From the NCBI GenBank assembly GCA_026395295.1, contig JAPLYZ010000005.1, positions 1 to 40,857 on the forward strand: a stretch of 40,857 bases of DNA, written 5' to 3'. This stretch comes from Candidatus Staskawiczbacteria bacterium (GTDB taxonomy: Bacteria > Patescibacteriota > Minisyncoccia > Minisyncoccales > Staskawiczbacteraceae). The notes under the pieces are model-generated. The model was not told where the DNA came from and made no database searches. It saw nothing but the letters and a program-made list of their open reading frames with translations. The position numbers were made by a program, and so were the translations under genes. Positions 1 to 40,857 of the stretch are shown here, one piece after another (position 1 is the stretch's first letter; every line of letters starts with the position of its first letter).

Positions 1-90
1 CTTTGCTATGTCTTTTTGTTCGTGACCTGCATTGAACATAGCTTCAATGCGGTCGCGTTCGAATTGGCTTAATTTTGGTTTCTTTTTCAT
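1..90 (-). mobile_element. N-terminal fragment of an IS30-like transposase (continues beyond window)
   Basis: Reverse-strand translation MKKKPKLSQFERDRIEAMFNAGHEQKDIAK resembles the IS30 family N-terminal HTH (LSxxERxxIxxLxxxGxSxxxIA); ORF is open at the window edge. Confidence 0.6.
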
Positions 91-120
91 CGGTTATCTT
101 AACCGATTTTCAGTTGCGAT

Positions 121-270
121 TCAAAACGGAATTAGCGGTTTACCGATTAATGATCCCTTAACCAATTTATAAACACCCCTTCCCTTAACGAAAAGATAAA
201 TGCTTCCAGCAATCAAAACTGGCCAGCCGATTCCTAAAATTAAACCTCTGATCATAGATAAATACTCCAT
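121..270 (-). CDS. Small single-pass membrane protein (49 aa), hypothetical
   Basis: Hand translation: MEYLSMIRGLILGIGWPVLIAGSIYLFVKGRGVYKLVKGSLIGKPLIPF*; one hydrophobic segment. Not in the ORF track (below length cut-off). Confidence 0.4.
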   Translation of the reverse strand: MEYLSMIRGLILGIGWPVLIAGSIYLFVKGRGVYKLVKGSLIGKPLIPF

Positions 271-295
271 ATTAATATTATTTTAAAATTAGATT

Positions 296-598
296 TTATT
301 CGACTTTTTTAATATCCGGATATTTTGTGAATATAGAACTCAGAGCTCCTTTTACAATTTGCCCGGATAGCTGAACGTATTCGTCTATCAATTGCTCAAC
401 AACGTCCGCCGGATTCCCTTTCACGTCTGCTACCTTTCCTTGTTCATCAATCATCAACCCCAACACATTGCGCGCCTTCAATATGGCTATGTCTGGCCCC
501 AGAATAACCGCTTGCTTGGCAATAATCTCTGATATTAAAGATATATATTGGCTTTTTTCGTCCATTTTTTTAAATTTTTTAAATTTAATTTTTACCAC
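296..598 (-). CDS. Hypothetical protein (100 aa), co-directional with the response regulator
   Basis: ORF 5 nt downstream of the response regulator on the same strand. Confidence 0.55.
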   Translation of the reverse strand: MVKIKFKKFKKMDEKSQYISLISEIIAKQAVILGPDIAILKARNVLGLMIDEQGKVADVKGNPADVVEQLIDEYVQLSGQIVKGALSSIFTKYPDIKKVE

Positions 599-603
599 GA
601 CCT

Positions 604-975
604 TTATTTTTTACTCAATTTTTCTTTCACCCTTTTTACCACTTCTGCAAGCGACCAGTCAGACTTAACCAAATAATCGTACGCCCCTTTCTCCAAAAAA
701 TCAGCCACGCTTTTGTCATTATTCAGGTTCGTCAAAACAATTATCTCTGCATTCTTGCCCCACTTGTCCTGCCTTAATTTCTCAGTCATTTCCATGCCGT
801 TCATAATTGGCATTACCACATCCGCCAAAATCAAGTCCGGATGCGCCCTTAACGCAATGTCTAGCCCTTCTTTGCCATTTTGAGCGCCTATGGCCTCGAA
901 CCCTTCCGAGGTGAGCTCATCACGCATTAAATTTAGTAATACTTTATCGTCTTCTACTATTAATATTTTTTTCAT
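604..975 (-). CDS. Stand-alone response regulator receiver domain (CheY-like)
   Basis: MKKILIVEDDKVLLNLMRDEL...PDLILADVVMPIMNGMEM...IIVLTN...YLVKSDWSLAEVVKRV; no output domain. Confidence 0.9.
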   Translation of the reverse strand: MKKILIVEDDKVLLNLMRDELTSEGFEAIGAQNGKEGLDIALRAHPDLILADVVMPIMNGMEMTEKLRQDKWGKNAEIIVLTNLNNDKSVADFLEKGAYDYLVKSDWSLAEVVKRVKEKLSKK

Positions 976-1051
976 AATAATATTACAATTAAAAAATAAT
1001 CCGACCTTTTACAATTATACCACAAAATGATAAACCAAGAAACAATGTCAA

Positions 1052-1495
1052 TTAAAATAGCGATTTAGATCCTTCTTGCTGATCAAGAGCTTCGTTGACC
1101 AACCTGTCTGCTTCCTTATTTTTATCGCGCGGAATATGCTTAAACTTCACCGACTTGAAATCAAATTTTAAATTCCATATCTCTATGAAAAATTGCTGTA
1201 TTTTCGGATCTGACAGCCTGTAATCTCCATTCAATTGCTTTACAACCAATTCCGAGTCAGACCTTACTTCAACATCTGATATTTCGGCAATGGCTTTTCC
1301 AAAAACCGCTTTGAACTTTTTCAGAGCAAAAATAATCGCGCTGTATTCGGCATCGTTGTTTGTAAGATTATCTCCCAAATATTCGCCATATTTTTTTATA
1401 ACTTGTTCCTGTTCGTTGCAAAAAACCACTCCAATGCCTGCTTTGCCTGGGTTTCCCCGCGAGCCCCCGTCTGTATAGATAATTATTTTTTTCAT
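1052..1495 (-). CDS. rnhA: Ribonuclease HI family protein
   Basis: IYTDGGSRGNPGKAGIGVV...NNDAEYSAIIFAL...VRSDSELVVKQLNG...HIPRDKNKEADRLVNEAL. Confidence 0.88.
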   Translation of the reverse strand: MKKIIIYTDGGSRGNPGKAGIGVVFCNEQEQVIKKYGEYLGDNLTNNDAEYSAIIFALKKFKAVFGKAIAEISDVEVRSDSELVVKQLNGDYRLSDPKIQQFFIEIWNLKFDFKSVKFKHIPRDKNKEADRLVNEALDQQEGSKSLF

Positions 1496-1526
1496 TTTTA
1501 GAATAATTAGATTAATTAGAATAATT

Positions 1527-1790
1527 TCAAATTAGGCCTTCTTGATATTCTTGGCCGTTTAATTTTGGAAACATTGGTAAGATGTTTTGCACCCTGCCCA
1601 CTTGGCCGTCTTCCAGCCGTACCTTGCATCCGCGCGGATGGAAACTATCAGACGTTAAAATGTCTTTTACTCTTCCACGAGTGAGCTTCCCTGTTGGCTG
1701 GTCTTTTTTCAAAACAATGTCCACCTCCGCTCCTATTTTTATATTTGCTCTGGTCTGCCCTGAGCCATGCCAAATAATTTCTGAATCCAT
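1527..1790 (-). CDS. YwbE family (DUF2196-like) protein
   Basis: GAEVDIVLKKDQPTGKLTRGRVKDILTSDSFHPRGCKVRLEDGQVGRVQNI. Confidence 0.75.
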   Translation of the reverse strand: MDSEIIWHGSGQTRANIKIGAEVDIVLKKDQPTGKLTRGRVKDILTSDSFHPRGCKVRLEDGQVGRVQNILPMFPKLNGQEYQEGLI

Positions 1791-1861
1791 ATATCTTAAA
1801 AACTAAACTTCAGGTGGTTCAGAAACTACGCTATCGCGTAAAATATGAACCAACTACTTTT

Positions 1862-3604
1862 TTATGCGACTTCGGCGTTGTAGCAACTCTCGCAGTAAAC
1901 AATCTCCGGCCTGTCGGGAGCATAACTGGTTTCAAACTCATTAGTGCATTTTCCGGTGTGGTGCGAATGCTTTTTATCGCACATGCACTGCCTGTGCCAA
2001 AGTTTTAACGGATTGCGCTGCTTAACGCGTTCAAAATGCCGGCAATTATGGCATAGCGAAGGAATTGGAATTCTCATTTTTTTATAAAACTGAAATTCTT
2101 CCGGGGTTATCTTAAAAGCAACTGTACAGTTGTCTCCGCAACTGCCCCTGTGATTGCATTCAATAATTTCTTTCGTAATTACTTCGTCTGCTTTATCAAT
2201 GGACTGCGGAATTTTATCTGAATGTAATGTAATTTCATATTGTCTTTGCTTGTCTTCTCCCCACGCGTAACCAAGAGAACCCGCCTGGTCTTTTGTTTTG
2301 GAGAAAAATTCTTGAGCAATGGTCTGATTGTACGGAAAAGGCATAAATTCCAGCGGGAATGTGTCGCCGTAAGAATAATTTATGCCTCTTTCGCCCTTAA
2401 ACGGCATAGATTTCATTTGTTCCTTTATCTTAGAAACAAACTTTTCATATTCCTCTTTTGTAAATTGCTTGTTGAAAATGCAATAATGCTTGTTGCGAAG
2501 ACCTACGCAACCGAAAAGGTTAGAAGATAAATGGCAATTGACGCAATACTCCGCCCCGGTCAATCCGTCCCAACATTCATTAGAAAAATACACCGAAGAA
2601 CATTGGTAACCAATACTTGAACACTCGTAAATAAGTTCGGATGATTTACCCCAATAAGTATAATCCATTACGTCCTTAGCCTCCATAATGCCGAAAAGGT
2701 TCTTTCCGTCTTCAACTTTCTTACAATTAAATCCGCTTGATACATTTTTGCATTCTTCCAACCAATTGCCCGATGACTTAACGCTATGGCGAGAAACAAG
2801 CGCCGGAACTATTTTTTGGCTGACTATTAATGAGAGCTTATTTCTAAGAACGCCAATTGTTTCGGTGTTTCCCAAATCAAAATCTTTTATTTTTTCTTTG
2901 TACTCTTCTTTAGAATACTGCTCGTTAAATAAACAATAGCTCTTGTTGCGTAAATTAACGCATCCAAGGCAACTGTCGCAATTTCGGCAATTGATCAAAA
3001 AAGCAGAGTTACTGCAACTGACACATTCTTGAGAATATTTTAGCCGATTAGAACTGTAAACATCTATGCACTCGTAACAAAGCTCGGAGGAGTGAAGGTT
3101 ATAGCAGTCCATGCTTTCTTTTGCTCCCCAAAATGAAGTGCCGTATGAACAATTTTCATTATCGGCCGCGGCAAAAATCAGATAGCAATTCTTATTATCG
3201 CTGGCGCGGTTTGTATAATCGCTGTTAACATTTACATGTTGCTGGATAATTCCCATGCGTGGCACAGCCCTAAAAAGTTCATTAAATTGGGAAAAGAAAG
3301 GTTTGCTGAAATCATAATCTCGCGCATAAACTGCAGCGTCCCAATTATCCGACCACCAGCACTCATAGCAATACACTTTGAAAAAACTATTCTGCGGGAA
3401 CATAACTATTTTATCCTTCTGGCATAAATCGCATTTGCGCTTGAAAAGCGTTCGCTCGTTTCTCCAGGCAAGGCGTTTTGTAAGCCTGCACTCCGGGCAA
3501 AAGGTGGGCGCTGGAACTTTCATCTTTTCATAAAAATCAAAATCCTCGGGCTCAATTGTGAACTCATGCTTACAGTTCTGACAAACTTTTGTCTCTGATT
3601 CCAT
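1862..3604 (-). CDS. Cysteine-rich zinc-ribbon/repeat protein, paralog A (580 aa)
   Basis: N-terminal CQNCKHEFTIEPEDFDFYEKMKVPAPTFCPECR; two Cys-rich modules each ending CxGCVxLRNKxYCxFNxQxxKEEY; C-terminus KCTNEFETSYAPDRPEIVYCESCYNAEVA. Confidence 0.8.
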   Translation of the reverse strand: MESETKVCQNCKHEFTIEPEDFDFYEKMKVPAPTFCPECRLTKRLAWRNERTLFKRKCDLCQKDKIVMFPQNSFFKVYCYECWWSDNWDAAVYARDYDFSKPFFSQFNELFRAVPRMGIIQQHVNVNSDYTNRASDNKNCYLIFAAADNENCSYGTSFWGAKESMDCYNLHSSELCYECIDVYSSNRLKYSQECVSCSNSAFLINCRNCDSCLGCVNLRNKSYCLFNEQYSKEEYKEKIKDFDLGNTETIGVLRNKLSLIVSQKIVPALVSRHSVKSSGNWLEECKNVSSGFNCKKVEDGKNLFGIMEAKDVMDYTYWGKSSELIYECSSIGYQCSSVYFSNECWDGLTGAEYCVNCHLSSNLFGCVGLRNKHYCIFNKQFTKEEYEKFVSKIKEQMKSMPFKGERGINYSYGDTFPLEFMPFPYNQTIAQEFFSKTKDQAGSLGYAWGEDKQRQYEITLHSDKIPQSIDKADEVITKEIIECNHRGSCGDNCTVAFKITPEEFQFYKKMRIPIPSLCHNCRHFERVKQRNPLKLWHRQCMCDKKHSHHTGKCTNEFETSYAPDRPEIVYCESCYNAEVA

Positions 3605-3609
3605 AATTT

Positions 3610-4755
3610 TTATTTTTTGAAAAAATCGTTAAGGCATTTTTCAAATTTTTGCAAGTGCTCGTTTTTGATGCGAAAACCCGATGCCTGGGCGTGTCCGCCA
3701 TAAGTCATTAAAAACCTGTCGCAAGATTTCATTGCGTCAACCGAATTAGTGCCTTTTGGATTTCTTACAGAACCGCAAGACTCTTTATCCATTTTCTTAA
3801 ATATAAAAGCCGGCTTCTCGTATTTGTTGCAAATTGTTGAAGCCACCGAGCCCGCCAAAGTTAATTTCCACGAGGGGTCGCCCTCAAAAATAACCGGCTC
3901 GTCTTTTTTTTGCGAAATCCTCCTTTCCACCTCTTGTATTATATTTTTAACCTGCGTCTGCTTGTATTTATTTTTTTCCAAAAGCGTTTGGACCATCTCC
4001 TCGCACTTTTTTCTGTCGGAAGATGTTAAAAGCAAGTATGACTCATTTTCAAAATTTATAGACTCAGCGGCATTCAAGGCAGAAATAATTTTCTGCATAG
4101 ATTCTCCAAAAACCTTTCCGTCTCCCAGAATATCCAAAAATGCCCTTAATGCCGGGCGAAAAGTGTGTTTTAGCGACCTAAGCCCTTGCTCAATTATCTC
4201 CTGATTTTGCTCAACCTGCGGAACCATATCGGCAATTGTTCCCAAAGCCGCCAACTCTAAAAAACTGTTTTTTAAATTTTTAGAAATATTTTTACCCAAC
4301 AAATCTTCACAAAGATTGAAGGTGACTCCCACGTTCGCCAAGCCTTTGAACGGGTAATCGTCATCTTCTTGTTTTGGATCAACAATGATAGATGCCTTCG
4401 GAACGCCGGCTAAGGGTTCGTGGTGGTCAATTACTATCACCTCAAAACCCATTTTATTCGCCGCATCAATTTCTTTAACATTTCCGATGCCAAGATCCAA
4501 AGTTATGAAAAGCGCCGGAGTTTTGTCTTTAAGCATATCCAGTGCCTTTGCATTTATTCCATACCCGTCTTTTTCTCTGTCTGGGAAAAAGGCGCAGTTT
4601 ACATGTCCGCCCAAGCTTTTAATTGCCTCCTCCAAAATAACAACCGATGATATGCCGTCTAAGTCAGAATCGCCATACAAAATAATCCGCTCTTTGTTTT
4701 GAACAGCTTTTTTAATCCTCTCTGCCGCCTTCTCTATGTTTTTAATTTTTCTCAT
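3610..4755 (-). CDS. DHH/DHHA1 family phosphoesterase (RecJ-like single-strand exonuclease)
   Basis: ILYGDSDLDGISSVVIL, VIVIDHHEP, C-terminal SCGSVRNPKGTNSVDAMKSC..MTYGGHAQASGFRI. Confidence 0.85.
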   Translation of the reverse strand: MRKIKNIEKAAERIKKAVQNKERIILYGDSDLDGISSVVILEEAIKSLGGHVNCAFFPDREKDGYGINAKALDMLKDKTPALFITLDLGIGNVKEIDAANKMGFEVIVIDHHEPLAGVPKASIIVDPKQEDDDYPFKGLANVGVTFNLCEDLLGKNISKNLKNSFLELAALGTIADMVPQVEQNQEIIEQGLRSLKHTFRPALRAFLDILGDGKVFGESMQKIISALNAAESINFENESYLLLTSSDRKKCEEMVQTLLEKNKYKQTQVKNIIQEVERRISQKKDEPVIFEGDPSWKLTLAGSVASTICNKYEKPAFIFKKMDKESCGSVRNPKGTNSVDAMKSCDRFLMTYGGHAQASGFRIKNEHLQKFEKCLNDFFKK

Positions 4756-4773
4756 GTAATAATTATTTAAGCG

Positions 4774-4906
4774 AGGAAATGAATTTTAAAGGCACCTTCG
4801 GAGCCCCGCCAGCTTGGTTTTCGCGAAGCGAAATGGCGGGGCGAGAATGAGGCGCGCCGAGCTGCTGGGCGAGGCGACGCCGGTGCCGATTAAAATTTAT
4901 TTCCGA
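4774..4906. repeat. Intergenic long inverted-repeat element with GC-rich nested hairpin
   Basis: Left end GGAAATGAATTTTAAAGGCACC pairs with right end GGTGCCGATTAAAATTTATTTCC; nested GCCCCGCCA...TGGCGGGGC. Confidence 0.65.
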
Positions 4907-4912
4907 GCGAAA

Positions 4913-5974
4913 TTATCCCAGCGCTTCAAGGCCAGGCAATTTGTCGCCTGCTAAATATGACAACATTGCTCCTCCGCCGGTTGAGACATGGCTGAACTTA
5001 TCAATCATACCTTGCTTGTTCACAAAATCAACCGTGTCCCCGCCGCCAACAATAGAAAACGCCTTGCTCTTAATAATTGCTTTCGCAATTGCCAGCGTTC
5101 CTTTTTCATATTTTTTATCCTCAAACTTTCCAAATGGCCCATTCCATAAAATTGTTTTTGCCTGCATTATTTTCTCTTGAAAAATTTTTATTGACTCATT
5201 GTTGATATCTAAAGCATCCAGTTTTCCCGTTGGAAATATTATTTTATCGGGATTCTCAAATTCTATTTTTTTATCTTGCGTCCCTTTTTTTATCAATCCG
5301 CTTATAATTACAGCTTCCGCCGATTTAGAAAAATTATTTATTAGTTTTAACTTTGTCTCTTCAACTTTAACCCCGCCTATTATAACTACCAGCGGTTTAC
5401 CAGGATTTTTCATCACCTTATCTAAAACTTCTATTTCTTTTGCCAAAGTAAAACCGGCCGCCGATGGCAAATATTTGCAAATGCCGGTCATTGAAGCGTG
5501 GTTGCGATGAGAATTGGCGAAAGCATTGTCTACATAAATATCTCCGAGTTTTGATAATTTTTCTGCAAATTCAGGATTATTATCAGTTTCTTCTTTATGA
5601 AACCTTAAGTTTTCAAGCAACAGAATTCCCCCCTCCCCCAAGCTAGCGACTAAACTCTCAACTTCTTTGCCTACGCAATCATCTGCTTTGATAATTTTCA
5701 ACCCTAAATGTTTTTCCAAACTTTTTTGTACTGAAATTAGCCTTAAAGATTCAACTACTTTGCCATCTGGACGGCCTGCATGCCCCATCAAAATAACTTT
5801 TGCTTTATTTTTCACCAAATATTCTATTGTCGGCAAGCTTTGCTTAATTCTATAGTCGTCTAAGATATTCCCCTTTTCGTCCATTGGCACATCAAAATCG
5901 CACCTTATCAAGATGCGTTTTCCGGCAACATTGAAATCTTTCAAAGTTTTCACCCCGTTAGAAGCTTTTGGCAA
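4913..5974 (-). CDS. pgk: Phosphoglycerate kinase
   Basis: KTLKDFNVAGKRILIRCDFDVPMD, MGHAGRPDGK, LLLENLRFHKEE, WNGPFGKFE, GGGDTVDFV, STGGGAMLSYLAG. Start may instead be GTG at 5953 (see findings). Confidence 0.93.
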   Translation of the reverse strand: MPKASNGVKTLKDFNVAGKRILIRCDFDVPMDEKGNILDDYRIKQSLPTIEYLVKNKAKVILMGHAGRPDGKVVESLRLISVQKSLEKHLGLKIIKADDCVGKEVESLVASLGEGGILLLENLRFHKEETDNNPEFAEKLSKLGDIYVDNAFANSHRNHASMTGICKYLPSAAGFTLAKEIEVLDKVMKNPGKPLVVIIGGVKVEETKLKLINNFSKSAEAVIISGLIKKGTQDKKIEFENPDKIIFPTGKLDALDINNESIKIFQEKIMQAKTILWNGPFGKFEDKKYEKGTLAIAKAIIKSKAFSIVGGGDTVDFVNKQGMIDKFSHVSTGGGAMLSYLAGDKLPGLEALG

Positions 5975-6234
5975 AAAAGAATTTTAGTCGGTTTTTGAGA
6001 TATCTTTTTCCCATGCCCGATTTTAAATATTTTTCTCGCGCAAAAGCATCTGATTTATTTATACAGACTTCGCAGTAAATGAGTTTCCACGGTCCCCCGT
6101 ATTTTGTGGACATGTTTTTTCCGGAATTATGTTCTAAAATTCTTTTTTTCATGTCACCAGTAGCACCTGTATACCACTTACCTTGTTGGTTTTGTAATAG
6201 ATAGACGTAAAACATAGTCAGCTTCTAACGGGGT
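5952..6234. mobile_element. Candidate GIY-YIG-bearing palindromic element, 14-nt terminal inverted repeats (family 1)
   Basis: ACCCCGTTAGAAGC (5952-5965) and its exact reverse complement GCTTCTAACGGGGT (6221-6234) flank the GIY-YIG ORF. Confidence 0.6.
5958..6215 (-). CDS. Small GIY-YIG nuclease domain protein (85 aa)
   Basis: MFYVYLLQNQQGKWYTGATGDMKKRILEHNSG...REKYLKSGMGKRYLKNRL. Confidence 0.85.
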   Translation of the reverse strand: MFYVYLLQNQQGKWYTGATGDMKKRILEHNSGKNMSTKYGGPWKLIYCEVCINKSDAFAREKYLKSGMGKRYLKNRLKFFFAKSF

Positions 6235-6265
6235 TCATGTTCTTATTATATAATACTTTTGATAA

Positions 6266-7924
6266 CTACGCTACTTCGCGCTGGTAGCACTCCAGGCAGG
6301 CTACTTTTTGAAAACCAAGCTCGAGACCATAATAATGTTCAATTTCTTTTTTGCAAAAGTAGCAAGTTCCCCTCTGTGGCATTATCATTAAACTAAAAGG
6401 CTTAAACCGTTCCAGGGTGCGCCAATCAAAATGTCTCCGCGGAAGCGGAATTTTGTGCTGTTTATAAAACGCCAGCTCATCTTTGGTAATATTATAACTT
6501 AGTTTTGTTTCCGGACATAAAACGCGTTGCTTCACAATTTCATCTTTAACTTGGTCAATGGTGTCCGGCAAATCGTCTCCGCTGATAATATTTTCGTAAT
6601 GAGGCTCAACAGCCTCTTCCCATTTCACGCCAAATTTCAAAGCTTCGTCCTTAGTCATTGGAAACATCATTTGCGCCAGCGAAAGATTGTATCCACAATA
6701 CGCAACCGATAATGGAAAAAACTTTCCCCATTCTCCCCTATTTTTCATATCTCCTTTAATTCTTCCAACCAAACTTTCGTACTCTTCTTTTGTATATTGC
6801 TTGTTTAATATACAGTATTTCTTTTTGCGCAACCCCACACAACCAAAACAATACTCGCATTCCTCACAGTTGTCTAAATAAGAAGAGTATCGACATGAAG
6901 TAGTGTAAAGATTACACGTATTTCCATAGCCAAGCTGGTCCAACGCGCCAAGGGAGCATTTTTCTGAATCAAAAAGACTTATTGAATCAATGGTCTCCTT
7001 TCCTCGTCCGCGAAAACAGTACCTGCAATTTTCCGAATCTTCAATAAAATAACATTGATAACAATTTTTATCATTATTAAGAAGATTTCCTTGAGAGTTC
7101 ACCGCCTGAAGATTATAATCTTGCCGATGCACAGCGTCTTGCTGAATATGTTGCCATAATTCTTTTTTAAAAGCCTCAACCGAAGAACGCGATGCAAGGT
7201 TGTATTCTGCAATTTTCTTAAAATAATCTTCCTTAGAATATGGCTGATTTAAAACACAATACTTTTGATTCCTTAAATTCCAAGACATAAAACAATTTTG
7301 ACAATTTCGGCAATCATACAAAAACAAACTGTCCATGCAGTCGCGAGAATTAAAAGAATATTTTAAGTTATAACTTTTAAAACAGTACAAACAATCGTAT
7401 GAACGCTCAAGATCCCAGCACATCGCAATATCAATCGAATTTTTACAATTTAACACCCGGTATCCATAACTAATAGACTCGTTGTGCAATCCTGACCGCG
7501 AAAGATATGCATCTTTTGATTCCCACATGTCATCGGTCCAATCAGAGTTAAAGTTTTTAATGCCGGTTTGGTGAGGATGAGGCACTTTTGATTGCAGTTC
7601 AACAAGTTGCTCAATAAATGAGCTCGAAGCATCGTAATCCTTTCCATAAGTAAGCGGATCCCAAGCATCGGACACAAATTCGGCGCGTTCATAAATAGGG
7701 AAAGGAGCTGACTCCGGGATGACCGTTATAATTGTTTTTCCGCTCAACGCCGACTTAGCAATTCTGAATTTTCCAAAGACCCAAAAAGCCAACAAGTATT
7801 TCCAGCGGCAATATACACACATGCTTGGCAGAGGTAAATCAAATTTTTCGTAGAATAAAGAATCTTCTTCCAGAATAGAAAAATCCTTATGACATTTTTC
7901 GCATTGTTTTGTTTCTTGTTGCAT
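6266..7924 (-). CDS. Cysteine-rich repeat protein, paralog B (552 aa)
   Basis: CEKCHKDFSILEEDSLFYEKFDLPLPSMCVYCR; CQNCFMSWNLRNQKYCVLNQPYSKEDY; YCFGCVGLRKKKYCILNKQYTKEEYE; ends ACLECYQREVA. Confidence 0.8.
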   Translation of the reverse strand: MQQETKQCEKCHKDFSILEEDSLFYEKFDLPLPSMCVYCRWKYLLAFWVFGKFRIAKSALSGKTIITVIPESAPFPIYERAEFVSDAWDPLTYGKDYDASSSFIEQLVELQSKVPHPHQTGIKNFNSDWTDDMWESKDAYLSRSGLHNESISYGYRVLNCKNSIDIAMCWDLERSYDCLYCFKSYNLKYSFNSRDCMDSLFLYDCRNCQNCFMSWNLRNQKYCVLNQPYSKEDYFKKIAEYNLASRSSVEAFKKELWQHIQQDAVHRQDYNLQAVNSQGNLLNNDKNCYQCYFIEDSENCRYCFRGRGKETIDSISLFDSEKCSLGALDQLGYGNTCNLYTTSCRYSSYLDNCEECEYCFGCVGLRKKKYCILNKQYTKEEYESLVGRIKGDMKNRGEWGKFFPLSVAYCGYNLSLAQMMFPMTKDEALKFGVKWEEAVEPHYENIISGDDLPDTIDQVKDEIVKQRVLCPETKLSYNITKDELAFYKQHKIPLPRRHFDWRTLERFKPFSLMIMPQRGTCYFCKKEIEHYYGLELGFQKVACLECYQREVA

Positions 7925-7934
7925 AATTTTTTCC

Positions 7935-8002
7935 TGTCATTCCCGCGAAAGCGGGAATCCAGAGTTTAATTTACTGGATTCCCAATCAAGTTGGGAATGA
8001 CA
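7935..8002. repeat. Gene-less palindromic element (family 2): two inverted arms around an 11-nt spacer
   Basis: TGTCATTCCCGCGAAAGCGGGAATCCAG (7935-7962) / AGTTTAATTTA / CTGGATTCCCAATCAAGTTGGGAATGACA (7974-8002). Confidence 0.85.
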
Positions 8003-8012
8003 CGGCGATATT

Positions 8013-9539
8013 TTAGATCAGCGGTTCTTCGGGTTTGTCTTCCTTCGCCGCGCCAGAGCCTTTGGCGGAGGCGGGTTTGCCTTGTGATTTTGGCGTGTCC
8101 TTTGGCTCGTCTTTAGATTCGGGACCCTTGCCTTTGCCTTCAATTATAGACTTCTCATGCGAGCTTCTCATTATTTTCGACTCTTCGGCTTGCATAAGTT
8201 TTTGCGCGGCCTCAGCCGGAATAGTATACTTTTCGCGGGACATATTTATAATTTCCTTTTTAAAAGACTTGTGAGTTGCCGGCATAACTTTAAGCGTTTC
8301 GGCAGAAAAAGGGTCGTAAGCTTCACCATCAATGGTTTCCTTAATATAAAAATTCTGGACTCCCAAGTTCACCATATCTTTGACGCCAAATATCGGCGCC
8401 ATTTCCGGCTCTAATTTAACCGCGTCTTCACCGCCAACGCGAAAGACAATAATGGTTCCCGTGTTTCCCAAAACCGCTTGCTGGACTTTGGGAATAAGCT
8501 GACCCATATATTGGTGCGCAACAGTAAGACAAATGCCATATTTGCGGGCTTCTGACAAAATATTCTCAAAAGTCTCGGTCATAAGGTTGTGGAACTCGTC
8601 AACATAAAGGTAATAATCTTTTCTTTCATCTTCCGGCAAAGATGCCCGCTCCATGCCCGCTTGCTTAATTTTTGTGATAAACATTGAACCAAAAAAGCTT
8701 GAGTTCTCCTCTCCCAATTTTCCTTTAGATAGGTTAATCAAAATAATCTTTCCTTCGTTCATCATTTTTGCCAAGTCAACTTTGTTTTCCTCCTGGCCAA
8801 AAATTCCTCGCAAAGCAGGGTCCGACAAAAACTGCGCCAATTTATTTACCAAAGGAATTATAGCTTCGGTGTCATATTTTTCCGACCAATCGGCAAACTC
8901 AATTGCCCAGAAGCGCTTAACCATGTCGTCTTGAATATATTCAACAACAAGCTGGCGGTAATTCCTGTCAGTAAGCATGGAAATCATTCCGCGCATGGTG
9001 CCGTGCGGATAATCCAAAAGAGCTAAACAAGTGAAACGGAAAACGTGCTCAAGCCTGGGGGTCCAGTTGGCGCCGAATTGTCTTTCCAAAACCTCAATCA
9101 AACCCTGAGTCAATTGATGCTTAAAGCTTGGGTCAATGTTCGCCAAAGGATTAAAAGAAATTGGAAATTTAGAGTCGGACGGGTCAATAAGCACAACATC
9201 GTCTATTCTGTTCTCCGGGATAAAATCTAAAATCGCATCAATAACATCTCCGTGTGGGTCAATAAAACAAAGCCCGTGGCCATATCCAATGTCTTGCCGG
9301 ACAAAAAGTTCCAAAAGTTTTGACTTTCCCACTCCGGATTTACCAACAATATACAAGTGCCTTCGCCTGTCCACCCTTTTAATTCCAAAAATAAACTTTT
9401 GCTCTTGCAACGCAGCTTCATAATTAGTTTTACCAATAAAAGAACAATCTTCGGGCTCTACCGAACCATAAACTGGCAACTCCGGAGGCGGAGGCGCCAA
9501 TTTAAATCTCCTAATTCTATTGTTTTTATTCTCTGCCAA
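8013..9539 (-). CDS. VirD4/TraG/DUF87-like P-loop ATPase (ATPase 1, 508 aa)
   Basis: RRRHLYIVGKSGVGKSKLLE (Walker A), LCFIDPHGDVIDAIL, DYYLYVDEFHNLMTETFENILSEARKYGICLTVAHQYMGQL. Confidence 0.85.
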   Translation of the reverse strand: MAENKNNRIRRFKLAPPPPELPVYGSVEPEDCSFIGKTNYEAALQEQKFIFGIKRVDRRRHLYIVGKSGVGKSKLLELFVRQDIGYGHGLCFIDPHGDVIDAILDFIPENRIDDVVLIDPSDSKFPISFNPLANIDPSFKHQLTQGLIEVLERQFGANWTPRLEHVFRFTCLALLDYPHGTMRGMISMLTDRNYRQLVVEYIQDDMVKRFWAIEFADWSEKYDTEAIIPLVNKLAQFLSDPALRGIFGQEENKVDLAKMMNEGKIILINLSKGKLGEENSSFFGSMFITKIKQAGMERASLPEDERKDYYLYVDEFHNLMTETFENILSEARKYGICLTVAHQYMGQLIPKVQQAVLGNTGTIIVFRVGGEDAVKLEPEMAPIFGVKDMVNLGVQNFYIKETIDGEAYDPFSAETLKVMPATHKSFKKEIINMSREKYTIPAEAAQKLMQAEESKIMRSSHEKSIIEGKGKGPESKDEPKDTPKSQGKPASAKGSGAAKEDKPEEPLI

Positions 9540-9695
9540 GGTCGTGTGAGCGAAAAGTCTTGCTTCGGCCCCGCTTAGCGGAAACGTTGAAAACCTTACG
9601 CTTCTTAGTTTTATTTAATTACTCTATCATAGCTTTTTTATGTAATTCCAGCAAGACAAATCCACCAGCCAACGGTGCCGGCGTGCCATTAAATT

Positions 9696-11567
9696 TTACG
9701 CTACTTCTTGCTGATAGCACTGCTCGCAGTAAATTATTTCGGGGCGGTCAGGAGAGTAAGATGTTTTGAAATCGTTAGTACACTTGCCACTTCCGTGGGA
9801 ATGTTTAGCGGTGTTTTGATAAACCGTTGCTTGCCCTGAGGAATTCGAAGGGTCTGACTTTGCGCCCGCGCACTGACATTCTCTCGTCCATGTTTTGAGG
9901 GTTGTTCTTTCCTTGAGACGTTCAGCAGTGCGACAATTTGGGCAAAGATGTGGCAATGAAAGACCTGTTTGCCGATAAAAACTTAGTTCATCCGCAACTA
10001 TACGAAAAGCGCCGGTGCATTCATCGTTGCACTTACCGCCATGTTCACATTCTATAACTTCTTTTAGTATGCTATCAGAAACATTTTTTATGTCGTCAGA
10101 AATATCTGCTGTTTTAAGCGTGACTGCATAATTCCTTTCTCGTCTTTCCTGCCAACGAAATCCCTGCTTAGTTGCCTCTTCTCTTGTTAATTTAAAATGC
10201 TCCTGCGCAATCGTCTCGTTATAGGCGAACGGACTGAACTCCGACGGGAAAAACTCACCATACTTGTAAACTACTCCCTGCCCATCGCGATATGGATTCT
10301 CATTCATTTGCTCTACAATTTCACCTCGTAGTTTTTCAAAATCCTCTTTTGTATATTGTTTGTTCAAAATGCAGTACTGTTTATTCCGCAAACCGACGCA
10401 TCCAAAACAGTCTCCGGCAGGCCCACAGAACAAGCAATATTCGAGATTGCGAACTTCCGGCCAGCAACTTCCGCAAAACCGTATGTTGTTTGTCCCCTTG
10501 CCACATATGCAACATTCATATGTCAGATTATTCATATTGCCCCAAATTGAGTGATCATAACAATCCTTGTTTTCGGGAACATCTAAATACTGGCAATATT
10601 TAAGGTTTTCTCCCTCGCGAACCAGATAACAATTGTGGCAATTCTTGGAATTAAAAATATAATTTCCGTTGACATCCTCATTTCGCTGCCCTTCAATAAA
10701 TTTTGTGGGGAAACCAAGCCAAAATTTCCTGACCTCGATTAATATCCTTTTCAATTCTTTAAACGAACCGAGGTTATATTTTTCCAACTCGGAAACATAA
10801 GCTTCTTTGGTGTATGGCTTATTAAAAATGTGATATTGTTTATTGCGTAAATTAACACAGCCGAAGCAAGAAGTGCAATTACGCAAATTTTTTGAAAAAT
10901 AAACGTCAAGGCAGTTCTCGCATTGAGATGAAAAGAAAATCCTCGAGGAACGCGTAACCCAAAAACTTTGATAGCAAAAATCGCACTTGTTTACATGGGA
11001 GACATCAAGGCATCGTTTAGAAAAATTGACACCATTACCATATAGACAATCTTCGGCGTAAGTAGTGTTAAAGACAAGAAAAGAGTTTTTCGGTCCGGTG
11101 GCATTATTGCAATAATCGCTGTTGACGTCATCAATCATGCTTGCTGTCCTATGAGGAACTTCAGACATTAATTTTTTAAATTGCTCCAAGAATGGGCGTA
11201 ATGGGTCAAAGTCACGTCCATACTCCATCGGATCCCATACATCCGAATACCAAACCTTGCTTTCGTAAACTTTCACTGGAGCCTCGGACGGATATTGCGA
11301 AAAAATTTCCTTGCCTGACCAATCGCTTTTACGTTTGTAGAGGAACCTCTCGTTACGCCATATAAGGCGTCTTTGCGCTCGGCATTCCGGACACCAGGTT
11401 GGCGCAGGAACTTTCATTTTCTCGTAGAAATCAAAATCCTCGGACTCAATTACAAAGTCCTTTTTACAATTTTGACACCCGACCAAACGCGCCCCTGGCG
11501 CGATTGTGACGGGTCCGTCTAAATGCCTCTTAGGGCTTTTGTCGGATTGTTTGGTTTCCCTTTCCAT
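9696..11567 (-). CDS. Cysteine-rich repeat protein, paralog C (623 aa)
   Basis: CQNCKKDFVIESEDFDFYEKMKVPAPTWCPECR; CFGCVNLRNKQYHIFNKPYTKEAY; CFGCVGLRNKQYCILNKQYTKEDFE; ends EIIYCEQCYQQEVA. Carries two repeat-like insertions absent from its paralogs. Confidence 0.8.
   Translation of the reverse strand: MERETKQSDKSPKRHLDGPVTIAPGARLVGCQNCKKDFVIESEDFDFYEKMKVPAPTWCPECRAQRRLIWRNERFLYKRKSDWSGKEIFSQYPSEAPVKVYESKVWYSDVWDPMEYGRDFDPLRPFLEQFKKLMSEVPHRTASMIDDVNSDYCNNATGPKNSFLVFNTTYAEDCLYGNGVNFSKRCLDVSHVNKCDFCYQSFWVTRSSRIFFSSQCENCLDVYFSKNLRNCTSCFGCVNLRNKQYHIFNKPYTKEAYVSELEKYNLGSFKELKRILIEVRKFWLGFPTKFIEGQRNEDVNGNYIFNSKNCHNCYLVREGENLKYCQYLDVPENKDCYDHSIWGNMNNLTYECCICGKGTNNIRFCGSCWPEVRNLEYCLFCGPAGDCFGCVGLRNKQYCILNKQYTKEDFEKLRGEIVEQMNENPYRDGQGVVYKYGEFFPSEFSPFAYNETIAQEHFKLTREEATKQGFRWQERRERNYAVTLKTADISDDIKNVSDSILKEVIECEHGGKCNDECTGAFRIVADELSFYRQTGLSLPHLCPNCRTAERLKERTTLKTWTRECQCAGAKSDPSNSSGQATVYQNTAKHSHGSGKCTNDFKTSYSPDRPEIIYCEQCYQQEVA
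9831..9858. repeat. Short in-frame repeat in the paralog C C-terminal region
   Basis: TTGCCCTGAGGAATTCGAAGGGTCTGAC, encodes SDPSNSSGQA; absent from paralogs A and D at the aligned position. Confidence 0.55.
11481..11556. repeat. In-frame repeat insertion at the N-terminus of paralog C (family 3)
   Basis: GATTGTGACGGGTCCGTCTAAATGCCTCTTAGGGCTTTTGTCGGATT; encodes SDKSPKRHLDGPVTIAPG, absent from paralogs A, B and D. Confidence 0.7.
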
Positions 11568-13567
11568 TATTTATCTTGATTTGGGAAAGATGTTTTGTCT
11601 TCATACTTTTCCTCGTCAACTCTTTCTTCCAATTCTTCCGAAGCCGTAGCTTCGCCCTGAACCGTGTCGAAGGGCTTATCTTTCTTTTCTAGCGATTCCT
11701 CCAGGGCTTTTCTTAAGTCAGCTAAATCAACCGGCTTTTTTTCTTTTTTACTCTTATTAAACGGCACGTTCTCTCCCTTTTGCATTATCTCATTCAAAGA
11801 CAGTGAAGGAGTTCTCGGTTTTTGAACAGGAGAAGATTGGGTGCGACTGGCCGTTGAATCTTGCCTAATAGCAGGACGACTTTGCGTACGACCTGATGAC
11901 GGGGCAAACTCTATGCCTAAATCTGCCAGAGCTGCATCCCTTTCTTGTTTGCTTCCAGACTGTTTATTTTCAGATTGCCATGATTTTTGTTCAGATACAC
12001 CAGGCATTGCTCTTGCCGGCGTTGATGGTGCAGATTGTATTTCTCCGGCCTTCAATTTTTTCAAACAGCTTTTACAATAAACAGCTCTCCCGGGCTCGGG
12101 CGGGAAAATAACTTTAGTTGGTTTGCCACAATTAGAACACACTGCGTCGTACAATTTTGCCTCGCCCGTTGAGTTACGTGAATCAGAAGAAAGCTTCGAC
12201 CCGTTAGGTTTATATTGAGCCCTAGAAGAATTTTGAGGATTAGAAAAATCTGAAGATCCCTGCCTGGTAGGCACATCTTGGCTGGATGCCCAGCGGTTAA
12301 TTTCATCCTCAACATCCTTTACCGGCAAAGCATACTTTGCTCTGGAAGTTTTAATCATTTTTTCCCTCTTTTTTTCGTCTCTGGGAATGGGAGCCAAAGT
12401 AATGGTTGTAGCAGAAAACGGCCTGGAAGTTATACCGTCTATCATAAGCTTTAAATAAACATTGCGGTTATCCAGGCGGATCAAATCGTTTTGCTCAAAC
12501 TCGGGAGTAAACTCCTGCTCTAAAAATTCCGCGTCGCCGGCTCCCACGCGGAAAGAAACCATTGTACCCACGTTGCCAAAAACAGCATCCCTGACAGCGG
12601 TGCTTGTGTCGGTAACCAATTGGCCTATATATTGATGAGCAATAATCAAATCCAAGCGGTATTTTCTTGCCTCTGACAAAATGTTCACGAAAGAATCTGT
12701 GGCAAAATTCTGGAATTCGTCAACGTACATATAAAAATCTTTTCTTTCCTCTTCGGGAATTCTCACACGCTCCATTGCCACCAGCTGTATTTTAGTAATA
12801 AGCATTGCTCCCAAAATGGCCGAGTTGTCCTCGCCAATTCTGCCCTTAGAAACGTTGACCAACAAAATTTTTCCCGTATTCATTATTTCATCAATATCAA
12901 TGGTGTTTTTGGCTTGACCTACAATATTCCTGACAAAAGAAACATTCAAAAACTGCCCTACTTTATTTTGAACCGGAGCAATGGCTTCATTTCGGTAGCG
13001 CGATTCCCACTCTTCATATTCGTTGACCCAAAATGATTTCACCACCGGGTCTTTAAGGTTGTTGATAATTTTTTGCCGATAGTCTCTGTCAACCAGCATT
13101 CTTGGTATGCCCAAAAGCGTGGTGCCGGGAGTGTCCAATAAAGCTAAAATACAATTGGCTAAAATGTATTCCATGCGGGCCGACCACACGTTTGCCCAAA
13201 TTTTGGTAAAAATGCCTATTAGTCCCGATGCGATCAAGTGCTTATATTTGGGGTCGGGCACATCCATAATGTTAAAACTGACCGGGTGATCCATATCAGA
13301 CGGATTGAAATAAACCACATCATTAATGCGGCTAACAGGCACGCTGTCTAAAATTTCCTCAACAAACTCTCCGTGCGGGTCAATAACAGCAAGCCCCTGC
13401 CCATTGTTTATGTCCTGCATGGCCATATTTTTCAAAAATTGGGTTTTACCAGTTCCGGTTTTTCCAATCACATACATGTGCTGGCGCCGGTCATTTCTTT
13501 TAATCCCAAACTTCTGTTCGCTGTTGCGAAAGTTTGTCTTGGCTATATAAGTTAAATCTTTTGCCAT
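11567..13567 (-). CDS. VirD4/TraG/DUF87-like P-loop ATPase (ATPase 2, 666 aa) with C-terminal zinc ribbon
   Basis: RRQHMYVIGKTGTGKTQFLKNMAMQD, LAVIDPHGEFVEEIL, DFYMYVDEFQNFATDSFVNILSEARKYRLDLIIAHQYIGQL; C-terminal CSNCGKPTKVIFPPEPGRAVYCKSCLKK. Confidence 0.87.
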   Translation of the reverse strand: MAKDLTYIAKTNFRNSEQKFGIKRNDRRQHMYVIGKTGTGKTQFLKNMAMQDINNGQGLAVIDPHGEFVEEILDSVPVSRINDVVYFNPSDMDHPVSFNIMDVPDPKYKHLIASGLIGIFTKIWANVWSARMEYILANCILALLDTPGTTLLGIPRMLVDRDYRQKIINNLKDPVVKSFWVNEYEEWESRYRNEAIAPVQNKVGQFLNVSFVRNIVGQAKNTIDIDEIMNTGKILLVNVSKGRIGEDNSAILGAMLITKIQLVAMERVRIPEEERKDFYMYVDEFQNFATDSFVNILSEARKYRLDLIIAHQYIGQLVTDTSTAVRDAVFGNVGTMVSFRVGAGDAEFLEQEFTPEFEQNDLIRLDNRNVYLKLMIDGITSRPFSATTITLAPIPRDEKKREKMIKTSRAKYALPVKDVEDEINRWASSQDVPTRQGSSDFSNPQNSSRAQYKPNGSKLSSDSRNSTGEAKLYDAVCSNCGKPTKVIFPPEPGRAVYCKSCLKKLKAGEIQSAPSTPARAMPGVSEQKSWQSENKQSGSKQERDAALADLGIEFAPSSGRTQSRPAIRQDSTASRTQSSPVQKPRTPSLSLNEIMQKGENVPFNKSKKEKKPVDLADLRKALEESLEKKDKPFDTVQGEATASEELEERVDEEKYEDKTSFPNQDK
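11653..11674. repeat. Short in-frame repeat in the ATPase 2 C-terminal tail
   Basis: CGCCCTGAACCGTGTCGAAGGG, encodes PFDTVQGE. Confidence 0.5.
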
Positions 13568-13580
13568 AAATTTTTTATTA

Positions 13581-15284
13581 TTACACTACTTCCTGCTGAT
13601 AACATTGTTCGCAGTAAACTATTTCCGGTCTGTCCGGCGCATATGAGGTTTCAAATTCATTCGTACACTGTCCGGTGTGGTGCGTGTGATCTTTATTGCA
13701 CATACACTGTCGGTGCCAAAGCTTGCGTGGCGGACGAAGCGCAATTTTATTTAGATATCTGCATTGCGGACATCGACGTGGAATCGGCGCAATAAACCTA
13801 CGATATAAATCAAATTCTGCTTTTACAATATTATAATTTCTATTACACTCTATACATCGAAACGCTTCTTTTATAATATTCTCAGAAACATCTATAATAC
13901 TGTCAGGAATATTTTCCGGCGATATTGTTTCTTTGCCAAATGTCCCCGATGCTAATTCTTCCCATTTCATTCCCAACGCAAGAGCTTCTTTTTTTGAACG
14001 TGGCATATAGATCGTCCCCTGCGTTTCGTTGTAGCCGAATGGCGACAATGAAAAAGGAAAAAATTCTCCATACTCCTTTGTCTTTTTCATATGTTCGATT
14101 ATCTTATCTTTCAAGACTCCGTAATCCTCTTTGCTATACTGCTTGTTAAAAATCACATAGTTACCTTTTATTACGCCAACGCATCCGAATAAATTCTCAC
14201 TGTTGTGACACGAGTCACAATACATAATATGCGAGTCGTCATAACTCAAATGCGAAAACATCACGTTATATGCGTGTATGAGGGCGTGCGATTCGTATAC
14301 CAGCTCGCTTTGAAATCCAAAATGATAAACATCCATGCAATCTTTTACGTCAGGGCATACAACAGAATATTTTGTATCTTCAACTTTGTCGGCATCAAAA
14401 ACAAATTTACAGTTTTTTGAATCTGTAATCATGTTGCCAGACACATTCACCGATCTCTCGGTGACAGCAAACCGATGTACTGTTTTTTTCACAACAAGGT
14501 CTTTGTATTCAAGGTATAGTTTTTCCCGAACCTTATGTGACGCCAAATCGTAATCTGCAATTTTCTTATCATATTCTTCTTTCGTATACTGCTGATTCTT
14601 AAAAACATATTTCTTGTTTCTTAGATTGGATGACAAAAAACAATGCTGACATCCCCGACAATCAAAACAATACAAACAGTCTGTACAATCGCGTAATAAA
14701 TTTCCAAACTGGCACTGGTAAATCCGCGCGGAGTCAGAGCATTCGTAGCATAGTTCCGCGGCATCCGTCATCCTGTATAATTCCATAGAGTCGCGCGATT
14801 TGCCCCACACATTCGTTGCGTACAAAATGTTCTCGGAATCAAACACCGCAAAACACAAATAACAGTCTTTGTTATTATTAGAATGGTTTGTGTATTCTGA
14901 ATTAATACTGTTCTTAGTCAAAAGCGCGATGCGAGGAATTTTTGATTGAAGTTCCTGAAATTGCTCAAAAAAAGGACGCTTAAAATCGAAGTCTGCTCCA
15001 AAATCTAGCGCGCTCCACTTGTCTGACCACCAACATGGAGGACAATAAACTTTATATGGCTTGTTTGGAGAATAAATTGTCACCGTGCTTTTGCCACACA
15101 AATCGCAACTGCGTCGATAAAGCACTCGTTCATTTCTCCATGCATGGCGCCTCAACGCGCGACACTCAGGACAAAAGGTCGGCGCGGGAACCTTCATTTT
15201 TTCGTAGAAATCAAAATCCTCCGGCTCAATAGCGAACTCGTGCTTACAATTTTGACATGTTTTAACCTCGGTGCCTCTTGACAT
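13581..15284 (-). CDS. Cysteine-rich repeat protein, paralog D (567 aa)
   Basis: CQNCKHEFAIEPEDFDFYEKMKVPAPTFCPECRALRRHAWRNERVLYRRSCDLCGK; LFGCVGVIKGNYVIFNKQYSKEDY; ends TNEFETSYAPDRPEIVYCEQCYQQEVV. Confidence 0.8.
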   Translation of the reverse strand: MSRGTEVKTCQNCKHEFAIEPEDFDFYEKMKVPAPTFCPECRALRRHAWRNERVLYRRSCDLCGKSTVTIYSPNKPYKVYCPPCWWSDKWSALDFGADFDFKRPFFEQFQELQSKIPRIALLTKNSINSEYTNHSNNNKDCYLCFAVFDSENILYATNVWGKSRDSMELYRMTDAAELCYECSDSARIYQCQFGNLLRDCTDCLYCFDCRGCQHCFLSSNLRNKKYVFKNQQYTKEEYDKKIADYDLASHKVREKLYLEYKDLVVKKTVHRFAVTERSVNVSGNMITDSKNCKFVFDADKVEDTKYSVVCPDVKDCMDVYHFGFQSELVYESHALIHAYNVMFSHLSYDDSHIMYCDSCHNSENLFGCVGVIKGNYVIFNKQYSKEDYGVLKDKIIEHMKKTKEYGEFFPFSLSPFGYNETQGTIYMPRSKKEALALGMKWEELASGTFGKETISPENIPDSIIDVSENIIKEAFRCIECNRNYNIVKAEFDLYRRFIAPIPRRCPQCRYLNKIALRPPRKLWHRQCMCNKDHTHHTGQCTNEFETSYAPDRPEIVYCEQCYQQEVV

Positions 15285-15319
15285 GGTTTTATAATTTGCT
15301 ATAATTAGCTTACTTTTGG

Positions 15320-15357
15320 GATTATCCCATCGATCCCCCGCTTCGCGGGGGTGATAA
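15320..15357. repeat. Palindromic hairpin between the MazF-like gene and paralog D
   Basis: GATTATC...CCCCCGC TTC GCGGGGG...GATAATC; no poly-T run on either strand. Confidence 0.65.
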
Positions 15358-15771
15358 TCACTTTGAAAACTCGAGTAATTTCTCGAGTTTTTGTTTTACT
15401 CGTAAAAAATCTTTTTCGTCCAACTCGCCTATTTTTCTTTGAAATCGTTTTTTATTAAAAACTCTAATTTGATAAAGTAGCACCCAAGCTTTTTGCCCTC
15501 CGAAAGTAATATCTATAAACCAAGAGCCATCTTTCTTCTCCCTTGAGGTCATCGGCAAAGCAACGCATAGGTCTGCTGAAAATTTTTTATAAATTAAAAT
15601 TGGCCTTCTAAAATCCTCTCCTTTGCCATACGATTCGCTCCCAATATTTTGTCCAACAGAGCACCACCAAATCTGCCCTTCCTTAAAATACACACTTTTC
15701 ATTCTTTCAGAAAAATGAATCTCCTGTTTTTTCGCATTCCAATTATTAAATTTTTCTATAAAATCTTTCAT
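15358..15771 (-). CDS. MazF/PemK-like toxin-family protein
   Basis: FKEGQIWWCSVGQNIGSESYGKGEDFRRPILIYKKFS...CVALPMTSREKKDGSWFI...LYQIRVFNKKRFQRKIGELDEKDF. Confidence 0.75.
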   Translation of the reverse strand: MKDFIEKFNNWNAKKQEIHFSERMKSVYFKEGQIWWCSVGQNIGSESYGKGEDFRRPILIYKKFSADLCVALPMTSREKKDGSWFIDITFGGQKAWVLLYQIRVFNKKRFQRKIGELDEKDFLRVKQKLEKLLEFSK

Positions 15772-15803
15772 TATCTTAAAGATGCGGTAAAAATTAGTAT
15801 TAT

Positions 15804-17453
15804 CTATTCGTCGATTGGCAAGTTGGCTGGCGGACCGGCTTTCTTCGACTCAACGTTAACCATTGTTGGCGCCACCATTCCGGAAACTCTCAATGGGAAG
15901 TGATACATTGTCGCCAATTCTTCCGAGCTCATAATTGGGTTTAAATCATCACTCATTCTGTCCGGAAACAGAGGAGGGAATCTTAAAACAGCCATTCTGA
16001 ACATTTTTCTCGCTCTCAAGAAAACTCTGCGCTTTCGCATAAAAAAGTGAACTCTTGGTCTTGTTCTTCCCTGAAAACCAAGCGAGTTTAAATTATTGGC
16101 GATAAAATGTCCTGCATAAGACCTGAATATGACTCTGTGAGGAGCTTTCCAGCTTTCTCTCTTGGCGATATAAACCCCTCTCATAGTTGTTCTAAACAGC
16201 GGTTTTTTTATTTTATCTTCAACTGCGGTGATAATTTCTCTTTCTCCTGCAGTTAGCGATATTCTCATTTCGCCAGTTTCTTCATCTTCTTCAAGGCGTT
16301 CCCAAGAATAAGATTCGCCGTCTTTTTCCGGACCCATAATAACCTGCCTTGCCACATATTTTAAATCATCCATAAATGAAGACTCCTTTTTTTCCGGTCT
16401 TCTTGATATTTTGTTAATTACCTTTTTCGCGTTTTTATAAATGTTCGGCTCATCATACTCCACTATTGGAACAGTTATAAATTGCACCCAGTAATGTTCA
16501 CCCGGACCCAATCTTGACAAAGCTTCCAAAAGTCCTATCATTGGGTCAATTCTTTTTTCCTCGGCTGAAATTCTTTCTCCCTGAGGCTCAAAAAAACTCT
16601 CGTAAGTTTTTATTGGATAAACGTCGTCTTGCCTATAATCCCAATCTTCACCATAAATATCCCACTCTTCGTTTGGAATTGTTGGGGGGACTAATTTTGT
16701 ATAATCGGGAACTTCGCGTATTTCAAGGTCTGGGTAATGAGCATAAAGAGCTGTTTCAATGCTCATTTTGTGCTGTTGCAAAAATCTTAAATAGAAGTGC
16801 ACTTTACCCTCTACGCTGGCTAATTCAAAAGAGCACCAATAAGGCCCGTTGGCTAATTCTCCGTCGCACCATCTTTCGCGGAAGTTTGCCACATCCATAA
16901 GAGGCCAAATAGAAGAAAAAACGTCTTCCATCGCCTTGAAAGGAATCAAAACTTCTTTGGGCGGAGTCAGTTCCAGAACAATCCATTTTTGTTTGGCATA
17001 ATCATAATCCCAGTTAAGCCACCAAATGTAAATTGTTTTCAACTGCGACATAAGCATTAAGGGCAAGAAAATCCACCACCAAACTCTTAAAAAAGGAACC
17101 CATAAAATAATTAAAAGCAAAATCAGCCACCAAAATGGGTCCCAAATAATTTTTTTTACCCAGTCCCACCAAAACGGATTGGGAATAAGTATAATTGCCA
17201 AAGGCACAAGCGCCCACCAGAACAAATAATAAGGCAGTAAAATGGTTAAAAGCAAAAGCGTCCATCGGAATGAGTTTGACTGGCGTCCAGATTTTTCTTG
17301 CTTCTCAAAAGACATGGCCGCAATTGTCAAAACAACCGCGATTGCGACCACTCGCCCAAGAATTACCCACCAAGACAAACTGGACCAAGAAGCAAACCCC
17401 GTGGAAAAAAGCGGAAAAACTGCCCATTGAAACTTATTTATATTTTTTTCCAT
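15804..17453 (-). CDS. Trp-rich multi-pass membrane protein with soluble domain; predicted partner of the VirD4/TraG-like ATPases
   Basis: N-terminal hydrophobic Trp-rich helices; C-terminus MSSEELATMYHFPLRVSGMVAPTMVNVESKKAGPPANLP resembles the linker preceding the ATPase core in T4SS-like proteins. Confidence 0.6.
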   Translation of the reverse strand: MEKNINKFQWAVFPLFSTGFASWSSLSWWVILGRVVAIAVVLTIAAMSFEKQEKSGRQSNSFRWTLLLLTILLPYYLFWWALVPLAIILIPNPFWWDWVKKIIWDPFWWLILLLIILWVPFLRVWWWIFLPLMLMSQLKTIYIWWLNWDYDYAKQKWIVLELTPPKEVLIPFKAMEDVFSSIWPLMDVANFRERWCDGELANGPYWCSFELASVEGKVHFYLRFLQQHKMSIETALYAHYPDLEIREVPDYTKLVPPTIPNEEWDIYGEDWDYRQDDVYPIKTYESFFEPQGERISAEEKRIDPMIGLLEALSRLGPGEHYWVQFITVPIVEYDEPNIYKNAKKVINKISRRPEKKESSFMDDLKYVARQVIMGPEKDGESYSWERLEEDEETGEMRISLTAGEREIITAVEDKIKKPLFRTTMRGVYIAKRESWKAPHRVIFRSYAGHFIANNLNSLGFQGRTRPRVHFFMRKRRVFLRARKMFRMAVLRFPPLFPDRMSDDLNPIMSSEELATMYHFPLRVSGMVAPTMVNVESKKAGPPANLPIDE

Positions 17454-17455
17454 TT

Positions 17456-17680
17456 CTATATTCCCGATGCCCTGACTAAATCGGGCAGGTACTGAATAAT
17501 AATAGACACTATTGAAATAATAAAAAATCCCATTACAAAATATTCAAAAGCAAAAACCGCCGGCACCACGACATAAGAAATTTTCACCAGGTGCCAATAA
17601 TAAATAAACGAAAACAGGACAATGTAACCTATTGCCGTCATTGCGAATAAAACAATTAATCCTGTGGTAAAAACATCCAT
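17456..17680 (-). CDS. Small membrane protein (74 aa)
   Basis: ORF with hydrophobic segments 2 nt upstream of the 549-aa membrane protein. Confidence 0.55.
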   Translation of the reverse strand: MDVFTTGLIVLFAMTAIGYIVLFSFIYYWHLVKISYVVVPAVFAFEYFVMGFFIISIVSIIIQYLPDLVRASGI

Positions 17681-17764
17681 ATTTAATTATTATAACTCAA
17701 TAAAAGCTTGCAAGCAATACAGTTTCATGTTAACAATTATTTAGAACCTTAACAAAGGAAAAAT

Positions 17765-18721
17765 ATGACACTTCGTGGAATTGATTTTGGACCAATTTTC
17801 TGCGCCTCTGGCGCGCAAGGATTTTTTGGCGAAGGATATTTGCACCACCGGCTTTTCAGGCCGTTTGGTTGTGATTTCACCGGGTGCACATTTGTGGCAA
17901 AAACCACAACTTTGCCACCCAACGAAGGAAATATGCCAATGGGATATGATGGCATAACCCCAAGGGATGTTTTCCCGAGATGTATCAGAGTAAACTTCCG
18001 CAAGGGGGTTATTCTCAATGCTGTCGGGCTTTCCGGTCCCGGAGCTGAACCCCTGTTCGAAACCGGATGGTGGCAGGCAAGGACAAAACCATTTTTTATT
18101 TCTTTTATGTCGGTGAAAAAATCGGCCGAGGAAAGAACCGGCGAGCTGGAAAGATTCGTAAAATTATTTGCCAGATACTTACCGAGATTTCGCGCTCCAG
18201 TGGGCTTACAAATAAACTATTCCTGCCCAAATGTCGGATTAGATCCCTATCTCCTCGTCGACGAAGCAAAGTCTGGTCTTCAGATAGCTTCCGCTCTTCG
18301 CATACCGTTAATGCCTAAATTCAGTATCTTGGCGCGGACAGCGGCAGTTATAGAAATCAGCCAAAGTCCCCATTGCGACGCTATCTGCGTGTCCAACACG
18401 ATTCCTTATGGAAAACTGCCGGAACGAATTGACTGGAAAGGATTGTTTGGCTCTGACGTTTCGCCATTTGCTGACCTGGGCTTCGGCTGGGGAGGTTTGT
18501 CCGGTAAACCATTACTGGATTTAGTTGCCGAATGGGTGCTTAAAGCCAGCAGCGTCGGACTCAACAAACCGATCAATGCGGGCGGAGGTATTCTTTCCCG
18601 TAAAGACGTGTCGTACATGCGCTACGGAGCAAGGGTATCTTCTGTTTTCATCGGTTCTGTCGCCACGCTCCGGCCATGGAGGGTCAAAGGAATAATCAAA
18701 AGAGCGCACGAACTTTTTTGA
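17765..18721 (+). CDS. Dihydroorotate dehydrogenase-like FMN TIM-barrel protein
   Basis: VILNAVGLSGPG, LQINYSCPNVG, CDAICVSNTIPYG, GGLSGKPLLDL, KPINAGGGI. The only substantial plus-strand gene in the window. Confidence 0.75.
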   Translation: MTLRGIDFGPIFCASGAQGFFGEGYLHHRLFRPFGCDFTGCTFVAKTTTLPPNEGNMPMGYDGITPRDVFPRCIRVNFRKGVILNAVGLSGPGAEPLFETGWWQARTKPFFISFMSVKKSAEERTGELERFVKLFARYLPRFRAPVGLQINYSCPNVGLDPYLLVDEAKSGLQIASALRIPLMPKFSILARTAAVIEISQSPHCDAICVSNTIPYGKLPERIDWKGLFGSDVSPFADLGFGWGGLSGKPLLDLVAEWVLKASSVGLNKPINAGGGILSRKDVSYMRYGARVSSVFIGSVATLRPWRVKGIIKRAHELF

Positions 18722-18725
18722 GATA

Positions 18726-18750
18726 ACGGTTGCCATACAACCGTTTTTTT
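18726..18750 (+). terminator. Rho-independent terminator after the DHODH-like gene
   Basis: AACGGTTG CCAT ACAACCGTT followed by a T run, just after the stop at 18721. Confidence 0.75.
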
Positions 18751-18751
18751 T

Positions 18752-18775
18752 ATGCCTGACTGTCGGCAGACAGGC
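18752..18775. repeat. Small palindromic repeat
   Basis: TGCCTGACTGTCGGCAGACAGGCA: TGCCTG/CAGGCA arms around CTGTCGGCAG. Confidence 0.6.
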
Positions 18776-18778
18776 AAC

Positions 18779-18804
18779 AAAAAATACCCGAGCGGGTATT
18801 TTTT
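18779..18804 (-). terminator. Terminator hairpin for the minus-strand sigma/HARE-like gene (possibly bidirectional)
   Basis: AAAAAATACCCGAGCGGGTATTTTTT; symmetrical stem with A/T tracts, adjacent to the stop at 18821. Confidence 0.75.
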
Positions 18805-18820
18805 ATTTACGAGCAAAATT

Positions 18821-19909
18821 TTAACTTTGCTGAACGCCCTTTATAAAGTACCTGTCTTTTGAATCTTTATCAAAATGGTTTTTATTGTTTAGATTCATCA
18901 AGACTGTATTTTTGGCAACCAATCTTTGAGCCAGAACTTTGTTAACAACTTCGTCCTTGTGCAATGGCTCGTTTTTTTCTTTCAAGACTTTGGTAATTAT
19001 GTCCTTAATAGTTCCCGGAACATATCCCCATTCTGCCAAAGCATAAGTTCCACGACCTACCAGCACGAATCTTGAATCTTTTATAAGCTCGTTGTGGACA
19101 GTTTGCGGATAAGTTTTTTTGTTAGGCAAGTTATAATTAAGCTTGTCTATCATTTTTGCCACTTCTGTAAAGTGCAATGGCTTTCCGTGTTTCTTGAAAG
19201 CCAACAAGGCCTTATCTTTGACTCCCCTTGGCTTAATTTCCGGCCACTCGGCCAACCCAAGCGCGCCTTCTTTGTTGGACTGAATTCTTTTTGAAATTTC
19301 GAGGTAAGATGCCGATGCCTTTTCCGAGAGTCCCTGGACTTTTGCAACCTGCGCGTAAAAATTTCCTGCAGGAATTGGTTTTCCAATTTTCTCCATTTGT
19401 GAAACCAAAGAATTTAAGGTTTCTTTAAATTTTGCCTGAGGATTTGGAACATTTGACCAAAAATAGTGATAGTCTTTTTTCTCGCAAACCTTAGAAAACT
19501 GCTCTCCCATTGTTAACAGAAATAAAACATATGCTTTCTGGTTTTTTCCGCCTAATTCTCCCAAGACGCTTTCCTCTTTCTTGACCCCTCCGTGTTCTCC
19601 AAAGTAGCTGGCGAATTCCGCATAAATGGAATCTATGGCGTCTTTGTTGTTTTTTCTGACAAAGTTAAAACCAGCCTCTTCTATTTGGCGTACTCTTTCA
19701 CGGGTTATGCCCAATGTCTTTCCAATCGCTTCCAGGGTTTCCGGTGTGCCGGTTTTAACTCCGAATCTGCGATCAAAAATATCCTTAACTTTTGGGCTAA
19801 GACCTTTTGTGAACTTTAAATATGTCTGTTTGTAGTTAATTTTATTCATATTTTTCTCAACACCCTTAGACCTGTTGCTTGATGATCTTTTTTTTAACGA
19901 GGTCATCAA
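18821..19909 (-). CDS. Sigma-70 region 4-like HTH plus HARE-HTH-like protein
   Basis: TPETLEAIGKTLGITRERVRQIEEAG (sigma4-like); AFKKHGKPLHFTEVAKMIDKL...TVHNELIKDSRFVLVGRGTYALAEWGY (HARE-HTH-like). Start likely at the internal MNKINYKQTY rather than 19909. Confidence 0.75.
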   Translation of the reverse strand: MMTSLKKRSSSNRSKGVEKNMNKINYKQTYLKFTKGLSPKVKDIFDRRFGVKTGTPETLEAIGKTLGITRERVRQIEEAGFNFVRKNNKDAIDSIYAEFASYFGEHGGVKKEESVLGELGGKNQKAYVLFLLTMGEQFSKVCEKKDYHYFWSNVPNPQAKFKETLNSLVSQMEKIGKPIPAGNFYAQVAKVQGLSEKASASYLEISKRIQSNKEGALGLAEWPEIKPRGVKDKALLAFKKHGKPLHFTEVAKMIDKLNYNLPNKKTYPQTVHNELIKDSRFVLVGRGTYALAEWGYVPGTIKDIITKVLKEKNEPLHKDEVVNKVLAQRLVAKNTVLMNLNNKNHFDKDSKDRYFIKGVQQS

Positions 19910-19920
19910 GTAGCAGGTCT
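19868..19920 (-). promoter_or_regulatory. Hairpin in the leader of the sigma4/HARE-like gene
   Basis: AGACCTGTTGCTTGATGA (19868-19885) pairs with TCATCAAGTAGCAGGTCT (19903-19920), 16 of 18 complementary. Confidence 0.55.
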
Positions 19921-19984
19921 ATTGCGTTATTTTATGTTTGTTATATAAGCTTACCATATTAACCAATCCGTGTCAAGCCCTGCT

Positions 19985-20884
19985 CTAATTTACTCTTTTC
20001 AGGCTCCACTTATACCATGAAACAAGCAGAGGACTGGCTATAAATATGGAAGAATATGCTCCTGAGGTTATACCAATAATCAGTGTAAGCGCAAAATACT
20101 TTAATGTCTCTCCTCCCAAAAAATACAATGAAATCAAAACTAATTCCACGGTTAAAACCGTGCTGATTGACCTTCCCAAAGTCTGATTCAAGCTCCAATT
20201 CACGGTTTCTTCAAACTGGCCCATTCCCTTTCTTAAAATATTTTCTCTGATTCTGTCAAAAATAACAATGGTGTCGTGCACCGAAAAACCCAAAATTGTC
20301 AGCAACGCCGCGACAATTGGAATTGTAATTTCAACATTATAAAGCCTTCCCAAAATTGAGAACACCCCAATTGGGATTAAAACATCATGGAATAATGCTA
20401 TCAAAGATGTAATTCCATACTTCCACGAGTTAACAGGTTTGGAAACCTTTCTAAAAGCAAAGGCAATATATAGAGTAATCGCCAGCAAAGCTAAAACAAT
20501 TGCCAACTCGGTTTTATTCCTCAATTCCTGGCCAATTGACGGACCTATGTATTGGAAGCTTTTTTCTGTAGCCGAATTTAACTTTTTCAATTCGGCCAAT
20601 ATCTTCTGATGGGTTGCTTCGTCAACTCCCTTAAATTGTAGAACTGTTCCGGTTCCTTGTGTTGGTTGTATTGTAATGTCGCCTAAGTTAAAACTTTTCA
20701 AAGCTTTTTGAATTGCCTCGTTTGATGGCCTGTCTTTTTGGAACTCAACCTGCATACTGCTTCCGCCAATAAACTCAATTCCAAACTTCAACCCAAACAT
20801 AAACAAAGAAACAATGGCGGCGACAATTAGAAGTCCGGATATAACATAGTAAAACGTTGAATACTTGGTAAAATTAATCGTCAT
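19985..20884 (-). CDS. secF: Protein translocase subunit SecF
   Basis: FGIEFIGGSSMQVEF, GFSVHDTIVIFDRIREN, order secD-secF. Confidence 0.93.
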   Translation of the reverse strand: MTINFTKYSTFYYVISGLLIVAAIVSLFMFGLKFGIEFIGGSSMQVEFQKDRPSNEAIQKALKSFNLGDITIQPTQGTGTVLQFKGVDEATHQKILAELKKLNSATEKSFQYIGPSIGQELRNKTELAIVLALLAITLYIAFAFRKVSKPVNSWKYGITSLIALFHDVLIPIGVFSILGRLYNVEITIPIVAALLTILGFSVHDTIVIFDRIRENILRKGMGQFEETVNWSLNQTLGRSISTVLTVELVLISLYFLGGETLKYFALTLIIGITSGAYSSIFIASPLLVSWYKWSLKRVN

Positions 20885-20913
20885 CTAATTTTGTAATTTT
20901 TAATTTTGTAATT

Positions 20914-22335
20914 TTACAGAAGCCACTTAAATTTTTCAAATCTCGGGCCTACAAAAATCATCAATAATATTCTGGTAATAAATATTGCTGAAAATAAGCT
21001 GACTAAAATACCCAATGCCAAAGTAAATGCAAATCCTTTAATGAATGACGTTGCCACTAGGAACAAGATCGCGCAAACAATTAGAGAGTTGAAGTTGCTG
21101 TCGCGAATTGATGGCCAAGCCCTTCTGAACCCTTCGTCAATGGCCTGCGACAAGCCCTTGCCCGATTTTATTTCTTCTTTCATTCTGGCGAAAATTAGAA
21201 TGTTAGCGTCAACTGCCATGCCTATGGAAAGCACAAATCCGCCAATTCCCGACATGCTCATTGTTACAGGAATCAATTTGAATATGGCTAAAGTTATAGC
21301 CACATAAATAACCAGCGCAATAGATGCCAGCAACCCGGGGAACCTGTAGAAAATAATCATAAATGCAACAACTGCCAACAAGCCGTATATGCCGGCCATA
21401 AGCGATTTTTGAAGAGAAACCGAGCCTAAGGTTGGCCCAACTGTTTCCTGAGAAATAGGGTTGCCAATTTTTACGGGCAAAGCTCCGGAGTTTAATCTGC
21501 TGGCAATAGTGGTTGCTGTCGCCACGCTGATGTCTCCTGTAATTTGCGCTCTTCCTCCGGTAATTTTGTCTTGAACAATCGGGGCATATATATCCTGATT
21601 ATCAATTTTTCCGTCTCCGTTTGCGTCAATTATAGAAGCTCCGTCTAAATAAATTGCTATTGGTTTTTTTATATTCCTTCCTGTAACATCGGCAAAAATT
21701 TTAGCCCCTGCGTCGTCAAATTGCAAATCAATTCTATATTTGCCGGTTATTTGGTCAGCTGTAACTGTTGCGCTTTTTAAATATTTTCCGGTCAATTCAG
21801 TGGGTTTAAAATATGGATTCTGCAAAGCTAAAGTCCAATCTTTTATTTTAGTAATGTCTTCTTTTTTTTCTTGAGCAGCCTGAATTTCTTTTATTTTATC
21901 TAAAATCGGCTTGGACTCGGCTTCTGTCCTTTGCTCGTCGAATTCCAAATAGGGCGTCTGACCGATCATTTGAATTGCCTGTTGAACATCTGTAACTCCG
22001 GGCAGTTCAACCACCAATCTGTCTTGACCCTGGATTTGAATAATGGGCTCGGAAACTCCAAACATATTTACTCTTCTTTCAATAATGTCTCTCAGCCCAG
22101 ACATGGCTCCTGTTTTATCTGCGGTCTGACTCAAATCAGCTTGATAAACCAAGCTGACTCCGCCCTGCAAATCAAGACCCAAAACATAAGGCTTTTCCGG
22201 GAAGTGCGGAAGAGTCCACGACAATTTGTGATTTAAAAAATCAACTGAATTATTAAAATAATTCGGATAAGCAAAAATCCCGGCCAAAACGGCCAAGACT
22301 AAAACTCCGATAAAAATATAGTGTTTTTGTTGCAT
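20914..22335 (-). CDS. secD: Protein translocase subunit SecD
   Basis: LGLDLQGGVSLVYQAD, RLVVELPGV, GMAVDANILIFARMKEEI. Confidence 0.94.
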   Translation of the reverse strand: MQQKHYIFIGVLVLAVLAGIFAYPNYFNNSVDFLNHKLSWTLPHFPEKPYVLGLDLQGGVSLVYQADLSQTADKTGAMSGLRDIIERRVNMFGVSEPIIQIQGQDRLVVELPGVTDVQQAIQMIGQTPYLEFDEQRTEAESKPILDKIKEIQAAQEKKEDITKIKDWTLALQNPYFKPTELTGKYLKSATVTADQITGKYRIDLQFDDAGAKIFADVTGRNIKKPIAIYLDGASIIDANGDGKIDNQDIYAPIVQDKITGGRAQITGDISVATATTIASRLNSGALPVKIGNPISQETVGPTLGSVSLQKSLMAGIYGLLAVVAFMIIFYRFPGLLASIALVIYVAITLAIFKLIPVTMSMSGIGGFVLSIGMAVDANILIFARMKEEIKSGKGLSQAIDEGFRRAWPSIRDSNFNSLIVCAILFLVATSFIKGFAFTLALGILVSLFSAIFITRILLMIFVGPRFEKFKWLL

Positions 22336-22401
22336 ATAATAAATTGAATATTTTTCAGTATAACCCAGCTATTAAAAATAATCAAGCCCTTATTGTTTTT
22401 T

Positions 22402-22908
22402 TTACAATTTATTTTTAACGCGATTAAAATCTTTGATAAATCCTTGGCAGTAAATCTCTGGATTTTTCTTCATGTCTTCCTCCAACTCACCAACACTCAT
22501 TCTTCTAAAAGACACAACCTCGTGGCTCAGTTTCGGCTCCTCGTCGCTTTTTGCCAGAAAAATTCCGCAAAACAATTTAATTTTTCTTTCGCCGTGGATG
22601 TTTTCTAAATAAAATTTATCAAGCATTTTTACCGGACTTCTAATTCCGGTTTCTTCTAAAAGTTCTCGCTGCGCAGCTTGCCCGTAAGTTTCACCGGCAT
22701 CAACGTTTCCAAAAGCCGAAAGGTCAAACATGTTTGCGTCAATTGTTTTATGAGGGCCTCTTTTGCAAACAATAATCTTTCCGCCGGAGTCTGCAACAAT
22801 TATCGCCACAACCCGCGATATAAACCCCTTTTCGAACTTTTTGCTTTTCAGTTCGCTTCCTATAACTTCGTCTTTTTCATTAACTATATCTATCAAATGG
22901 TCTGTCAT
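22402..22908 (-). CDS. NUDIX hydrolase (Idi-like)
   Basis: MTDHLIDIVNEKDEVIG...GNVDAGETYGQAAQRELLEETGI (Nudix box). Start at 22908 overlaps the upstream stop (ATGA). Confidence 0.85.
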   Translation of the reverse strand: MTDHLIDIVNEKDEVIGSELKSKKFEKGFISRVVAIIVADSGGKIIVCKRGPHKTIDANMFDLSAFGNVDAGETYGQAAQRELLEETGIRSPVKMLDKFYLENIHGERKIKLFCGIFLAKSDEEPKLSHEVVSFRRMSVGELEEDMKKNPEIYCQGFIKDFNRVKNKL

Positions 22909-23414
22909 AGCTTTTCCAATATCTTTAATTCTAATTTGCCGGTCTCGGTGTTGTAAACAGCAAAACTGGGTTTGTAGAATTGACCTGCCAATTCGCCGGG
23001 GTTTATCATGTGACACTTTTTTCCTTCGACTCCGCTCAGGACAAGTTCGTCCCAAGGTCTGTGAGTGTGGCCGTAAAAAACTAAGTCAAACTTTCCTGAT
23101 TGCGCTAATTTTTTCGCCATATCCGGAAAATGGCAAAAGCCTATTTTTCTTCGCCTCGCCAAAGTCTCCGACGAGGGCGGGTCTACAATTTCAATTTCTA
23201 ATTTGTCTGGCAAATCTTGCATATCAAAATCTGCGTTGCCTCTCACAAATTTTATGTCGCCACTAAAATATTTTTTAGCTTCATCAATTGTCTCTTGGCT
23301 TGAAATATCTCCGCAATGCAAAATCAATTGGATATTTTGGTTCTTGATCCAATCAATAGCCTTTTTAAAATTCGCCCAATTATTATGCGTGTCCGACACA
23401 ATTGCAATTTTCAT
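22905..23414 (-). CDS. YfcE/MJ0936-like metallophosphoesterase
   Basis: MKIAIVSDTHNN, LILHCGDISS, VRGNAD, LVFYGHTHRP; two repeat-like in-frame insertions. Confidence 0.87.
   Translation of the reverse strand: MKIAIVSDTHNNWANFKKAIDWIKNQNIQLILHCGDISSQETIDEAKKYFSGDIKFVRGNADFDMQDLPDKLEIEIVDPPSSETLARRRKIGFCHFPDMAKKLAQSGKFDLVFYGHTHRPWDELVLSGVEGKKCHMINPGELAGQFYKPSFAVYNTETGKLELKILEKL
23023..23045. repeat. Short in-frame repeat in the yfcE-like gene
   Basis: CCTTCGACTCCGCTCAGGACAAG, encodes LVLSGVEG. Confidence 0.6.
23149..23183. repeat. In-frame inverted-repeat insertion in the yfcE-like gene
   Basis: CTTCGCCTCGCCAAAGTCTCCGACGAGGGCGGGTC; encodes DPPSSETLARRRK. Confidence 0.5.
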
Positions 23415-23632
23415 ATTTCGATGTATTTAAATCTTGGAAGTTTTTGTCCGTTCACCTCCACTTCTTCAAAAAACATTTTTACTGGCCTCACCCAATAGTG
23501 AGGCTCGCCGGCGCGCTTGCCGGTAATGTGTTTATACACAACAAACTCTTCCAAAGTTTCACTGTGAAGGGCGGTGCCAATTACTTCAACTAAATCTCCC
23601 TTAAAATGTTTGTACTTCCCAGGTTTTACCAT
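23411..23632 (-). CDS. DUF1653 family protein
   Basis: GKYKHFKGDLVEVIGTALHSETLEEFVVYKH...WVRPVKMFFEEV. Confidence 0.75.
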   Translation of the reverse strand: MVKPGKYKHFKGDLVEVIGTALHSETLEEFVVYKHITGKRAGEPHYWVRPVKMFFEEVEVNGQKLPRFKYIEI

Positions 23633-23633
23633 A

Positions 23634-24533
23634 TTATTTTCCTGTGACGCAGTTATTAAAATTACTTACTTGGACGTTATACTTTGAAATGGTTGTCTTT
23701 ATTTGTTGTGTCATCAAATCATATTGGGTAATCAGCTGGTTGTAATCATTTATCATTTGGTTATAACTCGCAGATTTTGGATTAGTATTGTTAATCTGGT
23801 TTCGCTTTTCATCAATGCTGGCTGACAATGCATCCAATTGCGCTTTGTACGAATCAATTTGATTTTTTAAATTCTTATCAGGCTCAGAGCAAACAGAAAG
23901 AGGGAGCCCAAATTCCTGCACGCCAATCCACATGGTTTCGCCCTTGTAAATTCCTTTTACCACCGCCACTCCAATTTCTGTATACCTGTTGTTCAAAATG
24001 TTTGCCCTATGACCAGGACTGTTCATCCAGTCTTGCACAACCTCTTTTTCCGAAGAAAAATTTCCCAAAATTAAATTTTCACCCTCAATAATATAATCGT
24101 ATCCGTAGTTTTGCGCCAATGTTCCTGGGCCAACTCCAGACGGAGAAACGTGCTCAAAATATTGGTTCAAAAACATATCATTGGCTTTTGCCGAAGCTGC
24201 TTGGGCAAGTTTGGCATTTTCTTTCAACGCCGGCAAACCCGTCCTGAGCCCAGTCGAAGGATTGCCGTTTTGTTTCCTCTGCAAGTTCGTCTCTGTAATA
24301 ATTTTACTTTTAAGCAAGGTAACGTTGTTGCCCAACCCGCCGACATTCAAAGGAGACGAAGTAAATATTTGTCTTCCAACCTGGGAAATTGTCTGCCCAA
24401 TGTCTGTTTTCTGAAAATCTTGAACTCGTTTATTCAAGCCACTATAAAATTTCACGACATCGTCTTTGAAATACACGCCGGCTCCAAAAGCCCCAGTCAC
24501 CAACACCAAAATTATTATTGTTTTTATTCTCAT
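23634..24533 (-). CDS. CAP/SCP-domain (YkwD-like) exported protein
   Basis: N-terminal hydrophobic segment; ANDMFLNQYFEHVSPSGVGPGTLAQNYGYDYIIEGENLILG...WMNSPGHRANILNNRYTEIGVAVVKG. Confidence 0.87.
   Translation of the reverse strand: MRIKTIIILVLVTGAFGAGVYFKDDVVKFYSGLNKRVQDFQKTDIGQTISQVGRQIFTSSPLNVGGLGNNVTLLKSKIITETNLQRKQNGNPSTGLRTGLPALKENAKLAQAASAKANDMFLNQYFEHVSPSGVGPGTLAQNYGYDYIIEGENLILGNFSSEKEVVQDWMNSPGHRANILNNRYTEIGVAVVKGIYKGETMWIGVQEFGLPLSVCSEPDKNLKNQIDSYKAQLDALSASIDEKRNQINNTNPKSASYNQMINDYNQLITQYDLMTQQIKTTISKYNVQVSNFNNCVTGK
24241..24260. repeat. Short in-frame repeat in the CAP-domain gene
   Basis: GTCCTGAGCCCAGTCGAAGG (inverse orientation CCTTCGACTGGGCTCAGGAC), encodes PSTGLRTG. Confidence 0.6.
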
Positions 24534-25657
24534 GCTAGTTTCTCTAGTTTAACACCGATTAGGCGGATTAATTTCTGGTGCGGGTTTTTTCTGCGGTCTA
24601 AATAAGGCAACAAAAGTTTTAACGCTTCAAGCTCTAATTCTTTTGCGCCGCCTGCAGGTTTTTTTAATGTTTTAGCTGTTGTTTTTGTTTCAAAATCTGA
24701 AAACCTCACCGTGATCCCGACAGTTTTAAAGGTTTTAAACCCGCTGTCTAAAAATCTTTTATAAACGCTCTTGCAAAGATTTTCCAAAACTTCGCCGACA
24801 TAAACCGAATTCAAGGTATCCTGCTGAAACGTTGTCTGCTCGCCTATGGATTTTGCTTCCCTATTTTCAACAAGGGGCGAATTGTCTATTCCTCGAGACT
24901 TATAATAAATGTCCGCTCCCCACTTTCCAAAATCCTCCTGCAACTTCTCTTTTGTTAATTTCTTCAGGTCTTTTATAATCTTGATGCCCTGTTGGTTTAA
25001 AATCTGCTCTGTTTTAGGTCCTATGCCCGGAATTTCCCTTATTGAAAGAGGTTCTAAAAACCCGCCCAAACTGCCTCGCCAGATTGTGGCGGGCCCGTCG
25101 AAATGCCTCTCAAGGCTTTTGTCGGGTTTTTCGGGCACGATATAAAGACCATCTGGTTTCTTAAATCCGGCTGAAATTTTAGCTATTAATTTATTTTGCC
25201 CAATTCCAACAGAGCAGGTAACTTTCAGCTCTTTTTTTATTTCCTCTTTTATTTTTTTGCAAATTTCTTCTGCTTTCTTATAGCTTTTAGCAAAAGACAA
25301 ATCAAAATAAAATTCGTCTATGCTGGCAGGTTCCACAACTTCGGCGCGTTTTTTTATAATTTCAAAAATCTGGTCAGATGCCTTGTTATATCTTTCAAAG
25401 TCCACCGGCAAAAATATAACCTCGGGTTTTCCTTCAGTCTTTGCTTTTTGCGACAACCGCCAAGCCACTGAAATTGGCAAAGCAGAATGTATGCCATATT
25501 CCCTTGCCTTGTAATTTGCAGTTGAAACAACTCCTCTGCCGTTTCCATTTTTTGGGTCAGACCCAACAGCAATCGGCTTATCTTTAAAAATAGGACTTGC
25601 CGCCTCCTCCAACGAGGCGAAAAACGCATCCATATCCAAATGTGCAATTATTCTCAT
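24530..25657 (-). CDS. dinB: DNA polymerase IV (Y family)
   Basis: [85 protein letters not shown]. Confidence 0.93.
25061..25136. repeat. In-frame repeat insertion within dinB (family 3)
   Basis: GATTGTGGCGGGCCCGTCGAAATGCCTCTCAAGGCTTTTGTCGGGTT is closely similar to 11502-11548 in paralog C; encodes [19 protein letters not shown]. Confidence 0.7.
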
Positions 25658-25947
25658 ATTGTTTCAACCTCGGTCAATTCTTTTTCAAGAATTACATCTG
25701 CCTTCCCAAAAATAAATTTTCCTTTAAATTCAAAATCTATAATCCCAACCTTATCCAAATTTTTGACTTCAATGCCGGCCTCTTCTCGCAATTCCCTTTT
25801 CGCCGCGTTTTCTATGGTTTCTCCGTTATCAACTTTTCCGCCAAACCCGTTCCATCTTCCCATTCCAAACCCGCGTTTTTTCATTCCAAGCAAAATTTTC
25901 GGAGGCTGATAAACTATGCAAAGTGTCATTATTTTTTTATTTTCCAT
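25654..25947 (-). CDS. NUDIX hydrolase (MutT-like)
   Basis: [30 protein letters not shown]. Confidence 0.87.
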
Positions 25948-25968
25948 GCCATTTTTTAACCTTTATTT

Positions 25969-26321
25969 TGTCATTCCCGCGCAAGCGGGAATCCAGATTT
26001 AAATTAAGCCATATAAATCTTTCCAATTTGGATTTTCTTTCTCAATTAACTCTAATTTCCATTTTCTGTTCCACTTCTTAAGTTGTTTTTCTCTTCCGAT
26101 AGCACTTTTAACGTCGCTCGTCTCTTTATAATACACAAGATTATGAACATTATATTTTTTTGTAAATCCATCTACCAAATTATTTTTATGTTCAAAGATT
26201 CTTCGTTTCAGGTCGGAAGTAAAACCAACATACAAAGTTCCATTTCTTTCACTTGCCATAATATAGATATAATAGTTTTTAGAATTCATGAATCTGGATC
26301 CCCGCCTTCGCGGGGATGACA
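25969..26321. mobile_element. Candidate GIY-YIG-bearing palindromic element (family 2)
   Basis: TGTCATTCCCGCGCAAGCGGGAATCCAG (25969-25996) and inverted CTGGATCCCCGCCTTCGCGGGGATGACA (26294-26321) bracket a GIY-YIG ORF; arms match the gene-less copy at 7935-8002. Confidence 0.7.
25999..26289 (-). CDS. Small GIY-YIG nuclease domain protein (96 aa from internal Met)
   Basis: MNSKNYYIYIMASERNGTLYVGFTSDLKRRIFEHKNNLVDGFTKKYNVHNLVYYKE...REKQLKKWNRKWKLELIEKENPNWKDL. The upstream 19 residues translate the repeat arm. Confidence 0.87.
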   Translation of the reverse strand: MNSKNYYIYIMASERNGTLYVGFTSDLKRRIFEHKNNLVDGFTKKYNVHNLVYYKETSDVKSAIGREKQLKKWNRKWKLELIEKENPNWKDLYGLI

Positions 26322-26330
26322 TCTGCAATG

Positions 26331-28646
26331 TCATTTTCCATGGCAATGTTTGAATTTTTTACCTGATCCGCAAGGACAAGGCTCATTCCTGCCAATTTTT
26401 TTCTTTCCTGATTCAACTGCATGAGATTGTGGCACTGCTTTCCCGCCCGAGGCGGGTCCGCTTCGGGCGGACAAAATGTTTTCGGCAATGCTGGAGTCAA
26501 TGGTTGCCAGCAACTGGCTGAAAGCTTTGTGGCCTTCGTTTTTATATTCAACCAAAGGATCCCGGCCACTGTAAGCTCGCAAACGAACAGAATCTCTAAT
26601 GTGATCCATATAAGACAAGTGTTCCTGCCAAAGCATGTCTAAAACGCGCAAAGAAATAAATTTTTCATTTTCATTCTTAGAAATTTCAAGAAACGCTTTT
26701 CTTTTTTTATAGATGATTTCCCGGTGCTTGTTCAAAACATCGTCGTACTCCAAAACATGATGGCGCGAATCGAAATTAAACCCTTCAATTTTTTCCTGCG
26801 CCGATTCAATGGCTCCGGAAATCATCCCTGCCTGGATGGGCTCGTCTTCCGGAATTTTCAAAGCAGTCATTAAAGATTTTATTTTGTCTCCGCCAAAAAT
26901 TCTCATCAAATCATCTTCCAAAGAAACAAAAAATTGCGTAGATCCCGGATCGCCCTGCCTGCCCGACCTTCCGCGGAGCTGATTATCAATTCTTCTGGCG
27001 TCATGCCTTTCGGTGCCAATAACATGAAGTCCTCCGAATTTTTTCACTTCTTCGGTTGTTTCCGGCAATGACGGATTGCCACCAAGAATTATATCAACTC
27101 CCCTGCCTGCCATGTTGGTGGCAATTGTCACAGCTCCTTTTTTTCCTGCCTGAGCAATAATTTCCCCCTCCCTTTCGTGATTTTTTGCATTCAAAATATT
27201 ATGGGGTATTCCTCTCATTTCCAGTAATTTCCCCAAATACTCATTTCTTTCCACAGACCTTGTGCCAACCAAAATCGGCTGGCCTTTTTTGTGCAATTCT
27301 TCAATTTCTTTTATAACCGCTGTAAATTTCCCTGCCTCTGTTTTAAAAACTTTGTCAGCAAAGTCTTGCCTTGCCGCAGGTTTGTTCGGCGGTATGGCAA
27401 CAACTTCCAACTTGTAAACTTTATCAAATTCCTCTGCCGAAGTTACCGCGGTTCCTGTCATTCCGGCCAATTTTTTGTACATTCTGAAATAATTCTGGAA
27501 AGTAATTGTCGCCATTGTAATTGACTCGGGTTGCACAACAACCCCCTCTTTTGCTTCCACTGCCTGATGCAAACCGGCCGACCATCTGCGTCCCGGTAAA
27601 ATTCTTCCGGTGAATTCATCAATAATCAAAATTTCCCCATTTTTTACAGTGTAATCTCTGTCTTTCAAAAACAACGCTTTGGCTTTCAAAGCCGACTCCA
27701 ACTGATGGGTTGCTATAATGTCGTTATCTAACCAAGGGTCAAATCCCAAGTTTTTTACAACTCGGTTCTGCCCCTGGTCGGTAAAAGCAACTGTTTTCAT
27801 TTTTTCATCCAGCTCGTAATCAATTTTTTTCTCCAACGGTAAAATAACTCTTGCAAAAGTATAATATTTTTCAGTGGCTTCTTCGGCTTGTCCGGAAATT
27901 ATCAGGGGCACGCGCGCCTCATCAATTAAAATTGAATCTACCTCGTCAACAATGGCAAAATTATGGCCTCGTTGGACTTCCTGATTTTTTTCGTAAACCA
28001 TGTTGTCTCGCAAATAATCAAACCCAAATTCATTGTTGGTTCCATAAGTAATGTCGGCTAAATAGGCATCTCTTTTTGAGCAAGGTTTCAAAAATTCTTG
28101 GACCACCTTAAACCCTCCCACCACATCACGTTCTTTATCATTTTTGTAATTTTCGTCATATATATAGCCTGACTCATTGGTGATGCACCCAACCGACATT
28201 CCAAGCGCATTATAAATTTGCCCCATCCAAACCATATCTCTTTTTGCCAAGTAATCGTTAACTGTAATAATGTGCGCGCCTTTTCCTTCCAAAGCATTCA
28301 AATACGCAGGCAGAGTAGCTGACAAAGTTTTTCCTTCTCCGGTTCTCATTTCGGCAATTTTTCCCTGATGTAAAACAATTCCTCCAATCATCTGCACGTC
28401 AAAATGCCTTTGATTCAGGGTTCTTTTTCCGGCTTCGCGTACGCATGCAAAAGCTTCGGGCAACAAATCGTCCAAAGCTTCCCCTTTCTGCAACCTCTCT
28501 CTAAATTCTTTCGTCTTTCCTTTTAACTGCTCAGCTGAAAATTTTTCAAACTCTAACTCAAAAGAATTTATTTTATCAATTATTGGCTGAAGACTTTTTA
28601 TAAACTTTTCGTTAGGGTCTCCAAAAATTTTAGTTAAAATGCTCAT
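26331..28646 (-). CDS. secA: Preprotein translocase subunit SecA
   Basis: MRTGEGKTLSATLPAYLNAL, VDEVDSILIDEARVPLIISG, ATNMAGRGVDIILGG, C-terminal NEPCPCGSGKKFKHCHGK. Confidence 0.96.
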   Translation of the reverse strand: MSILTKIFGDPNEKFIKSLQPIIDKINSFELEFEKFSAEQLKGKTKEFRERLQKGEALDDLLPEAFACVREAGKRTLNQRHFDVQMIGGIVLHQGKIAEMRTGEGKTLSATLPAYLNALEGKGAHIITVNDYLAKRDMVWMGQIYNALGMSVGCITNESGYIYDENYKNDKERDVVGGFKVVQEFLKPCSKRDAYLADITYGTNNEFGFDYLRDNMVYEKNQEVQRGHNFAIVDEVDSILIDEARVPLIISGQAEEATEKYYTFARVILPLEKKIDYELDEKMKTVAFTDQGQNRVVKNLGFDPWLDNDIIATHQLESALKAKALFLKDRDYTVKNGEILIIDEFTGRILPGRRWSAGLHQAVEAKEGVVVQPESITMATITFQNYFRMYKKLAGMTGTAVTSAEEFDKVYKLEVVAIPPNKPAARQDFADKVFKTEAGKFTAVIKEIEELHKKGQPILVGTRSVERNEYLGKLLEMRGIPHNILNAKNHEREGEIIAQAGKKGAVTIATNMAGRGVDIILGGNPSLPETTEEVKKFGGLHVIGTERHDARRIDNQLRGRSGRQGDPGSTQFFVSLEDDLMRIFGGDKIKSLMTALKIPEDEPIQAGMISGAIESAQEKIEGFNFDSRHHVLEYDDVLNKHREIIYKKRKAFLEISKNENEKFISLRVLDMLWQEHLSYMDHIRDSVRLRAYSGRDPLVEYKNEGHKAFSQLLATIDSSIAENILSARSGPASGGKAVPQSHAVESGKKKIGRNEPCPCGSGKKFKHCHGK
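26442..26472. repeat. Tandem palindromic repeat inside the secA C-terminal linker
   Basis: CCCGCCCGAGGCGGGTCCGCTTCGGGCGGAC; encodes part of SGPASGGKA. Confidence 0.6.
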
Positions 28647-28672
28647 ATAATTGTATTATATCAGCTTATACG

Positions 28673-28697
28673 AAAAACCGCATTTATTCAATGCGGT
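28673..28697 (-). terminator. Rho-independent terminator downstream of the AbiEii-like gene
   Basis: Minus strand ACCGCATT GAATA AATGCGGT followed by TTTTT. Confidence 0.7.
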
Positions 28698-28741
28698 GTA
28701 AACAATTGCTATGTCCGACGTAACAATTCCAGCTTTTACCT

Positions 28742-29407
28742 CTATATAATCTTGCCGGAAAGTTTTTTTGCCTCATTTATAAAAAAGTCCTGCCAAATAT
28801 CATCTTTAATATCCACCAGCATTTTAGGGAAATCTTTTAGTTCTTTGGCTTTCATATATTGAGCGCCTAACTGAATCGGGTCAATGTAATTACCAAATTT
28901 TATTTGAGCTTTTTTAACTAAATCATCAAGCGACAGGCTTTTATCCTTTTTTAAAATAAAATATAAATCAATGAAATCGCGAGACCTAGGACGTTGGTAG
29001 ATGGTAAAAACTTTATTCACTGCTATATCCAATAAGCTATCTATATATAAATCGCCGATCTTGGCTTTTTTTTCAATTCTAATGAAAGGAAAATAGGTAA
29101 ATTCTGTTTTAATTTTATCACCATCTGTTAAATCAAGAAAAAATAAATTTCGGTTAAAACTTTGCTGAAATTCCACCTTTTTTATTTTGGTGGCTTTAGC
29201 AATTTTGCTGAAAAAAACAGAAATGCCTTGAGGTTCAAACTCGTTTTCAGAAAAAAAATCTAAATCTTCCGAAAGGCGATGATGCAGATAAAACTCAGCC
29301 AGAGCTGTTCCGCCGGTTAAATAAAAATTATCACAAATAAGCCTATCTTGGCTTATAATCGTTAAAAAAATTTTTTGATTCTTGGATAAAATAGATTTTT
29401 CCGTCAT
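28742..29407 (-). CDS. AbiEii/AbiGii-like nucleotidyltransferase
   Basis: FYLTGGTALAEFYLHHRLSEDLDFFSE...IAVNKVFTIYQRPRSRDFIDLYFILK. Confidence 0.8.
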   Translation of the reverse strand: MTEKSILSKNQKIFLTIISQDRLICDNFYLTGGTALAEFYLHHRLSEDLDFFSENEFEPQGISVFFSKIAKATKIKKVEFQQSFNRNLFFLDLTDGDKIKTEFTYFPFIRIEKKAKIGDLYIDSLLDIAVNKVFTIYQRPRSRDFIDLYFILKKDKSLSLDDLVKKAQIKFGNYIDPIQLGAQYMKAKELKDFPKMLVDIKDDIWQDFFINEAKKLSGKII

Positions 29408-29592
29408 ATAAATAACGATAAAAATTTCCTCTTGGCCGGATCAATGTTTATTACGCTCCAATATTTTTTGAGCTCGTTGAGATTGAGTTTTTCTTTTCCT
29501 AAACCAAAATTTATCAGCTGTTCTAATTTCCAAACAGCAAATTTGTCTTTATTTTTCTTCAACTCCTTAATGTTTGTGGACCAATTTTTCAT
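29404..29592 (-). CDS. Small protein (62 aa) coupled to the AbiEii-like gene
   Basis: Stop/start ATGA overlap (29404-29407) with the nucleotidyltransferase; MKNWSTNIKELKKNKDKFAVWKLEQLINFGLGKEKLNLNELKKYW. Confidence 0.6.
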   Translation of the reverse strand: MKNWSTNIKELKKNKDKFAVWKLEQLINFGLGKEKLNLNELKKYWSVINIDPAKRKFLSLFI

Positions 29593-29648
29593 AATTATAT
29601 TATAATTCTACCATATTTTTGAGGCAAAAACAATGCGAATACCGTCCG

Positions 29649-30194
29649 TTATGGGACGAAAATGGCTGCGGCAACAACTGTTGTCCAAAATCCGTTTTTA
29701 TTCCCCTCGGCTGACTGAGTTATGTTTGCTGTGTTAACTATTTTCCCGGAAAGTTTATAAACTTTTTCCCGTTCATCCCAGGCTGTGTTTGAATCAAACT
29801 CAACGCCCAAGGTTGTTGCCAGCATGGTTGCAGCCAAGTCTTCGGCGTAATCCGCTGCTTTTTCATCTGTTTCGCCAAACGGATGGTGCTCAGACAAATA
29901 TCCGTAATGCTGTTCTTTTTCGGCAGGAGTTGCGCACCCAATTGACGCGGCAATCAGTCTGTTTGGTTCGTTGGTGCAATTGCGGGCTAAAACGCAAAAA
30001 ACAACTTCTCCAGGTTTTAATATCTCCAAACCTTTTGCTTTTGTAATTTTTTGGCAACCCGGGGGCATAATGCTGGACACAGGAACCAAGTTGAATTTCT
30101 CAATTCCTGCGTCACGAAACGCCATCTCTAAAGACATAAGCTGCTCCTTAGCAACTCCAACGCCTTTTGTAAAAAACATTTTTGTAGGAACCAT
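29649..30194 (-). CDS. Pyruvoyl-dependent arginine decarboxylase
   Basis: [42 protein letters not shown] (self-cleavage region VSSI)...[11 protein letters not shown]...EHHPFGET. Confidence 0.85.
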
Positions 30195-30198
30195 AAGG

Positions 30199-30275
30199 AA
30201 CTACGAAATTACTAATCGGTACTAATATACTAATTTCTTATTCGTATATTAGTAATTATTCGTAATTTAGTAGTT
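30199..30275. repeat. AT-rich 77-nt palindrome between hpf/raiA and the arginine decarboxylase gene
   Basis: Left arm AACTACGAAATTACTAATCGGTACTAATATACTAAT, right arm reverse complement AACTACTAAATTACGAATAATTACTAATATACGAAT (30 of 36 identical). Confidence 0.8.
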
Positions 30276-30635
30276 ATTATACTTTCTTTGTTCTCGACGA
30301 TTTTTATCTATATTTTTGAATTTGTATTTTTTAATCTCCGCCTCTATCTCCTTTCTGGCTTCAACTATGGCTTTGTATAAATCATCGCTATTTGCTTTTG
30401 CCAGCAAACTGCGGCCGGGAAGTTTTATCTCCACCTGGCAAGAAAAAATTTGGCCCTTGTTATGATGCTTGGTTTCCTTTTCCACTTCAACAAATACCTC
30501 TGCCAAAGTTTTGCCCACTTCATCTTCGCGTTTCAAAACATTAATAAACTTTTTAATCATACCTATCTTTTTGTAAATAAAATCTTCCAGGGCAGATGTC
30601 AGTTCCAAATTTTTTGTCTTAATTATTATTTTCAT
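30267..30635 (-). CDS. Ribosome hibernation promoting factor / RaiA
   Basis: MKIIIKTKNLELTSALEDFIYKKIGMIKKFI...VFVEVEKETKHHNKGQIFSCQVEIKLPGRSLLAKANSDDLYKAIVEARKEIEAEIKKYK. Confidence 0.87.
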   Translation of the reverse strand: MKIIIKTKNLELTSALEDFIYKKIGMIKKFINVLKREDEVGKTLAEVFVEVEKETKHHNKGQIFSCQVEIKLPGRSLLAKANSDDLYKAIVEARKEIEAEIKKYKFKNIDKNRREQRKYNNY

Positions 30636-30641
30636 ATTTTT

Positions 30642-31613
30642 TTATTTAAAGCCGACAAATTGAACTTCCGGCTCGAGTTTAATATTAAACTTTTTTTCGA
30701 CTTCTTTTTTAGCTAATTTTATTAATGATAAAACATCTTTAGCTTTGGCGCCACCCAAATTAATTATAAAGTTGGCATGTTTTTCTGAAACCTGGGCATT
30801 ACCAATTCTTTTGCCAGCCAACCCGCATTGTTGAATCAAATAACCTGCGGGTATTACTTCTATTTTTTCCGGGTTTACCCCGTTAGAAATCCGAACAGCA
30901 AGCGCATCGGCAATTGTCTTGGGCAATCCATTTCTAACGGGGTTCACAAATACAGAACCTGCCGAAGGAAATTCTACTGGGTGCCTGGTTTTTCTATATT
31001 CTAAAAATTCTTTAATTTTACTTTTCACCTGCTCTTCACCCAATTTCTCAAACTTCAAAACAGCTGAAACAATAACCAAACTTTTATTTTTTTTAAAAAT
31101 ACTATTCTTCAAAGAAAACTGGCACTGTTCTTTTGCAAAATTTTTCATTTTTAATGTCTTGCAATTTATTGCCTCAACGGTTTCTAATATATCAGAAATT
31201 TTAACGCCGAATGCCTGGGCGTTGCCATAAATTGCGCCGCCAACAGTTCCGGGAACGCCAGCTGACCACTCCAGCCCCGAAAATCCCTTCTCTGCTGATA
31301 AATACGCTAACTTTGTTAAATTTGATCCGGCTCCAACAATTACCTTTTCTCCCTGAAAATCAACGCCAAAAATATCTATCTTAATTACCAACCCCGCAAA
31401 CCCATCATCGGAAATTAAAAGATTACTGCCTCCGCCTAAAATAAAAACCGGCATTTTAAAATCTTTAGCTATTTTCAATGCGGCCATCAGGTCTTCTTTC
31501 TTTTTAGCAACAAAAAAATACTTAGCATGTCCGCCAATTTTGTAGGTAGTATAATCAGCCAGCAAAACATTTTCCCGAACTCCGGGTAATTTTTGTAAAA
31601 TTTCGTTTTTCAT
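30642..31613 (-). CDS. murB: UDP-N-acetylenolpyruvoylglucosamine reductase
   Basis: FILGGGSNLLISDDGFAGLVIKI, GLEWSAGVPGTVGGAIYGNAQAFG, FPSAGSVFVNP, GYLIQQCGLAGKRIGNAQVSEKHANFIINLGGA. Confidence 0.93.
   Translation of the reverse strand: MKNEILQKLPGVRENVLLADYTTYKIGGHAKYFFVAKKKEDLMAALKIAKDFKMPVFILGGGSNLLISDDGFAGLVIKIDIFGVDFQGEKVIVGAGSNLTKLAYLSAEKGFSGLEWSAGVPGTVGGAIYGNAQAFGVKISDILETVEAINCKTLKMKNFAKEQCQFSLKNSIFKKNKSLVIVSAVLKFEKLGEEQVKSKIKEFLEYRKTRHPVEFPSAGSVFVNPVRNGLPKTIADALAVRISNGVNPEKIEVIPAGYLIQQCGLAGKRIGNAQVSEKHANFIINLGGAKAKDVLSLIKLAKKEVEKKFNIKLEPEVQFVGFK
30877..30943. repeat. In-frame gene-less palindromic element in murB (family 1)
   Basis: ACCCCGTTAGAAAT (30877-30890) and ATTTCTAACGGGGT (30930-30943), exact inverted repeats; encodes PVRNGLPKTIADALAVRISNGV. 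Confidence 0.82.
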
Positions 31614-33409
31614 TCTACTGTTACCGACTTTGCTAAATTACGAGGTTTATCCACATTTATGCCCTTCAAATCAGCGACATAATAAGCTAACAACTGCAAA
31701 GGAATCACATTAATAAGCGGAGTTAAATATTGGTGGCAAGGCGGAACTTTGATTATATTTTCGGTCAGTTTGCTGATTTTTTTGTCGTCCTCGCTTACAA
31801 CTGCAATTATTTTTCCTCCGCGAGCTTTTACTTCTTCCATGTTGCTGATTATTTTTTCGTAAGTATTGTCTTTGGGGACTATAAAAAGCACCGGCATATT
31901 TTCATCTATCAGAGCAATGGGTCCGTGTTTCATTTCAGCTGCAGGATAACCTTCGGCGTGAATATAGGAAATTTCTTTCAACTTTAGCGCTCCCTCCAAG
32001 GCAACCGGAAAATTCAGTCCCCTGCCAAGATACAAAAAATCTCTGCTGTCTTTAAATTTTTCAGCCATTTTTTTTATATCTTCCAAACTGCCTAAAATCT
32101 TTTTTATTTTTTGTGGCGCCGACAGTAACTCATCAACAACATCCTGCTCAATTCTCAAACCTCTTTTTTCTGCCAAGCTTAATGCAAGAAGCAAGAGTGC
32201 TGTTATCTGGCAGGTGAAAGCCTTTGTGCTGGCAACTCCAATTTCAGGGCCGGCGTGAAGATAAATTCCCGAATCAACTTCCCTGGCAATTGTTGAACCA
32301 ACCACATTAATAATACCCAATGTTTTTGCGCCAAATTTTTTGGCTTCTCTTAGCGCCGCCAAAGTATCTGCTGTTTCCCCCGATTGAGAAATGACAACCG
32401 CCAAATCATCTTTTCTGATAATCGGATCTCTATACCTAAACTCAGAGGCATAATCAACTTCTGTTGGAATGCCGGATATTTTTTCAATAAAGTACTTTCC
32501 AATCAAAGCCGAATGCCAGCTGGTTCCGCAAGCAAGTATTGTTATCCTCTTTATTGAGTTTGCGTCAAAATCAACTGTTAATTTTATTTTCCCGTCTTTT
32601 ACCCTTCCTCTTAATGTGTTTGCTATCGCTTCGGGCTGTTCAAAAATTTCTTTTAGCATAAAGTATTTAAAACCCTTCTTTTCAATTTGTCCCACGTCCC
32701 ATTTTATTTCTTCAACCTTTTTCTCAACCTCTTTGCCGTCCAAACTTTCAATGCGAAAATCTTTATCTGTTATTATTGCCATCTCATTGTCTTTCAAATA
32801 AACCACTTTCTTTGTGTGAGATAAAATGGGCACCACGTCGGAAGCTATAATTTTTTCAGAATCACCAATCCCAACCACCAAAGGCGAACCGCGACGGGCA
32901 GCCACAATTTTTCTTTCAAACTTTGAAATTATCGCCAAGCCAAAAGTTCCTTCAACTAATTTAAGGGCTTTTATTGTTGCTTCCTCAAGGTTGCCGGCGT
33001 AAAACTTTTCTATCAGATGGCTGATTACCTCGGTGTCGGTTTCAGAAACAAATTTATGACCTTCTTTTATTAAAAGATCTTTTAAAGAGTTGTAGTTTTC
33101 AATAATTCCGTTATGAACAACTGCAATCTGTTTTTTACAATCTAAATGCGGGTGGGCGTTTATCTCGCTCGGAATTCCGTGAGTTGCCCAGCGAGTGTGC
33201 CCTATGCCAAAAGAACCCTCAATTGGGTCCTCCAACAATTTTTTTTCTAAGTCAGCCACTCTCCCTTTAGATTTCAAACACTTAATTCCATCGTTTGCCA
33301 CAACTGCAATTCCTGCGCTGTCATAACCGCGGTATTCCAGTTTTTTCAATCCGTCAATTAAAATTTTACTGGCGTTTTTGTCGCCCAAATAACCGATTAT
33401 TCCACACAT
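31610..33409 (-). CDS. glmS: Glutamine--fructose-6-phosphate aminotransferase (isomerizing)
   Basis: MCGIIGYLGDKNASKILIDGLKKLEYRGYDSAGIAV, GIGHTRWATHG, ACGTSWHSALIGKYF, ISQSGETADTLAAL, LAKSVTVE C-terminus. Confidence 0.96.
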   Translation of the reverse strand: MCGIIGYLGDKNASKILIDGLKKLEYRGYDSAGIAVVANDGIKCLKSKGRVADLEKKLLEDPIEGSFGIGHTRWATHGIPSEINAHPHLDCKKQIAVVHNGIIENYNSLKDLLIKEGHKFVSETDTEVISHLIEKFYAGNLEEATIKALKLVEGTFGLAIISKFERKIVAARRGSPLVVGIGDSEKIIASDVVPILSHTKKVVYLKDNEMAIITDKDFRIESLDGKEVEKKVEEIKWDVGQIEKKGFKYFMLKEIFEQPEAIANTLRGRVKDGKIKLTVDFDANSIKRITILACGTSWHSALIGKYFIEKISGIPTEVDYASEFRYRDPIIRKDDLAVVISQSGETADTLAALREAKKFGAKTLGIINVVGSTIAREVDSGIYLHAGPEIGVASTKAFTCQITALLLLALSLAEKRGLRIEQDVVDELLSAPQKIKKILGSLEDIKKMAEKFKDSRDFLYLGRGLNFPVALEGALKLKEISYIHAEGYPAAEMKHGPIALIDENMPVLFIVPKDNTYEKIISNMEEVKARGGKIIAVVSEDDKKISKLTENIIKVPPCHQYLTPLINVIPLQLLAYYVADLKGINVDKPRNLAKSVTVE

Positions 33410-33434
33410 AATATTTAGGGTCTAATAATTTTTT

Positions 33435-35141
33435 TTATCCTCCGCTTAAAATCTGATTTATCTTTATTCTTGTCTGACTGCCAACGTAACCTGTCCCCTT
33501 AAAAAGTCCAACCGGAATCAAAATATCTCCTGCATATTTTTCTTGAAATCTGATTACCGCAGTTCTTGTTAGGTTTCCGAAATTCCCGGTAACAAATCCT
33601 TCAGGATAAATGTCTGTCCCTTGGTTTTTCAAAAATTCCTGCAAACATCTCACACTGGTCTTATCTGCCAAGCCAAAATAAAGATTCTCATTTAACTGAG
33701 AACAAAAATTTTGCGAATCAAAAGCGTCTTTCTGCCCCTGAATTCTGGCTATCTCCTGTTTCAATGCTGCAATTCTATCTAAAAGCTGCTGTATCAAGGC
33801 TTGGTCGCCAACTGGCGCAGAGCCTGTAACCGACACTGTGTAGCTGAACGGGTATGTGGGCGCCAAATCGTCCGACTTATAAACATCTGACTGCAAAGAA
33901 GGGATAATAATCAAAGACTTATAATCTGAACCAAACTTATCCACGGTTATTTCCCCTTTCTCGTCTTTGTCCAATGTTAAAAATTTTACAGCGTAACTTC
34001 CCGCAGAATCTCCCACTATATAGGGCACTTGAAAATCCAGCCCCTTCAAGCTTGAAAAATCAAGTTTTAAATTCCCGTTGCCTCCTATAAACTTTAACCA
34101 GTCTCCAGTCCAACTTTTTGTGACATTTGTAACAGATAAAGAAACGTTTCCGGTCAAAGGCAGAAAATTAAGCGAGGGGGCCAATCGAATATTCTTTAAA
34201 TTTTGATTTAAATAGCAATACCTCTGGCTTGCCGAACAGTCATTCAAAACAGAAGCAATTGTCCAATTTGTAAAAATTTGTTTAAAAGTGTCTTTGCTCG
34301 CCACTTTTTGCAAAGCATAGTTTATGCTGTCTATGCCGGCGTATTTTGATTTCAAAGAATCAATCAATATATTTATGCCATAGTGGTCCACCAAATAATG
34401 AGTAAACAAACTTACGCTGGCGTAATCATATTTTGAGCCAACCCACTCGGTTAGAGAGTCTGAGGGATTTTCTATAAAATCGCTGACCCTTCTCTGCAAA
34501 TTTGAACCGTCATATTTGTCGTCATATCCTAAAATAGTTGAAGCGTAGTCGGCTCTTGCCTCGTTAAGCCAAGTATCATCTTCAATTCCAAAAATCTTGT
34601 TTTTTTGGTTAAAAGTTATCAGGTGGACAAACTCATGCGCTAAAAATATTTTAAGCTGGGAATCTCCAAAATGGTCCAAAGAAAGATAAACCATCTCTCT
34701 CTCGTTGGAGTTTGGCAATTGAAGCTTCAAGTATTCGTCGGTTGTGCGGAAATAACCGCCCTCGTTTGAATTCATAGCCTCGAACAAAACGGTTGTCCTG
34801 TTGTCTCCATCAACTCCCGGCTTCCACTCTTGACCAAAAACAGAAGTAAGAGTCGGATAAATTTTATTATCAAATTCCAATGACAAATTGTCTAAATCAG
34901 CCAAAATTTCTGCTTGCTTTGCCTGGGGCTGCAAATCCCACCAAATTTTATCAATGTAAAAATAAATATTATTGGCAGTCTTAACCAATGTGGCCGATAT
35001 TTGGGTTCTGGCCGAAGCGTCAAAATTTTTATCCACATTAAAGTTTGCAACGTCTCCATAATTAGCTGCCAAAACATTTCCTGCAAGCAAAAACAACCCT
35101 GCGCAAATGCCAAAAATTATTTTATAATTAAAAAATTTCAT
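33435..35141 (-). CDS. Exported putative metallopeptidase with C-terminal peptidoglycan-binding-like domain
   Basis: Signal-like N-terminus; HEFVHLITF (HExxH) followed by WLNEARADYAS; C-terminal VRCLQEFLKNQGTDIYPEGFVTGNFGNLTRTAVIRFQEKYA. Confidence 0.72.
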   Translation of the reverse strand: MKFFNYKIIFGICAGLFLLAGNVLAANYGDVANFNVDKNFDASARTQISATLVKTANNIYFYIDKIWWDLQPQAKQAEILADLDNLSLEFDNKIYPTLTSVFGQEWKPGVDGDNRTTVLFEAMNSNEGGYFRTTDEYLKLQLPNSNEREMVYLSLDHFGDSQLKIFLAHEFVHLITFNQKNKIFGIEDDTWLNEARADYASTILGYDDKYDGSNLQRRVSDFIENPSDSLTEWVGSKYDYASVSLFTHYLVDHYGINILIDSLKSKYAGIDSINYALQKVASKDTFKQIFTNWTIASVLNDCSASQRYCYLNQNLKNIRLAPSLNFLPLTGNVSLSVTNVTKSWTGDWLKFIGGNGNLKLDFSSLKGLDFQVPYIVGDSAGSYAVKFLTLDKDEKGEITVDKFGSDYKSLIIIPSLQSDVYKSDDLAPTYPFSYTVSVTGSAPVGDQALIQQLLDRIAALKQEIARIQGQKDAFDSQNFCSQLNENLYFGLADKTSVRCLQEFLKNQGTDIYPEGFVTGNFGNLTRTAVIRFQEKYAGDILIPVGLFKGTGYVGSQTRIKINQILSGG

Positions 35142-36112
35142 TTCAGTTTAAAAATAATAAATAACCCCAAGGCAACAAAAACTAAGTGCATAAAATAAAT
35201 ACATACAACCGATTTTGTAACAGATTTCGTGGCTTTAAACAAATCGTCGTGCAAATGGCTCCTGTCAGCAGAAAAAAAAGATCTGCCCACAGCCCCTCTT
35301 TTCGCAAAAACGTAAAAAACGTTAAAAATAGGAGCTCCAATCAATAAATACGGGACAAAGGAATAAAAAAATCTGCCCGGTTGCGAAGACATAATTGCTA
35401 AAACCACCATTAAAAATCCCAAAAAATAACTGCCGTTGTTCCCTAAAAAAATAGATGCCGGGTTCCAGTTAAAAAACAAAAAAGAAAAAAGCGCGCCGGA
35501 GATTATTACGCACACAGAAGCCGCAAATAAATTCTGGGAAAAAACAAAAAATATAAAAAATGCCGCAGAAGAGATAAAAATAATTCCCGAAGCCAAACCA
35601 TCAAGGCCGTCTTGCAAATTTGTAGCATTCTCAATAAAAAGAAAACACAATGCGGCTAAAAAAATCCCGAACAAAGACAAGCCAAAAAATTGGTATTTTA
35701 TTTGCGCGTTATAAAAAATAAGGGCTAAAATCAAAACAATGGGTATTTGCAGAAAAATTTTAGCGCTTTGCTTTATCTTCTTTCTGTCCTGCCAGTATGT
35801 GTCATCCCAAAATCCATAAAACCAGGCAATAACACTGCCCACAAATATTGCTATCAGCGCCGAGTTGTCAAAAGCAATTCCATGCCCTGGTTTAAAAAGC
35901 CAAACCAAAATAAGGCACAAAAGAAAAGACCCCAGCACAGCCGCTCCGCCTAAAAAAGGAATCGGCATTTTATGAATTTTAAGGCTGTCTTTGCCCGGGT
36001 CGTCGTAAAAACCGTATTTCAAGCTTATTTTTTTTGCTAAAACCGTAAAAATTGCAGACAATAATCCTGCTGTTAAAAAGAGAAAAAAATAAAATCCTAT
36101 TTGGTAGCTCAT
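35138..36112 (-). CDS. Glycosyltransferase family 4 (MraY/WecA-like) membrane protein
   Basis: Multi-pass; HKMPIPFLGGAAVLGSFL, FGFWDDTYWQDRKKI-like, NATNLQDGLDGLASG, FLGNNGSYFLGFL, RAVGRSFFSADRSHLHDDLF. Confidence 0.82.
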   Translation of the reverse strand: MSYQIGFYFFLFLTAGLLSAIFTVLAKKISLKYGFYDDPGKDSLKIHKMPIPFLGGAAVLGSFLLCLILVWLFKPGHGIAFDNSALIAIFVGSVIAWFYGFWDDTYWQDRKKIKQSAKIFLQIPIVLILALIFYNAQIKYQFFGLSLFGIFLAALCFLFIENATNLQDGLDGLASGIIFISSAAFFIFFVFSQNLFAASVCVIISGALFSFLFFNWNPASIFLGNNGSYFLGFLMVVLAIMSSQPGRFFYSFVPYLLIGAPIFNVFYVFAKRGAVGRSFFSADRSHLHDDLFKATKSVTKSVVCIYFMHLVFVALGLFIIFKLK

Positions 36113-36113
36113 A

Positions 36114-37079
36114 TTATTGAACGCCCTTAATTTGCTCGCTTATCCATTTATATGTTTTTTCCATGCCTTCTTCCAAAGAGACTTTCGGCTCCCAGTTCAA
36201 AACTCTCTTGCACAAAGTATTATCCGAGTTCCTGCCTCTCACCCCCTGCGGTTTGTCCAGCAAATGTTTTTTATTCACTTTTTTGCCGGCAATTTTTGCA
36301 ACCATATCTAACATATCGTTAATGCTTATCAGTCGGTCCGAACCAATGTTCAACGGCTCCTTAAAATCTGACCTCATCAGTTTATAAACTCCCTCCACGC
36401 AGTCATCAACATAGCAAAATGACCTTGTCTGTAACCCGTCGCCCCAAATTTCAACATAGTCGCCATCCTTTGCTAAAGCAATTTTTCTGGCAAGAGCCGC
36501 CGGCGCCTTTTCCCTGCCTCCGTCATAAGTCCCCTCGGGCCCAAAAATGTTATGAAACCTGGCTATGCGCGCCTGATAAAATTCCCCATAGCTTTTATAT
36601 AATCTTTCAGAAAATAATTTTTCCCAACCATATTCATTGTCCGGGTCAGCCGGGTAGGCATCGCTTTCCTTTAACGCCACCAAATTTGTCTCTTCCTGCT
36701 TATAAGTCGGGTAAATGCAGGCAGAAGAAGAATAAAACAATCTTTTTACTCCATTTTTTTTGGAAGCTTCCGCTGTGTTGGCGTTTATGCAAACATTGTC
36801 ATACAAAACATCTGCATTATGAAAAGTAATAAAACCAATCCCGCCCATATTTGCCGCCAAAGCGTAAACCTCTTCAATGCCTTCGGTGGCTTTCAAACAA
36901 TTTTCCAAAAATCTCAAATCAAGCAGCAAAAATTCATCCGCCTCATTTTTGGGCGAATATTCCGGCTCTTTTATATCAACCCCCCTCACCCAATAACCTT
37001 GCTTTTTTAAAAACCTAACCAAGTGGTGGCCAATAAACCCTCCGGCCCCCGTAACTAAAACTTTTTTTTGATTTTCCAT
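36114..37079 (-). CDS. NAD-dependent epimerase/dehydratase (GDP-mannose 3,5-epimerase-like)
   Basis: VLVTGAGGFIGHHLVRFLKKQGY, ALAANMGGIGFI, LFYSSSACIYPTYKQ, YGWEKLFSE. Confidence 0.85.
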   Translation of the reverse strand: MENQKKVLVTGAGGFIGHHLVRFLKKQGYWVRGVDIKEPEYSPKNEADEFLLLDLRFLENCLKATEGIEEVYALAANMGGIGFITFHNADVLYDNVCINANTAEASKKNGVKRLFYSSSACIYPTYKQEETNLVALKESDAYPADPDNEYGWEKLFSERLYKSYGEFYQARIARFHNIFGPEGTYDGGREKAPAALARKIALAKDGDYVEIWGDGLQTRSFCYVDDCVEGVYKLMRSDFKEPLNIGSDRLISINDMLDMVAKIAGKKVNKKHLLDKPQGVRGRNSDNTLCKRVLNWEPKVSLEEGMEKTYKWISEQIKGVQ

Positions 37080-37141
37080 ATATTGTCTTATTTTAAATTA
37101 ACAAAATTTAGTCTTATTTTCAAGTGTACACATAACGCTTG

Positions 37142-40100
37142 CTATTTTTTCCAAAAATCAAGGACTACATCATTTTTTCCTTTTATATTCGGATAATCTT
37201 TTTCCGATGGAAGACTGTTGACCATAATAGATTTATCTTGAACTAAACCGCTATTTATAAACGTCAACTCTAAGGCGCTAGGAATATTATTTTTACCAAA
37301 TACAAAGGACTCGCTGTTATTGTTGCCATGTATGTGCGCAAGAGTAAATTTTGAATTTACGTTCTTTAATATCTTTATATAGCTTAAAATTTTCTCGTAC
37401 CTGTACAACTGATGTATCTCCAAAACAATCGCCACAATATTTTTTGAAGATTCATTTATTATTCCATCTAAAATTTTCCACTCACAACCTTCCACATCCA
37501 GTTTTAAAATAACTTTTTTACTTGCATCGCCATTTTCTTCTAAATCATTTCTAAATGTGTTGAAACTTCCATGTTTCTTTCTGGCAATTCCTTGCTTTTT
37601 AAAAATGAAATTTTTATTTTCAACCGGCAACTTATCTTCAGTGTGGTCATACAACATAACTCTGGCATTGGTGTGTTTCGTTAAATCTTCCTCAAAGCTT
37701 ACGTCGCCTCCTACTCCATAGCTATATGCAACATCAATCAGAGGTAGCGCTTTAGATGGCAATAAATAGCCTCCGTCGCACAAATTCCCCAGCCTTACTT
37801 TATCTTCAAATCCTTTCACGTCATAAGGAGTTAACTGTTCCAATAATTTAGGACCAATCAATATTCCTATCGGAAACAAAATATTTTTTTCTGTGAATAA
37901 CAAAATTTTTCTCGCAATTGACCTGCTTAACCTGTATGCCCTTTTCTTAAAATCAAAAATTGAAAAGTATTTTATAACAAGCCAAAGAAAAATTGGACCG
38001 TCAATAAAAACTCTTTTCCAGACTACTCTCGGCTCGCGCGCCAAACGCCAAAGCCATTCAAAACCAGATTCTCCAATCCACTTCGGAGCTCGTTTCACCT
38101 TTCCTGATAAAAATTTAAAAGCGGCCCCTACGCCAATTACCACCGGAACATTTAATTTTTCTCTATGCTTAAAAATCCATCTTTCCTGTTTTGGCAGACC
38201 CAACGCCACCCACAAAACATCCGGTTTTGCCTGGTTTATTCTTTCAACAACATTCTTATCTTCCTCTTCCGTTAATTCTCTAAATGGCGGCGAATAGCTT
38301 CCCGCAATTTTTAAATTAGGAAAATCCGTCAATAATTTTCTGTTTAATTCTTTCAGTGTTTCATCGGTGTCACCATAAAAATAGCTGCTAAAACCTTCTT
38401 TGTTTGCAACTCTAAAAAACTCTTGCATCAAATCTGCGCCAGAAACGCGCTTTTCTGCGCTGAACCCTTTAAGTCCCGCCAGCCACACCAAAGAAATTCC
38501 ATCAGGCACAAACATGTCGGCGTTGCTTATAATATATTTAAAACTTGCATGTTTTTCCGCTTCTACTGCTCCGTGCATTCCCGTTACAACAATCCAGTGG
38601 AGTTTTTCCGATTCGTTTTTAATCCAAGCTGATATTTTTTCTACGGTTTCTTCAACTGTAATAATATTTATTTTATTACCCAAAAAATTCAAAATTGATT
38701 TCTTTACGGGGCCGATTTTTCCACGAGCAATAACATTTTTATCGTTTAAGCATTGTATATAGGCAATCATTGGGGCTACAAACAGCCAGTCAGCGCCAAA
38801 AAAGGCCACCGATTCTGTAATGCTTCTCACGGCGAGAAAAACTAAAACCGCCGAGATGACTGCCAAAAAATTCCTTTCTTTTTCCTCAATCTGCCTACTT
38901 TTGAAAAGCTTTAGCAACAAAGAGAAAGCTAAAATAAATGCAAAAACAAACAAAACGGTTCCTAAAATTCCGGCCTGTATCAAAGCGTGAATTATAGAGT
39001 CATGAGCATGCTGGCCGTTAAGAAAAATTCTGTCTGCCTGAAAACCGTAACCCGACAAAGGATTGCTCAAAAATAAATGCCATGCATCGTTCCAAACCCC
39101 ACTGGTTCTTCCGCTTAATGTGAAAACTATCGTTTTATTTTTTAACTCAAAAGCGCTGGTCGCGGGCTCCACCGTGGAAGTCTCCACAGGAATTGTTGAC
39201 ACTGGAGCTGACGCGACGACATCAGGGTTTTTCTTGGGATCTGGCGTAGGGGTTATCTCAGAGACTGGCGCTGGCTTTAAAAAGCCCAAATAATTAGCGC
39301 ACGGCACATTATAAAAAATTATAACGACCGATATAAGAGAAATAAGACATATGCCAAGAACTGAAAAGAAATTTATTTTTTTTGCAAGCCAAATAACAAA
39401 AATAGCCGCCACAATAAATGCTACAACTTCTGTTCTTCCTTTTGAAAAAAGAAGTATAGACAAAAAAATAATAAAAGCTGACAACCATGCAATTTTTAAA
39501 CGTTTTTTTGTCTGAAAAAAACTTGCTAGAGCTACTATCGCCATTATTCCGGCATACCTCCCAAGTCCGGTAGGCCTTGTCCCCACCATACCGAACATTT
39601 GAGCCTCTTTTTGCAAATTCCCCAACCCTTCAAATGGCCTCTGGCTGCAGATTAAAAAATTATAAGTTAATGAATGCACTACTCCTGGCTGTATTAAAAA
39701 AAATATCAACAAACCGACACTAAGAATAGCTGCAATAATCCAGTTCGCATTAATTATAATAGAAAGATTTTTAGATGCTTCCTGGCCCGTCAAAACCGCG
39801 AGCAATAATATGATAACAGAAGTGTAAAGAACCCCCCAATACAAAGACTCTATCGGACTTTTCGACAATGCTGAAGCAACGACCCCAATAATTGAGTACG
39901 CCAAAAGCAGACCGACAGGACCCTTGAATAAATCTCTGTTAAATTTCTTATTCCTTACGAGTATAAAGATTGCTCCGGCTAAAGAAATAAATGGAAACAG
40001 GCTTCGCAAACCGTGAATTAAGTCAAAAAAACCATGAGGAAATCCAACATAAAATATTCTGAAAATATCCGTGTTGTATGTTGCCCAAAAGCAAAGCCAC

Positions 40101-40192
40101 AACAAAAACGCCGCCAGAAAACCGCTAATAATTTTTTGGTTATTCTTTATTGTTGTTTTCGACCTAACTAAATTAAACAGTTGATTTTTCAT
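37142..40192 (-). CDS. Three-part fusion: O-antigen ligase/polymerase-like + WecG/TagA/CpsF-like glycosyltransferase + FkbM-like methyltransferase
   Basis: N-terminal multi-pass region with SGYGFQADRIFLNGQHAHDSIIHALIQAGILG; middle VTGMHGAVEAEK...NADMFVPDGISLVWLAGLKG...WVALGLPKQERWI...GVGAAFKFLSGKVKRAPKWIGESGFEWLWRLAREP; C-terminal YSYGVGGDVSFEEDL...VILKLDVEGCEWKILDGI...VLEIHQL. Confidence 0.8.
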   Translation of the reverse strand: MKNQLFNLVRSKTTIKNNQKIISGFLAAFLLWLCFWATYNTDIFRIFYVGFPHGFFDLIHGLRSLFPFISLAGAIFILVRNKKFNRDLFKGPVGLLLAYSIIGVVASALSKSPIESLYWGVLYTSVIILLLAVLTGQEASKNLSIIINANWIIAAILSVGLLIFFLIQPGVVHSLTYNFLICSQRPFEGLGNLQKEAQMFGMVGTRPTGLGRYAGIMAIVALASFFQTKKRLKIAWLSAFIIFLSILLFSKGRTEVVAFIVAAIFVIWLAKKINFFSVLGICLISLISVVIIFYNVPCANYLGFLKPAPVSEITPTPDPKKNPDVVASAPVSTIPVETSTVEPATSAFELKNKTIVFTLSGRTSGVWNDAWHLFLSNPLSGYGFQADRIFLNGQHAHDSIIHALIQAGILGTVLFVFAFILAFSLLLKLFKSRQIEEKERNFLAVISAVLVFLAVRSITESVAFFGADWLFVAPMIAYIQCLNDKNVIARGKIGPVKKSILNFLGNKINIITVEETVEKISAWIKNESEKLHWIVVTGMHGAVEAEKHASFKYIISNADMFVPDGISLVWLAGLKGFSAEKRVSGADLMQEFFRVANKEGFSSYFYGDTDETLKELNRKLLTDFPNLKIAGSYSPPFRELTEEEDKNVVERINQAKPDVLWVALGLPKQERWIFKHREKLNVPVVIGVGAAFKFLSGKVKRAPKWIGESGFEWLWRLAREPRVVWKRVFIDGPIFLWLVIKYFSIFDFKKRAYRLSRSIARKILLFTEKNILFPIGILIGPKLLEQLTPYDVKGFEDKVRLGNLCDGGYLLPSKALPLIDVAYSYGVGGDVSFEEDLTKHTNARVMLYDHTEDKLPVENKNFIFKKQGIARKKHGSFNTFRNDLEENGDASKKVILKLDVEGCEWKILDGIINESSKNIVAIVLEIHQLYRYEKILSYIKILKNVNSKFTLAHIHGNNNSESFVFGKNNIPSALELTFINSGLVQDKSIMVNSLPSEKDYPNIKGKNDVVLDFWKK

Positions 40193-40774
40193 AAAGTGTA
40201 GCCAATCTGTTTCCTAATTTATCCCAGCTATAAAACTCTTCTGCCCGCTGGCGGGCGTTTTTGCCAAGCCTTGATCTTAAGTCACTGTCTTTGTACAAAC
40301 GTTCTAAAGCCTTGGCCATTTCTGTCACTACCTGGTCTGGCGATTCTGGTTTTCGTTGAACATTTTAAAGGTTCGAATGGCAAGGTCAAATCCTTTTATC
40401 CTCATGAGCTTGCCGGCCGAAACAAGGGAAAATTTGCTGTTTAAATTATCTTTTGGCTTTTTATTTAAATCGAGAAATGATAATTCTTTTGATGATATCC
40501 CTGTAACCGGAAAAAGTTGCGCTTTATTTTTCCACTTTTGGGATACTGTTTTTAGCGCTTCATTGTTGCACAATAAAATAACTTTGGCTTTTTTCTGACC
40601 GATTATATAAAAAGGATCGCATTTAGATACCAAATGGCCAAAACTTCTAAACCATTCTGAAAAACGATCTTTCAAAGGATAGTCATCAATAAATCCTTTT
40701 GGAATTTTTGGAGAGGCTCCCCCGGGACCCCTGACATATGCCACGGGCAACAAAGCTCCTATGTAGCTTGCCAT
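40173..40774 (-). pseudogene. Group 1 glycosyltransferase with internal deletion/frameshift
   Basis: N-terminal GT part (40328-40774) stops at ...MFNENQNRQTR*; a glycosyltransferase-like C-terminal tail PESPDQVVTEMAKALERLYKDSDLRSRLGKNARQRAEEFYSWDKLGNRLATLYEKSTV* continues in another frame (about 40350-40173); the donor-binding segment is missing. Confidence 0.65.
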
Positions 40775-40857
40775 CCAATCGTTGGCGTAGGTAACGTGGT
40801 GGAATATGTCGAAATGAACTTGTTTATGAAGTTTTTTAGCAACAAAGTATGCTTTTA

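Follow-up and report, generated by a model that had tools for sequence, protein, structure and literature searches.

The window (the whole analyzed stretch of 40,857 nucleotides from a Candidatus Staskawiczbacteria bacterium) carries on its minus strand genes for four cysteine-rich proteins (Cys-rich A to D), two VirD4/TraG-like ATPases (ATPase 1 and ATPase 2), a 549-residue membrane protein and a PemK/MazF-like toxin (Table 1). Every open reading frame was found where an earlier note on this DNA had placed it, and the gene order, coordinates and junctions given there were correct. Specifically, 13 nt separate Cys-rich D from ATPase 2, the ATPase 2 and Cys-rich C genes overlap in a TAATG, and Cys-rich A lies 5 nt past the recJ-like gene. 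The names recJ and PGK are our presumptive assignments from sequence. The small membrane protein TM74 precedes the 549-residue protein likewise in relatives L105, L108, L109, L112, L117, and L118. The gene that the earlier note called MazF-like does match PF02452; it is an accessory insertion and is missing at the corresponding position in L105, L108, L109, and L112.

Table 1. Features of the Cys-rich/ATPase locus, with positions in the window
Feature	Position	Strand	Basis or remark
TM74, small membrane protein, 74 aa	17456..17680	-	ORF; first gene of the locus
Trp-rich membrane protein, 549 aa	15804..17453	-	ORF; homolog in 37/38 relatives
PemK/MazF-like toxin gene	15358..15771	-	PF02452, E 5.6e-15
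Cys-rich D	13581..15284	-	ORF; zinc finger, solenoid, solenoid, zinc finger (predicted)
ATPase 2, VirD4/TraG-like, member of the nearly universal pair	11567..13567	-	TrwB_AAD_bind, 9.5e-15; zf_Tbcl_2, 1.2e-11
Cys-rich C	9696..11567	-	ORF, paralogy
ATPase 1, VirD4/TraG-like, C-terminal EPLI tail	8013..9539	-	Pfam; co-occurrence and adjacency with the Cys-rich family
Cys-rich B	6266..7924	-	Conserved member; 74-77% identity in four relatives
recJ-like and phosphoglycerate kinase (PGK) genes	3610..5974	-	recJ-like gene at 3610-4755; constant right boundary of the insertion site
Cys-rich A	1862..3604	-	Conserved copy on the PGK/recJ side; identity 64-65% in three relatives

Cys-rich A to D are true paralogs, with 35-45% identity to A, and the 0.9-Mb source genome encodes 10 members of the family. 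Each member is roughly 550-620 residues long and has the predicted order zinc finger, solenoid, solenoid, zinc finger. The 26-43 cysteines per protein follow a strict period-3 lattice, many positions of which switch between Cys and Ser, Leu, or Val, and structure modeling suggests a β-solenoid with 12-residue coils. The zinc fingers predicted at both ends appear to be of the treble-clef type; Pfam scores for zf_Tbcl/zf_Tbcl_2 were below threshold at 21.1 for Cys-rich C (cut-off 24) and 16.2 for Cys-rich D (cut-off 27). No signal peptide was recognizable by eye and no toxin domain was found in these proteins. Pfam, NCBIfam, PADLOC, and PHROGs yielded no confident family (in PHROGs, weak matches only), and literature searches of open-licence papers yielded no published description, consistent with the label "undescribed" that these genes had been given. 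The Cys-rich genes are a large undescribed family of the CPR. Carriage by phages was looked for in IMG/VR and PHROGs and was not found; the sole IMG/VR hit was partial and lay at the edge of a single contig.

Genomes smaller than 1 Mb seldom afford large gene families, and the ten copies make up about 2% of the source DNA. Relatives carry tandem arrays of at least 10 Cys-rich genes, with ∼13 in one locus of a close relative. In the source genome, 6 of the 10 copies are distant from any ATPase, on contigs with no detected VirD4-like ATPase. Some copies of the family are dispersed, and an ortholog of one copy, J, sits within the array of genome G002. Paralogs are 48-51% identical at the ends, 36-37% in the solenoids, and 27% in the linker, a pattern that would fit recognition of the ends by a shared handler. 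Between orthologs the solenoids do not change faster than the ends (for copy J, 91-92% versus 80-82%), so there is no sign of an arms race within genes. Rapid antigen-like variation within genes was thus unsupported, several ortholog pairs keeping the solenoids at least as well as the ends.

Both ATPases exceeded the Pfam cut-offs for TrwB_AAD_bind, TraG-D_C, DUF87, and T4SS-DNA_transf, supporting their earlier assignment to the TraG/VirD4/DUF87 class. Scores for ATPase 1 and ATPase 2 were 39.7 and 54.8 bits for PF10412 (cut-off 20.5) and 29.7 and 25.8 bits for PF12696 (cut-off 22). Against the NCBIfam VirD4/TraD equivalogs the best scores were 50-54 bits, the curated cut-off being 366. As judged from sequence and homology, both ATPases start straight at the motor domain, and a related N-domain is found in the separate 549-residue protein. 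By hhalign, the soluble part of that protein is a homolog of the N-terminal domain that fused VirD4-like ATPases carry (probability 99.5-99.7%, E 8e-23 and 3e-27), and in ATPase 1-type proteins of other classes the N-domain is fused to the motor. No obvious membrane segment could be read from the ATPase 1 sequence, even where it is fused to the N-domain in other classes. Modeling of the 549-residue protein with five sequences gave a poor structure (mean pLDDT 50.6), which we did not interpret.

ATPase 1 ends in EP[LM]I at 17 of 17 loci, and its other-class counterparts end in [EM]PLI. Within the same loci, conservation was 71-92% for ATPase 1, 53-73% for ATPase 2, and 25-73% for the membrane protein. 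A homolog of ATPase 2 is present in 36 of 38 relatives; together with the 549-residue protein it forms an older, nearly universal pair that is independent of the Cys-rich genes. Residues 471-504 of ATPase 2 form a treble-clef zinc finger (44.5 against a Pfam cut-off of 27). This tail was considered as a link to the Cys-rich proteins and dropped because ATPase 2 homologs from genomes that lack Cys-rich genes (G016, G023, and G032) match there too.

The Cys-rich/ATPase 1 cassette is inserted directly downstream of this pair. PGK and recJ come straight after ATPase 2 in the Cys-negative relatives L117 and L118 and after the cassette in L106, L107, L109, L112, and L113. Further accessory genes share the interval between ATPase 2 and PGK/recJ, and toxin-antitoxin-like genes are interspersed in it.

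Across genomes the Cys-rich family is specifically coupled to ATPase 1. Among 211 genomes of the class, 25 had both, 5 had Cys-rich genes only, 6 had ATPase 1 only, and 175 had neither (Fisher p = 5e-22); counted by family, for an assumed number of families, p was roughly 1e-10 to 1e-12. Where both occurred, no more than 10 kb separated them in 21 of the 25 genomes and no more than 2 kb in 18, Cys-rich B being the copy usually near ATPase 1. Outside this class, each of the 10 genomes found to carry Cys-rich genes encoded an ATPase 1-type protein, and in 8 of them its gene lay near Cys-rich genes on the same contig, among different neighbors. Exceptions include G081, in which ATPase 1 is present but no Cys-rich gene was detected, as well as G065 and G235, where the reverse holds. 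Enrichment of Cys-rich homologs beside TraG-like ATPases had been set beforehand as the test of the link, and it was strong, extended over many families, and was repeated in other classes. The link is thus stronger than the earlier note could see, although it holds for ATPase 1 and not for ATPase 2 or the membrane protein, which do not depend on Cys-rich genes. The alternation of Cys-rich and ATPase genes described there is real but particular to this locus; the general layout elsewhere is a tandem array with one dedicated ATPase.

Adjacency so far above chance points to an undescribed two-part system, and it is highly probable that the Cys-rich family and ATPase 1 are functionally coupled; the Cys-rich proteins may be substrates, adaptors, or structural partners. 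Our main reading, to which we give a probability of roughly 0.4, is that some CPR bacteria possess a module in which a diversified Cys-rich cargo is handled by a dedicated VirD4-like motor. The first part would be the tandem family, with its zinc-finger ends around two β-solenoids; the second would be ATPase 1 using an N-terminal domain of the kind found in its relatives, fused to it in other classes and supplied in trans by the 549-residue protein here. ATPase 1 would recognize the conserved zinc-finger ends common to all paralogs, a physical contact that we infer, and would move or load the protein, with passage out across the cell envelope the likeliest outcome. Once outside, the differing solenoids would serve as cargo, acting for instance on a host or partner cell. 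Co-occurrence, proximity, recurrence in other classes, the conservation of ATPase 1, and its retained EP[LM]I tail argue for the module, as do the type IV secretion system (T4SS) coupling-protein domains matched by both ATPases and a VirB4-like cluster elsewhere in the genome.

The earlier note saw no relaxase or complete T4SS set, and a Pfam scan likewise detected neither relaxase nor VirB4 in the locus; however, a VirB4-like ATPase (P-loop_TraG) and further T4SS-like genes lie on another contig of this genome, C19. In a Saccharimonadia strain, T4SS genes are reported to be essential for epibiotic growth (PMC12102498). Patescibacteria carry 5,713 dispersed VirD4 homologs in 2,918 genomes, only 148 of these homologs being near virB4 (PMC12102498), and ATPases 1 and 2 likewise lie away from virB4. 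The role of these thousands of stray VirD4-like ATPases was left open in that study, and the ATPase 1/Cys-rich link offers a concrete way to ask about it. Both ATPases resemble the VirD4/TraG/TraD coupling proteins (PF10412, PF12696, and PF02534) in exceeding Pfam cut-offs, but ATPase 1 differs in having, as read from sequence, no N-terminal membrane domain of its own, in its EP[LM]I tail, in its tie to the Cys-rich family, and in scoring far below the NCBIfam equivalog cut-offs.

Export as the outcome falls somewhat short of an even chance, its direction and target being guesses. Against the main reading count the lack of an obvious membrane segment in ATPase 1, a locus that is not beside virB4, the 6 of 10 copies far from an ATPase, the exceptions G081, G065, and G235, and solenoids that change no faster among orthologs. 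A further point against is that in Ca. S. epibionticum the t4cp gene is not essential although other T4SS genes are (PMC12102498). A hitherto unrecognized system of export or delivery in CPR bacteria is clearly unlikely; in it the dedicated motor, with its conserved tail at the C terminus, would deliver diverse cysteine-lattice β-solenoids capped by zinc fingers, and this repertoire would decide which host or partner cell is usable.

A precedent in organization is, for example, the X-T4SS of Xanthomonas, in which export of proteins is VirD4-dependent and the many clustered substrates share a conserved terminal signal. Many diversified proteins with conserved ends and a coupling-type ATPase are common to both; here, however, a conserved zinc finger stands at either end of the proteins, searches showed no toxin domain, and secretion is hypothetical.

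The main rival to export is an intracellular role, which we consider somewhat unlikely. ATPase 1 would be a HerA/FtsK-type ring motor that works on DNA or proteins. The Cys-rich family would provide zinc-finger adaptors or specificity subunits that direct it to different targets, for example in defense or DNA processing. Putative treble-clef fingers at both ends, the apparent lack of a signal peptide and of an ATPase 1 membrane segment, and the toxin-antitoxin-like genes in the interval would fit such a role. The ATPases also share weak DUF87 similarity with the HerA/DUF87 ring ATPases of defense and repair and gave weak matches in the PADLOC defense library (HerA, E 1e-7 or weaker; mad8, best 4.7e-15). 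However, these scores are low, the library gave no match for the Cys-rich proteins, the cassette has no NurA or other nuclease partner, Pfam favors T4SS coupling-protein domains, and in this lineage the cassette adjoins the membrane protein that bears the shared N-domain.

Metal handling is improbable. The abundance and regular lattice of the cysteines would suit binding of zinc or another thiophilic metal, with arrays for storage or tolerance and the ATPase incidental or a loading partner, and the divalent-ion-tolerance gene CutA1 lies near ATPase 1 in 7 of 17 ATPase 1 loci as against 0 of 61 other loci. However, CutA1 is absent from the source genome, the exchange of Cys for Ser, Leu, or Val is odd for a metal store, and neither the differences between paralogs nor a VirD4-like motor would be explained. 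DNA uptake or transfer is more doubtful still: the Pfam coupling-protein DNA-transfer domains and the capacity of zinc fingers to bind DNA would be in keeping with it, but the locus, like most CPR T4SS clusters (PMC12102498), has no relaxase, and competence of Saccharibacteria is attributed to type IV pili and ComEC (FEMS review, PMC12857230). Least probable of all is that Cys-rich genes merely pile up in an insertion hot spot past ATPase 2, as their placement exactly between ATPase 2 and PGK/recJ alongside other accessory genes, the dispersed copies, and the copy J ortholog in the G002 array might suggest, because other classes show the linkage to ATPase 1 again, at unrelated sites lacking the ATPase 2 and PGK landmarks, and the genome-level co-occurrence is independent of position.

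When the modeled Cys-rich fold was compared with the PDB by Foldseek, no match reached E 0.001, and the highest probability was 0.25. Weak left-handed-helix matches from Foldseek were not used, and a LIM-type match from a PDB-sequence profile search was at chance level. The beetle antifreeze protein TmAFP is a cysteine β-solenoid with 12-residue coils, and the Cys-rich proteins share with it inward residues, cysteine included, at every third position and, in the model, the coil length. They differ from it in having no sequence or confident PDB fold match and in being bacterial, apparently without a signal peptide, with two solenoids between zinc fingers. For protein chemists, two zinc-finger-capped solenoids with Cys or a small or hydrophobic residue at each third position would be an unusual fold.

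The association of Cys-rich genes with a TraG-like ATPase that the earlier note had proposed recurs in other genomes, and the coupling of the Cys-rich family to ATPase 1 is the solid result of this analysis. In 211 genomes of the class Minisyncoccia, scores against an ATPase-1 profile separated at about 530-570 bits, and the 31 genomes at or above 567 bits, a cut set after the scores were seen, were counted as positive. The Cys-rich family, itself patchy (30 of 211 genomes), occurred together with ATPase 1 in 25 genomes, and neither was present in 175 (Fisher p = 5e-22). Because the genomes are related, the test was repeated by family; 12 families had both and 2 and 1 had a single component (p about 1e-10 to 1e-12, computed for an assumed 70 to 98 families). 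The two genes shared a contig in 22 of the 25 double-positive genomes, and lay within 10 kb of each other in 21 and within 2 kb in 18. Five class genomes had the Cys-rich family only. Two of these are only 80-84% complete (G066 and G135), a third (G211) has one contig with a 97-residue ATPase-1-like fragment, and G065 and G235 look truly ATPase-1 negative.

Outside the class, 10 further Cys-positive genomes were found in a phylum sample of 193. Every one encodes an ATPase-1-type protein, about 690-770 aa long, in 8 cases on the same contig as the Cys-rich genes and near them. Copy numbers in both samples are lower bounds, with six candidates scored per genome. The five other-class loci that were opened have a gene neighborhood unlike that of the window, with a TrmB-type regulator gene next to the array or inside it. 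Four more TrmB-type regulators (PF01978) occur at loci L034, L066, and L091.

The source genome (902,891 bases, of which the window is one whole contig, C8, of 40,857) holds ten full-length Cys-rich genes, which together span ∼17 kb (2% of its length). Four (A to D) are in the window, where the paralogs are 35-45% identical to A; contigs C10 and C17 carry two each and C9 and C13 one each. These six outside copies are set between ordinary genes, which from their sequences we take to include murJ-like and lepA-like genes, and no VirD4-like ATPase was detected on their contigs. The family was present in 16 of 38 genomes searched, including this one, frequently in tandem; G006 and G008 have 12 and 13 matches, all or nearly all in a single locus per genome. 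Related genes are found in records of Staskawicz-, Nomura-, Lipton-, Sungii-, Giovannoni-, Jorgensen-, Harrison-, and Magasanikbacteria.

The earlier note had placed every gene correctly by position and strand, and its two tight junctions (D/ATPase 2 and ATPase 2/C) are as described. The alternation of Cys-rich and ATPase genes is likewise present in the window but is not the usual layout. ATPase 2 and the 549-aa Trp-rich membrane protein are paired as neighbors in nearly all relatives, whether or not these have Cys-rich genes. The order in Cys-negative relatives is secD, secF, a HARE/sigma-r4-like gene, the small membrane protein TM74, the 549-aa protein, ATPase 2, phosphoglycerate kinase (PGK), and recJ. 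Most of the Cys-positive relatives examined have a cassette of Cys-rich genes and ATPase 1 between ATPase 2 and PGK/recJ, so the alternation is one arrangement of a site that normally holds an array. In the window, C, ATPase 1, and B occupy this site; the interval from the 549-aa protein to ATPase 2 contains PemK and D, and A is found past recJ. The two ATPases differ in role. In G081, ATPase 1 (tail EPMI) directly adjoins ATPase 2 and no Cys-rich gene was detected; this ATPase 1 may be a remnant or have a different partner. At L075, L093, and L100, Cys-rich genes directly adjoin a third, fused VirD4-like ATPase type, with 12 to about 200 nt between them.

In loci compared for all three proteins, identity to those of the window is 71-92% for ATPase 1, 53-73% for ATPase 2, and 25-73% for the 549-aa protein. 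ATPase 1 ends in EP[LM]I at each of 17 loci, and among the further relatives listed only G134 departs from this; the other-class proteins end in EPLI or MPLI. Pfam assigned both window ATPases to the T4SS coupling-type and DUF87 ATPases, with a treble-clef zinc finger in the ATPase 2 tail. Both also match phrog_5156 (824 aa, unknown function; E = 5e-57), so viral genomes are known to encode a relative of the fused ATPase. In other classes the ATPase-1-type protein carries a fused N-terminal domain; the soluble part of the 549-aa protein is homologous to it (99.7%, E = 3e-27) and also to the N-domain of the third, fused ATPase of this genome (831 aa; 99.5%, E = 8e-23). The 549-aa protein is therefore a partner domain that has split off, and a physical complex becomes plausible.

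The N- and C-terminal zinc-finger modules of the Cys-rich proteins are homologous to each other (profile comparison: 99.6%, E = 6e-24), as are the two middle domains (99.9%, E = 4e-36), so that the domain order Z-S-S-Z is mirrored. Pfam matches to zinc fingers were weak in C and D. Middle-domain cysteines have a period of three: all lags that are multiples of three, up to 39, give a positive autocorrelation (z 8 to 31), and every other lag gives a negative one. Cys, Ser, Leu, and Val make up most of phase 0, Asn and Asp are abundant in phase 2, and phase 1 varies the most. In an AlphaFold2 model (mean pLDDT 85, pTM 0.86) the second solenoid has strands at 12-residue intervals; the model is less certain for the first, most of which scores 59-73. 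Since AlphaFold2 is known to over-predict β-solenoids for repeats (PMC11795689), the sequence period, which was found in natural sequences, is the stronger evidence. The PDB gave no confident fold match.

Cys-rich B has an ortholog in 4 of 4 relatives examined (74-77%) and A in 3 of these (64-65%); for D and for copies F and I, none exceeded 48%. Within one genome, paralogs diverge most in the linker and solenoids and least at the ends, and in several ortholog pairs the solenoids change no faster than the ends do. For these reasons a stable core with gain and loss of specialized members fits better than fast, antigen-like change. Dispersed copy J (C10) shares 85% identity with a gene of the G002 array, indicating that members move between arrays and dispersed positions.

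We favor a reading in which ATPase 1 would be a motor handling the shared ends of diversified Cys-rich cargo. Export would be the most likely outcome for this cargo, with an intracellular adaptor role close behind. A published survey found that VirD4 homologs occur across the Patescibacteria, that most do not lie near virB4, and suggested that they may have other functions (PMC12102498); the Cys-rich/ATPase 1 module would be one answer.

Many relatives have a CutA1 gene near ATPase 1 (PF03091 in the four scanned). In the wider set this holds for 7 of 17 ATPase-1 loci versus 0 of 61 other loci, which hints at metals; CutA1 is absent from this genome. Toxin-antitoxin-like genes occur in or near the interval that holds the cassette. 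They include, judged by sequence, a HEPN/nucleotidyltransferase-like pair and PIN-like and RelE-like genes at L112 and L113, and PemK (PF02452) in the window, where AbiEii (PF08843) is found elsewhere. A perfect sigma-70 consensus (TTGACA-16-TATAAT with TG) is located around the start of D and the D-PemK gap. It is on the plus strand, all genes of the locus being on the other, and is antisense to PemK.

Coordinates of features in the window and at related loci
Feature	Pfam	Location	Remark
ATPase 1		window:8013-9539 (-)	
ATPase 2		window:11567-13567 (-)	
Sigma-70 consensus		window:15278-15305 (+)	
PemK	PF02452	window:15358-15771	
AbiEii	PF08843	window:28742-29407	elsewhere in window
CutA1		L105:17413-17724	close to ATPase 1
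CutA1		L108:5199-5507	close to ATPase 1
CutA1		L109:15226-15531	close to ATPase 1
CutA1		L112:10752-11075	close to ATPase 1
CutA1		L113:10167-10472	close to ATPase 1
CutA1		L116:13066-13371	close to ATPase 1
TrmB-type regulator	PF01978	L121:2636-3382	other-class array
TrmB-type regulator	PF01978	L121:8613-9371	other-class array
TrmB-type regulator	PF01978	L122:14744-15502	other-class array
TrmB-type regulator	PF01978	L123:13120-13992	other-class array
TrmB-type regulator	PF01978	L126:8399-9190	other-class array
TrmB-type regulator	PF01978	L127:5995-6774	other-class array
Toxin-antitoxin-like		L112:10036-10696	
Toxin-antitoxin-like		L113:10978-11412	
Toxin-antitoxin-like		L113:14930-15223	
Adjoining ATPase 1 and ATPase 2		L114:9179-12562	G081
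Adjoining Cys-rich and fused ATPase genes		L075:12769-15141	
Adjoining Cys-rich and fused ATPase genes		L093:10818-13190	
Adjoining Cys-rich and fused ATPase genes		L100:11295-12233	
Copy J and G002 array gene		L026:8263-9972	85% identical pair
Copy J and G002 array gene		L109:11716-13416	85% identical pair
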